Shown here: one piece after another, positions 1 through 55,886 of the stretch
Numbering within the stretch: the first letter of the stretch is position 1
Layout of the letters: each line of letters starts with the position of its first letter
Assembly: GCA_012735215.1 (NCBI GenBank)
Contig: JAAYHX010000019.1
Coordinates: 1-55,886 of the forward strand
DNA from: Tissierellia bacterium
Lineage (GTDB): Bacteria; Bacillota; Clostridia; Tissierellales; Tepidimicrobiaceae
Direction: 5' to 3'
Length of the DNA stretch: 55,886 bases
Translations under genes and position numbers: made by a program
The notes under the pieces: generated by a model
Told to the model about the DNA's origin: nothing
Databases searched by the model: none
Seen by the model: only the letters and a program-made list of their open reading frames with translations

Positions 1-255
1 CATATAGGGAAAAACTATAGAAAGATATATGCTGTAGTACTTTGGATTGCAGTATTTACAACAGCTGTAGCTAATGGATTTGGGTTCATGAACAGAGTAT
101 CTAATTCAAAAAGAAAGCTATTATATACAGGATTATTCTGCTTATCTGCTATACCCCTAGCAAAGTTTGGATTTGCCAACCTAGTTGCGACCATATATCC
201 TATATTTGGATTTATAGGAGTTGGAATGATGCTATTTATTCTGCTATGCTTATAG
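1..255 (+). CDS. C-terminal fragment of a YkvI-like polytopic membrane protein
   Basis: The first reading frame is open from the window edge to a TAG at 253-255, giving the last 84 residues of a protein whose start lies outside. The piece is hydrophobic, with about three membrane segments and a motif TTAVANGFGF followed by a KFGFANLVATIYPIFGFIG stretch. This resembles the end of YkvI-family membrane proteins, distant relatives of amino-acid permeases. Substrate unknown. The next gene starts 26 bases downstream, so they may be co-transcribed. The family call rests on memory of the C-terminal motif. Confidence 0.6.
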   Translation, partial: HIGKNYRKIYAVVLWIAVFTTAVANGFGFMNRVSNSKRKLLYTGLFCLSAIPLAKFGFANLVATIYPIFGFIGVGMMLFILLCL

Positions 256-281
256 TATGTAATACTTAAGGAGTGGATCAA

Positions 282-1106
282 ATGCCATATATACATATAC
301 ATGATAAGAAATTATATTTTAGAGAATATGGTAAAGGTGAACCTATAGTCTTTCTAAATGGAATGATGATGAGCACATCTTCTTGGATTCCTTTTGCTGA
401 TACTGTATCAAAAGGATATAGGATGATTACAGTGGATTTGCTTGATCAGGGAAGATCCGATGACTGTGAAGAGGGATATACTGTTGACACCCAAGCAAGT
501 TATTTAAATAGTTTTCTTGATAAACTGGGGCTTGATAGGGTACACCTTTTGGGCATGTCCTATGGGGGAAAGGTTGCCTTAACCTTTGCTGTTAAATATC
601 CTTCTAAGGTAAAATCCCTAATACTTTCAAATACTGATAGTTTAACACCAAATATAATGAAGGAGATAGGGAAAGGATGGGCCCATGCTGTATCAACCCT
701 TGATGGTGAAGTTTTTTCATCTATTGTATTTCCATATATGTATTCCTACAACTTCTATGAGAATAACCATGAGTTTATAGAATATAATAAAAAAGCGCTT
801 TTTAAGGCTTTAAATGAAAGGTGGAGGGATAGATTTTTAAGGCATTTACATAGTGCCTTAGATTATGACCTATCCCTAGAGATTAATAAGATAAAAGTGC
901 CTACCCTGATTATAAGTTCTGAGCTGGATACCCTAACATTAACTCAGTATCAAGAGTATATTCATAATCAGATAGAAAACTCCCAATGGGTCATTATTAA
1001 GGGAGCTGGTCATGCAGTCATATTTGAAAAACCTAAGGAGTATATATCCCTAGTCATGAAGTTTTTGGATAATATTAATAATCAAAAACAGCCCCATATT
1101 CCCTAG
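282..1106 (+). CDS. alpha/beta-fold hydrolase
   Basis: A 274-residue protein with the alpha/beta hydrolase fold, probably a soluble cytoplasmic esterase or peptidase-like enzyme of unknown substrate. The nucleophile elbow is GMSYGG with Ser93; the likely acid is Asp216 in SSELD and the catalytic His is His244 in GAGHAV. The oxyanion region is LNGMMMST near residue 25. The ATG at 282 is chosen because AAGGAG at 268-273 lies 8 bases before it; the in-frame GTG at 273 overlaps that ribosome site. The gene ends inside a hairpin that serves the convergent gene. Confidence 0.88.
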   Translation: MPYIHIHDKKLYFREYGKGEPIVFLNGMMMSTSSWIPFADTVSKGYRMITVDLLDQGRSDDCEEGYTVDTQASYLNSFLDKLGLDRVHLLGMSYGGKVALTFAVKYPSKVKSLILSNTDSLTPNIMKEIGKGWAHAVSTLDGEVFSSIVFPYMYSYNFYENNHEFIEYNKKALFKALNERWRDRFLRHLHSALDYDLSLEINKIKVPTLIISSELDTLTLTQYQEYIHNQIENSQWVIIKGAGHAVIFEKPKEYISLVMKFLDNINNQKQPHIP

Positions 1107-1120
1107 TAGAATATGGGGCT
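1090..1120 (-). terminator. rho-independent terminator of the MocR gene
   Basis: Arms 1090-1100 and 1110-1120 form an 11-bp perfect stem with a 9-base loop. Read on the minus strand the stem is followed by TGTTTTTG, so it mainly ends the gene stopping at 1134. The left part overlaps the stop codon of the hydrolase gene. Confidence 0.75.
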
Positions 1121-1133
1121 GGGGTAGTTGAAC

Positions 1134-2579
1134 CTATATAAAGGGGATATACTTATTACTGTTTTTTGTGTACTTCTTTTTAATATTATTTTCTATTATC
1201 CTTATACCTTCAATTATTTCATCATTAGAGACATCACCAAAACTCAGTCTTATATAGTTATAATAAGTCTCCTCATCTAGGAAAAATATTTTTCCTGGTA
1301 CTATGGCAACATTGTTTTTAATACATTCATCGTATAAATCTATAGCATCTATTTCCCTTGGCAGTTTAATCCATACACTAAGGCCTCCCTTAGGTTCATG
1401 GAAGGTAATATTGTACTTATTGAGCTTTTCTAATTCTTTTATCATAATACTGTATTTATCTGCATAGACCTTCTTTATGGTTTCCATGTGTTTTTTCCAA
1501 TACCCTTTTCTTAAATAGAGGTCAAAGGATCTTTGTAAAAATCCTGATGAAGATATGTCTGATGTGTGTTTAGCTCTTATTATGCTGGGAAATAGATTTT
1601 TGGGCACTGTCATAAAACCAATTCTCAATCCAGGCATAAAGATCTTTGAAAAACTCTTTATATATATGACCCTATCGGAATCATCTATTGATTTTAATGG
1701 AAGTTTAACTTGATGGTCATAATTTAAATCTGTTAAGAAGTCATCCTCAATAATATAGAAATTATGTTTTTCACTTAATTTAATCAATTCCTTCTTTTTC
1801 TCTTCACTATAGGAATAGGTGGTGGGGCTCTGGTAGTTAGTCATCATGTATAGGAATTTAGGTTTATACTTTTTAACATATTCATTGAGCAGGTCTATAT
1901 CAATCCCATCTTCTAAGATAGGAATGCCTATAATATTAGCTCCTCTGGATTTAAAGGAGGCTATAGCTGCAGAATAGGTAGGATTCTCAACGAAAATATA
2001 ATCTCCATGAGAAATGAGTATTTTTGAAATTATATCAATTCCTTGTTGTCCTCCTGATATTATAACTACCTGATCCTTATCCACATCCATATTATAGTGT
2101 ATGCTAAGAAAATGTGATATGGACCTTCTAAAGGGTTCATATCCGTTTATTTCTGGGTATACAAAAGCCTTTGCCTTATCCCTATCTAGGACTTCTATTA
2201 AAGACTGTTTGAATTCTTCTATTGGAAATAGATCAGGACTAGGGGATACAGATGCAAAATTAATACTATCCTTTGATATAGGAAGAACCCCTTCTGCCAT
2301 CAGCTGGATATCCCTGTTATCTTCTAAATACACAGTCTCATCATAAGTCCCATATTTTACATAGGTTCCGCTTCCCTTTATGGAAAAGACATATCCTTCC
2401 TTCTCTAAAAGCTTATAGGCGTTTACTACTGTTATGTTGTTAACATTTAGTTTCTTTGCTAAACTTCTTATAGAAGGCAGCTTTTCTCCTTCTTTCAATT
2501 GATCAGTATCTATCATGTTTTTTATGCTGTTATAGAGTTGTATGTAAAGAGGGATACTTGAATTCTTATCAATTAACAT
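1134..2579 (-). CDS. MocR/PdxR-like GntR-family regulator with aminotransferase domain
   Basis: A 481-residue MocR-type regulator. Residues 1-75 form a GntR winged helix (LPSIRSLAKKLNVNNITV), followed by a linker and a fold-type I aminotransferase domain from about 105 to 470. PLP-site residues are visible: Asn248 (TNYQSP), Asp280 (IIEDD), Lys312 in SFSKIFMPGLR, and Arg319. Such proteins bind PLP and often control vitamin B6, GABA or amino-acid genes; the target here is unknown. The ATG at 2579 follows GGAGGT. A 22-bp palindrome sits at its promoter (2593-2614), which suggests autoregulation. The divergent neighbour at 2702 is a possible second target. Confidence 0.9.
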   Translation of the reverse strand: MLIDKNSSIPLYIQLYNSIKNMIDTDQLKEGEKLPSIRSLAKKLNVNNITVVNAYKLLEKEGYVFSIKGSGTYVKYGTYDETVYLEDNRDIQLMAEGVLPISKDSINFASVSPSPDLFPIEEFKQSLIEVLDRDKAKAFVYPEINGYEPFRRSISHFLSIHYNMDVDKDQVVIISGGQQGIDIISKILISHGDYIFVENPTYSAAIASFKSRGANIIGIPILEDGIDIDLLNEYVKKYKPKFLYMMTNYQSPTTYSYSEEKKKELIKLSEKHNFYIIEDDFLTDLNYDHQVKLPLKSIDDSDRVIYIKSFSKIFMPGLRIGFMTVPKNLFPSIIRAKHTSDISSSGFLQRSFDLYLRKGYWKKHMETIKKVYADKYSIMIKELEKLNKYNITFHEPKGGLSVWIKLPREIDAIDLYDECIKNNVAIVPGKIFFLDEETYYNYIRLSFGDVSNDEIIEGIRIIENNIKKKYTKNSNKYIPFI

Positions 2580-2592
2580 TTTTTACCTCCAT

Positions 2593-2614
2593 ATAAATGT
2601 ATCGATACATTTAT
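2593..2614. promoter_or_regulatory. 22-bp perfect palindrome, candidate operator
   Basis: The two 11-base halves (ATAAATGTATC and its complement) are exactly inverted about 2603/2604. The site overlaps the start side of the MocR-gene promoter and lies just before its ribosome site, the right place for a repressor. Binding by the MocR protein is inference. Confidence 0.6.
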
Positions 2615-2640
2615 TATATCAAATTTTAAAATAACTACAA
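2613..2640 (-). promoter_or_regulatory. promoter of the MocR-like gene
   Basis: On the minus strand TTGTAG (2640-2635) and a consensus TATAAT (2618-2613) are separated by 16 bases. The predicted start near 2606 falls inside the palindrome at 2593-2614. Confidence 0.6.
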
Positions 2641-2701
2641 ATATTTTGCAGGAAATGATAAAAAAACAAAGAATTATAAAATAAAATGGGGTGATGTAGT
2701 A

Positions 2702-3784
2702 GTGGATAAAAAAGTAATAAGCAGTTGGATTATAAAGTTGATTATTATTATCCTAATAGGAATCATATTGTTCTTTTCTTATAAGGGAAATCAGCAAAAA
2801 TTTATAAACTTTATAAACACCTTAACCGCCAGAGAACAGACTTTGGAGGTTGTCAACTCCATTTCAATAGAGAATCCAGTGGAAAAGGTCTTATTCCATG
2901 AAGATAAAATATTGGTTTGCGGAAGTGATAATTTATCAATCTATGATTTAGAGGGACAAAGGGAGTGGGAGAAGGAATTTACTTTAGATAGCCCTAAGAT
3001 GCTATTTGGAAAGGAAAGGATTTATGTTTATGATAGCAGGGTTGGAGATATATATTCATTAAACTTTGAAGGGAATACTCTCGGTAGACTTCCTATGGGC
3101 AGTGAGATAAAAAACATGACTGAAAGCAAGGGAAATCTTTTGGTTCACACTGTTGGAGAAAGGGGAGAAGAACTAAAAATACTTAGTTTATCGGGCAATA
3201 TAGTGGGGACTAAATCGATAGAAGATAGTAGGATACTTACTTATTGTATAGATGATAATAAAAAAATTTATGCCATTTCTACCTTAAGTTTAAGATACGA
3301 TACCATAAAGACTGAAATTCAAGTGTACGATATGAAGGGGCAACTTGTTTCTACCTTCCCCTTAAATGACGAAATATCAATGTATATGGAATTTCTTGAG
3401 GAAAATAAGCTATTAGTAATGACAGATAAGGGCTTATATCTATTAAAAGATGGAACTGCTGTATGGGAAAGGGAAGAGGAAGGAGTTAAGGATATATACG
3501 TAGATAAAAGTAATAACATATATATTTTAAAGGATGAAGTCATCGTGGGCATTTTACCAGATGGAAATGTTAAGGATAAACACTATCTTGCCCATGAATA
3601 TGATAGGATAGTTCCTTTCAAAAACAACCTAGTACTATGGGGATCCAATCACATAATAGGTTTACAAGGAGGAAAGGAAGTATTTAGTTATGAATCCAAG
3701 GATGAAATCTATGATGTAGTTGAAGGCAATGGATACTTAATTGTTGTATATTACGATAGAATAGAATTAATGGAAGGTAAATAG
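2702..3784 (+). CDS. DUF5711-family membrane-anchored beta-propeller protein
   Basis: A 360-residue protein with one N-terminal membrane segment (about residues 10-27) and an extracytoplasmic part built from repeated short beta units, such as the YDLEGQREWE and YDMKGQLVST types, typical of PQQ-like propellers. This matches the DUF5711 family, whose function is unknown. The GTG at 2702 is preceded by GGGGTG at 2688-2693. The gene opens an operon with a CvpA-family gene and another membrane protein, so a cell-surface or envelope role is likely, but no enzyme activity can be read. Confidence 0.7.
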   Translation: MDKKVISSWIIKLIIIILIGIILFFSYKGNQQKFINFINTLTAREQTLEVVNSISIENPVEKVLFHEDKILVCGSDNLSIYDLEGQREWEKEFTLDSPKMLFGKERIYVYDSRVGDIYSLNFEGNTLGRLPMGSEIKNMTESKGNLLVHTVGERGEELKILSLSGNIVGTKSIEDSRILTYCIDDNKKIYAISTLSLRYDTIKTEIQVYDMKGQLVSTFPLNDEISMYMEFLEENKLLVMTDKGLYLLKDGTAVWEREEEGVKDIYVDKSNNIYILKDEVIVGILPDGNVKDKHYLAHEYDRIVPFKNNLVLWGSNHIIGLQGGKEVFSYESKDEIYDVVEGNGYLIVVYYDRIELMEGK

Positions 3785-3807
3785 GACAAGGTTTGGTGAT
3801 AGTGGAC

Positions 3808-4410
3808 ATGAATTGGGTAGATATGATTATAACAATACTTATGATATATTTTGTTTACAAGGGATCAAAACTTGGTTTAATATCATCTGTGTTTCGTATG
3901 ATTAGTTTTTTCTTTTCAGCATACCTAGCTTCAAGATACCATAGCTTCATATATGAATTCATTATTAATAACAGATTTCTTTACGGAATCTTTGAAAAGG
4001 CTACAGGATTCATATTAAATCTAATTTTACAATCTAGAATCAATGAAAGTTCAGATTCCCTTTTAAGGCTCATGTCTGGGGGGATGGTAAAACCTGTAAT
4101 TTCATTAGCCTCAATAATTATCATATTTGTTCTTGCTAATATGTTACTAAAGACAGTTTTAGGTATTATCTCCCTATTATTTAGAATTCCTATTTTAAAA
4201 AGCCTCAATAAGGCAGGAGGTATGATATTTGGATTTCTTCAAGGTTTTATTATTGTATATTTTTTCAATATGGTCTTTCAGAAATTTGCAGCCTTCATTC
4301 CTGATTCTAGGCTGGGGGAGGGAATAGATAGTTCATTGATATTGGCGTATTTGCAGAATATTGATCTTATTGACCTGTTTTTAAACTTTAGTAATAAAAA
4401 ATTTATTTAG
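3808..4410 (+). CDS. CvpA family membrane protein
   Basis: A 200-residue polytopic membrane protein with the CvpA-type N-terminus MNWVDMIITILMIYFVYKG, several membrane helices and a glycine-rich GGMIFGFLQG turn. CvpA proteins are linked to colicin V export in Escherichia coli and to envelope integrity, without a settled mechanism. The frame opens upstream with TTG (3793) and GTG (3796, 3802); ATG 3808 is preferred because GGTGAT at 3795-3800 lies 7 bases before it and the family usually starts there. It follows the DUF5711 gene by about 20 bases and is probably co-transcribed. Confidence 0.78.
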   Translation: MNWVDMIITILMIYFVYKGSKLGLISSVFRMISFFFSAYLASRYHSFIYEFIINNRFLYGIFEKATGFILNLILQSRINESSDSLLRLMSGGMVKPVISLASIIIIFVLANMLLKTVLGIISLLFRIPILKSLNKAGGMIFGFLQGFIIVYFFNMVFQKFAAFIPDSRLGEGIDSSLILAYLQNIDLIDLFLNFSNKKFI

Positions 4411-4425
4411 TAAGGAGGGAGGTTC

Positions 4426-5046
4426 ATGGGTAAAAGAGATTATTTGTTTGGAGTGTTTTTAGTCTTTGTGGGTATATTGTTTCTTCTATTGAATTTCAAG
4501 GTTATAACACTGGAATGGCTTATGTTTATACTATCAGTTGGAATCTTAATAGGGTATCTATTTAAAAGGTCTATTATGCATTTGGTATTCGGAATCATTC
4601 TATTGGGGATTTCTTCTATTTCAATATTGGATAAATATGTATTTGAGGGAATAGATGTTGAGAGATTCTTGTTCTTAACCATTTTGGGTATTGTTTCTTT
4701 GATATTTTATGCTAGGGAGAAAAACAAGTCTTTGCTTGCAATTGGTGCCATGTCCATGGCTTTTGGACTGTATAACCTCTTGACAGAAATAGTAGTAAGG
4801 GATATAAAATGGATGCTGTATCTACTATTTGGGATCTCTTTTTATATAATGTATTTAGTAGGATATAGGGATTCCAATTCCAAGTGGCCTAGAGAAATAG
4901 GTTCAGTGATGATTATTATATCTTTGGTCTTCTTATTGACGTCCCAGACCATGCTTAAGTTTCCAATATGGAGGTATATATTCTACATACTACCAGTCCT
5001 TTTAATTGTTGTGGGAGCAATAATCATATACGACAGGCGAAAATAA
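4426..5046 (+). CDS. polytopic membrane protein, LiaF/DUF5668-like N-terminus
   Basis: A 206-residue protein with about seven to eight hydrophobic helices. The opening (LFGVFLVFVGILFLLLNF) resembles the membrane part of LiaF and DUF5668 proteins, which often sit beside envelope-stress regulators. The ATG follows AAGGAGGGAGG. It closes the 2702-5046 operon and faces a broken DUF2089/YvlB-like regulator gene; genes of that type are common partners of such membrane proteins. Function unassigned. Confidence 0.6.
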   Translation: MGKRDYLFGVFLVFVGILFLLLNFKVITLEWLMFILSVGILIGYLFKRSIMHLVFGIILLGISSISILDKYVFEGIDVERFLFLTILGIVSLIFYAREKNKSLLAIGAMSMAFGLYNLLTEIVVRDIKWMLYLLFGISFYIMYLVGYRDSNSKWPREIGSVMIIISLVFLLTSQTMLKFPIWRYIFYILPVLLIVVGAIIIYDRRK

Positions 5047-5075
5047 AGAATAATCCCATCTATTGGGATTATTCT
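5047..5075. terminator. bidirectional hairpin terminator
   Basis: A perfect 12-bp stem (5047-5058 with 5064-5075) directly follows the stop at 5044-5046. The T-rich tail is better on the minus strand (TTATTTT) than on the plus strand. It lies between convergent genes. Confidence 0.6.
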
Positions 5076-5589
5076 ACTGTTATCTCAACTTTTTGTCCAT
5101 TTTCATTTTCCACATCTACTATTTTTCCTTCTTTTCCATCTCTAATTGCATTAATTATTTCATTTATACTTTCTTTATCAATACCAGCTTCTTTTAAATC
5201 TGGAGATATCTTATATTTTGTTTTTCACCTTTGAGAAGCTTAAGGGCTTCTTCTGCAGAAATTTCACCATCACTTAATTTCTTGAGTATTTCTTTTTGGT
5301 TTATAGCTGGTTCGTTATATTTAGGGCTATATCCTAGGGCTTTTATAATATCTTCTAGTTTGTTTCTCACTGTTGGATAAGATATTCCCATTTCCTTTTC
5401 TATTTATTTAATATTGCCTCTGTTTTTTATGAAGATTTCCACGAAATTTTTCTGTTCATCTGTAAGCTTACAAAATTTACAGGATGTGAAATTCCCTTCA
5501 ATGGCTGTGTGACAATTATAACAGCTTAGCTTGGATATAGTTAGTTCTTCCCCGCATACGGGACATTTGCCTAGCATTTCCCTTTTCAT
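5069..5589 (-). pseudogene. broken DUF2089-type zinc-ribbon regulator with SHOCT/YvlB-like tail
   Basis: From ATG 5589 a zinc ribbon is read (CPVCGEEL, then CYNCHTA and CKFCKL), then a TAA stop at 5404-5406. The same frame continues without a break as IEKEMGISYPTVRNKLEDI, the helix-turn-helix expected next, then GEISAEEALKLLKGEK. There a missing base in the A-run at 5222-5226 shifts the frame; adding one A gives TKYKISPDLKEAGIDKE and a YvlB-like tail ending VDVENENGQKVEITVE at 5069. So one substitution (probably GAA to TAA) and one A deletion split an otherwise well-kept gene. It is either a recent pseudogene or carries sequence errors. The intact form would be a DNA-binding regulator of the adjacent membrane-protein genes. 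Confidence 0.75.
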
Positions 5590-5961
5590 TTTATTTTTCC
5601 TTTCTTTTAGAGTATTGATATTTTGCCATGTAATTTGGAATCCAATAGACTACTTATCATCCCCTATTTATGAAAAGTCAAAAACAGGATATAATATCAC
5701 AAGAATGATTGTTTATATAATAATTGCTGTTTAACATTATGTTAATGTGCAAAATTAAAAATATAAATATAGAAATAAAAAATATTAAATATAAAATTAA
5801 ATATATTAATAAAACAAAATTGCTTATCTAAGATAATTTAATATTAAACTATAATAGATATAATTAATAATTGATTGAATACCTATTAAAAATCCCAATA
5901 GGCTTTAGCTATAGCAGAGTAGTATAATATACTTGAGATAATCAATGGGAGGTTTATAATT
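5590..5961. other. AT-rich intergenic region with a 15-bp palindrome
   Basis: This 370-bp gap has no credible gene. A 7-1-7 palindrome TTAACAT-T-ATGTTAA lies at 5731-5745. The stretch 5750-5880 is almost purely A and T. A TATAAT at 5923-5928 fits a promoter for yedF, with no good -35. On the minus strand TTGACT and TGATAA about 16 bases apart, near 5655-5682, may serve the broken regulator gene. Confidence 0.4.
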
Positions 5962-6561
5962 ATGAAAAAAATTGAAGTAGATGCAAGAGGACAAGCATGT
6001 CCTAAGCCAGTTATTATGACAAAGAAGGAATTAGATAATATTGAAGAAGGCATAATAATAACTATAGTAGATAATGAAGTTGCAAAGAATAATGTTTCAA
6101 AGCTTGCAAATAGTCTAGGTTTTGAATATAAAGTAGATGAAGGTGAAAATGAGTATCTTATAACTATAATTAAAGGTAAAGGAGAAGTAAAGGAAGAAGA
6201 AAAGGCTAAAGGAGCTGTTTCAGGGGATAAAGTAGTGGTATTTTCTTCCAATACCATGGGCAAGGGTTCTGAGGAGTTAGGAAAGGTTCTTATAAAATCC
6301 TTTATATATACCTTAACTGAAACAAATCCTTATCCAGCTACACTCATATTCTATAATGGTGGGGTACATCTAACTTGTGAAGGTTCTCCTGTGCTAGAAG
6401 ACTTAAAGAAGTTAGAGGATGAAGGAGTAGAGATCATTTCTTGTGGTACTTGTCTAGACTATTTTAACATAAAGGATAAGCTTCAAGTGGGGCAGATTTC
6501 CAACATGTACACAATATATGATAAAATGGCTAATGCAGGAAATATTATTAACATAGGGTAG
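5962..6561 (+). CDS. yedF: YedF, selenium-linked TusA/DsrE-like protein
   Basis: A 199-residue protein. Residues 1-75 are a TusA/SirA domain with the CPxP motif (Cys13 in GQACPKPV). The C-terminal half is DsrE-like and ends with a CGTC pair near residue 157. YedF-family proteins occur mainly in organisms that use selenium and are thought to carry sulfur or selenium as a persulfide/perselenide. The ATG follows GGGAGG with good spacing. The next gene encodes DUF3343, the usual companion. This suggests selenoprotein use elsewhere in the genome; no selD or selenoprotein gene is in the window. Confidence 0.88.
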   Translation: MKKIEVDARGQACPKPVIMTKKELDNIEEGIIITIVDNEVAKNNVSKLANSLGFEYKVDEGENEYLITIIKGKGEVKEEEKAKGAVSGDKVVVFSSNTMGKGSEELGKVLIKSFIYTLTETNPYPATLIFYNGGVHLTCEGSPVLEDLKKLEDEGVEIISCGTCLDYFNIKDKLQVGQISNMYTIYDKMANAGNIINIG

Positions 6562-6575
6562 GAGAGTATGCTATA

Positions 6576-6842
6576 ATGAAAGATAAGGAGTACGGCATTA
6601 TTACTTTTAAATCAACTCACTTTGCAATAAAGGCTGAATCAGTCTTTGGTAGTCAGTCCATCAATACTAGAACCATACCTGTTCCTAGGGAGATATCTCG
6701 TAGTTGTGGCTTAGCCATTAGGTTTGATCTAGATGACATGGAAAAGGTAGACCAAATTATCAGTGAGTTCAATCTAGATATTGATGGAATTTATAAGGTT
6801 ATAAAGGGTGATAACCTTAATAAGGTGGAAAAGCTCAATTAG
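6576..6842 (+). CDS. DUF3343 protein, putative Se/S carrier
   Basis: An 88-residue protein with the DUF3343 pattern: an N-terminal FKSTHFAIKAE segment, IPVPREIS, and a single conserved cysteine in SRSCGLAIRF. The family is described as a putative Se/S carrier and is often found beside yedF and selenium genes. It begins 14 bases after yedF with its own AGGAG site, so they are probably one transcript. Biochemical role is not established. Confidence 0.8.
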   Translation: MKDKEYGIITFKSTHFAIKAESVFGSQSINTRTIPVPREISRSCGLAIRFDLDDMEKVDQIISEFNLDIDGIYKVIKGDNLNKVEKLN

Positions 6843-6854
6843 GAGAGAAATACA

Positions 6855-7724
6855 ATGGATCTAGTGTATATTTATAGGGACCTTGTGCACCTGTTTAATA
6901 GCTTTTTTAGGAACAATAGTGGAGAGTTAAATCTAGTAGGTAAGGTTCTAAGCATCTTTATTGTATTTATAGTTATTAAGGTGTTATTAAGGGTCCTAAA
7001 TGTTTTGATAAATAAGGCTGTTAAAAGAAGAAAGAATAGTAAATTTGCAGTAGATAGTAGGAAATTAAACACTGGAGCCGCTGTATTGAAAAATGTGATT
7101 AAATACATCCTCTACTTCATAGGAATAATGATAGTCCTTGATATATTTGGCGTTAATACCACCTCAATAATTGCTACGGCGGGTATTGGTGGTTTAGCTA
7201 TAAGTTTTGGTGCCCAATCCCTAGTTAAAGATATAATAACAGGTTTTTTTATCCTTTTTGAAGATCAGTTTTCTGTTGGTGATTATGTGAAGATAGCAGA
7301 TTTAGAAGGTGTCGTTGAAGAAATGGGAATAAGGGTTACTAAGATAAGGGATTTTACAGGGGAACTGCATATTATACCCAATGGGAACATATCATTGGTT
7401 ACTAACAAGAGCAGGGGCCCCATGTCTTCTTATGTAGATGTGAGGATAGCCTATGAAGAAGATACTGATAGAGCTATTAAAGTGATCCAAGAGGTATGTG
7501 ATAGGATAAAAAGCAGCAATGACAGTATATTAGAAGGTCCATCAGTATTGGGTATAACTGATTTAGGGGATTCAGGTATAAATATTAAGGTTATAGCCAA
7601 AACAAAGCCCATGGAACAGTGGGCTTTGGAAAGACAGATAAGAAAAGAGATAAAGAAGGCCTTTGATGAAGAAAAGATACAGATTGCTTATCCTAAGTTT
7701 ATAATACAGGATAAAAAAGCTTAG
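6855..7724 (+). CDS. small-conductance mechanosensitive channel, MscS family
   Basis: A 289-residue MscS/YggB-type channel. Three membrane segments (about residues 28-48, 75-97 and 105-125) are followed by the beta domain (GDYVKIADLEGVVEEMGIRVTKIRD) and the alpha/beta cytoplasmic domain. The pore helix region is AGIGGLAISFGAQSLVKDI. Such channels release solutes on hypo-osmotic shock. It starts 12 bases after the DUF3343 gene with GGAGAG before the ATG, continuing the yedF operon. Confidence 0.92.
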   Translation: MDLVYIYRDLVHLFNSFFRNNSGELNLVGKVLSIFIVFIVIKVLLRVLNVLINKAVKRRKNSKFAVDSRKLNTGAAVLKNVIKYILYFIGIMIVLDIFGVNTTSIIATAGIGGLAISFGAQSLVKDIITGFFILFEDQFSVGDYVKIADLEGVVEEMGIRVTKIRDFTGELHIIPNGNISLVTNKSRGPMSSYVDVRIAYEEDTDRAIKVIQEVCDRIKSSNDSILEGPSVLGITDLGDSGINIKVIAKTKPMEQWALERQIRKEIKKAFDEEKIQIAYPKFIIQDKKA

Positions 7725-7737
7725 GGGGGAGATGTTC

Positions 7738-7953
7738 ATGCTTGTATATGAGTTAGGAGATGTAGTAACTTTAAAAAAGGCTCACCCTTGTGGGGAAAAT
7801 CGCTGGGAGATTATGAGAACTGGTGTTGATATCAAGTTAAAGTGTCTTGGATGTAACAGGATGATCTGGATGCCCAGAATAGAATTTGAAAGGAAAGTAC
7901 GCAAGATTCTAGTGGATGATAAGTGGATAAGCATAGTTCATCACAAGGGCTAA
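7738..7953 (+). CDS. DUF951 domain protein
   Basis: A 71-residue small basic protein with the DUF951 pattern: YELGDVVTLKKAHPCG, then WEIMRTGVDIKLKC and a CxxC (CLGC), ending in a basic helix. The family is widespread beside mscS and serS in Firmicutes but has no known function; the cysteine pair may bind metal. The frame opens at ATG 7732, but the ribosome site at 7723-7731 abuts it, so ATG 7738 is preferred. Confidence 0.83.
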   Translation: MLVYELGDVVTLKKAHPCGENRWEIMRTGVDIKLKCLGCNRMIWMPRIEFERKVRKILVDDKWISIVHHKG

Positions 7954-8031
7954 ATTGGATAAAGATTGATAAATTTTCTTAAAATAATAGACAAATTTTA
8001 AATTAAATAGTAAACTATATACGAAGGCATT

Positions 8032-8062
8032 TATAATAATCATGGTCAGGAAAACGTTTCTT
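8032..8062 (+). promoter_or_regulatory. candidate promoter -10 and cre-like site before the aminotransferase
   Basis: TATAAT lies at 8032-8037 without a good -35. At 8049-8062 the sequence GGAAAACGTTTCTT matches 12 of 14 positions of the CcpA cre consensus TGWAARCGYTWNCW. Carbon-catabolite control is inference. Confidence 0.35.
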
Positions 8063-8088
8063 AAATATTTTAGGAGGTGTATTTATTT

Positions 8089-9273
8089 ATGTCTTTACGC
8101 TATGCTAAAAGAATGGACAACATAAAAGCTTCTGAAATAAGGGAATTATTAAAACTTACTCAGAAGCCAGAGGTAATTTCCTTTGCTGGAGGACTACCAG
8201 CACCAGAACTATTTCCAATTGAAGAAATGAAAAAGGCAGCAGCTAAAGTAATGGATGAAAGAGGAGCAGCAGCACTACAATATGGTCCTACAGAAGGTTA
8301 TCAGCCATTAAGAGAAAAAATAGCTAAGAGAATGGCAAAAGTACATGTGGATGCGTCTGCAGATAACATACTTGTAACAAGTGGATCACAACAAGGATTG
8401 GACTTTGTTGCTAGAGCATTTATCGATCCAGGTGACGTGATCATTTGTGAAAGCCCAACATACTTAGGAGCTATAAATGCATTTAAAGCTTATGAACCAC
8501 GTTTTGTTGAAATTAACATGGATGACGAAGGAATGATACTAGAAGACTTAGAAAAAGCTCTTAAAGAAAATGATAATGTTAAGTTCATCTATGTAATTCC
8601 TGATTTCCAAAATCCATCAGGAAAGACTTGGAGCATAGAAAGAAGAAAAGGATTACTAGAGTTAGCTAACAAATACAATGTTGCAATAGTAGAAGACAAC
8701 CCATACGGAGAGTTAAGATTTGAAGGAGAAATATTCCCAGCTCTACAACACTATGACACAGAAGGTAGAGTTGTATTCTTAGGTACATTCTCAAAGATAC
8801 TTACTCCTGGTGTAAGACTAGGATGGATCTGTGCTAAACCAGAAGTACTTAGCAAGTTCATAATGATCAAGCAAGGTGCTGACCTACAATCCAGTACTAC
8901 AGCTCAAATGGAAGTAGACCAATTACTTGAAGATTATGACTTAGAAGAACATATTGAAAAGATCAAGGTTGTATATAAGAGAAGAAAAGACTTAATGATT
9001 AAGACTATGGAAGAAGAATTCCCAGAAGGAGTAACTTGGACAGACCCAGATGGAGGACTATTTACTTGGGTTGTATTACCAGAACATCTAAACTCCAGAG
9101 ACTTAGCTGTTAAAGCTTTAGAAAAGAATGTTGCATATGTTCCAGGAGGAGCATTCTTCCCTAATGGTGGACGTGAAAATGCATTCAGAGTAAACTATTC
9201 AAATATGGACGAAGAAAGAATAGTTGAAGGAATTAAGAGACTAGGTGAAGTTTTAAGAGAAGCTGTAAAATAA
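8089..9273 (+). CDS. PLP-dependent aminotransferase, LysN/MocR-like class I
   Basis: A 394-residue fold-type I aminotransferase of the 2-aminoadipate/branched-aromatic group (LysN-like). PLP residues: Asn175 in FQNPSG, Asp203, Tyr206, Lys236 in GTFSKILTPGVRLG. It probably transfers amino groups from amino acids to 2-oxoglutarate, making 2-oxoacids that could feed oxidoreductases such as IorAB; that link is inference. ATG 8089 is used because AGGAGG at 8072-8077 overlaps the upstream in-frame GTG. Codon use is strongly biased (AGA, CCA, GAA), unlike the AGG-rich neighbours, as in highly expressed genes. Confidence 0.88.
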   Translation: MSLRYAKRMDNIKASEIRELLKLTQKPEVISFAGGLPAPELFPIEEMKKAAAKVMDERGAAALQYGPTEGYQPLREKIAKRMAKVHVDASADNILVTSGSQQGLDFVARAFIDPGDVIICESPTYLGAINAFKAYEPRFVEINMDDEGMILEDLEKALKENDNVKFIYVIPDFQNPSGKTWSIERRKGLLELANKYNVAIVEDNPYGELRFEGEIFPALQHYDTEGRVVFLGTFSKILTPGVRLGWICAKPEVLSKFIMIKQGADLQSSTTAQMEVDQLLEDYDLEEHIEKIKVVYKRRKDLMIKTMEEEFPEGVTWTDPDGGLFTWVVLPEHLNSRDLAVKALEKNVAYVPGGAFFPNGGRENAFRVNYSNMDEERIVEGIKRLGEVLREAVK

Positions 9274-9291
9274 TTTAATTGAGTAAAAGAC

Positions 9292-9319
9292 AGGCTCCCT
9301 ACTTAATAAGAGGGAGCCT
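9292..9319. terminator. bidirectional terminator
   Basis: A 9-bp perfect GC-rich stem AGGCTCCCT (9292-9300) pairs with 9311-9319. The T-run is better on the minus strand (GTCTTTTAC), for phoR; its right arm overlaps the phoR stop codon. It also lies 20 bases after the aminotransferase. Confidence 0.7.
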
Positions 9320-10385
9320 AAACTTTTCTTATGGGTATTTTTACTTGTATTTCAGTGCCCTTACCTACTTGACTCTTTAAGGATATATTACCATTGTGAT
9401 ACTTGACTATATGCTTTACAATGGAGAGTCCTAAACCAGAACCACCTAATTTTTTTGACCGACTTTTATCAACCATGTAGAACCTTTCAAATACCTTATC
9501 CTGTTCTTCCTCAGGTATCCCAATTCCCGTATCCTTAACCTCTATTACACAGTAATTGTCCTCTTCCATTATATGGACTTCAACCTTACCCCTTGGTTTG
9601 TTGTATTTTATTGCATTATCAACTAAGTTGTATAGAAGGTCTTTAATCATCCGCCTATTTCCCAATATGGACACGGATTGGTCTGAGTAAACTAACTCAA
9701 TGCTCTTGATTTCTGCCTTTATCCTTAGATGGGATATTACTTCCTTGGCTATATCAGATATATTTATTAATTCCATTTCTTGGTCATGGCTTTGGCTTTC
9801 TATCCTGGAAAGATTGATGATGGAATCTATTAGCTCCAGTAGCCGCATGCCTTCTCTGTGTATTATATTGGCAAATTTGATTGTATCTTCCCTACTAACC
9901 TTTCCAGTGGCAATCATTTCAGCAAAACCGTTTATTGATGTTAGTGGGGTTTTTAGCTCATGACTTACATTTGCAGTAAAATCCCTTCTATATCTTTCTG
10001 CTTTTTTCAGTTCAGAAATATAGTTTTCAATTTCTACCCTCTGATTTTGTATGGTTTTTAAGAAGGGTTCCAATTCTTCATATACATCTATATGCTTTAC
10101 TTCATTACCTGATAATATACTATGGATATTTTCTGCAGCTATATAGATGGGGCTAATTATTTTGTTGGTCAAAATATGGGCTACCATATATAAGACTATC
10201 AATATGAAGACTAATATGCCTATAGTGACAGGAATTATGAACAGGATTTTGGCGGTAATGTCGTAGTTATTATATCCAATATCAGAATAGTATATATCAA
10301 AAAAAAGCCATGCAACAACACTAGATGTTATAATTGCAGTTATGGTAGCAACCATAGCTAAGCTAAAGTATATTCTTTTTTCCAT
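9318..10385 (-). CDS. phoR: sensor histidine kinase, PhoR type
   Basis: A 355-residue membrane kinase. Two membrane helices (about 8-28 and 46-70) bracket a short outside loop of under 20 residues, so there is no large sensor domain. The HisKA box FTANVSHELKTPLTS carries His142. ATP-binding motifs: N box with Asn257, DTGIGI 285-290, GGSGLGL 314-320. It follows phoP by 2 bases in the pst-phoU-phoPR operon, so it should report phosphate status, probably through the Pst transporter and PhoU rather than by direct outside sensing. ATG follows GGGGGA. Confidence 0.9.
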   Translation of the reverse strand: MEKRIYFSLAMVATITAIITSSVVAWLFFDIYYSDIGYNNYDITAKILFIIPVTIGILVFILIVLYMVAHILTNKIISPIYIAAENIHSILSGNEVKHIDVYEELEPFLKTIQNQRVEIENYISELKKAERYRRDFTANVSHELKTPLTSINGFAEMIATGKVSREDTIKFANIIHREGMRLLELIDSIINLSRIESQSHDQEMELINISDIAKEVISHLRIKAEIKSIELVYSDQSVSILGNRRMIKDLLYNLVDNAIKYNKPRGKVEVHIMEEDNYCVIEVKDTGIGIPEEEQDKVFERFYMVDKSRSKKLGGSGLGLSIVKHIVKYHNGNISLKSQVGKGTEIQVKIPIRKV

Positions 10386-10387
10386 AG

Positions 10388-11053
10388 CTAATCCCCCAAT
10401 TTATAACCGACATTTCTAACAGTTTGGATATACTTTCCTGCCTCTCCTAGTTTCAGCCTTAAGGTCCTAATATGAACATCTATGGTTCTAGTCTCTCCTT
10501 CAAAGTCAAATCCCCATATTTCATTCATTATCTTATTCCTTGACAGGACTATTCCTTGGTTTTTCATAAGATAATATAATAATTCAAACTCCTTATGGGT
10601 CAAGGATACTTCCTTTTGGTTGACCAAGACTAAGTACTTATCATAGTCAAGGACAATGTTTTTGAAAGTTAATTGCTTGGATGTTTTTCCTCTATTGCTT
10701 CTTCTTAGGACTGCCTTGACCCTTGATATGAGTTCCAATATGCCAAAGGGCTTTGCAATATAATCATCTGCTCCCATATCCAATCCTTTTACCTTATCAA
10801 ATTCACTAGTTTTAGCCGTTAGCATGATGACAGGAATATCTCCAGTCATGGTATTGGATTTTAGCCTTTCTAGTATGGAGTATCCATCTTCCCCTGGCAG
10901 CATTATATCCAGTATTATTAAATCAGGATGAGGAGCAGTAAAGAGCTCCTTGCTACTTTCAAAACCCTTGGCTTTAAAGCCGTTGTTCTTTAGTGCATAA
11001 ACAACCAATTCCCTTATATCCTCATCATCTTCAACACAGTAGATTAAAGGCAT
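10388..11053 (-). CDS. phoP: response regulator, PhoP/OmpR type
   Basis: A 221-residue response regulator. The receiver (1-118) has the acidic pair Asp9/Asp10, phospho-acceptor Asp49 in LIILDIMLPG, Thr79 and Lys81. The C-terminal OmpR/PhoB winged helix (about 125-221) ends with RTLRLKLGEAGKYIQTVRNVGYKL. It lies between phoU (11-base gap) and phoR (2-base gap). It is the likely binder of the repeats upstream of pstS (15098-15142), giving an autoregulated operon. Confidence 0.92.
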   Translation of the reverse strand: MPLIYCVEDDEDIRELVVYALKNNGFKAKGFESSKELFTAPHPDLIILDIMLPGEDGYSILERLKSNTMTGDIPVIMLTAKTSEFDKVKGLDMGADDYIAKPFGILELISRVKAVLRRSNRGKTSKQLTFKNIVLDYDKYLVLVNQKEVSLTHKEFELLYYLMKNQGIVLSRNKIMNEIWGFDFEGETRTIDVHIRTLRLKLGEAGKYIQTVRNVGYKLGD

Positions 11054-11064
11054 ACCATCAGCTC

Positions 11065-11721
11065 CTAGTATACGTAGTGTTCACCTGTTATTGCATAATA
11101 TACCCATTCGGCAATGTTTTGAGCATGATCTCCAATTCTTTCAAAATATTTTGCTATCATCAATAGGTCTACTACCTGTTCTTTATGTTCAATGTTCTCT
11201 CTGACAATATCAACTAGTTCATTTTTAATTATATCAAAAAGGTCATCTACCTGGTCATCCATATGGATGACCTTTTTAACAAGATCTATATCTCTTTTTA
11301 CAAAGGAGTCTATGCTGTATTTTACCATCTTTATTGTAATCTCTGCCATTTGAGGTATATGAACTATATCCTTTATATAGGGTTCGCCTGCCATCATTAT
11401 TGTTATTTCAGAGATATCAGCTGCTTGGTCGCCTATTCTCTCCATATCTGTAATCATCTTTAGGGCAGAAGAAATAAACCTTAAATCCTTTGCAACAGGT
11501 TGTTGCCTTAATAGGAGTTTCAAACATCTCTCTTCTATTTCCTTTTCCATATCATCTATTTCATTGTCAGCTTCTATGACCCTTTTTGCCAATTCAACAT
11601 TTTGTTCCTTTAATGCTGATACAGCAGCATTTATTGAGCTTTCAATTAGGTTGCCCATTTCAATCAGCATGTCATTGAGTAAATCCAATTCTCTATCAAA
11701 TCCACTTCTCACCCTTATCAC
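11065..11721 (-). CDS. phoU: phosphate signalling protein PhoU
   Basis: A 218-residue all-helical protein with two PhoU repeats: the first around DNEIDDMEKEIEERCL and the second around DDQVDDLFDIIKNEL, each with the metal-binding acidic E/DxxxD pattern. PhoU links the Pst transporter to the PhoR kinase and lowers signalling when phosphate is plentiful. It starts 11 bases after pstB. Length is normal for the family. Confidence 0.95.
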   Translation of the reverse strand: MIRVRSGFDRELDLLNDMLIEMGNLIESSINAAVSALKEQNVELAKRVIEADNEIDDMEKEIEERCLKLLLRQQPVAKDLRFISSALKMITDMERIGDQAADISEITIMMAGEPYIKDIVHIPQMAEITIKMVKYSIDSFVKRDIDLVKKVIHMDDQVDDLFDIIKNELVDIVRENIEHKEQVVDLLMIAKYFERIGDHAQNIAEWVYYAITGEHYVY

Positions 11722-11732
11722 CTCACTATTAT

Positions 11733-12494
11733 TTAACCAAATCTACCAGTAATATAGTCCTCAGTACGCTTATCCTTTGGAACTGAGAATATATCTTCAG
11801 TTTTATCGTATTCCACCAAGTCTCCCTTCAACATGAAGGCTGTGTAATCAGATACTCTGGCAGCCTGTTGCATATTGTGGGTTACTATTACTATTGTATA
11901 ATCCCTTTTTAATTCCTCAATAAGCTCCTCAATTTTTGCAGTTGATATAGGATCCAGAGCAGAGGTTGGTTCATCCATTAACAATACTTCTGGTTCTACT
12001 GCTAAGGCTCTAGCTATACAGATTCTCTGCTGCTGTCCACCAGATATTCTTAAAGCATTTTTTTTGAGATTATCCTTTACCTCATCCCAAATGGCTGCCA
12101 ACCTAAGGCTTCTTTCTACAATTTCATCTAGCCTTTTTTTGTCTCTTATGCCATGGACCCTAGGGCCATAGGCTATATTATCATATATACTTATGGGAAA
12201 GGGATTTGGTCTTTGAAATACCATACCAACTCTTTTTCGAAGTAGGTTTACATCAAAGTCTTCTCCATATATATCTTTTCCATCTAGCAGTATATTCCCT
12301 TCTATTCTTAGACCTTCAATTAAATCGTTCATGCGATTTAAACTCTTTAGCAGTGTAGATTTACCACATCCTGAAGGGCCAATTATTGCAGTTATATATT
12401 TTTCTTTAATCTTCATATTTATATTTTTCAAAGCATGGAAATCACCATAGTACAAATCCATGTCTTTTATAACGATCTTATCCTTTCTATTCAT
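11733..12494 (-). CDS. pstB: phosphate ABC transporter ATP-binding protein PstB
   Basis: A 253-residue ABC ATPase that powers phosphate import. Walker [10 protein letters not shown] (39-47), Q-loop VFQRPNPFP, signature SGGQQ (151-155), Walker B VLLMDE (170-175) and H-loop His206 are all present. QRPNPFP is typical of PstB. Two ATGs are adjacent (12497 and 12494); the ribosome site AAGGGGAG lies 2 and 5 bases before them, so 12494 is slightly favoured. The start overlaps the end of pstA, indicating translational coupling. Confidence 0.95.
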
Positions 12495-13305
12495 CATTAC
12501 TCCCCTTTGCTAATTTATTGCTTAATAATGTGGAAACATAGTTTATAATCAATACTACAGCCAACAGTATAACTCCTGTTGCATAGGATTCATTAATATG
12601 CATTCCTTCAGTAGACAGAATATACATGTGAAGGGCCAGAGTACGGCCTGAGGAAAACAATCCTTCTGGTATCTTTGTGGCAGTACCTAGAGTAAACATG
12701 AGGGCTGCAGTTTCCCCTACAATACGGCCTATGGAAAGGATAACTCCTGATAGTATTCCAGGCATGGCAGAAGGCAACACTATTTTAAATATTGTATATA
12801 GCATACCTGCCCCAAGGGCAAAGCTTCCTTCTCTGAGGGAATCGTCTACAGATAGCAAGGCTTCTTCAGTAGCCCGTATTATCAAAGGTAGTACCATTAT
12901 TCCCACAGTCAATGTGCCAGCTAGGAGTGAGTATTGAAAATTCAGATATACTACAAAGAATAGCATACCAAAAAGTCCATAAACAATAGAAGGTATTCCG
13001 GATAGGGTTTCTGTTGCTATCCTGATAACCTCTACCAACCTATTACCTTTTTTAGCGTATTCTACCAGGTAAAAGCCAGTAAATACTCCTATGGGAGTGG
13101 CAATTATCAGGGTAAGGAATACGAGCATTAAGGTAGTAATCATGGCAGGAAATAAGGACACATTTTCTGTAGTATATTCCAAATGAAATAGTGATGGACT
13201 TAAATTTGGAATACCCCTAACTAAGATATATCCAATTATGAAAAAAAGCACACCAAAGGTAATATATGCTGATAGTTTTACAACGGATTTTAACAACCTA
13301 CTCAA
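12487..13305 (-). CDS. pstA: phosphate ABC transporter permease PstA
   Basis: A 272-residue permease with about six membrane helices. The cytoplasmic EAA loop is [20 protein letters not shown], and the family motif [13 protein letters not shown] lies in the middle. It pairs with PstC to form the phosphate channel. The start is TTG at 13305, with AAGGAGG 7 bases upstream; it overlaps the end of pstC by 8 bases. No ATG is better placed. Confidence 0.94.
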
Positions 13306-14161
13306 GATTAGTCCTCCTTTTTACCACTAAAAATGCACCGTTTATGATCAATATGAATACAAATAGTACTGCAGCAGTTGCAATTAAAGCTTCCCTGTGG
13401 GCATCGGCAGCATAGGCCATTTCGATTACTATATTTGTGGTTAATGTTCTAACTCCTTTTGTTATACCTACTGGCATGCGGGCCTGATTACCTGCCACTA
13501 GGATTACCGCCATAGTTTCTCCTATAGCCCGGCCTATGGCAAGAATTATGCTGGAAATTATACCTGATTTGGCTGCAGGTACCACAACAGAAAAGATAGA
13601 CTTTTCATGGGTGGCTCCTAGGGCTATACTTCCTTCATAATAGCTATTTGGAACAGCCCTGATGGCAGCCTCGGACATGCTTATGACTGTAGGTAGTATC
13701 ATTATTCCAAGAAGTAAGGAAGCCGTTATTACATTCATACCTGTTCCGCCAAATACATCTCTTATAATTGGAACTATGACCACAAGGGCAAAAAAGCCGT
13801 ATACTATTGAAGGAATCCCTGCCATCAGGTTGATTCCTGGTTTCAAGAATCTATATAACCTTTTACTGGAAAACTTTGCAAGATATATAGCAGTTAGTAA
13901 ACCAATAGGAACACCAATGATAACGGCTCCCAAGGTTACATAGATGGAACCCAGTATCATTGGCAGTATTCCAAAGGATTGAGGGATGTTACTAGGCTTC
14001 CATTCAGTCCCAAGAAGGAAGTTTTTAAATCCATATTCTTGAATAAAGGGGATTCCTCCAGCAAATATGAATATGCACATAAGAAGGATTGCTATAATGG
14101 ACGTTACTGCACATATTAGGAAGATTCCCTTCATAAAGCTTTCAGTAAAGTTCCCTTTCAT
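13298..14161 (-). CDS. pstC: phosphate ABC transporter permease PstC
   Basis: A 287-residue permease with six predicted membrane helices. It carries the PstC motif [17 protein letters not shown] and an EAA loop SEAAIRAVPNSYYEGSIALGA. With PstA it forms the inner-membrane pore for phosphate. It starts 15 bases after pstS, with GGTGGTG before the ATG. Reading is complete and in normal length. Confidence 0.94.
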   Translation of the reverse strand: MKGNFTESFMKGIFLICAVTSIIAILLMCIFIFAGGIPFIQEYGFKNFLLGTEWKPSNIPQSFGILPMILGSIYVTLGAVIIGVPIGLLTAIYLAKFSSKRLYRFLKPGINLMAGIPSIVYGFFALVVIVPIIRDVFGGTGMNVITASLLLGIMILPTVISMSEAAIRAVPNSYYEGSIALGATHEKSIFSVVVPAAKSGIISSIILAIGRAIGETMAVILVAGNQARMPVGITKGVRTLTTNIVIEMAYAADAHREALIATAAVLFVFILIINGAFLVVKRRTNLE

Positions 14162-14176
14162 ATTTACACCACCACT

Positions 14177-15052
14177 CTATTCTATTACTTCATTCCATTC
14201 AGTTATTTCACCAACATAGATTGATTTGATTTGTTCCAAAGATAGATCTTCTACAGGATTGTTATTGTTTACAATTACTGCTATACCATCCATTGCAATA
14301 GCTTGTGCTGTAAGTTCAGCTAATTCTGATTCTTTAAGCTCTCTAGAAGCCATACCTATATCAGCAGTGCCTTCTATGGCAGCTTGCATACCTGCTGATG
14401 AACCTGTAGATTGAATTTCTATTGTAACCTTTGGATAAATTTCCTTGTATGCTTGAACTAATTCTTCCATAACTGGAGTCACTGATGTAGAACCTGCAAT
14501 TACTAAAGTTCCTTCCAATTCTTTTCCTCTTTCATAATTGGTCAGATCAGTACCAACTTGTACATAACCAGCATTAACAACTATATCTTGACCTTCAGTA
14601 CTTAATATGAAGTTTATGAAGTCTTCAGCAAGTGGATTTAAATCTCCCTTATAGGCTATATTAAAGGGTCTTGAAATCTTATAGGATTTATTTTGAACAT
14701 TTTCTGCTGTAGCTTCTACTCCATCAATCTTTACAGCCTTTACATTTTCATTAAGAGAACCTAAGGATATATATCCTATGCTATATTCATCTCCGGTTAC
14801 TGAAGTCATGACAGCATCTGTACTGTTTTGCACAATTGCTTCAACATAAGTCCTATCGTTTATTTCTCCATTTTCTCCTCCTTCTAGAATACCAACTATT
14901 TCAGTAAAGGCTCCCCTAGTACCTGAACCATCTTCTCTTGTTATGACATTTATTGTTCTACTGCTGTTGAATTCTACGCCATTATCTGTACTACAACCTA
15001 CTATACTCATGATCATGATTGTTATTATTGTTAAGCCAAATAGTTTTTTCAT
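14177..15052 (-). CDS. pstS: phosphate-binding lipoprotein PstS, circularly permuted
   Basis: A 291-residue lipoprotein: signal MKKLFGLTIITIMIMSIVGC with lipidated Cys20. It should bind phosphate outside the membrane for PstCAB. All PstS motifs are present but in swapped order. REDGSGTRGAF (39-49) and the FILSTEGQDIVVNAGYV segment (148-164), normally C-terminal, come first. GSTSV (187-191), TGSSAG (216-221), ASREL (235-239) and GEITEWNEV (281-289), normally N-terminal, come last, and the protein ends where the canonical chain would pass into the REDGSGTR half. The order therefore looks like a circular permutation, with the old ends joined at about 165-182. Each half occurs once and the frame is clean, so it is not a duplication or break. 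Confidence 0.9.
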   Translation of the reverse strand: MKKLFGLTIITIMIMSIVGCSTDNGVEFNSSRTINVITREDGSGTRGAFTEIVGILEGGENGEINDRTYVEAIVQNSTDAVMTSVTGDEYSIGYISLGSLNENVKAVKIDGVEATAENVQNKSYKISRPFNIAYKGDLNPLAEDFINFILSTEGQDIVVNAGYVQVGTDLTNYERGKELEGTLVIAGSTSVTPVMEELVQAYKEIYPKVTIEIQSTGSSAGMQAAIEGTADIGMASRELKESELAELTAQAIAMDGIAVIVNNNNPVEDLSLEQIKSIYVGEITEWNEVIE

Positions 15053-15080
15053 AGTAAAAAGCCACCTTTCATTTATTTTG

Positions 15081-15142
15081 ATTATAGTTTAAATGGCTTA
15101 TGTAAAATCCGTTATGGGGATTATGTAAAATTTATGTAAAAC
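15081..15142 (-). promoter_or_regulatory. PhoP-box repeats and promoter of the pst operon
   Basis: On the minus strand the unit TTTTACATAA occurs at 15142-15132, 15131-15121 and 15108-15098, spaced 11 and 23 bases (about one and two helical turns), with a weaker copy between. This matches the PhoP-box layout of TTNACA-like repeats with an 11-bp period known in Bacillus. The -10 TATAAT is at 15086-15081, so the promoter-proximal repeat occupies the -35 region, as for PhoP-activated promoters. Confidence 0.78.
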
Positions 15143-15168
15143 TTTCGATAGGTAGAAAAATTATTGTG

Positions 15169-15197
15169 TTGCATAATTAAAATAATAATGGTATAAT
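15169..15197 (+). promoter_or_regulatory. sigma-A promoter of rpsF-ssb-rpsR
   Basis: TTGCAT (15169-15174) and TATAAT (15192-15197) are 17 bases apart. It is back to back with the pst promoter and gives a leader of about 57 bases before rpsF. Confidence 0.75.
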
Positions 15198-15210
15198 GCT
15201 ATGGATAAAT

Positions 15211-15240
15211 CCTTGTTCTATCTTAGATAGAACCGCTAAG
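15211..15240 (+). promoter_or_regulatory. candidate S6:S18 autoregulatory leader of rpsF
   Basis: The leader forms GTTCTATC-TTA-GATAGAAC (15215-15233), immediately followed by CCG (15233-15235) and closed by CTT/AAG. A hairpin next to an unpaired CCG just before rpsF resembles the known S6:S18 binding element that copies a 16S rRNA site. The outer stem is short, so the call is moderate. Confidence 0.5.
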
Positions 15241-15260
15241 TCCAAAAGGAGGTGAAGAAT

Positions 15261-15545
15261 GTGAGAAAATACGAAGCTATGATTATACTAGTACCTAACT
15301 TAGAAGAGGAAAATAGAAATCAATTGTTGGAAAGATTTAAAGGTATCATTGAAAAAGATGGTACTATTACAAATGTTGATGAATGGGGAATTAGAAAGCT
15401 AGCATACGAAATAAATGACTACAAGGAAGGGTACTATGTGGTTATGAACTTTGAAGCAAACCCAGATGTAGTTAAAGAGCTAGACAGAGTAAGCAGAATT
15501 TCCGACGGCGTAATGAGACACATGGTTATTAGAGAAGATGAATAG
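15261..15545 (+). CDS. rpsF: ribosomal protein S6
   Basis: A 94-residue small-subunit protein with the S6 pattern RKYEAMIILVPNL at the start and EWGIRKLAYEINDYKEGYYVVMNFEA in the middle. It pairs with S18 on the 30S platform. GTG 15261 is the start, since AAAGGAGGTGA (15245-15255) lies before it and overlaps the other in-frame GTG at 15252. First gene of rpsF-ssb-rpsR. Confidence 0.96.
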   Translation: MRKYEAMIILVPNLEEENRNQLLERFKGIIEKDGTITNVDEWGIRKLAYEINDYKEGYYVVMNFEANPDVVKELDRVSRISDGVMRHMVIREDE

Positions 15546-15571
15546 TCTAGATTCTTAAGGTGGTGTTTTAT

Positions 15572-16018
15572 TTGAACATTGTTATGTTGATTGGAAGGCT
15601 TACAAGGGATCCGGAGTTGAGATATGTTGCAAGTACAGCCACTCCAGTGACCACATTTACTCTAGCAGTAGACAAAGAGCTTTCTAAGGAAAAAAAGCAG
15701 GAAATGGAATCTAAAGGACAACCAACAGCTGATTTCATAAATGTCGTTGTCTGGGGAAGGCAGGCAGAAAGCTGTGCTAATTATCTAAAAAAAGGGATAC
15801 TCACTGCAGTTTCAGGAAGACTTCAATCAAGGTCCTATGAAGGTAAAGATGGAATAAGAAGATATGTAACTGAAGTAGTGGCAACAAGGGTTGAGTTTTT
15901 AGAATGGGGAAATAGAGAGGATTCATCTTTTGGTTCCCAATTTGGCAGTGGAGATGCAGACTTCCCAGGAATAGATGGATTTGAACCATTAGACGGCGAT
16001 GACAATATTCCATTCTAA
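15572..16018 (+). CDS. ssb: single-stranded DNA-binding protein
   Basis: A 148-residue SSB. The OB fold starts [17 protein letters not shown] and includes [22 protein letters not shown] flexible tail ends in the acidic tip DDNIPF, which recruits replication and repair proteins. The start is TTG 15572, with AAGGTGGTG 7-10 bases before; it gives the usual MNxV beginning. The upstream in-frame GTGs (15560, 15563) lie in the ribosome site. Sits between rpsF and rpsR, as in most Firmicutes. Confidence 0.95.
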
Positions 16019-16034
16019 GAAGGAGGGTAGTAAG

Positions 16035-16259
16035 GTGCAAAAGAAATTTAAATCCAAGAAAAAAGTATGTAATTTCTGTACAGATAACGTTAAGCATATA
16101 GATTATAAGGATGTAAACAGTTTGAAAAAGTATATAACTGAAAAAGGTAAAATTCTTCCTAGAAGAATAACTGGAAATTGTGCTAAACACCAAAGACAAT
16201 TAACAACAGCTATAAAACAAGCTAGACAGGTAGCACTATTACCTTACACAACAGACTAA
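16035..16259 (+). CDS. rpsR: ribosomal protein S18
   Basis: A 74-residue basic protein with the S18 pattern: [51 protein letters not shown]. The two N-terminal cysteines plus Cys and His downstream (GNCAKH) suggest a zinc-binding form. GTG 16035 follows AAGGAGGG by 7 bases; the upstream in-frame codons from 15999 overlap the end of ssb and are not needed. Ends the three-gene operon at a strong terminator. Confidence 0.95.
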
Positions 16260-16260
16260 G

Positions 16261-16288
16261 AGAGAGGAATAACCTCTCTTTTTTATTT
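16261..16288 (+). terminator. rho-independent terminator after rpsR
   Basis: Stem AGAGAGG/CCTCTCT (16261-16267 with 16273-16279), loop AATAA, then TTTTTTATTT. The T-run overlaps the -35 of the next promoter. Confidence 0.88.
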
Positions 16289-16316
16289 GACATTCAATGA
16301 TGTACTCTTGTATTAT
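16287..16316 (+). promoter_or_regulatory. promoter of the MazG-like to dnaB transcript
   Basis: Consensus TTGACA (16287-16292) and TATTAT (16311-16316) are 18 bases apart. It lies at the tail of the rpsR terminator, about 30 bases before the MazG-like gene. Confidence 0.7.
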
Positions 16317-16348
16317 TTTAATAAGACTACTTTAATAAGGGTGAAAGT

Positions 16349-16666
16349 ATGGAAGATAAAAGGGACATGGATATAATAAAAAACATGAGGACAATTGAGT
16401 GGTTGAAGAGTGAACTATTATCCTCTGTTGCCTATCTTTATGAGACCCTGGCCAAGGGAGAAGATGATACAAAAGACAATTTGAAGGATGTGGTTTCCAA
16501 TATCCTTTTAACTACCCTATTATTGAGTAGAAGATTAGGTTTGGACTACGAAGAAGTACTTTCCAGCTTAGAGGATAATATTAAAATAAATATAATAGAA
16601 CAACATAAAATTGAAAAATGGTATGGAGATTTATCGGAGCTATTAGAATTTGTAAGATCAAAGTAA
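16349..16666 (+). CDS. MazG-like family protein
   Basis: A 105-residue all-helical protein. It resembles the MazG-like family found between rpsR and yybS in Clostridia, with an IEWLKSELLSSVAYLYETLAKGE helix and a KDVVSNILLTTLLLSRRLGLDYEEV segment. The classic MazG pyrophosphohydrolase EExxD metal motif is not clear, so activity is uncertain. AAGGGTGA precedes the ATG. It starts the transcript running into yybS and gdpP. Confidence 0.7.
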   Translation: MEDKRDMDIIKNMRTIEWLKSELLSSVAYLYETLAKGEDDTKDNLKDVVSNILLTTLLLSRRLGLDYEEVLSSLEDNIKINIIEQHKIEKWYGDLSELLEFVRSK

Positions 16667-16681
16667 GATAGGGGTGGAAAA

Positions 16682-17626
16682 TTGAACTCAGAACTAAATA
16701 ATAGAAACTCAGAAATTATACGCACATTAGTGCTTACCACGATATTAGCCTTGTTTGGTATGTATTATTTTCCATTCATTATGTTCTTATACCCTGTAAT
16801 GTTTATTGTATTAGGTGTGAGGCATGGAGCAAGATACTCATTGATGGGGCTATTAGCATCTGCCTCCTTGTTAGGATTGATAGTTGACATAATATCTGGT
16901 ATACTCATGTTTATAGCCTTTATGCCTTTAACCCTTATAATAATTAATAGTATAGTTAGGAGAAGGAAGGCTACCAAAACCTTATTATATTCTACTATAG
17001 CATTTTTGGTATCAGTAATAATGATAGTTTCTTTTGTTAATATGAATGGTGTAAGTGTAATTGGTCAGTTAAAGGGAAATATTACACAGATTGTTAATAG
17101 TCAAATGGACTTGTTGGGACAGTTGAATTTAACCAAGGAGCAGGTGGCAGAGATCAGAAATTTACAAGGAAGTTATCTTGAAATAGTTTTAGCTGTAATC
17201 CCATCAGTTATTATAATATTCTCTCTTGTAATTTCATATTTAAACTATTTAATATCTAGCCTATTGCTGAGAAATAAAGAATATGCAGTAGTATTCATTC
17301 CAAGTTTTTCAAATTTTGAGCTGCCAAAAAATATTTTTCTAGGACTAGGCATCATGTTTCTTACCACATTCTTATTACACAATTTTAATTTAATTAATTC
17401 CTTTGAAGTGATATTAAACCTTATTGTACTCACCATCTTTGTGTTTTTCGTTCAGGGGATATCAGTTATAGATTACAAGTTAAAAGAAAAGAGAATAAAA
17501 ATAGGATGGAGAGTATTCCTAATAATATTGATTTTGGATTTTATACCTATAATTGGCTTATTAGCTATTTTGTTAGGTTTGTTTGATGTTATATTTGACT
17601 TTAGAAAGTTAAGGAGCTCCAATTAA
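16682..17626 (+). CDS. YybS-like DUF2232 membrane protein
   Basis: A 314-residue polytopic protein with about eight membrane helices, matching the YybS/DUF2232 family that precedes gdpP in many Firmicutes. A soluble stretch (about 120-160, KGNITQIVNSQMDLLGQLNL) lies between helices. Function is unknown; S-component-like transporter relatives have been proposed. The start is TTG 16682 after AGGGGTGG. It follows the MazG-like gene by 15 bases. Confidence 0.82.
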   Translation: MNSELNNRNSEIIRTLVLTTILALFGMYYFPFIMFLYPVMFIVLGVRHGARYSLMGLLASASLLGLIVDIISGILMFIAFMPLTLIIINSIVRRRKATKTLLYSTIAFLVSVIMIVSFVNMNGVSVIGQLKGNITQIVNSQMDLLGQLNLTKEQVAEIRNLQGSYLEIVLAVIPSVIIIFSLVISYLNYLISSLLLRNKEYAVVFIPSFSNFELPKNIFLGLGIMFLTTFLLHNFNLINSFEVILNLIVLTIFVFFVQGISVIDYKLKEKRIKIGWRVFLIILILDFIPIIGLLAILLGLFDVIFDFRKLRSSN

Positions 17627-17644
17627 TCCTGTTGGGAGGACAAT

Positions 17645-19645
17645 ATGAAGGGTAAACATATATTCAGTTTAAAAGACGGAAAAGTCTATCTAATATTTAT
17701 AGGAGTTTTAATAGCTATTATTTCTTACTATCAGCCTGTTTTGGCTGTATTGTTGGCTCTAGCCTTGGTATATTTAATATATAAATATGTGCGTACTATT
17801 AGGGATAGAGAGAGGGAATGGACAAGATATATAGAAAGCTTAACTGAGGAGTTTGACTCTGTTACTAAACATGCTGTTTTTAATATGCCCTTTCCCCTTG
17901 TTATGTTGAATTCAGATTATACCATATCCTGGTATAATACTAGATTCTTTGACATGCTTGGTCAGGAGGACATTTTAAATCAAAAAATAGGTGAGCTTTT
18001 ACCTAATATGGATATAGAAAAGCTGTCAAAGGACAATGATAAAGGCTATATATATGTAAAGTGTAATGAAGAGCACTATAAGGTATATTTTAATATAGTT
18101 GAAAGTAAGAAATCAGTAGTAAATAAGGGCAATACCATTATATTATACTGGGTAAGGGATACAGATTACATTAGATTACTTAAGGATTATATTGATGAAA
18201 AGATGGTGGTTTGCCTAGCCTACATCGACAATTATGATGAGGTGAAGAGCAACACTCCTGAGGCTAGCAGGCCCTTGGTATTTGCAGAAATTGATAATAT
18301 TATCAACCACTTTGCCTCCACCTACAATGGACTTATAAGAAAATATGAAAATGATAAGTATATTATAGTATTTGAGAACAAGTTTTTAAAGGAAGTGGAA
18401 GGCAAAAAGTTTGACATACTGGATCAGATAAGGGAAATAGATAAAGGAAATACCATATCTATAACTTTGAGTATGGGTATTGGAGCAAATGGCAAGAATC
18501 CTAATGAAAACCACGAGTTTGCCAAAGCTGCCATTGATATTGCCTTAGGAAGAGGTGGAGACCAAGCCGTCGTAAAGGAAGACAACAAGCTGAGATTCTA
18601 CGGAGGCAAGACTAAGGCGGTAGAAAAGAGAAATAAGGTAAAAGCAAGGGTTATTTCTCATGCCCTAATGCAATTAATAGACCAATCTGAAGAAGTCTTC
18701 GTAATGGGTCATACCAATGCAGATATGGATTCCTTTGGAGCATCTGTAGGAATTATAAGTGCAGCTAGAATGAGGGGAAAGAAAGGATATATAGTGCTTA
18801 AAGATATTACCCCGGCCATAAAAAATATATATAACAGGATCTTGACGGAAGCGCCTGAGTATTTGAATTGTATTGTGCTGCCAGAAGATGCAGAGGAGAT
18901 GATCAGTGAGTCCTCTTTAATGGTTGTGGTAGATAATCATAAGCCTAGCTTTACTGAAGCTCCAGAACTGTTGGATTTGACCAATAAGGTAGTTTTAATA
19001 GACCACCATAGAAGAGGGGCTGAATTTATCAAGGATCCAGTTTTAACCTATTTGGAACCCTATGCATCCTCAACCAGTGAATTGGTTACGGAAATCTTGT
19101 ATTATATGGAGGATAAGTTACAGCTAACTCCTTTTGAAGCAGATGCCTTGCTTGCAGGAATAACAGTTGATACTAAAAACTTTACTTTCCAAACAGGGGT
19201 AAGGACCTTTGAGGCAGCTTCTATTTTAAGAAGGGCTGGAGCTGATACTGCTAATGTAAGGGAACTATTTAAGGATGATTATGATATATTTGTTAAGAAG
19301 GCAGAAATTATCAAAAATTCTAAGATTGTTTTCAATAAAATTGCCATTGGTAGATTAGAAATGAGTTCAGAGGATTCAGTATTAATTGCTGCTCAGTCTG
19401 CTAATGACTTGTTGAATATCAATGGAATAGAAGCTTCTTTTGTGTTGACTCTTACTGGAGAAAAAATACACATAAGTGGCAGATCCTTAGGAAGCATATC
19501 AGTCCAGTTGATACTAGAAAGCTTAGGTGGTGGAGGCCATCTAACAAGTGCAGGTACTCAAATTGAAGGAAAGACCATGGATCAGGTAGAAAAGATGCTC
19601 ATAGATGCTATAGATGATTACTTAAAGGAAGGTGAGAAGAAATGA
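17645..19645 (+). CDS. gdpP: cyclic-di-AMP phosphodiesterase GdpP
   Basis: A 666-residue membrane enzyme that cleaves c-di-AMP to pApA. Two N-terminal helices (about 13-48), a PAS domain (about 75-170), a degenerate GGDEF domain (about 185-310) without the GGDEF signature, and DHH/DHHA1 domains (about 340-660). Metal ligands: His356, Asp360, Asp362 (GHTNADMD), Asp430, and DHH at 453-455. A GGGGH motif ([12 protein letters not shown]) lies near the end. It overlaps rplI by 4 bases. The product sets c-di-AMP and so potassium and envelope homeostasis. Confidence 0.95.
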
Positions 19646-20088
19646 AAGTAATTTTGTTGAAGGATGTAAAAGGACTAGGCAAGGCAGGCGAATTGGTTAA
19701 TGCCAAGGATGGATATGCAAGAAATTTTCTATTTCCTAAAAAATTAGCCATAGAAGCAACAGAAGCAAATCTAAAAAAGTGGAAAGAGGATATGGCAAAG
19801 AAGAAAGAGCAGGAGCAGGCAGAATATGAGGAGGCCTTAAAGTTAAAGAAAAAAATAGAGAGCATATCTGTGGAATTAAAGAGCAAATCCGGGGAAGGTG
19901 GAAAGCTGTTTGGTTCTATAACCTCTAAGGATATTGCTGAAGCATTGAAAAAACAACATAAGATAGACATTGACAGAAAGAAGATTGAGATGAAGAACAA
20001 CATAAAAACCTTAGGTACAGTTAATGTAGAAGTTAAGGTGTATCCAGAAGTTTCAGCTACTTTACAGGTTAATGTAGTTGAAGAATAA
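19642..20088 (+). CDS. rplI: ribosomal protein L9
   Basis: A 148-residue large-subunit protein. The N-terminal RNA-binding domain ([33 protein letters not shown]) is joined by a long helix to the C-terminal domain ([20 protein letters not shown]). The ATGA overlap with gdpP points to coupled translation. Length and order are standard. Confidence 0.96.
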
Positions 20089-20091
20089 GGG

Positions 20092-21438
20092 GTGATTCAT
20101 ATAGAAGATATAGCATTGGGAAGAATTCCCCCACATAGTCTTGAATCAGAACAATCTGTACTAGGTTCAATGATAAAGGATAAAGAGGCTATTTATGCAG
20201 CAGTAGAATGGCTTCATCCTGATGATTTCTATAAGGAAGCAAATAAGGAGATATTTGAAGCTATACTGAGCCTATTCAATAGAAATGAACCAGTAGATAT
20301 AATAACCCTTGCAGAAGAATTAAAGAAGAGGGGCACCCTAGAAAATGTAGGAGGGGTCTCCTATTTAACGGACTTATCAGGTGGAATTGCTACCACTTCA
20401 AACATTAAGTACTATTGTGAAATAGTAAAGGAAAAGTCAACCTTAAGAAGGCTTATTAAAACTTGTGATGAGATAATAACTAAGAGCTATGAATACGATC
20501 AAGATGTTAACAGTATCATAGAAGAAGCAGAAAAGGGCATATTTGACATAACTCAAGGCAGAAACAGGGAAAGTTTTCATCCTATAAAAAAGGTGCTATT
20601 GGATAGTTTTGCAAAAATAGAGGAATTGGCAGCCAACCAAGGAGAGCTTACTGGCCTTACTACTGGATTTATAGATATTGACAACAAGCTTTCCGGTTTG
20701 CAAAAATCAGACCTAGTGCTTTTAGCGGCAAGACCTTCTATGGGAAAAACTGCATTGGGGATAAATATTGCTACCAATGCGGCCATTAAGGCAGGAGCAA
20801 GTGTAGCTATTTTTTCCCTAGAGATGTCAAAGGAACAGCTAGTTCAGAGAATGATAAGTTCAGTAGCCCATGTGGATTTGCAAAAAATCATTAGTGGAAG
20901 ACTGGATGAAGATGAATGGCTTAAGATTATAGACGCTATGGCCCCCTTATCTAAGGCAAAAGTCTTTATAGATGACACTGCAGGCATATCCTTAATGGAG
21001 ATGAAGGCAAAGTGCAGAAGGCTTAAGCTAGAAAAGGGCTTAGACTTGGTCCTCATAGACTATCTACAGTTGATGCAGCTGGATAGCAGATATGAAAGTA
21101 GGCAGCAAGAGATTTCGGCTATATCAAGGGGTCTAAAGGGGCTAGCAAAGGAAATGGACTGTCCAGTAGTAGCCCTATCCCAGCTTTCTCGTGCACCAGA
21201 GTTGCGTTCAGATCACAGGCCAATACTTTCTGACTTAAGAGAGTCTGGAGCTATAGAGCAGGATGCTGACGTAGTAATGTTCTTATATAGAGATGAATAC
21301 TATCACCAAGATTCAGATAAGAAGAATATAGGAGAAGTTATAATAGCTAAGCATAGAAACGGCCCCACAGGGACTGTGGAACTGGTCTGGAAGAAGGAAT
21401 TTACTAAATTCTTGAATAAAGAGTACATTAGGGAGTAG
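20092..21438 (+). CDS. dnaB: replicative DNA helicase DnaB
   Basis: A roughly 445-residue hexameric helicase of the replication fork. The N-terminal domain starts GRIPPHSLESEQSVLGSM; the RecA-like core has Walker A ARPSMGKT (213-220 counted from GTG 20092), Walker B LVLIDYLQLM and the HRNGPTG finger near the end. The start is unclear: GTG 20092 lies inside AAGGGGTGAT, and the codon at normal spacing is ATA (20101); TTG 20116 is another choice. It ends the rpsR-distal cluster. Its loader partners, DnaD-like and DnaI-like proteins, are encoded 2 kb downstream. Confidence 0.95.
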   Translation: MIHIEDIALGRIPPHSLESEQSVLGSMIKDKEAIYAAVEWLHPDDFYKEANKEIFEAILSLFNRNEPVDIITLAEELKKRGTLENVGGVSYLTDLSGGIATTSNIKYYCEIVKEKSTLRRLIKTCDEIITKSYEYDQDVNSIIEEAEKGIFDITQGRNRESFHPIKKVLLDSFAKIEELAANQGELTGLTTGFIDIDNKLSGLQKSDLVLLAARPSMGKTALGINIATNAAIKAGASVAIFSLEMSKEQLVQRMISSVAHVDLQKIISGRLDEDEWLKIIDAMAPLSKAKVFIDDTAGISLMEMKAKCRRLKLEKGLDLVLIDYLQLMQLDSRYESRQQEISAISRGLKGLAKEMDCPVVALSQLSRAPELRSDHRPILSDLRESGAIEQDADVVMFLYRDEYYHQDSDKKNIGEVIIAKHRNGPTGTVELVWKKEFTKFLNKEYIRE

Positions 21439-21551
21439 ATTTAAGTACACTAATAGGGGTATATATAGAGGAGAATATACCTAATAAAAACAAGGGGCTT
21501 ACCCCACATTAGCCCAAATACTGGAATGTATGAAGCTAAGGTTTACCTTGA

Positions 21552-21611
21552 TTATATGTAAATGCACTTGAATATGGAAAAGGATTTGGGAAAAGACTAC
21601 TAGATAAGCAA
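21552..21611 (+). pseudogene. remnant of a GNAT acetyltransferase
   Basis: In one frame this reads LYVNALEYGKGFGKRLLDK, the acetyl-CoA-binding motif A of GNAT enzymes (LYV-x-EY-x-GKGxGKRLLD). A TGA stop lies directly upstream in frame and nothing enzyme-like follows, so only a fragment remains. It lies in the 260-bp gap after dnaB. The intact GNAT gene at 21700 is of a different subtype. Confidence 0.5.
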
Positions 21612-21628
21612 TACTTGATCCTGAAAAC

Positions 21629-21670
21629 AAGAATACTTCGAAGAAGTAAACCTTTCTTCGAAGTATTCTT
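21629..21670. terminator. long hairpin after dnaB
   Basis: A perfect 14-bp stem (21629-21642 with 21657-21670) extends inward by 3-4 pairs. It lacks a T-run, so it may be a weak terminator or a processing site between dnaB and the GNAT operon. Confidence 0.45.
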
Positions 21671-21699
21671 AATTAACTACTATTGAAAGAGGGGAATAT

Positions 21700-22341
21700 A
21701 TGGAGCTAAGGGGAAAGAGGGTAAAAATAGTTCCTATGAAGGCAGAACATATATACAATGTAAAGAAATGGGGGATCCACGAAAATCCACTTCTAGCTGA
21801 CTATAACTTGCCCCAGTTTAGTAAGCGGGAATTAGAGAATTGGTTTTATTTTAGGATAAACAAGGATAATCAGAAATACTATAGTGTCTTTATTGAAGAA
21901 GACAGGATGATTGGATATTTTGGTATTAAGCGGATAAGAAGATTGTTTAGGGATGCTGTATTAGGAATAGTATTTGATCCAAACTATGTAAATCAGGGAT
22001 ATGGTTCAGAAACCCTTGAAGTTTTTTTGAACTATTATTTTAATGAATTGAAGATGAGAAGGATGTACTTGGAAGTTAGCAAGTTTAACAAGAGGGCCTT
22101 GAGGTGTTATGAAAAGGCTGGTTTTATAGTAATAGGCGAGTATTTAGTTGAGTTTTTTGATCAGGAAATAGATCTAACCAATCCATACTTTCTTAAGGAG
22201 CAATCTTCTTTTGTAATAAGGAATGGAAAGATATATAATTATATATACAAAATGAAACTAGATAAAAAAGCCTACTTAAAAGAGAGGGATACCATTGGTA
22301 AATCAAAATTTAAAAACACAGTTAAGCCAACTGTTGAATAG
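21700..22341 (+). CDS. GNAT family N-acetyltransferase
   Basis: A 213-residue acetyltransferase of the RimJ/RimL-like GNAT group: start MELRGKRVKIVPM, motif A LGIVFDPNYVNQGYGSETLEVFLNY, motif B RRMYLEVSKFNKRALRCYEKAGFI. It would transfer acetyl from acetyl-CoA to an amine or protein N-terminus; target unknown. A basic 40-residue tail follows the domain. AGGGGAA precedes the ATG. Its end overlaps the HD-domain gene by 47 bases, so they are translated from one message. Confidence 0.87.
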   Translation: MELRGKRVKIVPMKAEHIYNVKKWGIHENPLLADYNLPQFSKRELENWFYFRINKDNQKYYSVFIEEDRMIGYFGIKRIRRLFRDAVLGIVFDPNYVNQGYGSETLEVFLNYYFNELKMRRMYLEVSKFNKRALRCYEKAGFIVIGEYLVEFFDQEIDLTNPYFLKEQSSFVIRNGKIYNYIYKMKLDKKAYLKERDTIGKSKFKNTVKPTVE

Positions 22342-23530
22342 CTTATGTTTTGCCCTGGATATAGCGGAAAATAGATATTTCAACCACTCAAGAAGAACAG
22401 CATACATAGCCTATAATATAGCTAAGGAAATGGGATTAAATAAAGATGATGTAGCCAACACCTATTTTGCCTCACTTATCCATGATATAGGCATGGCAGG
22501 CCATTTAGCCAGGTATACTATTATGGATATTCACAAATATATGACCTTGAAGAAGGAACACTGCCACTATGGATATGAAATACTAGCAAGTCTTCCAATA
22601 GACAAAAACATAAAGGATTATGTGCTCTACCATCATGAACAATGGGATGGTCTGGGACCCTATGGGCTTAAAGGTGATGAAATCCCATTAGTTTCTCAAA
22701 TAATTCACATTGCAGATTTCTTTGAGATCTACTATCTAAGGAAGCTTGAAGCTACAGGAGATGATCAAAATCTCAATACCATAGATTCGGCTAAAATATG
22801 GATTAGCAAGTATGCCAATAATCTTTTTAAGAAAGATCTTTGCGATACTTTTATATCCCTACTAGACAAGGAGAAGTTTTGGTTTGATTTGAACTTCAGA
22901 AATATTGAACAGGTTTTAGAATTAATTGAGCCTGTTGAGGACGTATACATAGATATGGATGATCTATATAAGATTTCAGAGACCTTTTCAAAACTAATAG
23001 ACTATAAAAGCAAGTTTACCTATGAACACTCTCAGGGAATATCCAATATAGCCCATTATTTTGCAACCTTTCTAGGATATGACCTATTGATGGTTAATAA
23101 GCTTACTATTGCTGCAAATCTACATGATATTGGCAAGATGGTAGTTCCCCTATCAATACTTGAGAAACCAGGAAAGCTTACTCAAGCAGAATTCCAAATT
23201 ATCAAATCCCATCCTTATTATACAAAGCTCATACTAAAGCAGATAGAAGGAATTGAAGACATTGCAGAATGGGCAGGAAATCATCATGAAAAGCTCAATG
23301 GAAGGGGATATCCTGAAAAACTTAATGGAAGCCGTATAAGTAGAGAAGATGAGATAATAGCCATTGCTGATATTTATCAAGCTCTAACAGAAGATAGACC
23401 TTATAGAAAGGGACTGGAACCCCTTACGGCTATAAATAAGATGATAGAAATGGCCAATAGGGGAGAACTTTCAAAGGAAATTATAAATGACTTTAAGCAT
23501 TTTATTTGCAACTCAGAGGTGTTAGTATGA
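22295..23530 (+). CDS. tandem HD / HD-GYP domain protein
   Basis: A 411-residue soluble protein with two HD domains. The first (about 28-145) has His31, HD 63-64 and a degenerate HHEQWDGLGPYG. The second (about 240-400) is a full HD-GYP: His245, HD 277-278 and HHEKLNGRGYP 330-340, as in cyclic-di-nucleotide phosphodiesterases. No receiver or membrane domain is present, so its signal input is unclear. The start is TTG 22295 after AGAGAGGG. It overlaps the DnaD gene by ATGA. A regulatory nuclease role is likely; the substrate cannot be told from sequence. Confidence 0.88.
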   Translation: MVNQNLKTQLSQLLNSLCFALDIAENRYFNHSRRTAYIAYNIAKEMGLNKDDVANTYFASLIHDIGMAGHLARYTIMDIHKYMTLKKEHCHYGYEILASLPIDKNIKDYVLYHHEQWDGLGPYGLKGDEIPLVSQIIHIADFFEIYYLRKLEATGDDQNLNTIDSAKIWISKYANNLFKKDLCDTFISLLDKEKFWFDLNFRNIEQVLELIEPVEDVYIDMDDLYKISETFSKLIDYKSKFTYEHSQGISNIAHYFATFLGYDLLMVNKLTIAANLHDIGKMVVPLSILEKPGKLTQAEFQIIKSHPYYTKLILKQIEGIEDIAEWAGNHHEKLNGRGYPEKLNGSRISREDEIIAIADIYQALTEDRPYRKGLEPLTAINKMIEMANRGELSKEIINDFKHFICNSEVLV

Positions 23531-24624
23531 ATTTCTTTTTAGAAACTACTGATATAGATTTAGGCAATACCCCTATAGAGAATATATTTATAAACGACTA
23601 TATGCCCATGGCTAATGGAACTTATGTTAAGGTGTACTTGTTAGGGTATAAGTATGCTTACGATAAGGATAACAACATATCTGTTGACAATGAAACAATT
23701 GCAAAAAATTTAAACATGCCCCTTACAGAGGTTTTAGAAGCTTGGGATTTTTGGGAAGGAAAGGGGATAATTGAGAAGATATATCAGGACGAAAACGACA
23801 AGTTTAACTATAGGATAAAATTTTTGAATTTAAAGCAGCTATATATAAAGAATAATTACAAGCCAATCAACACTCAAGATAGCTTAACTAATAAGACCTA
23901 TACTTCTTCAGTAGATGATTTAGTTGAAGCCAACAGAAATCCTGCTATAAATAACATGTTTAAAAATATCGATTATATAATGAGAAGGCCTTTAGCCCCT
24001 AATGAAAAGAATAAGGTTTTAGAATGGATGTTTAACTACAATATGGATCCAGATATAATTGAAAAGGCTTTTTTCTACGGTGTGGAGAAGAAGGGGAGAA
24101 GAAGATTAAACTATATTGAAGGGATAATAAGAAATTGGTATGATGAAGGCATAACAAATGTGGAAGCTTTGCAGGAACACTTGAAGGTCAATAATGAGAA
24201 GTTCTACAGGTATGAAAGGGTTATGAAGTACCTAGGTAGGGCAAGTAGAAACCCTACTGAAAGCGAGGTAAAGGTTATAGACAAGTGGTTTGATGAGTAT
24301 AACTTCTCCATGGAAATGGTGCTCAAAGGTTGTGAGAATTCCAAGAAGACTTCAAATCCAAGTATAAACTATATTGACGGCATCTTAACCTCTTGGTATG
24401 AAAAGGGAATAAAGAGTGTAGAAGAGATAGAGATAAAGGACAAACTACCTGAAAGAAAAGAGGAAAAGAAGGCCACAAGTTTTGTAAGAAAAGCTGTACC
24501 AAACAGGTTTCACAATTTTGAACAGAGAACTTCAAAATATACTGCAGAAGAGCTAGAGGAGATTGCAAGAAGAAAGAGAGAAAAATACTATTTCAACAAT
24601 AAAGGAGAAGTAAAAGATGTATAG
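23527..24624 (+). CDS. DnaD-domain primosome protein
   Basis: A 365-residue protein with an N-terminal winged-helix part (about 15-100) and two DnaD C-terminal domains (about 140-215 and 225-300), each ending in the ssDNA-contact pattern YIxGIxxxWYxxGI (YIEGIIRNWYDEGI, YIDGILTSWYEKGI). DnaD proteins remodel DNA and help load the helicase at origins or restart sites. ATG 23527 overlaps the stop of the HD-GYP gene; it is preferred over the frame opening at 23506. A basic tail precedes the dnaI-like gene, which it overlaps by 8 bases. Confidence 0.88.
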   Translation: MNFFLETTDIDLGNTPIENIFINDYMPMANGTYVKVYLLGYKYAYDKDNNISVDNETIAKNLNMPLTEVLEAWDFWEGKGIIEKIYQDENDKFNYRIKFLNLKQLYIKNNYKPINTQDSLTNKTYTSSVDDLVEANRNPAINNMFKNIDYIMRRPLAPNEKNKVLEWMFNYNMDPDIIEKAFFYGVEKKGRRRLNYIEGIIRNWYDEGITNVEALQEHLKVNNEKFYRYERVMKYLGRASRNPTESEVKVIDKWFDEYNFSMEMVLKGCENSKKTSNPSINYIDGILTSWYEKGIKSVEEIEIKDKLPERKEEKKATSFVRKAVPNRFHNFEQRTSKYTAEELEEIARRKREKYYFNNKGEVKDV

Positions 24625-25600
24625 TGAAATCTTGAGGGATGTTTTGAAGGAGTATGAAAGAAAAAGAGATAGGGCTATTTATGAGCAGAAGTTAAGAGTT
24701 AAATTGGTACATGAAAAGGTGCCAAAGATTAAGGAAATAGATGAAGATATTACAAAAACAGGTCTTCTAATATCCAAGGCTATCATTCAGAACCCAGATA
24801 ATTATGAGGAAGATATACACCAAGTTAAAGAACAGCTGAAAAAGCTTAAGATGGAGAAGGCCTATCTCCTTACTGATAACAATATACCAACCGATTACCT
24901 AGATGTAAAATATGAATGTTCTAAATGTAATGATACTGGATTTTTAGAAAATGGAGAACAATGCACTTGTCTTAAACAAGCCCTCATAAACAGGGCATAT
25001 AACATGTCCAACTTAAAAGATGTATTGGAAAAGCAGAACTTTGATACCTTTAACATAAATATATTTCCTGATGAGAAGTTTGAAGATGAATCCATGACTC
25101 CAAGAGAAAATATGATGTATATATTAAGCATATGTGAGGGATTTGTAGCAAACTTTGATGTGAATAATGAAGAAAACCTATTGTTCTACGGAACTACAGG
25201 TTTAGGCAAGACCTTTATGTGCAGCTGTATTGCCAAGGCTTTATTGGATAAGGGTAAAATAGTAATATATCAAACAGCCTTTAAAATACTGGAGATAATT
25301 GAAAAAAGAAAATTTAGCAACAGGGGAGAAAGATTTGATAGCCAGGATTATGAACTACTCTTTGATGCAGACTTACTTATTATAGATGACCTAGGAACGG
25401 AACTATCCAATACTTTTACTAATGCTGAAGTATTTAATATCGTAAACACCCGGATATTAGATGGGAAAAAGACCATTATTTCCACCAATCTATCTCCTAA
25501 GGAGATATCCGATAGCTATTCAGATAGGATATTTTCCAGAGTATTTGAGAAGTTTGTTCCTCTTAAGTTCTTTGGACCTGATTTAAGGTGGGAAAGCTAA
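24617..25600 (+). CDS. dnaI: DnaI/DnaC-like helicase loader ATPase
   Basis: A 327-residue AAA+ ATPase. The N-terminal part is helical, then a zinc site CSKC...CTC (Cys101, 104, 116, 118), then the ATPase with Walker A GTTGLGKT (192-199) and Walker B LLIIDDLG. These features match DnaI, which loads the DnaB helicase. It overlaps the DnaD gene start to end (ATG inside its last codons), consistent with a primosome pair; dnaB itself is just upstream at 20 kb. Confidence 0.9.
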   Translation: MYSEILRDVLKEYERKRDRAIYEQKLRVKLVHEKVPKIKEIDEDITKTGLLISKAIIQNPDNYEEDIHQVKEQLKKLKMEKAYLLTDNNIPTDYLDVKYECSKCNDTGFLENGEQCTCLKQALINRAYNMSNLKDVLEKQNFDTFNINIFPDEKFEDESMTPRENMMYILSICEGFVANFDVNNEENLLFYGTTGLGKTFMCSCIAKALLDKGKIVIYQTAFKILEIIEKRKFSNRGERFDSQDYELLFDADLLIIDDLGTELSNTFTNAEVFNIVNTRILDGKKTIISTNLSPKEISDSYSDRIFSRVFEKFVPLKFFGPDLRWES

Positions 25601-25624
25601 TGTATTTGTGAGAGGAGAATCCAT

Positions 25625-26149
25625 GTGAATGCTTGGGAAAGAAGAGAGAAGATACTCAATGCTTTAGTAAAAAGCCATAAGCCAATAAAGGGAACTGAAC
25701 TTGCGGAAATGCACAAGGTAACCAGACAGGTAATAGTACAAGATATTGCCCTTTTAAGGGCTAGAGGAGAAAACATCTTGGCCACACCCCAAGGTTATTT
25801 AATACCAGAAGCGGATAGAGAAAAAAAACTAGTGAAAAGGATAGTATGTAAACACAAATATAATAGCGAAATGGAAGACGAATTGAAAACAATTGTTGAT
25901 CTAGGAGGAAAAATAATAGATGTAATAGTTGAGCATCCCTTATATGGGGAGATTAGAAGCTTTCTCCAAATCAGTTCCCGATTGGATTTGGAACACTTCA
26001 TGTCAAGTATAAGGGAAACAGATGCTGAACCTCTATCATCCTTGACAGAAGGACTTCATATTCATACTATAGAAGTAAGGGATGAAAAAGCCTTTAACAG
26101 GATAAAGATGGCTCTTAGAGAAAAAGGGTATTTAGCAGATGAAGATTAA
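25625..26149 (+). CDS. niaR: transcription repressor NiaR
   Basis: A 174-residue regulator: N-terminal HTH_11 winged helix (about 1-60, TELAEMHKVTRQVIVQDIALLRARG) and C-terminal 3H domain named for its conserved histidines (CKHKY, VEHPLYGEI, EGLHIHTIE). NiaR represses NAD and niacin genes when bound to nicotinic acid. The start is GTG 25625 after AGGAGA; the nearby ATG is out of frame. It closes the GNAT-to-NiaR operon. A plausible target is pncB at 43-44.5 kb. Confidence 0.9.
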   Translation: MNAWERREKILNALVKSHKPIKGTELAEMHKVTRQVIVQDIALLRARGENILATPQGYLIPEADREKKLVKRIVCKHKYNSEMEDELKTIVDLGGKIIDVIVEHPLYGEIRSFLQISSRLDLEHFMSSIRETDAEPLSSLTEGLHIHTIEVRDEKAFNRIKMALREKGYLADED

Positions 26150-26157
26150 AGAGTTTA

Positions 26158-26186
26158 TTGATATTTAAGAGAAAGTGTGGTATACT
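26158..26186 (+). promoter_or_regulatory. promoter of the serS T-box leader
   Basis: TTGATA (26158-26163) and TATACT (26181-26186), spaced 17, start transcription near 26193, just before stem I of the T-box. Confidence 0.75.
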
Positions 26187-26192
26187 AATTAG

Positions 26193-26404
26193 TAAAATTT
26201 CACATTATAGCAATGAAGGGACCAAGTAGGTAATAAGACCTTCTTTCCAGAGAGCCAATGGTTGGTGAAAATTGGCAAGGCTTATTATCGAATCCAGCCT
26301 GGAGCTAATACTTGCTATGAGTGAACCGAAAGGTTAACTAGGGTGGCAACGCGGGAATAACTCTCGTCCCTAAAGTATAGGGATTGAGAGTTTTTATATT
26401 TTAT
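26193..26404 (+). ncRNA. serine T-box leader of serS
   Basis: A standard T-box riboswitch. It has the AG-rich stem I segment (GACCAAGTAGGTAA), the AGAGAGCC/GGTTGGTGAAAA distal part, the specifier region GAATCCAGCCTGGAG with codon TCC (Ser) at 26293-26295, and the T-box proper AGGGTGGCAACGCGGG at 26340-26355. A terminator stem (26361-26390) with a T-run to about 26398 competes with the antiterminator. Uncharged tRNA-Ser would turn serS on. Confidence 0.95.
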
Positions 26405-26514
26405 GGAAGACTACGAACTTATAAAATATGTACTAGTACAAGATTTACATATTAATAAAAAAACTTATTTCTGCTGCTTTCATAAACTTTTTAAGAAGAT
26501 TTATTATTAAATAA

Positions 26515-27810
<1,296 letters not shown>

Positions 27811-27821
27811 TATTGAATTTT

Positions 27822-27852
27822 AGGCTAGCCTATAGGGTTAGCCTTTTGTTTT
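27822..27852 (+). terminator. terminator of serS
   Basis: A 9-bp stem AGGCTAGCC with GGTTAGCCT (27822-27830, 27836-27844), one G-T pair, followed by TTTGTTTTG. Confidence 0.8.
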
Positions 27853-27909
27853 GTGCTAAAGTTCTAATTAAAAAATAATTTATGAATATCAGTCCTTTGT
27901 TTCTACAGA

Positions 27910-27937
27910 TTGAAAGGGGGAAGCATAGGAGTAAAAT
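27910..27937 (+). promoter_or_regulatory. promoter of the candidate structured RNA
   Basis: TTGAAA (27910-27915) and TAAAAT (27932-27937) are 16 bases apart. The predicted start near 27944 coincides with the first base of a strong stem, which supports a dedicated RNA start there. Confidence 0.55.
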
Positions 27938-27943
27938 ATTTGA

Positions 27944-28190
27944 GCGGAGGCTGGGTCTTTGCTAGTATGCCTTATACTGAAGCAAACTAATAGCATAATA
28001 TATAAAGCTCAGCCCTCCGTTTACGAAATTTGGAAAGCATCACCACTTGGAAGGTCGATTTGCAAAACCATTCTTATAGTAACAAGTAGTATCAAGATTA
28101 CATAGAAAGAACGAGTTTATTTATTTAAGATTTCTAAAGTCAGCATGTGTCTATGCTATATGCCAACTCATTCTTTTATAAAGAATAAAA
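27944..28190 (+). ncRNA. candidate structured non-coding RNA or long leader
   Basis: A gene-free stretch with nested pairing. The 5' end CGGAGGCTGGG (27945-27955) pairs with CTCAGCCCTCCG (28008-28019). Inside is a hairpin of TTTGC-AGTAT with ATACT-GCAAA (27958-27986). Further on, AAAGAACGAGTT (about 28106-28117) can pair with AACTCATTCTTT (28165-28176) around an AGCAT/ATGCT hairpin (28143-28156), and the end folds as ATTCTTT/AAAGAAT. No long coding frame fits. I cannot assign a known family. It could be an independent RNA or the 5' leader of the metallopeptidase gene, which starts about 50 bases later. Confidence 0.5.
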
Positions 28191-28239
28191 GCAATTGCCC
28201 CAGACATATAATATTAAAAAGGTTTCAGGAGGCTATGAA

Positions 28240-29718
28240 TTGAGAAGGAGATACAAACACCTAGTATTAATACTGGCTTTTATCTTGTTGCTTAGTGCTT
28301 GTAACAATAAACACCCAACACTGCTTGTAGATGATTTTAATGGAATCCATTTAGATTCTATTAACACATATGAAATGGATGTAATTTTTGATCCTGATAA
28401 TAGGACCTACGGGGTTAATCAGGAGGTAATCTATATAAATAATTCCAAGGATGAATTATCCCATATATACTTTCATCTGTACCCAAATGCATATAAAGAG
28501 TTAGAAACAGCTCCCATATTATTCAAACAGGAAGTCCTATCTAAAGGATATACACCTGGATACATAAAAATCAAGGAACTTACCGTAAATGATCAAAAGG
28601 TAGATTTTTCAATACAAGGAGAAGGAGGTACAATTTTAAAAATAGAGCTGCCTAAAAAATTAAATCCTGGTGAGAAAGCTAGGGTTAATTTTGAGTATAT
28701 AGGAAAACTACCTAAAAATATAGATAGGTTTGGATATGGTGATAAGGTATTCAATTTTGGGAACTGGTACCCTATAGCCTGTGTTTATGATGAAACAGGC
28801 TGGAATCTAGATCCCTATTATAGCTTTGGGGATCCCTTCTACAGCCATGTATCAAACTATGATGTAAAAATAACTGTACCGGAAGATATGATAGTAGCTG
28901 CCAGTGGCAACATTGTTAAGGAGAAGATAATCAGAGGCCAAAAAACCTATACAATAGAAGGCAGACTTATAAGAGACTTTGCTTGGGTAGCAAGTTCTGA
29001 TTTTATAGTTGAGGAGTTGAAAGTTGGGGATATATTAGTAAAACTATATGCATTAGAAGATAATCCTACAATGGCAGATTTTGCCTTGGAAGTTGGTAAA
29101 AAATCTTTTCAAGTGTTTAATGAGCGTTTTGGGGAATATCCCTACGGAGTATATTCTATAGTTATGACAGAGTTTCCAACAGGCATGGAATATCCTGGAA
29201 TAGTATTCATTAATAAGGATTACTACAATGAGAAATCAAAGGGTTCTCTCGAACAAGTAATAGTTCATGAAACAGCTCATCAGTGGTGGTATGGGGTGGT
29301 GGGCAATGATCAGGTTGATGAAGCTTGGTTAGATGAATCTTTAGCCACCTATTCAGAGGTAATATATGTATATCATGTATATGGACGGGAACAAGGTGAA
29401 AGATACTATCAGCACTATTGCCAGTTGCCCTATGAGTATGCCAAAAACCATCTAGATATGGATGTAGGAGTAAGGAAATCCTTAGACCAGTTCAGTGGCT
29501 GGGATGATTATGGACTTTTGGTATATACAAAAGGGGCAGTCTTTTTAAATGAAATAAAAGAAGATTTTGGTATGGAAGTTTTATGTAATATATTAAACAA
29601 ACACTATCAATACCATAAATTCCATAATTGTACCACGGAAGATTTCATTAAAATTTGCCAAGAAGTAACGGGTACATCTTTTGATAAAAGAGCATATGAG
29701 TGGATTTATAAGGAATAA
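28240..29718 (+). CDS. M1-family zinc metallopeptidase lipoprotein
   Basis: A 492-residue surface-anchored peptidase. Signal peptide with lipobox LLLSAC (Cys21). The catalytic gluzincin motif is HETAH (343-347) followed by Glu366 (HExxH-18-E); GMEYP (315-319) takes the place of the GAMEN exopeptidase motif. It should trim peptides outside the membrane, in line with amino-acid fermentation. TTG 28240 is chosen: AGGAGG at 28228-28233 lies 6-7 bases before it, and the start gives a proper signal peptide. The frame is open from 28195. It follows the candidate RNA. Confidence 0.87.
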   Translation: MRRRYKHLVLILAFILLLSACNNKHPTLLVDDFNGIHLDSINTYEMDVIFDPDNRTYGVNQEVIYINNSKDELSHIYFHLYPNAYKELETAPILFKQEVLSKGYTPGYIKIKELTVNDQKVDFSIQGEGGTILKIELPKKLNPGEKARVNFEYIGKLPKNIDRFGYGDKVFNFGNWYPIACVYDETGWNLDPYYSFGDPFYSHVSNYDVKITVPEDMIVAASGNIVKEKIIRGQKTYTIEGRLIRDFAWVASSDFIVEELKVGDILVKLYALEDNPTMADFALEVGKKSFQVFNERFGEYPYGVYSIVMTEFPTGMEYPGIVFINKDYYNEKSKGSLEQVIVHETAHQWWYGVVGNDQVDEAWLDESLATYSEVIYVYHVYGREQGERYYQHYCQLPYEYAKNHLDMDVGVRKSLDQFSGWDDYGLLVYTKGAVFLNEIKEDFGMEVLCNILNKHYQYHKFHNCTTEDFIKICQEVTGTSFDKRAYEWIYKE

Positions 29719-29720
29719 TA

Positions 29721-29746
29721 AATGGAGGGACTTGTGTCCCTCCATT
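29721..29746. terminator. hairpin between convergent genes
   Basis: An 11-bp perfect stem AATGGAGGGAC with GTCCCTCCATT (29721-29731, 29736-29746) directly after the peptidase stop. The T-run is poor on both strands, so efficiency is uncertain. Confidence 0.55.
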
Positions 29747-29750
29747 AAAC

Positions 29751-29858
29751 TTAATATTTGTGTCCAAATCCACCAAATAGTATTACTAGAAGTAAGAAGA
29801 AAAATAATAAGCTGGTATCGTCTTCCCTTCCGAAGAATCCTCCTCTTCTATCAGTCAT
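29751..29858 (-). CDS. 35-residue membrane microprotein
   Basis: A short frame with a strong ribosome site (AAAGGAGG, 8 bases before ATG 29858). It reads MTDRRGGFFGREDD, a hydrophobic run SLLFFFLLLVILFGG, and FGHKY. One membrane helix with glycine/phenylalanine-rich ends resembles the small, often sporulation-linked membrane peptides of Clostridia, which have no known activity. It lies between the peptidase and the V-ATPase operon, on the opposite strand to both. A TATAAT-like element on the minus strand near 29907-29912 may serve as its promoter. Confidence 0.7.
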   Translation of the reverse strand: MTDRRGGFFGREDDTSLLFFFLLLVILFGGFGHKY

Positions 29859-29962
29859 ATATATACCTCCTTTTTTAAGATGTTGCTTTGCCTATTACAT
29901 TATATAGATTAGGGAGTATAAGTGTTACTTTTAAAGAGCCTATTTGTTAATGAAAAAATAAA

Positions 29963-29990
29963 TTGACAAATGATTTGAGAGGAGTATAAT
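29963..29990 (+). promoter_or_regulatory. promoter of the V-type ATPase operon
   Basis: Consensus TTGACA (29963-29968) and TATAAT (29985-29990), spaced 16, start about 18 bases before the first gene. This is the strongest promoter match in the window. Confidence 0.82.
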
Positions 29991-30014
29991 TTTTTTGTTG
30001 GAGGATGATGATAT

Positions 30015-30305
30015 ATGGATCAAGTCATTAGGGAGATAATAAGTATTGATAAAGAAACCCTGAATATGAAGGAAAGATATGAAGAATTGCTGAAGGAAAA
30101 GGAAAGTCAGCTGAAAAAAACCTTAGCAGACCTAGAAAAGGCTTCTATAGAAAATCTTTATAAACCAAGTTCAAATGGTATAGATATGACTGTAGAACTA
30201 AAAAACTTAGAGGATATTTATATTGAAAATATGCATAATATTGATAAGGTTTATAAAGAACTAAAGGTTCAATTAATAGAAGACATTTGGAATGATCTAT
30301 TCTAA
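30015..30305 (+). CDS. V-type ATPase small coiled-coil subunit (G/H-like)
   Basis: A 96-residue charged helical protein, mostly coiled coil (KERYEELLKEKESQLKKTLADLEKA). As first gene of the V-type ATPase operon it matches the peripheral-stalk subunit called G or H (NtpF-like), which pairs with subunit E. Sequence is too simple to be sure of the subunit name. GGAGGATGATG precedes the ATG. Confidence 0.65.
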   Translation: MDQVIREIISIDKETLNMKERYEELLKEKESQLKKTLADLEKASIENLYKPSSNGIDMTVELKNLEDIYIENMHNIDKVYKELKVQLIEDIWNDLF

Positions 30306-30322
30306 GAAAAGAAGGTATTCAT

Positions 30323-31369
30323 ATGAATGGACAAAATTTTTCCGCAATCAACACAAAAACAAGAGTTTTAAAATCCAGATTATTAAGTGACCAAGATTAT
30401 ATAAACCTAATGCAATTTGATAGTGTAAAAGAACAAATAGATTATCTAAAAAACAATACAGTATATGGAGATCTATTAGCAGATATAGATGACTCAAATT
30501 ATGATATTCAAAATGTAGAAATCAATTTAAAAAGATACTTAATAGTTCAAATGGAAAAGATTATAAGATACTTTACAAGGGAATATAAGGAATTTTACAA
30601 AACAATGTTACTTAGGTATGAAGTTGAGGATTTAAAGCTATATTTGAGAGCTTTAGAGAGGAAAGAAGAGATACCTAACGTAGCATGTTTTTTTTTAGAA
30701 CATTCCACTTTTAACAGCAAGAAATTATCAAAGATTACAGATGTAGGGGAGTTTATAGATGGTTTAAAGGGGACTATATATTATGAAATTTTGATTCCTT
30801 ATAAGGATGAAGAGGGTCCAAAGACTACCTTCTACATGGAGATGAACCTAGACAGATTATACTTCAATCAGTTAAAAGTCAAGTGTCAGAAGCTAAAGAA
30901 AGTTGACAGGAAGGCCTTTGATAATATTTTAGGTGAAAATGTAGATTTGCTGAATATTGAATGGATCTACAGGGGAATCAAATTTTATAATTTAATCCCT
31001 GAAGAGCTGATAAACTATCTACTGCCTCATGGTAAGGAGTTCAAGTATAAAGATCTGAAAGATATGTGCTATTCAGATATTGAAACATTAAAAACAATCG
31101 TTCTTAATAGCAAATACAGTTTCCTATTCGATACAAAAAAAGATGTGGAACTTTTCATGGAACGAAGGATAGAAAGGTATTTTTATTTTAAGTTTAAGAG
31201 TCTACTAAAAAAAGGCCATTTAAACATATTGACTACCATTGCTTATTTCCATCTGTTGGAATTTGAAATAAGGGATATTATTTCCATGTTGGAAGCTAAA
31301 AGATATGGTTTTACTTTGGATGAAACAGTTAACTATCTGGTAAAGAAAATCGAAGGAAGTGATTATTAA
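30323..31369 (+). CDS. V-type ATPase subunit C (AC39/d-like)
   Basis: A 348-residue helical protein of the AC39 (vATP-synt_AC39) family, the funnel-shaped connector between the central shaft and the membrane ring. Typical traits: a basic start NTKTRVLKSRLLSDQDYINLMQ, repeated long helices and three related modules. It follows the small coiled-coil gene by 17 bases and overlaps the leader of the subunit I gene. In bacterial operons it is named ntpC. Confidence 0.85.
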   Translation: MNGQNFSAINTKTRVLKSRLLSDQDYINLMQFDSVKEQIDYLKNNTVYGDLLADIDDSNYDIQNVEINLKRYLIVQMEKIIRYFTREYKEFYKTMLLRYEVEDLKLYLRALERKEEIPNVACFFLEHSTFNSKKLSKITDVGEFIDGLKGTIYYEILIPYKDEEGPKTTFYMEMNLDRLYFNQLKVKCQKLKKVDRKAFDNILGENVDLLNIEWIYRGIKFYNLIPEELINYLLPHGKEFKYKDLKDMCYSDIETLKTIVLNSKYSFLFDTKKDVELFMERRIERYFYFKFKSLLKKGHLNILTTIAYFHLLEFEIRDIISMLEAKRYGFTLDETVNYLVKKIEGSDY

Positions 31370-31370
31370 T

Positions 31371-33305
31371 ATGGCTGTTGAAAAGATGGTTATGATGAAT
31401 GTAATCGGGGATATTTCTCGGGTAGATGATGTTTTAAAGGATATAGCCTTATCCAGCAAAGTGGACTTAGTCTCTGCTATGAGAGAAATTGAAGAAAATA
31501 ATATGCTGATAAATATAAACCATGAGAATCTAGAGAGAGTTATAGATTTGAATGATATTAAAAGCTTCAGTAAGGATACTAGTTATAGACAGTTAATACA
31601 AAAAGCAGAAGAAATTAATAAAGCTTTTAATATTGATATTGGAGAAGCTTCTTTAGATGGAGTATTTCTTGACAAGGACCATGTAAGAGGCAAGATAGAT
31701 GAAATATACGAACAAGTACAACACTATAATGAAAAAATCAAACAGGTGGAAGATAGATTAGCGGAAATTGATAAGTTCGAGAGAAGCTTTACTATACCAG
31801 AAGGCTTTTCTATTTCTATAGATGATTTAAGGAATTTAAAGTATTTTGAACACAAGTTTGGGATTTTATCAAGAGAGGATAGGATCAGGCTTAAGAGAAA
31901 TTATGAAAACATTTTAGCTGCCATCCTCCATGTGGGAACCAACAAGGATGGGGAAATATATTTAATTATATATCCTCAGATAGTCAAAGATGAGATGAAT
32001 AGGATATTAAGATCTGTAAACTTTAATGAAATAGTTATACCTGAGACTTACAGAGGAACCATAACTGAAATAAAAGGTCAGCTAGATAATGAGAAGCAAG
32101 GACTATTGAAAGAAGCTGAGGATTATAATAAATCCTTGGAAGAATTAAAGGAAAAATATAAGGACCAATTTTCGATTATATTAAATCAGTTAACTATTAA
32201 AGAAAAAATTGAAGAGTATAAGGGCTACTTGGCCAGATCTAACAAGTTTTTCTACTTATCAGGCTGGATAGCGGAAAAGGATAGGAGCCAAATTGAAAAT
32301 ATGCTCAAAAAATACGACAGACTGTTGATTACCATTAATGATAAAACAAATGTTAAGCCTCCAACCAAGTTAAGGAATAATTGGCTATTTAGGCCCTTTG
32401 AAGTATTGCTAAAGATGTATGGGGTTCCAGCCCATGATGAGTTGGATCCTACTCCCTTTCTAAGTATATCCTACATGCTCTTATTTGGCGCAATGTTTGG
32501 GGATCTAGGCCAAGGTTTTATTATCCTACTGGCAGGATTGCTCATGAGCAAGAGAAATAAGCTATTTGGCGGATTGCTGGAGAGATTAGGATTTAGCTCA
32601 ATGGTATTTGGGGTCCTTTATGGTGAAGTATTTGGAATTGAAGAATTGATACCAGCTCTAGTTATTAAGCCCTTTGAGGAGATAAATACTGTACTAGTAG
32701 CAGCAATAATAGTCGGTATAGTATTGATCCTAATATCCTATATACTTGGCATGGTAAATAGCATTAAGCGAAGGGATATTGAAGAAGGTTTATTTGGCAA
32801 GGAAGGATTAGTTGGATTCATATTCTATATATGCCTTTTAGCCCTTGTTGGAGGAAAACTAGTTGGTAAGACCATAATGCCTACTGGTTTAGGCATAGTT
32901 ATTATACTCCTGTGTGTTGTTGGTATGGTTCTTAAGGAGCCTTTGACCAATTTAATTACTGGGAAAAGACCCTTACATGGGGATGATGTATCTGGATACT
33001 ATATACAATCAGTATTTTCTCTTATAGAGGTAATACTAAGCATGCTAAGTGGTACTATCTCCTTCATAAGAGTTGGAGCATTTACATTAACCCATGTGGG
33101 CTTATTTATAGCATTTAAAACAATAGGGGAGATGATAGGTACAAGTACAGGCAACATCATTGTATTGATAATAGGCAATATAGTTGTTATTGGCTTAGAG
33201 GGGTTAATAGTATTCATTCAAGGATTAAGGTTACAATACTATGAACTATTTAGCCGATACTATAAAGGCGATGGCAAAGAGTTTAAACCCATAAGTATAA
33301 AATAG
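31371..33305 (+). CDS. V-type ATPase subunit I (a-type)
   Basis: A 644-residue stator subunit. The soluble N-terminal half (about 1-335) is rich in coiled coil; the C-terminal half has about seven to eight membrane helices that form the ion half-channels. Motifs such as MLLFGAMFGDLGQG and TISFIRVGAFTLTHVG with its essential arginine are typical. ATG 31371 is chosen over the frame opening at 31359, as AAGTGATT lies before it and the protein then begins MAVEKMVMMNVIG, normal for the family. Confidence 0.93.
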   Translation: MAVEKMVMMNVIGDISRVDDVLKDIALSSKVDLVSAMREIEENNMLININHENLERVIDLNDIKSFSKDTSYRQLIQKAEEINKAFNIDIGEASLDGVFLDKDHVRGKIDEIYEQVQHYNEKIKQVEDRLAEIDKFERSFTIPEGFSISIDDLRNLKYFEHKFGILSREDRIRLKRNYENILAAILHVGTNKDGEIYLIIYPQIVKDEMNRILRSVNFNEIVIPETYRGTITEIKGQLDNEKQGLLKEAEDYNKSLEELKEKYKDQFSIILNQLTIKEKIEEYKGYLARSNKFFYLSGWIAEKDRSQIENMLKKYDRLLITINDKTNVKPPTKLRNNWLFRPFEVLLKMYGVPAHDELDPTPFLSISYMLLFGAMFGDLGQGFIILLAGLLMSKRNKLFGGLLERLGFSSMVFGVLYGEVFGIEELIPALVIKPFEEINTVLVAAIIVGIVLILISYILGMVNSIKRRDIEEGLFGKEGLVGFIFYICLLALVGGKLVGKTIMPTGLGIVIILLCVVGMVLKEPLTNLITGKRPLHGDDVSGYYIQSVFSLIEVILSMLSGTISFIRVGAFTLTHVGLFIAFKTIGEMIGTSTGNIIVLIIGNIVVIGLEGLIVFIQGLRLQYYELFSRYYKGDGKEFKPISIK

Positions 33306-33342
33306 CAAGTAACAAAAAGAAGATAATTAGGAGGAATGTAAA

Positions 33343-33771
33343 ATGACATTTATATTAATTTCAACTACTATATTAGTTTTATTGACAATTGGAACTGGAT
33401 TTTTTATGGTCTATAAGGACATGCAAGGAAATAGAAAAAGACTTAAGAAGATTTTAAGAGCAAATTTGTTCATATTTTTGCCTTTACTAATAGCTTCAAT
33501 AATCATATTAGTACCACAAGGTATAAATGCACAAAATGAAGCTGCAACAACATCTTCACCATCTGGCCTTGGATTCTTATCTGCTGCTTTGTCAACAGGT
33601 CTAGCTACTCTAGGTGCAGGGTATGCAGTAGCAGTTGTTGGTTCAGCTGCCTTAGGAGCTGTTTCTGAAGAACCAGGTCTATTAGGTAAGACTTTGATAT
33701 TTGTTGGTTTAGCTGAAGGTATTGCAATTTACGGTCTTATAGTTTCCATCTTGATAATAGGAAGGTTATAA
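33343..33771 (+). CDS. V-type ATPase subunit K (rotor ring)
   Basis: A 142-residue membrane protein. The C-terminal part (about 75-142) is a c-ring hairpin: GLGFLSAALSTGLATLGAG, a polar loop SEEPG and GLAEGIAIYGLIVSILI with the ion-binding Glu. The N-terminal 60 residues hold two further hydrophobic segments (3-21 and 44-60) that do not look like a c hairpin and carry no ion-site Glu, then PQGINAQNEAA. So there is one ion site per four helices, or the front part is a cleaved or anchoring extension. H+ versus Na+ use cannot be decided. TAGGAGG precedes the ATG. Confidence 0.9.
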   Translation: MTFILISTTILVLLTIGTGFFMVYKDMQGNRKRLKKILRANLFIFLPLLIASIIILVPQGINAQNEAATTSSPSGLGFLSAALSTGLATLGAGYAVAVVGSAALGAVSEEPGLLGKTLIFVGLAEGIAIYGLIVSILIIGRL

Positions 33772-33772
33772 T

Positions 33773-34078
33773 ATGAAATCCTATCTAATAAGTGACAATA
33801 AGGATACTTTTATTGGATTGAGACTAGCTGGAATTCAGGGAGTTTTAGCTAAAACCCCTGAAGAGATGAAGGAGTATTTTTCAAAAGCCGCAGAGGATAA
33901 AAATATAGGTATTATTATAGTTACAGAAAAAATACTTGAAGAAATAGGGGAAGAAGCTATGAAGCTTAAAAAAAGTGGCAGTTCTAAACTTGTTGTCACA
34001 ATACCAGACAGATGGGGTTTAAGGGATAAGGACTTTATCATGAAGTATATTAAAGAATCCATAGGCTTAAAAGTTTAG
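33773..34078 (+). CDS. V-type ATPase subunit F
   Basis: A 101-residue soluble protein with the subunit F fold: KDTFIGLRLAGIQGV, then a predicted beta-strand IGIIIVTEKILEEIGEEAM and VVTIPDRWG. Subunit F is part of the central rotor shaft with subunit D. It begins 2 bases after subunit K. Length is typical. Confidence 0.9.
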   Translation: MKSYLISDNKDTFIGLRLAGIQGVLAKTPEEMKEYFSKAAEDKNIGIIIVTEKILEEIGEEAMKLKKSGSSKLVVTIPDRWGLRDKDFIMKYIKESIGLKV

Positions 34079-34089
34079 GTGGTGATTCA

Positions 34090-34728
34090 ATGACAACTAT
34101 TAAGGATAAATTAGATATATTTCGTAAGCTTATATATGAACAGGAAGAGGAAAAGTATAAAAAGTCCCTAGAGGATTTAGAAGAGAGGATAAGGAATCTA
34201 GTTGAAAGCAAAAAGTTAGAAATCAAAAAGAAGCAAGAAGAATTGGCAGAAAGAGAAGCTTTATTAAAGGAAGCAGAAAAGAATAGGATTATATCAGAAA
34301 AACGTCAGGAGCTAAACTCAAAGCTTTTGTTGAAAAGGGAAGAAATACTTGAAGACTTAATAGCTTCATTAAAAGAAAAGGCTATTATATTTACTTTAAC
34401 GGATGAATATGGTGATCTTTTAGTTAGGAATATTTCTGAAGCTTTTTTAAAGGTAGATGATATAGATTTGGTTATCACTATAACTGAAGAAGATAAGGAG
34501 AAGTTTGAAGCTTCCCTTTTAAAAGCAGCAAAGAAATGCAAGAAAAATATTACTATAGATAGCCTACCAAAAACCAAAATGATTGGGGGATTTATACTAA
34601 CTGATAAGGATAGAACCTATAATATAGACAATAGCTATAAGACAATAATTGATGAAAATAGATATGAAATAGGCAAGAGGCTTTACAAGGCTCTTGAAGA
34701 AGCAGGTGATTTTCAATGGAAAATATAA
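34090..34728 (+). CDS. V-type ATPase subunit E
   Basis: A 212-residue peripheral-stalk subunit: a long charged N-terminal helix (about 10-85) that pairs with the small coiled-coil subunit, then a C-terminal alpha/beta domain with GGFILTDKDRTYNIDNSYKTII, diagnostic for subunit E. GGTGGTGATTC precedes the ATG. The last 13 bases overlap subunit A. Confidence 0.9.
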   Translation: MTTIKDKLDIFRKLIYEQEEEKYKKSLEDLEERIRNLVESKKLEIKKKQEELAEREALLKEAEKNRIISEKRQELNSKLLLKREEILEDLIASLKEKAIIFTLTDEYGDLLVRNISEAFLKVDDIDLVITITEEDKEKFEASLLKAAKKCKKNITIDSLPKTKMIGGFILTDKDRTYNIDNSYKTIIDENRYEIGKRLYKALEEAGDFQWKI

Positions 34729-36488
34729 GGGGCAAGGTAGCAGCAATAAACGGTCCAGTAATAGTTGGAGAAAATATGACTGGATTTAAGATGAGGGAAA
34801 TGGTATTAGTAGGCCACAAAAAACTTATAGGAGAAATCATATCCATAGATGGAGATTTGGGAACCATTCAGGTTTATGAGGAAACAGAAGGGCTAACAGT
34901 AGGAGAGGACATAAGATCTACAGGAAAACCCCTTTCCTTAAAATTGGGACCTGGCTTGTTGGGAAACATGTTTGATGGAATTGAGAGGCCATTAAACAGG
35001 ATAAGAGATGAATTTGGTACTTTTATTCCGGAGGGCATAGGACTAATATCCCTTGATGAAGAAAAGCTGTGGGATGTTTCTTTAAATGTAAAGCCAGGAG
35101 ATTATGTAAAGGAAGGCCAAGTGTTTGGAAGTGTACAAGAAACTCCTTTAATAAACCACAAACTATTGGTTCCTATAGGTGCAAAGGGCAAAGTAATTAA
35201 GGTTGAAAAGGATGGAAAATACAATATAAACCACACATTAGTTGAAGTTGAAGATGAGTCAGGTAATATTCATGAACTCAAAATGTATCAGGAGTGGCCT
35301 GTAAGAATAGCAAGACCAGTAGATAGAAGGCTTCCTATTGGGAAAATACTCATAACAGGCCAAAGAGTTCTTGATATATTCTTTCCTATAGCTAAGGGTG
35401 GTACAGCTGCAATACCTGGAGGATTTGGAACTGGTAAGACCATGCTTCAACACCAATTGGCAAAATGGTCAGATGCAGATATCATCATATACGTAGGCTG
35501 TGGTGAAAGAGGAAACGAGATGACAGAAGTTTTGGAGGATTTTCCTAAGCTTATAGATCCAAAAACTAATAGACCACTGATGGAAAGAACAGTGCTTATT
35601 GCCAATACTTCAAACATGCCTGTTGCTGCAAGGGAAGCAAGTATATATACAGGTATTACTATGGCAGAATACTATAGGGATATGGGCTATAATGTAGCCA
35701 TAATGGCAGATTCCACATCCCGTTGGGCAGAGGCACTAAGAGAGATATCAGGAAGGCTAGAGGAGATGCCTGCAGAAGAAGGATATCCTGCATACTTGCA
35801 ATCAAGACTTGCTCAATTCTATGAAAGAGCTGGCTATGTGAATACTCTATCAGGAGAAGAAGGATCAGTAACCATTATTGGAGCTGTTTCACCTGCAGGA
35901 GGAGATTTCTCTGAACCTGTTACAGAAAATACTAGAAGGCTTGTTAATGTATTCTTAGGATTAGATAGAGAACTGGCTTATTCTAGACACTATCCATCCA
36001 TAAACTGGCTAAACAGCTATAGTGGATATGCGGATATGCTAAAAAGCTATTATGAATCCATGATTCATGAGGATATTAGTCCTTTAAGAGCTAAGATGTT
36101 GAGATTGCTGTTTGAAGAGAGCAAATTACAGGATGTAGTTGCTCTAGTAGGTGAAGATGTTCTTCCTGATGAGCAGAGACTGATACTTGAAATTGCAAGA
36201 GTTATCAAAGTTGGATACTTACAACAAAATGCTTTCCACAAAGAAGATACCTATGTTCCATTGAAAAAGCAAGTGGAGATGCTTAAAACTATAGATTTGC
36301 TATATGAAAGAGGATTAAGTGCTATAAAGAAGAAGATACCAATTTCTAAAGTTAGAGATGGAGAGCTTTACGATAAAGTAATGAAGATGAAGTATACTAT
36401 ACCTAACGATAGATTAGAAGATATAGATGAACTCAAGAATATAATAAACGAATTTTATGATGAATTAGAATCTTATTATTCAAGCTAA
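34716..36488 (+). CDS. atpA: V-type ATPase catalytic subunit A
   Basis: A 590-residue catalytic subunit. Walker A is GGFGTGKT in a domain after the long non-homologous insert; Walker B region [32 protein letters not shown] is typical. It forms the hexamer head with subunit B. The start overlaps subunit E. V-type operons in fermentative clostridia usually couple ATP to H+ or Na+ export; direction here is inference. Confidence 0.96.
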
Positions 36489-36499
36489 CGGGTGATTAT

Positions 36500-37882
36500 A
36501 TGAAAAAAGAGTATTTAAAACTGGATAAAGTAGAAGGAGCTTTAATAGAGCTATCAGACGTTCATGGAGTTAAATATGGAGAAGTGGTAGAAGTAGAAAA
36601 TAATCTAGGGGAAAAGGTACTTGGTAGGGTAATCAAGATATATAAGAACAGGGTAGTGATACAGATATTTGGTACCACATTGGGAATGTCCATTAATAAT
36701 ACTAAGGTCAGCTTTAAAGGGAAACCCTTTGAAATACCCCTATCCAAGGATATATTAGGCCGTGTTTTTAACGGAGTAGGCATACCTATTGATGGGGGCG
36801 GAGATATATATTCAGATAAATTCTATAATGTGAACGGAAGACCAATTAATCCTGTATCTAGAGAATATCCAAGGGATTATATTCAAACGGGCATATCTTC
36901 CATAGATGCATTGACAACCTTAATTAGGGGACAAAAGCTTCCTATTTTCTCAGGAGCAGGACTACCTCATAATGAGTTGGCTGCACAAATAGTAAGACAG
37001 GCCAAAATTAAGAGCCATGGTAATGAATCAAGCAATTTCTCAATAGTATTTGCTGCAATTGGGGTAAAGAGAGATGAGGCTTTCTACTTCACTGAAGAGT
37101 TTAGAAAAGCAGGAGTTCAAGATAGGCTAATAATGTATTTGAACTATGCAGATGATCCAATCATGGAGAGAATAATAGCTCCAAAATGTGCTTTAACAGC
37201 TGCAGAATATCTAGCCTTTGAAGAAAATCAGCACGTATTAGTCATAATGACGGACATAACAAGCTACTGTGAAGCCCTTAGGGAGATTTCTTCCTTAAGA
37301 GAAGAAGTTCCTAGCAGAAAAGGCTATCCAGGTTATCTCTATTCAGATCTAGCTAGCTTGTACGAAAGGGCAGGTATGACAAAGGATGCAGAAGGTTCTG
37401 TTACCCTAATCCCTATATTGACCATGCCCAATGATGATATAACTCACCCTATACCAGACTTAACAGGTTATATAACTGAGGGGCAGATAGTACTATCAAG
37501 GGATTTATATCAAAAGGGCATATATCCACCAATTGACGTACTACCATCCCTATCAAGGCTTATGAAGGACGGAATTGGTGAAGGCTTCACAAGAGGAGAC
37601 CATCCAGATGTGGCTAATCAGTTGTTCTCGGCCTACTCAAAAGTACAAGATATTAGAGCTTTGGCTCAAATAGTTGGAGAAGATGACCTATCTGATAAGG
37701 ATAAAAAGTATTTGGAATTTGGAAATGCCTTTGAAGAAAGGTTTTTAACACAAGATTTATATGACAGCAGGGATATGCTGGATACTCTAAATATATCTTG
37801 GGAACTACTTAGGATACTTCCAAAAGATGAATTGGATAGACTAAGTCCAGAGTTAATAGAAAAGTACATGCCAGGTGATTAA
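36500..37882 (+). CDS. atpB: V-type ATPase regulatory subunit B
   Basis: A 460-residue subunit B. It lacks a Walker A, having [19 protein letters not shown] in its place, and carries [36 protein letters not shown], both typical. It alternates with subunit A in the head. GGGTGATT precedes the ATG 11 bases after subunit A. Followed by subunit D after 2 bases. Confidence 0.96.
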
Positions 37883-37884
37883 AT

Positions 37885-38511
37885 ATGGGAATATATAAGA
37901 TAACTCCTACTAAGGCAAACTTAATAAAGAGCAAAAATTCCCTAGCATTTGCAAAGAAAGGATATGAGCTTTTAGACAGGAAGAGGACTTTGCTTATAAG
38001 GGAAATGATGTCTTTAATAGATGAGGCTAGCAATTTGCAGGAGGAAATCGAAACAGAATTTAGCAAAGCCTATGATGCTTTGAAACTAGCCAATATTACT
38101 ATGGGGACAGAAAACGTAGAGGAAATAGCCAGATCCATTGAAAAGGAGAAGGATTTTACAATACTCACTAAATCGGTTATGGGTGTGGAAATTCCTCATA
38201 TAAAATATGAAGAGGATTCCCTAACTGCTGAATACGGATTTTTTAGAACCAATCCAGCCTTTGATAAGGCAGTATTAAGCTTTAATAATATAAGAAAGCT
38301 TATATACAAGCTAGCTGAAGTGGAGAATTCAGTATACAAACTGGCAATGGAGATTAAAAAGACTCAGAAGAGGACTAACGCCTTGGAAAAAATCCAAATA
38401 CCTAAATATTCTAGTACTATTAAGTATATTGAAGAGGTGTTGGAAGAAAAGGAAAGGGAGGATTTTTTCAGGCTTAAGAGAATAAAGGGTAAGGGAGACA
38501 AGATCCAATAG
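37885..38511 (+). CDS. V-type ATPase subunit D
   Basis: A 208-residue helical hairpin protein, the central shaft of the rotor. The N-terminal ITPTKANLIKSKNSLAFAKKGYELLDRKRTLL and C-terminal TQKRTNALEKIQIPKYSSTIKYIEEVLEEKERE are diagnostic. It closes the operon; its stop codon lies in the terminator stem. Confidence 0.94.
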   Translation: MGIYKITPTKANLIKSKNSLAFAKKGYELLDRKRTLLIREMMSLIDEASNLQEEIETEFSKAYDALKLANITMGTENVEEIARSIEKEKDFTILTKSVMGVEIPHIKYEEDSLTAEYGFFRTNPAFDKAVLSFNNIRKLIYKLAEVENSVYKLAMEIKKTQKRTNALEKIQIPKYSSTIKYIEEVLEEKEREDFFRLKRIKGKGDKIQ

Positions 38512-38530
38512 CTCTTTGCTATTGGGTTTT
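38503..38530 (+). terminator. terminator of the V-type ATPase operon
   Basis: Stem ATCCAATAG with CTATTGGGT (38503-38511, 38519-38527), one T-G pair, then TTTTCTCC. The left arm includes the stop of the last gene. Confidence 0.65.
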
Positions 38531-38564
38531 CTCCACATTTTACGTTTATTGGAAATAATGTGAA

Positions 38565-38593
38565 TTGACAATTAGACAAAAAAGTAGTAAAAT
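38565..38593 (+). promoter_or_regulatory. promoter of tRNA-Arg-tadA-tRNA-Ser
   Basis: TTGACA (38565-38570) and TAAAAT (38588-38593) are spaced 17, with a start near 38600, about 15 bases before the tRNA. Confidence 0.75.
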
Positions 38594-38614
38594 ATTGTAT
38601 TGAAATAGCAGTGT

Positions 38615-38691
38615 GCATCCGTAGCTCAGTAGGATAGAGCAGCGCCCTCCTAAGGCGTGTGTCGGGGGTTCGAATCCTCTCGGGTGCACCA
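38615..38691 (+). tRNA. tRNA-Arg (anticodon CCU)
   Basis: Acceptor arms GCATCCG/CGGGTGC, D arm TAGCTCAGTAGGATAGAGC, anticodon loop CTCCTAA with CCT at 38649-38651, T loop GGTTCGAATCC and an encoded CCA (38689-38691). It reads AGG, a codon used often in this window. Confidence 0.96.
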
Positions 38692-38712
38692 TATTTATTT
38701 TTGGTGATTATT

Positions 38713-39165
38713 ATGGATGAATATTTTATGAGATTGGCATTAGATGAAGCTTATAAGGCATATAGCACCTATGAAGTACCAGTAGGTGCTGTTATTGTTA
38801 ATAATGGGAAAATAATTGGAGCTGGATACAATCAAAGAGAAACTTTAAAGGATCCTACAGCCCATGCAGAAATAATTGCCATTAGAAAAGCAAGTCAAAG
38901 CTTAGGTGGATGGAGACTCTTGGATTCAACCATGTATGTGACCTTAGAGCCCTGCCCCATGTGTGCAGGTGCTATTATCAACTCTAGAATTAGCCGTCTC
39001 GTTATAGGAGCCATGGATCCAAAAAGGGGATGTTGTGGTTCTGTCATGAATTTGTTAAACAACTCACATTTTAACCACAAGGTGGAAATTACCTACGGAG
39101 TTTTAGAAGAAGAATCCAGTAAGCTCATAAAAGATTTTTTTAAGAAGTTAAGAGAGGAAAAATAA
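38713..39165 (+). CDS. tadA: tRNA adenosine deaminase TadA
   Basis: A 150-residue zinc deaminase that turns A34 into inosine in tRNA-Arg(ACG). The zinc site is complete: HAE (His51, Glu53) and PCPMC (Cys81, Cys84). ATG 38713 follows GGTGATT; the frame opens earlier at 38659 but that runs through the tRNA. The gene is packed between tRNA-Arg(CCU) and tRNA-Ser(CGA), with 1 base to the latter. Confidence 0.95.
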   Translation: MDEYFMRLALDEAYKAYSTYEVPVGAVIVNNGKIIGAGYNQRETLKDPTAHAEIIAIRKASQSLGGWRLLDSTMYVTLEPCPMCAGAIINSRISRLVIGAMDPKRGCCGSVMNLLNNSHFNHKVEITYGVLEEESSKLIKDFFKKLREEK

Positions 39166-39166
39166 T

Positions 39167-39257
39167 GGAGAGATGACCGAGCTGGCTGAAGGTGGTGGTC
39201 TCGAAAACCATTGTGCAAGAAATTGCACCGGGGGTTCGAATCCCCCTCTCTCCGCCA
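39167..39257 (+). tRNA. tRNA-Ser (anticodon CGA)
   Basis: A 91-base type II tRNA with the long variable arm (TTGTGCAAGAAATTGCACC region). Acceptor GGAGAGA/TCTCTCC, anticodon loop CTCGAAA with CGA at 39202-39204, T loop GGTTCGAATCC and encoded CCA. It begins 1 base after the tadA stop, so it must be cut from the tadA message. Confidence 0.95.
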
Positions 39258-39305
39258 TAATTTTGTTAAGAATTGAACACAAATTTTTGACAATTCAAAA
39301 ATTTC

Positions 39306-39334
39306 TTGACATAGTGAAATATGAATATTATACT
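39306..39334 (+). promoter_or_regulatory. promoter of the DUF1622 gene
   Basis: TTGACA (39306-39311) and TATACT (39329-39334), spaced 17; a leader of about 80 bases follows. Confidence 0.78.
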
Positions 39335-39379
39335 AATGATATCAAATAAAAATAAACTGATATTGATAAGGAGGTATTG

Positions 39380-39427
39380 ATGGCCATTAGTGATTCAACC
39401 GGAATTATAAGGAGAGGTTCTATATGA
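39380..39427 (+). CDS. 15-residue upstream peptide overlapping the DUF1622 gene
   Basis: After AAGGAGG a short frame reads MAISDSTGIIRRGSI and stops at TGA 39425-39427, overlapping ATG 39424 of the next gene. The ribosome site of that next gene (AAGGAGAGG) lies inside this frame. It may be a leader peptide coupling translation. No peptide function can be read; it may also be chance. Confidence 0.45.
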   Translation: MAISDSTGIIRRGSI

Positions 39428-39813
39428 TAATAGAACATTTTTTGGAAATCATTATACCTTATTTAGCTGCACTATTAGAAACTGCAGGTGTAATAGTTAT
39501 AGTCATGTCTTCTGTTGGAGCTATAAGGAGGCTAATAGCTGAAAATCTTGATTATTCTAAAGATGAGATAAAAATCAAACTGTCTAAGGGATTGGCTTTG
39601 GCTTTAGAATTCAAATTAGGAGCAGAGATTATAAAAACTATATTAATTAGAAGTTTAGATGAATTTTATATATTAGCTGCAGTAACTATTATGAGAATGC
39701 TAATAGGTTTTGTTATACATTCAGAAGTTAAATCCCAACATGATGCAATGAATGAAGGTCAAGATGAAAAAAAGGAAAAAAACACAGAAGAAAAAATTAA
39801 AAAGGTTATTTAG
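39424..39813 (+). CDS. DUF1622 membrane protein
   Basis: A 129-residue membrane protein with about three helices and the DUF1622 pattern: LETAGVIVIVMSSVGAIRR, LSKGLALALEFKLGAEIIKTI, ILAAVTIMRMLIGFVIHSEV. Function unknown. A charged C-terminal tail rich in Glu and Lys faces the cytoplasm. Its ATG overlaps a 15-codon upstream frame. It has its own promoter and terminator. Confidence 0.82.
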   Translation: MIIEHFLEIIIPYLAALLETAGVIVIVMSSVGAIRRLIAENLDYSKDEIKIKLSKGLALALEFKLGAEIIKTILIRSLDEFYILAAVTIMRMLIGFVIHSEVKSQHDAMNEGQDEKKEKNTEEKIKKVI

Positions 39814-39836
39814 AGGAGGAATCTTCCTCCTTTTTT
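39814..39836 (+). terminator. terminator of the DUF1622 gene
   Basis: A 7-bp stem AGGAGGA with TCCTCCT (39814-39820, 39825-39831) and a TTTTTT tail, right after the stop codon. Confidence 0.82.
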
Positions 39837-39981
39837 AATTTTTTGATCTTATTCTCTTATCTTGCTTCTCTTAAACTTATGTGTTATTAAGAAAAATTGA
39901 AAAAGAAGGAGAAAAATTGGGAAAATTTGTCATATATTAGAATAAGGATGAAATATAAATGGTTAACATAATATTTTATCC

Positions 39982-40010
39982 TTGAATAATATGCAGCTGG
40001 GTGGTATATT
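39982..40010 (+). promoter_or_regulatory. promoter of hsp20
   Basis: TTGAAT (39982-39987) and TATATT (40005-40010), spaced 17. The predicted start near 40017 lies directly before the CtsR box. Upstream, 39837-39981 is AT-rich without other features I can support. Confidence 0.65.
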
Positions 40011-40018
40011 AAAAGAAA

Positions 40019-40035
40019 GGTCAAAGTAAGTCAAA
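40019..40035 (+). promoter_or_regulatory. CtsR operator of hsp20
   Basis: GGTCAAA-GTA-AGTCAAA is a near-exact match to the CtsR heptad direct repeat RGTCAAA-NAN-RGTCAAA (the spacer GTA fits NAN only at the last two positions loosely). It lies just after the predicted start, so CtsR would block hsp20 in the absence of heat stress. No ctsR gene lies in the window. Confidence 0.82.
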
Positions 40036-40067
40036 GTTAAACCATATTATATAAGGAGGTTGATCTA

Positions 40068-40532
40068 ATGTTTGGTATGACACCTTATAGAGGCAGAAAG
40101 AGTTTAGCAAGAAGAAGATGGATGGACCTAGATGATATGTTTGACAATATGGTTGACTATATGTTTAATAATATCTTCAATGAGAAAGGATACAATCTAC
40201 TAGCCCATAGTCCAATGAAGGTAGACATCAAGGAATATGAGGATAAATATCTATTAGAAGCAGAGCTACCTGGAGTAAATAAGGAAGATATAAATGTGGA
40301 AATAAGAGATGATATCTTAACCATATGGGTGGAAAGGAAGGAAGAAATTAAAGAAGAAAGAGAAAACTACATTAGGAGGGAAAGAAGATACGGTTCCCTA
40401 AGAAGAAGTTTCCCAGTAGATGATGTAGAACAGGATAAGATTGAAGCTAGATTTGAAAACGGAATTTTATACTTAGACCTACCTAAAAGAAAAGATGCAA
40501 GGGATAAGGTAAACAGGATACAAATAAGATAG
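40068..40532 (+). CDS. small heat-shock protein, Hsp20 family
   Basis: A 154-residue ATP-independent chaperone. An N-terminal arm (1-45) is followed by an alpha-crystallin domain (about 48-140) with VDIKEYEDKYLLEAELPGV and FENGILYLDLPK, and a C-terminal IQI motif (I-x-I) used for oligomer assembly. AAGGAGG precedes the ATG. The CtsR box upstream indicates heat or protein-stress control. Terminator at 40543. Confidence 0.94.
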   Translation: MFGMTPYRGRKSLARRRWMDLDDMFDNMVDYMFNNIFNEKGYNLLAHSPMKVDIKEYEDKYLLEAELPGVNKEDINVEIRDDILTIWVERKEEIKEERENYIRRERRYGSLRRSFPVDDVEQDKIEARFENGILYLDLPKRKDARDKVNRIQIR

Positions 40533-40542
40533 TATTTCAGAA

Positions 40543-40568
40543 AGGCACCAATTGGTGCCTATTTTTTA
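40543..40568 (+). terminator. terminator of hsp20
   Basis: A perfect palindrome with stem AGGCACC/GGTGCCT (40543-40549, 40554-40560), loop AATT, then ATTTTTT. Confidence 0.88.
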
Positions 40569-40662
40569 TTCATTTAAAATATTCTAAATATACTATATAT
40601 TAATTAAATTTTCTGTTATAATTTATTTGTAGCTTGTACCACAACTAGGAGGTGTATATACC

Positions 40663-42435
40663 ATGAAAATGCTTTTGACAGGCAACGAAGCTATAGCAAG
40701 AGGTGCCTATGAAGCTGGATGTTTAGTAGCCTGTGCTTACCCAGGAACTCCAAGTACTGAAATCCTGGAAAACGTTTCCAAGTATAAAGAAATCAAATCA
40801 GAATGGTCTACAAATGAAAAGGTAGCTCTAGAAGTGGCAGCTGGGGCAGCTATAGCCGGAGCTAGAGCCTTAGCTTCTATGAAGCACGTAGGCCTTAATG
40901 TAGCAGCAGATCCATTGTTTACTATAGCCTATGAAGGTGTTAATGGAGGTCTTGTTATAATTACTGCTGATGAGCCTGGAATGCATAGTTCTCAAAATGA
41001 GCAAGATAACAGGATATATGCTTATCATGCTAAGATAGCAATGGTTGAACCATCAGATAGCCAGGAATGCAAGGACTTTGTGAAAGAAGCATTCAATATC
41101 AGTGAAACCTATGATACTCCTGTGTTAGTAAGGGTTACAACCAGAGTTTGCCACAGTAAGAGCATAGTGGAACTTGAAGAGAGAATTGATGCAAAGGTTA
41201 AGGATTATGCAAAGGATACCAGTAAGTACATAATGGTACCAGCTAATTCTAAAAGAAAACATGTGGAAATAGAAAATGAAAGAATTCCTAAGTTGAGAGA
41301 TTACTCAAATTCAACCCTTCTAAATAGAATAGAGTATAACAGTAAAAAGATTGGAATTATAACTAGCGGTATATCCTATCATCATGCAAAAGAGGTCTTT
41401 GGTCAGGAGGCTTCATACTTAAAGATTGGATTTAGCTATCCTCTACCTGATAAGCTTATAAGAGAATTTGCAGAACAGGTAGAAACCCTATATGTAATTG
41501 AAGAAAATGAACCATATATAGAGACCTTTGTAAGGTCCATGGGAATAGATTGTATAGGCAAGGACCTACTTCCTCTTTGTGGGGAATTAAGTCCTGAAAT
41601 CATCAGGAAGGCCTTGCTTAAGGAAGAGGATCAGGAAGCTTATACATTGGATATGAGTATACCAATGAGACCACCAGCTCTATGTGCTGGATGTCCTCAT
41701 AGGGGAATCTTCTATGAAGTAGGCAAGTATAAGGATAAGATAATATCTACTACAGATATAGGATGTTATACCTTAGGCATGGCTCCACCCCTTGGAGTAG
41801 GCGATACATGCATATGTATGGGAGCGGGTATAACTGCAGGCATAGGATTTGATAGGGTTAATGAGTTGGCTGAAAGGGGCAAGAAGGTATTTGGATTTGT
41901 AGGGGATTCTACATTCTTCCATTCAGGAATTACTGGCCTTATTGATGCAGTGTACAATGGTTCAGATATGACCGTTGTAATACTTGACAATAGGATAACT
42001 GCTATGACAGGCCATCAGGAAAATCCAGGAACAGGCAAAAACATAGTTGGACTGGAAGCACCTATGGTGGATATTGAAACCTTAGTAAAGGCTATAGGAG
42101 TTAAGGAGGAAAACATTAGAGTAGTAGATCCATATAAGCTAGATGAAACCAAGAAGGCCGTTAAGGACGCTTATGAATCTGATGAATTATTTGTAATAAT
42201 TACAAAGCAGCCTTGTGCCTTGATCAAGGAAGTTCAGAGGGAAAGAAGAGGTTTACACTGCCAGGTAAATCAAGAAAAGTGTAGGAAGTGTAAAGCTTGC
42301 TTAAGAATTGGATGTCCAGCCATTTCATTTGACGGAGAAATTGTAACCATAGATGAAACTCAGTGTAATGGATGTACAATATGCCTTCAGGTATGTCCAT
42401 TTAATGCAATAGAATACTTTGATGAAAGAAGGTGA
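40663..42435 (+). CDS. iorA: indolepyruvate ferredoxin oxidoreductase, alpha subunit
   Basis: A 590-residue subunit that oxidises aryl pyruvates (from Trp, Phe, Tyr) to acyl-CoA plus CO2, reducing ferredoxin. The N-terminal pyruvate-type domain starts LLTGNEAIARGAYEAGC. The TPP site is GDSTFFHSG...VILDN, and the C-terminal ferredoxin part has two [4Fe-4S] sites (CRKCKACLRIGCP and CNGCTICLQVCP). AGGAGG precedes the ATG. It is followed by iorB at 5 bases. With the aminotransferase this supports amino-acid fermentation. A TATAAT at 40617-40622 is a possible -10. Confidence 0.95.
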   Translation: MKMLLTGNEAIARGAYEAGCLVACAYPGTPSTEILENVSKYKEIKSEWSTNEKVALEVAAGAAIAGARALASMKHVGLNVAADPLFTIAYEGVNGGLVIITADEPGMHSSQNEQDNRIYAYHAKIAMVEPSDSQECKDFVKEAFNISETYDTPVLVRVTTRVCHSKSIVELEERIDAKVKDYAKDTSKYIMVPANSKRKHVEIENERIPKLRDYSNSTLLNRIEYNSKKIGIITSGISYHHAKEVFGQEASYLKIGFSYPLPDKLIREFAEQVETLYVIEENEPYIETFVRSMGIDCIGKDLLPLCGELSPEIIRKALLKEEDQEAYTLDMSIPMRPPALCAGCPHRGIFYEVGKYKDKIISTTDIGCYTLGMAPPLGVGDTCICMGAGITAGIGFDRVNELAERGKKVFGFVGDSTFFHSGITGLIDAVYNGSDMTVVILDNRITAMTGHQENPGTGKNIVGLEAPMVDIETLVKAIGVKEENIRVVDPYKLDETKKAVKDAYESDELFVIITKQPCALIKEVQRERRGLHCQVNQEKCRKCKACLRIGCPAISFDGEIVTIDETQCNGCTICLQVCPFNAIEYFDERR

Positions 42436-42440
42436 TACTG

Positions 42441-43037
42441 ATGACAACTAGCATATTATTAGTAGGAGTTGGTGGTCAAGGAACTATATTAGTTTCAAAA
42501 ATCCTTTCTCAAGGATTAATGAAAAAAGGTTATGATGTTAAGATGTCAGAAATCCATGGAATGTCCCAAAGGGGAGGAAGCGTTACAACCCAGATAAAGT
42601 TTGGAGAAAAGGTATACTCTCCTTCCATAGGGATGGCAGAAGCTGATATACTTGTATCCTTTGAAAAACTGGAAGCAGCTAGATATTTGCCCTTCCTCAA
42701 AAAGGGAGGTACACTTATCGTAAACGATACGGAAATGTATCCTCTTCCAGTACTTACAGGAGCAGCAGAATATCCAAAAGGAATCATAGACAAGCTTCTA
42801 GAAACAGTAGAGGATACTAGGGTTATAAAGGCCAGTGAAATAGCGGAGGAATTGGGAGAACCTAGATGTCAGAACATAGTGATACTTGGATCCATGGTTA
42901 AATCCTTAGGCCTTGATGAGATAGATTGGATTGAACTGATAAAAGAAAACTTGCCTGAAAGGGTACATGAAGTAAATATTAAAGCTTTTGAAAAGGGTTT
43001 GGAAGCTGCAAGCCTTTATGTTAAAACAGAAGCTTAA
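42441..43037 (+). CDS. iorB: indolepyruvate ferredoxin oxidoreductase, beta subunit
   Basis: A 198-residue gamma-domain partner of IorA, with the family pattern ILLVGVGGQGTILVSKILSQGL and EIHGMSQRGGSVTTQIKFGE. It completes the active heterodimer. ATG 42441 is preferred because AAGGTGAT lies before it; the frame-opening GTG at 42432 overlaps the end of iorA and the ribosome site. Ends at a strong bidirectional terminator. Confidence 0.94.
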   Translation: MTTSILLVGVGGQGTILVSKILSQGLMKKGYDVKMSEIHGMSQRGGSVTTQIKFGEKVYSPSIGMAEADILVSFEKLEAARYLPFLKKGGTLIVNDTEMYPLPVLTGAAEYPKGIIDKLLETVEDTRVIKASEIAEELGEPRCQNIVILGSMVKSLGLDEIDWIELIKENLPERVHEVNIKAFEKGLEAASLYVKTEA

Positions 43038-43039
43038 CA

Positions 43040-43079
43040 AAAAAAGGGACATATTTACCGTATAATATGTCCCTTTTTT
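43040..43079. terminator. bidirectional terminator of iorAB and pncB
   Basis: A 15-bp perfect stem (43040-43054 with 43065-43079) starts with A6 and ends with T6, so it works on both strands for the convergent genes. Confidence 0.9.
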
Positions 43080-44534
43080 CTATCTGTATTTATTTAGCAG
43101 ATCAGCTCTTAACTGCCATAGGGGTTCAGATAGGTCTACAAAATATTCATGGGGCTTTTCAAATCTTTTTACTTCATCCCATAGGGTACCTACCTGTTCT
43201 CTGCAATAGTCTTTTATCTCATGTATGGATGGTGAAGTATATACTTGTTTTCCTTTATCGAATATTTTTACTAATAATTTTCTAGCATAGAAATTTCTTA
43301 CTGTTTTCCTCTTCCAGGTGTAGAGAGGATGGAATATTTCATAGGGCTTTGTATCATCAATAACCTCATCATGGAGGGTTACCACATCTGCAATAGCCAT
43401 ATTTGAGTTTCTATCATATAATCTATATAATTGCTTAAATCCCGGGTTTGTTATCTTGCCAACATTTTCACTGACCTTAATCTTTGGAATTATCTTCCCA
43501 TCTATTTCAACTGCAGTTAGCTTGTAAACACCACCGAAAATAGGATCTGATTTAGCCGTTATGAGTCTTTCTCCTACACCAAAGGAATCTATTTTTGCCC
43601 CTTGATTTAGTAAGTCCCTAATTAAGTACTCATCTAACCCACTGGAAGCAACAATTGGGCAGTCTTCAAAACCTGCCTCATCTAACATCCTTCTGGCCTT
43701 CTTAGATAGATATGCAATATCCCCACTGTCAATTCTTATACCAGCAGGTCTATATCCTCTTGGGACAACTTCTTCTTTGAAGACCTTTATTGCATTGGGA
43801 ACACCGGATTGTAATACATTGTATGTATCCACCAGTAGTACACAGTTATCTGGATAGAGTCTAGCATAGGTTCTAAAAGCATCCAATTCTGTAGGGAACA
43901 TTTGAACCCAACTATGGGCCATAGTACCTAGAGCAGGAATATTAAAGTCCCTATCTACAATAGTACAAGAACTTCCTGCAACTCCTCCAATATAGGCAGC
44001 CCTTGCTCCTAAAATGGCTCCTTCGTATCCCTGTGCCCTTCTTGCACCAAATTCCATTACAGGACGACCTTGAGCAGCTCTTACTATTCTATTGGCCTTA
44101 GTAGCAATAAGGCTTTGGTGGTTGACGGTTATAAGTATCATGGTTTCAACAATTTGAGCTTGTATTATAGGACCTTTTACAATGACTAAGGGTTCTCCTG
44201 GGAATATAGGTGTTCCTTCGGGGATTGCCCAAACATCACATTCAAACTTGAAGTTTGCTAGGTAGTCTAGAAAATCTTCATTAAACATCTTCTTTGACTT
44301 GAAATATTCAATATCCTCTTGAGAGAATTTTAGATTTTTAAGATATTCTATTAGCTGTTCTACTCCTGCCATTATTGCAAATCCACCATCATCAGGAATA
44401 GACCTAAAAAACATATCAAAACAGGCAATTACATCCCTCATGCCGCTTTCAAAATACCCATTAGCCATGGTGAACTCATAAAAGTCCGACAGCATACTTA
44501 AGTTTTTCTTTTCTTTCCAATCAATACTATTCAT
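43080..44534 (-). CDS. pncB: nicotinate phosphoribosyltransferase
   Basis: A 484-residue enzyme of NAD salvage that joins nicotinate and PRPP to form nicotinate mononucleotide, using ATP. Traits: LSDFYEFTMANGYF at the start, FGARRAQGYEGAILGARAAYIGG, and IRIDSGDIAYLSKKARRMLDEAG in the middle. ATG 44534 follows AAAGGAG. NiaR, encoded at 25.6 kb, is a likely regulator; repeated GTCTTTT units lie between promoter and gene. The gene has its own promoter at 44579-44606. Confidence 0.93.
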   Translation of the reverse strand: MNSIDWKEKKNLSMLSDFYEFTMANGYFESGMRDVIACFDMFFRSIPDDGGFAIMAGVEQLIEYLKNLKFSQEDIEYFKSKKMFNEDFLDYLANFKFECDVWAIPEGTPIFPGEPLVIVKGPIIQAQIVETMILITVNHQSLIATKANRIVRAAQGRPVMEFGARRAQGYEGAILGARAAYIGGVAGSSCTIVDRDFNIPALGTMAHSWVQMFPTELDAFRTYARLYPDNCVLLVDTYNVLQSGVPNAIKVFKEEVVPRGYRPAGIRIDSGDIAYLSKKARRMLDEAGFEDCPIVASSGLDEYLIRDLLNQGAKIDSFGVGERLITAKSDPIFGGVYKLTAVEIDGKIIPKIKVSENVGKITNPGFKQLYRLYDRNSNMAIADVVTLHDEVIDDTKPYEIFHPLYTWKRKTVRNFYARKLLVKIFDKGKQVYTSPSIHEIKDYCREQVGTLWDEVKRFEKPHEYFVDLSEPLWQLRADLLNKYR

Positions 44535-44555
44535 TAATAATAACTCCTTTTTGAT

Positions 44556-44606
44556 ATTGTCTTTTGTCTTTTGTTACTATTATATCTCATAAAAATCAAA
44601 ATTCAA
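44556..44606 (-). promoter_or_regulatory. pncB promoter and candidate NiaR repeats
   Basis: On the minus strand TTGAAT (44606-44601) and TATAAT (44584-44579), spaced 16. Downstream, ACAAAAG is repeated directly (ACAAAAGACAAAAGAC, about 44559-44574), placed as an operator would be. That NiaR binds here is inference from gene context. Confidence 0.5.
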
Positions 44607-44620
44607 TGAATTTTTACATA

Positions 44621-44651
44621 TAGTTAGGCGCACCTTAGGTGCGCCTAACTA
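44621..44651. terminator. long GC-rich hairpin between feoC and pncB
   Basis: A perfect 14-bp stem TAGTTAGGCGCACC with its complement (44621-44634, 44638-44651), loop TTA. No T-run follows on either strand, so it is an imperfect terminator for feoABC or a processing or repeat-like element. Confidence 0.5.
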
Positions 44652-44677
44652 TTGAGATATGTGAAATTTGGAAGGGA

Positions 44678-44935
44678 TTAGTTATTTAATATTTTTTCAC
44701 CTTTTTCTGTAATTATTATAGTATTTAATGGTACCTTGTTACAAAGGCTAGCAAAGGAACAGCCCTTACATTTATAATTACAATCCTTAGTAGAGTCTTC
44801 CTTTATATATCCCATTTCAGACAGCTGGGAAAAAGCATGTTCTATTACATCCTCTGTAGTATTAAGCTTTTCAGCAATCTTAGACTTAGATATATATTTT
44901 TCTTCTGTTAACATTCTCAATATTTCCTTTAGCAA
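44678..44935 (-). CDS. FeoC-like transcriptional regulator with cysteine cluster
   Basis: An 85-residue winged-helix protein (about 1-48, SKSKIAEKLNTTEDVIEHAFSQL) with a cysteine-rich wing CNYKCKGCSFASLC (four Cys), as in FeoC proteins that bind an Fe-S cluster, and a C-terminal ITEKGEKIL. It probably senses iron or oxygen and acts on FeoB. Start TTG 44935 after GAGGAG; the nearby ATG is out of frame. Last gene of feoAB. Confidence 0.85.
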   Translation of the reverse strand: MLKEILRMLTEEKYISKSKIAEKLNTTEDVIEHAFSQLSEMGYIKEDSTKDCNYKCKGCSFASLCNKVPLNTIIITEKGEKILNN

Positions 44936-44952
44936 ATCATCAGCTCCTCATA

Positions 44953-46953
44953 TTAGCTTAAGCCTATAAAAGTACCTACTTGATACACAATAACTGAAAG
45001 GATCCAAGCCACTAAAAAGGAATATACTGCACTAAATATCATCCACTTATATGAACCAGTTTCCTTTTTAATAGCACCTAGGGTTGCTGCGCATGGTGTA
45101 TATAGTAGGGTCATTACCATAAATGAAACAGCTGAAAGAGGGGTGAAAGCTGACTGTATTGCTTTTACAAGCTCTGTTCCTTCCTCCACTCCAGCATAAA
45201 CCATACCTAAAATAGCAACTACTGCTTCTTTTGCTGCTATTCCAGAGAACAAGCCTACAGAAGCTTGCCATGTTCCATATCCAGCTGGTTTAAATATTGG
45301 AGCAATGGCTGTTCCAATATGACCTAATAAGCTACTTTGGCTGTATGGTTCTACTCCCATAGGAAGCATTGCCAATATCCAAAGGAGAGTAACTACTGCA
45401 AATATGATGGTTCCAGCTCTTTTTAGGAATTCAGAAACATTATCCCACATGTTTCTAAAGACGTTGATTGCAGTTGGTATTCTGTAAGGAGGCAACTCCA
45501 TAATAAAGTAGGAAGCTTCACCTTTAAAGAGAGTTTTGCTGAAAATCTTGGCCACTAGTAGAGCTACAGCTATACCTAAAGCATACAATAGGAAGAGTAC
45601 CAATCCACCTTTATCGGGGAAGAAAGCTGATATAAATACAAGGTATATGGGGATTCTTGCTCCACAGGACATGAAAGGATTGATTAGTATTGCTATCATC
45701 TTATCCTTTCTGTTCTCTAAGGTTCTAGTAGCCATAACTCCAGGTACATTACATCCAAATCCAATAATCATAGATATAAAGGTTTTACCTTGTAATCCTA
45801 AATGTCTCATTATATTGTCCATTATATAGGCTGCTCTGGCCATATATCCAGAATCCTCTAAAAAGCCCATTAGGGTATACAAGACCAGTATAAGGGGAAC
45901 AAATTCTACTACTGCCCCTACTCCACCAAATATGCCGTCGATAACGAAAGATATAATCCAGTCAGCCGCATTTGCATTTATTAATAGAGCTTCTATTTTT
46001 CCTCCTAATATCTCAATGCCACTACCTACAAATCCCCCCAGTAGATCTTGTCCTATGGAAAAGGTCAACTGGAAGACTATGAACATTATAAGTGCGAAAA
46101 TTGGTAGTCCCAGATATTTATGGGTAACTATCCTGTCTATTTTATCCGTTATAGTATCTATATTTTCCTTTGGTTTTTTTACAGCTAGACTGGTGATATT
46201 GTTGATAAATTCATATCTTTTATCCACTATTTCCAATTCTAGCTCAGCTAAGCTATCTTCCTCAAGCATGCTTTCAAGGTTCTTATAAATTTCTTCATCT
46301 TTTTCTTTTATCATACTTAAAACTTCCTTATCCCCTTCTAGGAATTTAACTGCAATCCACTGAGGGGGATACGCTAATTCTTTGCCCTTGAGGAATTTCT
46401 TAATATTTTCAATTTCCTGATCTATACTTTGTCCATAGCTGATATTAGCTTTACAGTCCATATCCTTATCTATTATTTCTACAGCTTTGCTTATCAGATC
46501 CTCAATACCCTTCTTCTTAGAAGCTACAGTAGGTATTACTGGAGCTCCCAACTTATCAGATAAGGCTTGAATATCTATTTCTATATTCTTAGCTTCTGCC
46601 TCATCAACCATATTTAAGGCTACAACAACCTTAGCACCCATTTCTAACAGCTGGGTGGTTAGGTAAAGGTTTCTTTCAATATTGGTGGCATCCACTACAT
46701 TTATAACTACATTAGGGTTTCCATTTATTATATAGTTTCTAGCAATTATTTCATCTTCAGAAAAGGAACCTAAACTGTACGTTCCTGGTAGGTCTATAAC
46801 AGTGTAGATATTGCTTTTAAATTTGAAGTTTCCTTCCTTTTTTTCAACCGTTACTCCTGGCCAATTTCCTACCCTTTGATTTGATCCAGTTAGTGCGTTG
46901 AACAAAGTGGTTTTACCGCTATTGGGATTTCCAACGAGTGCAATGGTATTCAT
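44953..46953 (-). CDS. feoB: ferrous iron transporter FeoB
   Basis: A 666-residue Fe(II) transporter. N-terminal G domain with GNPNSGKTT (8-16), DLPGT and NMVDE; then a helical spacer and the membrane part with two gate domains (CNVPGVMATRTLENRKD and the later PCAATLGAIKKE region). The G domain regulates iron uptake. Starts 13 bases after feoA with GAGGAGG. Under the Fur box upstream of feoA. Confidence 0.95.
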   Translation of the reverse strand: MNTIALVGNPNSGKTTLFNALTGSNQRVGNWPGVTVEKKEGNFKFKSNIYTVIDLPGTYSLGSFSEDEIIARNYIINGNPNVVINVVDATNIERNLYLTTQLLEMGAKVVVALNMVDEAEAKNIEIDIQALSDKLGAPVIPTVASKKKGIEDLISKAVEIIDKDMDCKANISYGQSIDQEIENIKKFLKGKELAYPPQWIAVKFLEGDKEVLSMIKEKDEEIYKNLESMLEEDSLAELELEIVDKRYEFINNITSLAVKKPKENIDTITDKIDRIVTHKYLGLPIFALIMFIVFQLTFSIGQDLLGGFVGSGIEILGGKIEALLINANAADWIISFVIDGIFGGVGAVVEFVPLILVLYTLMGFLEDSGYMARAAYIMDNIMRHLGLQGKTFISMIIGFGCNVPGVMATRTLENRKDKMIAILINPFMSCGARIPIYLVFISAFFPDKGGLVLFLLYALGIAVALLVAKIFSKTLFKGEASYFIMELPPYRIPTAINVFRNMWDNVSEFLKRAGTIIFAVVTLLWILAMLPMGVEPYSQSSLLGHIGTAIAPIFKPAGYGTWQASVGLFSGIAAKEAVVAILGMVYAGVEEGTELVKAIQSAFTPLSAVSFMVMTLLYTPCAATLGAIKKETGSYKWMIFSAVYSFLVAWILSVIVYQVGTFIGLS

Positions 46954-46966
46954 GTATATCCTCCTC

Positions 46967-47191
46967 TTAGTTTGCCACTATTATTTTTTCTGCTAGTCCT
47001 CTGCCTACAGCAATTTTATTTCCATGAACGGATACAATCACTGGCCCTATATCGTTTTTTACTACCTTTACCTCAGCTCCAGAATTTAATCCCATTTCAT
47101 ATAATCTCTTACTAGCCATCATTCCTGCTGATATTTTTTTGATTTTACAGTTTTGACCTGAATTAAGCTGTGTTAAATATTTGATTTCCAT
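46967..47191 (-). CDS. feoA: ferrous iron transport protein FeoA
   Basis: A 74-residue SH3-like protein that supports FeoB. Pattern LNSGQNCKIKKISAGMMASKRLYEMGLNSGAEVKVVKNDIGPVIV is typical of FeoA. ATG 47191 is chosen: AAAGGGGA precedes it, whereas the in-frame ATG 47209 lies upstream of that ribosome site. Confidence 0.92.
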   Translation of the reverse strand: MEIKYLTQLNSGQNCKIKKISAGMMASKRLYEMGLNSGAEVKVVKNDIGPVIVSVHGNKIAVGRGLAEKIIVAN

Positions 47192-47219
47192 AGAAATTCC
47201 CCTTTCCATACAATGGCAA

Positions 47220-47243
47220 TGATAATCACTATCAATAATTATA
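47220..47243 (-). promoter_or_regulatory. Fur box and -10 of feoABC
   Basis: TGATAAT-C-ACTATCA (47220-47234) is a 7-1-7 Fur-type site with one mismatch. A minus-strand TATAAT lies at 47243-47238, so the site covers the transcription start. Iron repression of feoABC by Fur is the natural reading; the -35 is weak. Confidence 0.72.
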
Positions 47244-47335
47244 TCCTACTATAATGATAATATATATTATTAATAAAATCAATAAAGATAGGAGATATTT
47301 TACAGTTGTGGTGAAAAAATAACAGGTATGAGGTG

Positions 47336-47395
47336 TTTACAATTATGAATCTTGTGGTATAATAAAGTCAAACAGACCCCCAGGGGGGAGGGGTA
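47336..47395 (+). promoter_or_regulatory. copA promoter with CsoR-type operator
   Basis: TTTACA (47336-47341) and TATAAT (47358-47363), spaced 16. Just after the start lies ACCCCC-A-GGGGGG-AGGGGTA (47376-47395), a G/C-tract inverted repeat like CsoR sites, in an otherwise AT-rich gap. CsoR is encoded in the same operon (50032), giving copper-released autoregulation. Confidence 0.78.
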
Positions 47396-47415
47396 CAATG
47401 TAAAGGAGTGATAAG

Positions 47416-49788
47416 ATGTCAGCCCAAAAAGTAACACTGGATGTGCTAGGCATGACCTGTGCAGCCTGTTCTGCCAGGGTAGAGAAGGCATTAAGTAAAA
47501 TAGATGGAGTTATAAATGCTTCAGTTAATTTATTACAGCAAAAGGCCAGTGTAGAATATGAAAGTGAAAAGGTTAATATTGAAGATTTAGTTAAAACTAT
47601 AGAAAAAACCGGGTATCAGGTACCTATGGATCAGAGGGTTTTGCTCATAGAAGGGATGACTTGTGCAGCTTGCTCATCTAGGGTGGAAAAGGTATTAAGT
47701 AGGATGGATGGAGTAATAAAGGCTAGTGTGAATCTGTCTACTAACAAGGCCTTAGTTCAATTCTATTCAGGTAGCCTTGAAGATGAAGCCTTGGTAAAGG
47801 CGGTGGAAAAGGCTGGATATGGAGCCCAAATTGAACAGGAAAGGGATATAGATAGGGAGAAGAAATTGAGAGAAAAGGAAATCAAATCCTTAAAGACCTC
47901 CTTTATAATATCTTTAATCTTTACAATTCCTCTATTTTCAGCTATGTTTTTCCATATGGCAGGAATTCATAATATATTAACCAATGGATACTTCCAGCTG
48001 CTATTAGCTACTCCTGTCCAGTTCATAATAGGCTCAAGATTTTACAAGGGGGCTTATAAGTCCCTAAGAGGCGGAGGAGCCAACATGGATGTATTAGTGG
48101 CCATGGGTACATCAGCAGCCTATTTTTACAGCATATATAATCTACTAGTTGGTGTTAATGAATACTACTTTGAAGCTTCAGCAGTTATCATAACCTTAAT
48201 CCTATTAGGAAAGACCTTTGAAGCAATAGCAAAGGGAAGGACTTCAGAGGCCATCAAGAAGCTGATGGGACTGCAGCCAAAGACTGCTAGGGTAATAAAA
48301 GACGGCTTAGAGATGGATATACCAATAGAAGAAGTACAAATTGGAGATATAATCGTTGTAAGACCAGGGGAGAAAATACCTGTAGATGGAGTTATAACAG
48401 AAGGAAATTCATCCATAGATGAATCAATGATAACAGGTGAAAGCATCCCAGTGGATAAGACAATTGGCCACGAGGTAATAGGAGCTACTATAAACAAGTT
48501 TGGTTCCTTTAAGTTTAAAGCAACTAAGGTTGGTAAGGATACTGTCCTGTCTCAAATAGTAAAATTAGTTGAGGAAGCTCAGGGTTCCAAAGCCCCTGTT
48601 CAAAGGCTTGCAGACAAAATATCGGGAGTATTCGTACCTGTAGTGATAGTAATCGCATTAGCAACATTTTTCATATATTACCTAGTCTTTAGGGAGTTTA
48701 ACACAGGACTTATCAATGCAGTAGCAGTATTGGTAATTGCTTGTCCTTGTGCATTAGGCTTGGCAACGCCCACTGCTATAATGGTTGGAACTGGCAAGGG
48801 AGCAGAAAATGGAATCCTGTTTAAATCAGGAGAACATCTGGAAAGAGCCCATGAAATGGATACTATAGTATTTGATAAAACAGGAACAATTACTAAGGGA
48901 GAACCAGAGGTCACAGATATAATACCTTATAATTCAATGGAAGAAAAGGAACTATTGAGGATAACAGCTATTGTAGAGAAGACCAGTGAACACCCTCTAG
49001 GGCAAGCTATAGTGAAAAAGGCAGAAAATGACAAGCTAAATCTTACAGAACCAGAAGAATTTGAAGCCATACCAGGCAAGGGAATAAAGGCTATCTTTGA
49101 AGGAAAGATAGTAAGGGTAGGAAACAGAAGATTGATGGAAGAAGCTAATATAGATATAGAGAGTACAGAGAAAGACTTGACTAGACTAGAAGAAGAGGGG
49201 AAAACTGCTATGCTGGTAGCATTAGATGAAAGAGTAGCTGGAATAATTGCTGTAGCAGATAGTATCAAGGATAGTTCCAAAGCAGCCATAGAAAAGCTAA
49301 TCCAAATGGGACTTGATGTGTACATGATAACTGGGGACAATAAAAGAACAGCTAATGCTATTGGTAAGCAAGTAGGAATAAAGAATGTACTAGCAGAAGT
49401 TTTGCCTGAAAACAAGGCAGAGGTAGTAGAAAGCATAAAGGCTAAGGGCAAAAAGGTAGGTATGGTAGGGGATGGAATTAATGATGCTCCAGCCCTGGTA
49501 GCTGCAGATGTAGGTTTTGCTATAGGAACCGGTACGGATGTTGCCATAGAGGCAGCTGATGTAACCCTTATGAGAGGGGATCTAATGAGCATCGTAACGG
49601 CTATAAGGTTAAGCCATAAAACCATGAGGACAATAAAGCAAAATCTATTCTGGGCCTTCTTCTATAATTCAATAGGAATACCCTTTGCAGCCTTAGGTTT
49701 TTTGAATCCAATGATAGCAGGAGCAGCCATGGCCTTTAGTTCAGTATCTGTTGTAACAAATTCACTAAGGCTTAGAAAATTTAAATAA
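47416..49788 (+). CDS. copA: copper-exporting P1B-type ATPase CopA
   Basis: A 790-residue copper pump. Two N-terminal heavy-metal domains (GMTCAAC at Cys15/18 and Cys83/86), membrane helices, the CPC motif (Cys443, Cys445), phosphorylated Asp487 in DKTGTIT, the TGES loop and a HP motif (SEHPLG). It exports Cu(I) with ATP. AAGGAGTGAT precedes the ATG. Followed by copZ and csoR in one operon. Confidence 0.96.
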
Positions 49789-49809
49789 TAAATATGAGGA
49801 GGAGTTTAG

Positions 49810-50016
49810 ATGAAAAAAGTAATGTTAGTTGAAGGAATGTCATGTCAACACTGTGTAAAGGCAGTAACAAATGCCTTGACATCTATAGAAGGAGTATCCA
49901 ATGTAAAGGTGGACTTGGAAAGTAAAAAGGTTGAAGTAGAAGGAGAAAAGCTAGTAGATGCTATTTTAAAGGAAGCAGTGGAAGATGCTGGATACGATGT
50001 AGTCCAAATAAACTAA
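49810..50016 (+). CDS. copZ: copper chaperone CopZ
   Basis: A 68-residue heavy-metal domain protein with the Cu(I) site MSCQHC and a ferredoxin-like fold. It delivers copper to CopA and CsoR. It starts 21 bases after copA with AGGAGGAG. Length is standard. Confidence 0.94.
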   Translation: MKKVMLVEGMSCQHCVKAVTNALTSIEGVSNVKVDLESKKVEVEGEKLVDAILKEAVEDAGYDVVQIN

Positions 50017-50031
50017 TGGTAGGAGGATATG

Positions 50032-50310
50032 ATGGGGTGTAAAGATTGTGGTAAAGAAAATGCCGCTTTGAAGCTTAAAACTGTAAGAGGCCAGATAGAT
50101 GGCATATTAAAGATGATTGAAGAGGATAGATACTGTGTGGATATATCCACTCAAATCTTGTCTGCCATGGCCTTGCTAAAGAAAGCCAACATAGATGTAC
50201 TGAATTCTCATTTAAGGACCTGTGTGAGAAATGCTATATTGGAAGGCGAGGATCAAGGAGAAGAGAAGATTCAGGAGATAATTGATATAATAGATAAATA
50301 TATAAAGTAA
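50032..50310 (+). CDS. csoR: copper-sensing repressor CsoR
   Basis: A 92-residue all-helical DUF156 repressor. The copper ligands are Cys35, His60 and Cys64 (YCVDIS, NSHLRTC), the CsoR pattern rather than the nickel RcnR or formaldehyde FrmR one. Extra cysteines lie at the N-terminus (GCKDCGK). Two adjacent ATGs (50029, 50032); the second is better spaced from AGGAGG. It should bind the box at 47376-47395. Confidence 0.93.
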   Translation: MGCKDCGKENAALKLKTVRGQIDGILKMIEEDRYCVDISTQILSAMALLKKANIDVLNSHLRTCVRNAILEGEDQGEEKIQEIIDIIDKYIK

Positions 50311-50317
50311 AAGCTAC

Positions 50318-50358
50318 AAGCTGAGTTCCTATGAGATATTATGGGAACTCAGCTTTTT
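50318..50358. terminator. terminator of copA-copZ-csoR
   Basis: A 12-bp stem AAGCTGAGTTCC/GGAACTCAGCTT (50318-50329, 50344-50355) with TTTTT. The right arm overlaps the stop of the convergent XRE gene. Confidence 0.85.
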
Positions 50359-50750
50359 ATAAAGGGAATGATGAGAGTTACTACTTCCTTCAATAAAGAT
50401 ATCTCCTTATAGGAACAACGGGACAATATTTTTATTAACTCCTCTAGATCTTCATTTATATATGCATTGTAATTCTGGCTGGCTTCCTTGGATATATATT
50501 TTGTAGTGGGAAAATTGTTATCCATGAACTTGCAAGCACCAAACAATATATAATCAACAGGTAGATGGAGGCTGATAGCAATCTTTGTCAAAACTTGTAG
50601 ACTCATCTTTCTATCTCCACGTTCAATTTGCCCTAGATAGTATGGAGATATACCCAGGATTTCAGCAAACTTTTCTCTGGAAAGGTTTAAGTTCTCTCTT
50701 TCTTTTCTTATTCTAGCTCCTATTTCATCATACTTTAAGTTATCATCCAT
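50349..50750 (-). CDS. XRE-family helix-turn-helix regulator
   Basis: A 133-residue protein with a Cro/C1 HTH at about 10-65 (IRKERENLNLSREKFAEILGISPYYLGQIERGDRKMS), as in SinR-like and SlrR-like regulators. The C-terminal half is helical (EDLEELIKILSRCSYKEISLLKEVV) and probably dimerises. Direct repeats at its upstream side may be its operator. The Spo0E-like gene lies divergently, so a sporulation or stationary-phase role is possible, not shown. Confidence 0.85.
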   Translation of the reverse strand: MDDNLKYDEIGARIRKERENLNLSREKFAEILGISPYYLGQIERGDRKMSLQVLTKIAISLHLPVDYILFGACKFMDNNFPTTKYISKEASQNYNAYINEDLEELIKILSRCSYKEISLLKEVVTLIIPFIKS

Positions 50751-50760
50751 TTTTTCACGC

Positions 50761-50795
50761 CCTTACAATCAAATATTTTACATCCTTATAATCAA
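50761..50795 (-). promoter_or_regulatory. direct repeats before the XRE gene
   Basis: CCTTACAATCAA (50761-50772) and CCTTATAATCAA (50784-50795) differ at one base and lie 23 bp (about two helical turns) apart, immediately upstream of the XRE start. Read on the minus strand they contain TTGATT-type -35-like blocks. They are candidate operator half-sites for the XRE protein. Confidence 0.45.
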
Positions 50796-51015
50796 CTTTA
50801 TAATTGTAATCATAAATAGGCTATATGCTAAAAGCATAAAAAACCTGTTGACAACTAGCATTAAAAGAGGTATTTTATTATCAATAATCATCTCGTCATA
50901 ATTTTACTTTTTACATAGGGCATTTTATAATATTTTATAATACAGAACTTTATCATAGGGTATATAAGACCACAACTTTAATTTATATGTAAAAATACTG
51001 AATAGGAGGAATATA
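50796..51015. other. AT-rich divergent intergenic region
   Basis: The gap between the XRE gene and the Spo0E-like gene. Apart from the repeats at 50761-50795 it holds a tandem direct repeat ATTTTATAAT at 50922-50931 and 50932-50941. The second copy could serve as -10 for the Spo0E-like gene. No other gene is seen. Confidence 0.4.
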
Positions 51016-51192
51016 TTGAAGGAAGATAGTTTTAAGGTTGAAAGGCAGATAGATAAGCTAAAGGATTTGCTAAATAAGATGTTGGAATCACCAGATCAGG
51101 ATAAGAAAAAAATATTGGAAATAAGTCAAAATCTAGATTTTTATATTATTGAATATTACAAGACCATGATTGGAAACAGGGAAGAAGAGTAA
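51016..51192 (+). CDS. Spo0E-like aspartyl-phosphate phosphatase
   Basis: A 58-residue protein too short for most gene calls. Ribosome site TAGGAGGA is 5 bases before TTG 51016. It is a helical hairpin (EDSFKVERQIDKLKDLLNKML) carrying ISQNLDFYIIEYY, matching the Spo0E signature SQxLDxxI. Spo0E proteins remove phosphate from Spo0A and delay sporulation. This supports a spore-forming host. Confidence 0.82.
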   Translation: MKEDSFKVERQIDKLKDLLNKMLESPDQDKKKILEISQNLDFYIIEYYKTMIGNREEE

Positions 51193-51211
51193 TATAAAAG
51201 ATACCAGCCCA

Positions 51212-51240
51212 TTGATTTTCTCCTAATATAAAATTATAAT
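51212..51240 (+). promoter_or_regulatory. promoter of the dnaJ-like gene
   Basis: TTGATT (51212-51217) and TATAAT (51235-51240), spaced 17; the start near 51247 lies 3 bases before the CtsR box. Confidence 0.75.
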
Positions 51241-51249
51241 AGGAAATAA

Positions 51250-51266
51250 AGTCAGTAAAGGTCAAA
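51250..51266 (+). promoter_or_regulatory. CtsR operator of the dnaJ-like gene
   Basis: AGTCAGT-AAA-GGTCAAA matches RGTCAAA-NAN-RGTCAAA at 15 of 17 positions, with the same placement after +1 as the hsp20 site at 40019. Confidence 0.68.
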
Positions 51267-51296
51267 ATAATGGCTGTAATCTGAGGTGGTCTATAT

Positions 51297-52196
51297 ATGG
51301 AGTATAAAGATTATTATAAGATATTGGGGGTCAGCAAAAATGCTAGTAAGGACGAAATAAAAAGAGCATATAGGAAGCTGGCCAAAAAATATCATCCTGA
51401 TTTAAATCCAGGGAACAAGGAAGCTCAGGAAAAGTTTAAGGATATAAATGAAGCCTATGAAGTCTTAAGTGATGACAGCAAAAGAAGTCAATACGACGCC
51501 TTTGGTAGTGCCCATAATTTTACTCATGGTCAAAATTTCGACCCTTCACAGTTTGGCTTTGAAAACTTTGGTAAGGGGTATAGGTATACCTATACTACCA
51601 GTGGAGGAGAGGACTTCAGCGACTTTTTCAAAATGTTCTTTGGTGGTAGGGAATTCAATTTAAATGATATATTTGGTAGTAAGATGAATAGAGAGCCTAG
51701 GCAATCCTATGAATCGGAAATATTTATAACCATGGAAGAAGGGTATCAGGGTACTACTAAGCATATATCCTTGAAAATTGGTAATGAAAATAAATATCTG
51801 TCTGTTAAAGTCCCTAAGGGAATATTGCCCGGGAAAAAAATAAAGATTAAAGGCGAAAAAGCTGGAATTAATGGGGATGTATATTTGAAGGTTAATTTCA
51901 AGGAAGAAGAAAATAATAGATTAGAAGGATTAGATATATATATGAAGAAGGATATATATCCTTGGGACGCAATTTTTGGAACAAAGCTTGTTGTGGAAGC
52001 AATAGCTGGAAGGATTAGGGTAAATATTCCGGAAAACATAGAGGGAGGCAAGAAAATTAGGATTCCTGGCAAAGGATATAGGGACATGGATGGAAATAGA
52101 GGGGATTTATACATTATTGTTAATATTGTTAATCCACCTAATTTAACAGAGGAGCAAAAGAAGCTATATCAGCAGCTAAAAGAAAGCATGAATTAA
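51297..52196 (+). CDS. DnaJ/CbpA-type co-chaperone
   Basis: A 299-residue class II J-protein. J domain 1-70 with the HPD triad (33-35, [10 protein letters not shown]), a Gly/Phe-rich region (about 72-110), no zinc-finger Cys repeats, and two C-terminal substrate-binding beta domains ([36 protein letters not shown]). It works with DnaK. AGGTGGT precedes the ATG. The CtsR box marks it as stress-induced apart from the main dnaKJ operon, which is not in the window. Confidence 0.92.
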
Positions 52197-52213
52197 ATAT
52201 TTTGTTACGTTAA

Positions 52214-52258
52214 AAAAGCCTTTCACTCCAAGGTTTAAACATGGAATGAAAGGCTTTT
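52214..52258. terminator. bidirectional terminator of dnaJ-like and ubiB-like genes
   Basis: A 17-bp stem with one mismatch (52214-52230 with 52242-52258), beginning AAAAGCC and ending GGCTTTT, between two convergent genes. Confidence 0.8.
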
Positions 52259-52261
52259 AAG

Positions 52262-53845
52262 CTATAGTTTTCCTGACTTGAATATAGAGATTAACAAGAG
52301 TAAGCCTGCCAGGCCAGCGCTTAAGTATCCTAATATTCCTATGGCTGATATGCCGTATATTTTTAAGCCCACATTAGCATTTATGACTAATGAGGAACTT
52401 ATCAAAAGGCCAGTTACTATTATTGCAATAATTAGCCTATTTACCATCTTGTTTATGTTGTTAATGGTTTCATCTATCTTTTTTATGTCAAAATACAGTT
52501 TCAAACGGCCTTGTAAGCTTGAATTTATAAACTCAAGGAGCTTACTGGGAAGCTGCATGGTTGATCTGGCACTTGCATACAATAGGGTTATAAGCCCATT
52601 TAGGTCTAAGCTTTTTAACTTTTCTGTGATGAACTTATCTTTAAAGTAGGGAATAGCTACATCCATTAAGCTTATATCCTTGTCTATTTTTGATATTACT
52701 GCCTGAAGGGTGATTATGCCCTTAGCCAGGAGCATGATGCCATGGGGCATGCTAATATTGTTGCTTTTAGCAATTTGTACCATTTCCTCAAGTATCTTGG
52801 GAAGATCCAGACTCTGTAAAGGTTGATTGGCGTAAGTGTTGTAGAATTTTCCCACATCCTTATAAAGTCTATCTTCATCTATAGGACCCTTTTTTATACC
52901 AATAGAAAGAAGGGATTTAACCATTAAATCTATGTTGTTGGTGACAACTCCTTCTAGCAGTTGATTGAGCACCCTTCTAAGGCTGGGGTCTAAGCTTCCC
53001 ATTAAACCAAAATCCAAATACCCAATAGTGTTGTTGTGGATCAATACATTGCCTGGATGAGGATCAGCGTGGAAAAAGCCATCTTCAAAGACTTGCTTAA
53101 AGTAGTTGTATGTAATCTTTATGGCTATATCCCTAGTATCATACCCCTCCTCTTTAAGCCTGCTTATATTATCAATCTTCACTCCAGAGATATAATCCAT
53201 TACCAAGATCTTATCGGTGCAATACTCTTTATAAACTTTAGGGCAGGTTAGGAATTTTACATCCTTGTTGTTTTCTGAAAATCTTATTATGTTATCCATT
53301 TCTTCTAGAAAGTTCAACTCTTTTACAGTTGCTTCCCTTAATTCCTGGGCAACCTTTTTCATGTCTATTACTTCCCTTGTGGATGAGGTGAGGTTGATAA
53401 AGGGAGCCAGCTTTCTAAGTATTCTTATATCCGACAACATTTTTTCCTTTACAAGGGGTCTTTGGACTTTAACAGCCACCTTTTCCCCTGTCTTAAGTCT
53501 AGCTTGAAAGACTTCTGCAAGGGAAGCAGAGGCAATAGGTTTTTTATCAAATTCTATAAATATATCATCTATTGGCTTTTTTAGTTCAACTTCAATTATT
53601 TCTTTCATGGTATTAAAATCTTCAGGCTTTACATGGTCTTGCAGCTTTTGCAGTTCACTTATATAATCAAGAGGTATTATATCAGCCCGTGTTGAAAGAA
53701 TCTGTCCAATCTTAACAAAAGTAGGGCCTAGCTCTTCCAAAGCTAACCTTAGATTCTTTGGATCTGCTAGTTCGTTTTTTATTCCGTGCTTGAGGAAGAC
53801 AGAAACAATTTCTCTTAATCTCTTGCCAGTATTTCTGTTATCCAT
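52262..53845 (-). CDS. ABC1/UbiB (AarF) family kinase-like protein
   Basis: A 527-residue atypical kinase of the UbiB/COQ8 family. The KxGQ motif (KIGQ, 45-48), the Ala-rich loop ASASLAEV in place of the glycine loop (about 105-112), Lys126 and a DFGLMG metal site are all present; two C-terminal membrane helices. In ubiquinone-less anaerobes its role is unclear and may concern membrane lipids. The gene is paired with a phasin-like gene upstream; its ribosome site is in a hairpin. Confidence 0.9.
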   Translation of the reverse strand: MDNRNTGKRLREIVSVFLKHGIKNELADPKNLRLALEELGPTFVKIGQILSTRADIIPLDYISELQKLQDHVKPEDFNTMKEIIEVELKKPIDDIFIEFDKKPIASASLAEVFQARLKTGEKVAVKVQRPLVKEKMLSDIRILRKLAPFINLTSSTREVIDMKKVAQELREATVKELNFLEEMDNIIRFSENNKDVKFLTCPKVYKEYCTDKILVMDYISGVKIDNISRLKEEGYDTRDIAIKITYNYFKQVFEDGFFHADPHPGNVLIHNNTIGYLDFGLMGSLDPSLRRVLNQLLEGVVTNNIDLMVKSLLSIGIKKGPIDEDRLYKDVGKFYNTYANQPLQSLDLPKILEEMVQIAKSNNISMPHGIMLLAKGIITLQAVISKIDKDISLMDVAIPYFKDKFITEKLKSLDLNGLITLLYASARSTMQLPSKLLEFINSSLQGRLKLYFDIKKIDETINNINKMVNRLIIAIIVTGLLISSSLVINANVGLKIYGISAIGILGYLSAGLAGLLLLISIFKSGKL

Positions 53846-53852
53846 ATCAATT

Positions 53853-53879
53853 TAGCCACCTTGAAATTCAAGATGGCTA
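53853..53879 (-). promoter_or_regulatory. hairpin covering the ubiB-like ribosome site
   Basis: On the minus-strand RNA the stop codon region of the phasin-like gene (53879-53870) pairs with the SD sequence AAGGTGG of the next gene (53862-53856), about 10 pairs with one G-U. Translation of the first gene through its stop would open the second site, a coupling device. It could also act as a weak attenuator. Confidence 0.5.
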
Positions 53880-54167
53880 ATTCCCCCCGTCTAATTTTTT
53901 CTCTAAGGCTTCTACCCTTTTTATGAGATTGTCTATATCTGATTTAGTTGCAAGATTTAAGCTATCTACATATTCTTTAAACTTTGATTCTGCACTAGGC
54001 TGATGGTTATTCATAACCCTTTTAAGCTCTTCATTTAATTGCTTCCCCTGGTCTACTGTAAGCTGACCTTTTTGAACTAGCTCCTTTACCAGACTATTGG
54101 CTTTTTCATAGGTAAGGGATAGGGTGCCTATGCCTGCCAAAAGGATCTTTTTAAAAAGATCTTCCAT
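53877..54167 (-). CDS. phasin-like family protein
   Basis: A 96-residue helical protein with a hydrophobic start (LFKKILLAGIGTLSLTYEKANSLVKELVQKGQLT) and a C-terminal coiled coil (IDNLIKRVEALEKKL). It belongs to the phasin-like group often next to AarF/UbiB genes in Clostridia. It may contact lipid bodies or the membrane partner kinase; function unproven. GGAGG precedes ATG 54167. Confidence 0.72.
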   Translation of the reverse strand: MEDLFKKILLAGIGTLSLTYEKANSLVKELVQKGQLTVDQGKQLNEELKRVMNNHQPSAESKFKEYVDSLNLATKSDIDNLIKRVEALEKKLDGGN

Positions 54168-54181
54168 TACAATACCTCCTT

Positions 54182-54634
54182 TTAAGTTAAGATATCCAGC
54201 AAGAGTCCCTTTATATCATCTAGTCTCCTAAGTATCTTTAATCTGTTGTTTTCTACATTTAAAAAGTCCTTTGTTAATTCATCCAATTCATTATCTACCC
54301 TTTTTACTAAAGAATATACCCTATGGCGTCCTCTTCTATCCAAGGAATTTTCTTTGTAGAATACATGGGAATTATTTACAGTTACATTTAGGAATTCCTT
54401 TACTAGCCTTTTATATTCTACTAGGTCATCAATGAATAGACTGTCCTTTAATTTAGCAGATTGAGCTTCTATTTTATCGTATAGTATTTTCAATACTTCC
54501 CTTATCTGTTCCTGCCTAATGTTATCCAGCTTGTTTTTAAAGGACTCATGTATGGCTTTTTTACTTACCTTTACCTTATCTATATTGTTAACACTTTGCG
54601 TATTGTTGATGCCAAGCTTATCTACTTTTACCAT
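54182..54634 (-). CDS. YaaR-family (DUF327) protein
   Basis: A 150-residue helical protein with the DUF327/YaaR pattern: SFKNKLDNIRQEQIREVLKILYDKIEAQSAKL, FLNVTVNNSHVFYKENSLDRRGRHRVYSLVKRVDNELDEL. The family is of unknown function. It lies divergent to a large protein gene, both behind sigma-D-like -10 elements, which suggests flagellar or motility control. AAGGGGTGA precedes the ATG. Confidence 0.85.
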   Translation of the reverse strand: MVKVDKLGINNTQSVNNIDKVKVSKKAIHESFKNKLDNIRQEQIREVLKILYDKIEAQSAKLKDSLFIDDLVEYKRLVKEFLNVTVNNSHVFYKENSLDRRGRHRVYSLVKRVDNELDELTKDFLNVENNRLKILRRLDDIKGLLLDILT

Positions 54635-54666
54635 TGTTTCACCCCTTCTTCTCCTTCTATTATATA

Positions 54667-54727
54667 TTATCGGATGGATAAATGAAAAACTATATTTTAC
54701 TTAATAAAATAATCCTTCAGTCGATAT
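54667..54727. promoter_or_regulatory. divergent sigma-D (FliA)-like promoter elements
   Basis: Plus strand: TTAA (54701-54704), 15 bases, GTCGATAT (54720-54727), 7 of 8 matches to the sigma-D -10 GCCGATAT. Minus strand: TCCGATAA (54674-54667), 7 of 8 to GCCGATAA, with only a weak -35 (TATA at spacing 16). The pair faces away toward yaaR and the 54757 gene. Confidence 0.5.
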
Positions 54728-54756
54728 ATTATATGAGAATAAATGGAGATGATAGT

Positions 54757-55886
54757 ATGGAGCTTATGAGTACTAATTTAAATGAAAATGTCATAGATTC
54801 ATATATACTAAGGCCTAACTTTTTCTATAATGTGGAAGGTACCTTAGTGGCAAAAGAGGGGAAAAAGGTTAAGATAGAAAAGAATGTAGAGCATATTAAG
54901 GTTACTTATTCCCTAAGGCTTTTAGATGAGATAGATGCTCAGGTAGGAGAAAAGGTAGCAATATCTAAGGATAACATATCTTCCATGAAAATAGATAAAC
55001 AGAAAGAAAAGATAAATATAAATGTAAGTGAGACCATTAGAAAGCTTGGATTGGAAGATACAGAAGAGGTTAGAAGTGCCATAGAGCATCTAATTGAATG
55101 TGGTATTCCCATAAATAGAGAAAATATAGAGTCCTTTTTAGCATCTAAAGCATATTTAAAGGAGATTGTGGAAGGGCTGGATTTTGATTCCTGTATAAAA
55201 TTGATTGAGAGAAATATAGATTTTGAAAAGGACTCCTTACAGAAAATAGCAGAAACCTTAAAGGAAATAAAGGATTTAAAAAAGACTTCCTTAAAAAACC
55301 TTTTTAGCCTTAATAGAAGTTTAAGCTATGAGGAAGCTGAAGCAATAGCTGAGGAAATTTATAACAGGAAGATGGGGAAAGATGTCTATGATGCTATTAT
55401 AGCTTTACACAAGGAAAGACTTCCTGTTAATAAGGAGAATATAGAAAAGCTACTGGAAGTTGTGAACAAGCTCTATGATTTAAAGGACTGTGGTGATGAG
55501 GTATTTGTAAAGACTCTAGTAGAAGAGGCTCCTGTGAATATAGAAACCCTATATAAGTTTAAATACTCATATAAATGGGGGAGAATAGATGAGAACATAA
55601 CCGGCTCCTTATATGAGCAGTTTACAGTTGTTAAAGAGCCCTCTATTGAAGATATATTGAATATGCTCAAGAACCTAAACATAGACAATAGCCAGGAGAA
55701 TATCCAACTAGCAAGAGAATTTTTGCTGGCTGGAGTTCATATGAATAGGGCTGATTTTGAAAAGATTAAGCTGATGAAGGAGGAATTAAGGGAGCTAATA
55801 GCTATAGCCAACAAGGAAAATATGGCAAGTCTTCTAAAGGAAGGGGTTGACCCCTTAACAGAAGATATATCAGACTTGGTAAGTAG
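54757..55886 (+). CDS. large repeat-bearing protein, truncated by the window end
   Basis: From ATG 54757 (GGAGATGATAGT before it) the frame stays open to the last base, giving 376 residues and continuing. The protein is soluble, charged and mostly helical after a beta-rich start (about 25-85). It holds a repeated unit: a helix, then a short hydrophobic-Pro-Ile/Val-Asn-x-Glu-Asn-Ile-x-x-Leu/Phe pattern: GIPINRENIESF (near 119), LPVNKENIEKL (near 225), APVNIETLYKF, and LNIDNSQENI. This looks like DUF6240-type proteins of Clostridia, which I recall near flagellar genes. Function unknown. The sigma-D-like promoter supports a motility link. Confidence 0.65.
   Translation, partial: MELMSTNLNENVIDSYILRPNFFYNVEGTLVAKEGKKVKIEKNVEHIKVTYSLRLLDEIDAQVGEKVAISKDNISSMKIDKQKEKININVSETIRKLGLEDTEEVRSAIEHLIECGIPINRENIESFLASKAYLKEIVEGLDFDSCIKLIERNIDFEKDSLQKIAETLKEIKDLKKTSLKNLFSLNRSLSYEEAEAIAEEIYNRKMGKDVYDAIIALHKERLPVNKENIEKLLEVVNKLYDLKDCGDEVFVKTLVEEAPVNIETLYKFKYSYKWGRIDENITGSLYEQFTVVKEPSIEDILNMLKNLNIDNSQENIQLAREFLLAGVHMNRADFEKIKLMKEELRELIAIANKENMASLLKEGVDPLTEDISDLVS

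Follow-up and report, generated by a model that had tools for sequence, protein, structure and literature searches.

On the reverse strand of the window, by which we mean the whole stretch of 55,886 nucleotides that was analysed, lies a pst gene cluster headed by pstS (14177..15052, -), an ATG-started gene whose product of 291 aa was identified by translation, profile matches, phmmer searches and a structural model as a circularly permuted, putative phosphate-binding lipoprotein. It is followed by two permease genes with BPD_transp_1 domains, designated pstC (13298..14161, -) and pstA (12487..13305, -) from their place in the operon, by the ATPase gene pstB (11733..12497, -), by phoU (11065..11721, -) and by genes for a PhoP/PnpR-like response regulator with winged-helix output (10388..11053, -) and a PhoR/PnpS-like sensor histidine kinase named from sequence alone (9318..10385, -). 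The earlier sequence-only reading, according to which the gene heads an intact pst operon, is borne out by this arrangement. Upstream of pstS, 71 bases before the start codon, the Pho-box-like sequence TTTACA-N5-TTTACA is present without mismatch (15124..15140, -); it is the sole exact match in the window, and its arrangement is that of the pneumococcal Pho-box given in PMC4913102. The number of such sites with at most one mismatch, three in the window as compared to 0.97 expected, is weak evidence because three or more were found in 11 of 100 shuffles.

No second PstS was found among the PBP_like_2 matches in the window's own genome, which is 98.96% complete. Apart from pstS, one further gene has a strong PBP_like_2 match; its product corresponds to TupA and it adjoins genes for an ABC permease and an ATPase. 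A weak match of 24.6 bits (G000:C5:179962-180327, -) lies below the cut-off. Since PHO4-type and Na/Pi-type transporters are also encoded in this genome, phosphate may enter the cell by routes other than Pst.

Domain order and fold of the window PstS

The protein begins with a lipoprotein signal peptide (residues 1-20; 14993..15052, -), read from the translation and ending in I-V-G-Cys20, of which Cys20 is taken by us, following the usual lipobox rule, to be the lipobox cysteine; in the model, pLDDT is below 50 at residues 1-11, 13-17 and 19-21. Then comes the former second half (residues 30-170; 14543..14965, -; delimited by phmmer and the model), which extends from REDGSGTR (39-46) to the old C-terminus and includes FILSTEGQ. 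A linker (about residues 166-180; 14513..14557, -; located by comparison of homologues) bridges the former C- and N-termini, and the former first half (residues 177-291; 14180..14524, -; phmmer and model) carries GSTSV, GSSAG, ASREL, the hinge strand and GEITEWNEV (281-289), two residues after which the translated chain stops at its new C-terminus. The motifs thus run from the signal through REDGSGTR, FILSTEGQ, the linker, GSTSV, GSSAG and ASREL to GEITEWNEV, whereas an ordinary PstS starts with the GSTSV group. Each half occurs once, with none missing and none doubled. The sequence-only reading had claimed that every landmark is present once, that the halves are swapped, that the chain ends at the REDGSGTR boundary and that a lipoprotein signal precedes the former second half; recounting of positions 39-46 and 281-289 on the translation, and the succession of Cys20 and the REDGSGTR half, agree with it in each of these respects.

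Profile and sequence searches gave the same picture. The score against NCBIfam TIGR02136 was 209.9 bits, above the cut-off of 206.6 for this phosphate subfamily, but the halves do not stand in the canonical N-to-C order, so the protein is a permuted variant and not a standard TIGR02136 member. Both Pfam PBP_like_2 and TIGR02136 match it in two stretches of reversed order, the best stretch (181-288 and 176-289, respectively) corresponding to the N-terminal half of the profile. With phmmer, canonical 4q8r was hit in two swapped pieces (query 183-289 on 6-113 and query 33-165 on 119-244), while 4h1x was hit in a single piece (29-289, E 8e-72); of the five top-scoring proteins of known structure, four (4q8r, 4gd5, 1twy and 4exl) matched in two swapped pieces and 4h1x alone in one. 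Canonical TIGR02136-type PstS proteins such as those of Clostridium perfringens (4Q8R) and the phosphate-bound 4GD5 are highly similar to the window protein in both halves and have the same site motifs, but their halves are arranged in the opposite order and they match the model over only about half its length.

An AlphaFold2 model was calculated from a 44-row alignment, in which the window protein was combined with 43 of the 80 named-genome loci, and had a mean pLDDT of 91.3 and a pTM of 0.82. 4H1X superposed on it end to end (32-290 on 35-291; 257 residues, Z 37.0, rmsd 1.3 A), whereas the canonical structures 1twy, 4gd5, 4q8r, 4n13 and 4omb matched only model residues of about 26-172. Model residues 28-167 align with residues 144-276 of canonical 4gd5 and model residues 180-291 with residues 5-118 of canonical 9l8j, and such complementary half matches are the outcome that circular permutation requires. 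Moreover, 4pqj matched model residues 178-256, and canonical 4exl_C spanned 28-240, a wider range than the other half matches, with 135 residues aligned. The title of PDB entry 9l8j mentions an 'evolutionary hotspot'. The model thus does not show the canonical topology named in the sequence-only reading as contrary evidence, and, apart from the position of one half, the modelled fold appears to be that of canonical PstS.

Lobe boundaries are reported for a SAR11 PstS in PMC12421899, and these served as a guide for assigning the hinge. On this basis, model strands 248-262 and 127-134 would be the two hinge crossings, lobe I would now be continuous (about 135-255), and lobe II would consist of two segments (about 30-126 and 264-291) and bear both termini together with the lipid anchor. 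As judged from the type II fold, the cut would lie inside lobe II beside the hinge, so that whole lobes have not been swapped.

With respect to the ligand, GSTSV, GSSAG, ASR and REDGSGTR of the window protein, motifs contributed by both lobes, align with those of phosphate-bound 4gd5, and R39, G42, S43, G44, T45, S188, S218 and R237, which presumably line the phosphate site, are invariant in the 44-row alignment. Binding and import of phosphate are predicted by analogy with pneumococcal Pst2. PBP_like_2 also includes tungstate binders; it is nevertheless very unlikely that the protein, with its fold retained, has a different oxyanion as its ligand or acts as a sensor instead of a transporter subunit, given the TIGR02136 score, the motifs shared with 4gd5 and the fact that phoU and the Pho-box-like site adjoin pstS. 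Taken together, we assign a probability of roughly 0.87 to the reading that the window encodes a naturally circularly permuted phosphate-binding lipoprotein of a Pst ABC importer. Having kept the flytrap fold and the phosphate-site motifs, it would catch phosphate outside the cell and pass it on to PstCA as an ordinary PstS does.

The structure 4H1X is that of SP_2084, PstS2 of Streptococcus pneumoniae TIGR4, released in 2012 and deposited as a phosphate-binding protein. It shares the domain order of the window PstS and is collinear with it over the mature chain at 48% identity. The identification of this permuted protein with the PstS2 of the published pneumococcal work is based on the PDB molecule name and the locus tag. 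According to PMC4913102, the pneumococcal Pst2 system is active and capsulated cells need either pst1 or pst2, although at low phosphate a pst2 mutant took up phosphate at a rate resembling that of its parent and Pst1 was the main contributor. In the same paper no Pho-box was found before pst2, whereas a Pho-box-like site is present before the window pstS.

Among binding proteins of the type II fold, circular permutation has been described for the glycine-betaine-binding proteins, by comparison of OpuAC from Bacillus subtilis (2B4L) with ProX, in PMC2395249. 2B4L matched model residues 27-277 (220 residues, Z 9.2, rmsd 4.9, 10% identity). OpuAC belongs to a different ligand family, and its permutation was presumably an event separate from that of PstS.

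Distribution of the permuted order

Open reading frames (ORFs) were classed by the order in which two HMMs, one for the canonical N-terminal half (A) and one for the C-terminal half (B), matched. The 291 classified ORFs comprised 214 permuted ones (195 distinct), 71 canonical ones, five tandems of the order A-B-A-B and one fragment, figures that do not represent prevalences because sampling was led by permuted queries. A permuted, collinear ORF was found in at least 14 of 398 genomes of a phylum-wide sample, not counting two tandem carriers, and in at least 77 of 150 genomes sampled from the window's order, including at least 11 of the 20 from its own family; the order-level count leaves out G473, where a contig end cuts the gene, the frame-broken G538 and three tandem carriers. 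For the Lactobacillales, the order of Aerococcus kribbianus, the number was at least 51 of 198 genomes, excluding G726 and G659, in each of which a single stop interrupts the gene, and G652 (gene split over contigs). The single in-frame stops in the permuted pstS of G726 and G659 may mark decaying genes. All 80 loci kept from named genomes, which are part of a larger candidate set, have a permuted ORF, and their carriers include Peptoniphilus, Anaerococcus, Intestinimonas, Dorea, Coprococcus comes, Ruminococcus bromii, Granulicatella, Aerococcus and Desemzia. In 66 of the named loci the downstream sequence extends for 4.2 kb or more, and pstC-pstA-pstB come next in 64 of these, the exceptions being L097, with two permease labels in reversed order and overlapping frames, and L033, where none of the three is seen; where less than 4.2 kb was available, pstC was the first gene in 14 of 14.

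The permuted ORFs end at the same domain boundary in 213 of 214 cases, 0-5 residues past it. An aromatic residue in the linker was detected in 209 of 214 permuted ORFs (196 of 198 in an earlier set), before the A half in none of 58 canonical ORFs and at two of five tandem junctions, using a pattern that was devised after the sequences had been seen; a first, too short pattern had matched 2 of 198 and was replaced. The five misses are the genes of L166 and L265, each of which is in the set twice, and L270, a member of the main clade in which the tyrosine falls outside the pattern by a single residue.

The search for same-order homologues suggested in the sequence-only reading thus revealed a clade-wide form, present in many separately assembled genomes and in one solved structure, which means that it is not peculiar to the genome of the window. 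For the same reason, it is hardly conceivable that an ordinary pstS gene was rearranged internally during assembly or sequencing, an explanation in favour of which nothing was found: 195 distinct sequences from many genomes have the identical order and cut, the permuted homologues have a linker in common and the crystallised 4H1X has the same order. The permuted order is therefore not an assembly error.

Several individual loci deviate from the common pattern. Permuted PstS is found in bins titled as non-Bacillota, namely L042 and L062 (Helicobacteraceae) and L103 (Treponema), the last of which nests with Lachnospiraceae rows in a quick tree, pointing to mis-binning or horizontal transfer. The proteins of L215 (G690) and L216 (G740) have acidic, repeat-rich linkers of 48 and 89 residues, as compared to 4-8 in most others, and N-terminal regions without cysteine. 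Two neighbouring permuted paralogues, one of each pair strongly diverged, are encoded at L079 (490-1419 and 4956-5846, +) and at L167 (ORFs of 315 and 321 aa, -).

Tandem fusions and the probable route to the permuted order

The five tandem ORFs (L014, L015, L163, L164 and L165) encode fused PstS-PstS proteins of 531-586 aa from stop to stop, with 73-86% identity between units. They span three families (f131, f146 and f148), require three changes on the PstS tree and head complete pst operons in the two cases checked (L262 and L263); they are possibly two-site phosphate binders. Like the permuted proteins, they hold a B-A junction within one chain, but both of their ends are canonical and they are about twice as long. 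The fused-pair junction of L163, LIPVNSSDSEAKEYSGTVEVVGSTS, resembles the permuted linker; on the PstS tree, the tandem proteins, including the L163 lineage, are not direct sisters of the main permuted clade.

We consider it most likely that the permuted order arose by tandem duplication. An in-frame duplication of pstS would have produced A-B-A-B, and loss of the first A behind the retained signal peptide, together with the last B, would have left the permuted B-A. The original N- and C-termini, which both belong to lobe I, would thereby have been joined via a short linker and new termini opened between the GEITEWNEV helix and the strand leading to REDGSGTR, so that lobe I would have become one continuous segment and lobe II discontinuous, with the lipid anchor hanging from lobe II. 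The first step, a tandem fusion, does happen, as is shown by complete pst operons that begin with a gene for a double PstS protein. No half-way form of the order A-B-A or B-A-B was found among the 291 classified ORFs, and the duplication route is for this reason only inferred. Splitting of pstS into two genes and their re-fusion in the other order would give an identical product and would fit the lack of a half-way duplicate among these ORFs, but is improbable in our view: the half genes noticed incidentally were restricted to the frame-broken L171 and to G652, whose gene extends over two contigs, while in-frame tandem fusions occur in three families.

Number of origins and implications

In a PstS tree of 57 hand-chosen rows, built after the halves had been brought into canonical order, one clade (98/91) comprised 23 of the 25 permuted rows; L016 was placed just outside this main permuted clade and L166 among the canonical rows. 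L166 (G515) has a relative of 66% identity, L265, in G999 from another family. In a tree of 54 rows containing L166, L265 and 12 further canonical rows, the pair was found inside a canonical clade (99/95, 99/96 and 99/98). With p values of 0.073 and 0.105, however, approximately unbiased (AU) tests on PstS alone were not significant against a single origin. A PstC-A-B tree was computed without outgroup from 36 usable operons of 39 given, L301, L307 and L308 lacking the permease pair, with L063, L067, L260 and L304 entered without PstB. Here, the L166/L265 pair joined the six operons of the same canonical clade (100/99), all 20 remaining permuted operons fell into one group (100/100), and one origin was rejected by the AU test (p 0.0039 with the mixture model, 0.030 with LG+G4). 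PstA, measured from stop to stop, has 425 and 431 aa in the L166/L265 operons and 374-418 aa in those of their canonical clade-mates, as compared to 272-352 aa in other operons. A type of pst operon with a long PstA (374-431 aa), observed at L259 (G515), L293 (G999) and L294-L299, includes the second permuted lineage.

Two further candidates for independent origins, L016 and the first ORF of L079, were discarded; on a quick tree, each had a long branch outside the main clade. On a careful tree, the L079 ORF was inside it. L016, despite its position just outside that clade on PstS, is not counted as a third origin because its operon, L260, falls within the permuted clade on PstCAB and because it has the main-clade linker. 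The motif GGSTSVEK was likewise abandoned as a mark of the second lineage, similar motifs being present in other permuted proteins.

From these results it is likely that PstS was permuted twice independently at the same site, a founding event having given rise to a large clade in the Bacillota and a second permutation at the same place to a small one. Two origins are supported by the position of the pair in both the PstS and the PstC-A-B trees, with which PstA length and the linker aromatic agree. The alternative of a single event, in which the L166/L265 pair would belong to the main clade but, evolving fast, be attracted to the canonical rows, or would have an operon patched by recombination, is in accordance with the AU results on PstS, with the long stem of the pair (1.31) and with the identical cut in both lineages. 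However, PstS and PstC-A-B data both nest the pair in the same canonical clade, the AU test on PstCAB speaks against one origin also with the simpler model, the PstA of the pair is long like that of its canonical clade-mates and the aromatic of the main clade is absent from its linker; we therefore regard a single origin as unlikely, though less so than the split and re-fusion considered above.

No report of a permuted PstS was found among the titles and abstract openings retrieved from an open-access library, and the string 'permut' was absent from the main texts of the phosphate-transport papers checked. The permuted form is present in sequence and structure databases, with a crystal structure since 2012, yet seems to have gone unremarked. 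It is common in several Gram-positive groups and probably has at least two origins. As a whole, it is rather more probable than not, though less firmly so than the two origins taken by themselves, that two or more independent permutations of PstS took place at one and the same near-hinge spot, that the double-PstS starting point recurs, that the anchor was transferred each time from the first lobe to the second and that the main form, still unnamed, is the sole PstS of genomes like that of the window.

If this holds true, the site would be one of a very small number of positions at which a flytrap protein that works with PstCA can be cut; alternatively, tethering by lobe II may itself be favoured in some Gram-positive envelopes. 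Annotation that is blind to domain order gives both forms of PstS the same name, and models of PstS docking to PstCA derived from canonical complexes would place the anchor on the other lobe. Permuted PstS, the living tandem fusions and the probable second origin together offer a natural experiment on the route of permutation and on the lobe that carries the tether.
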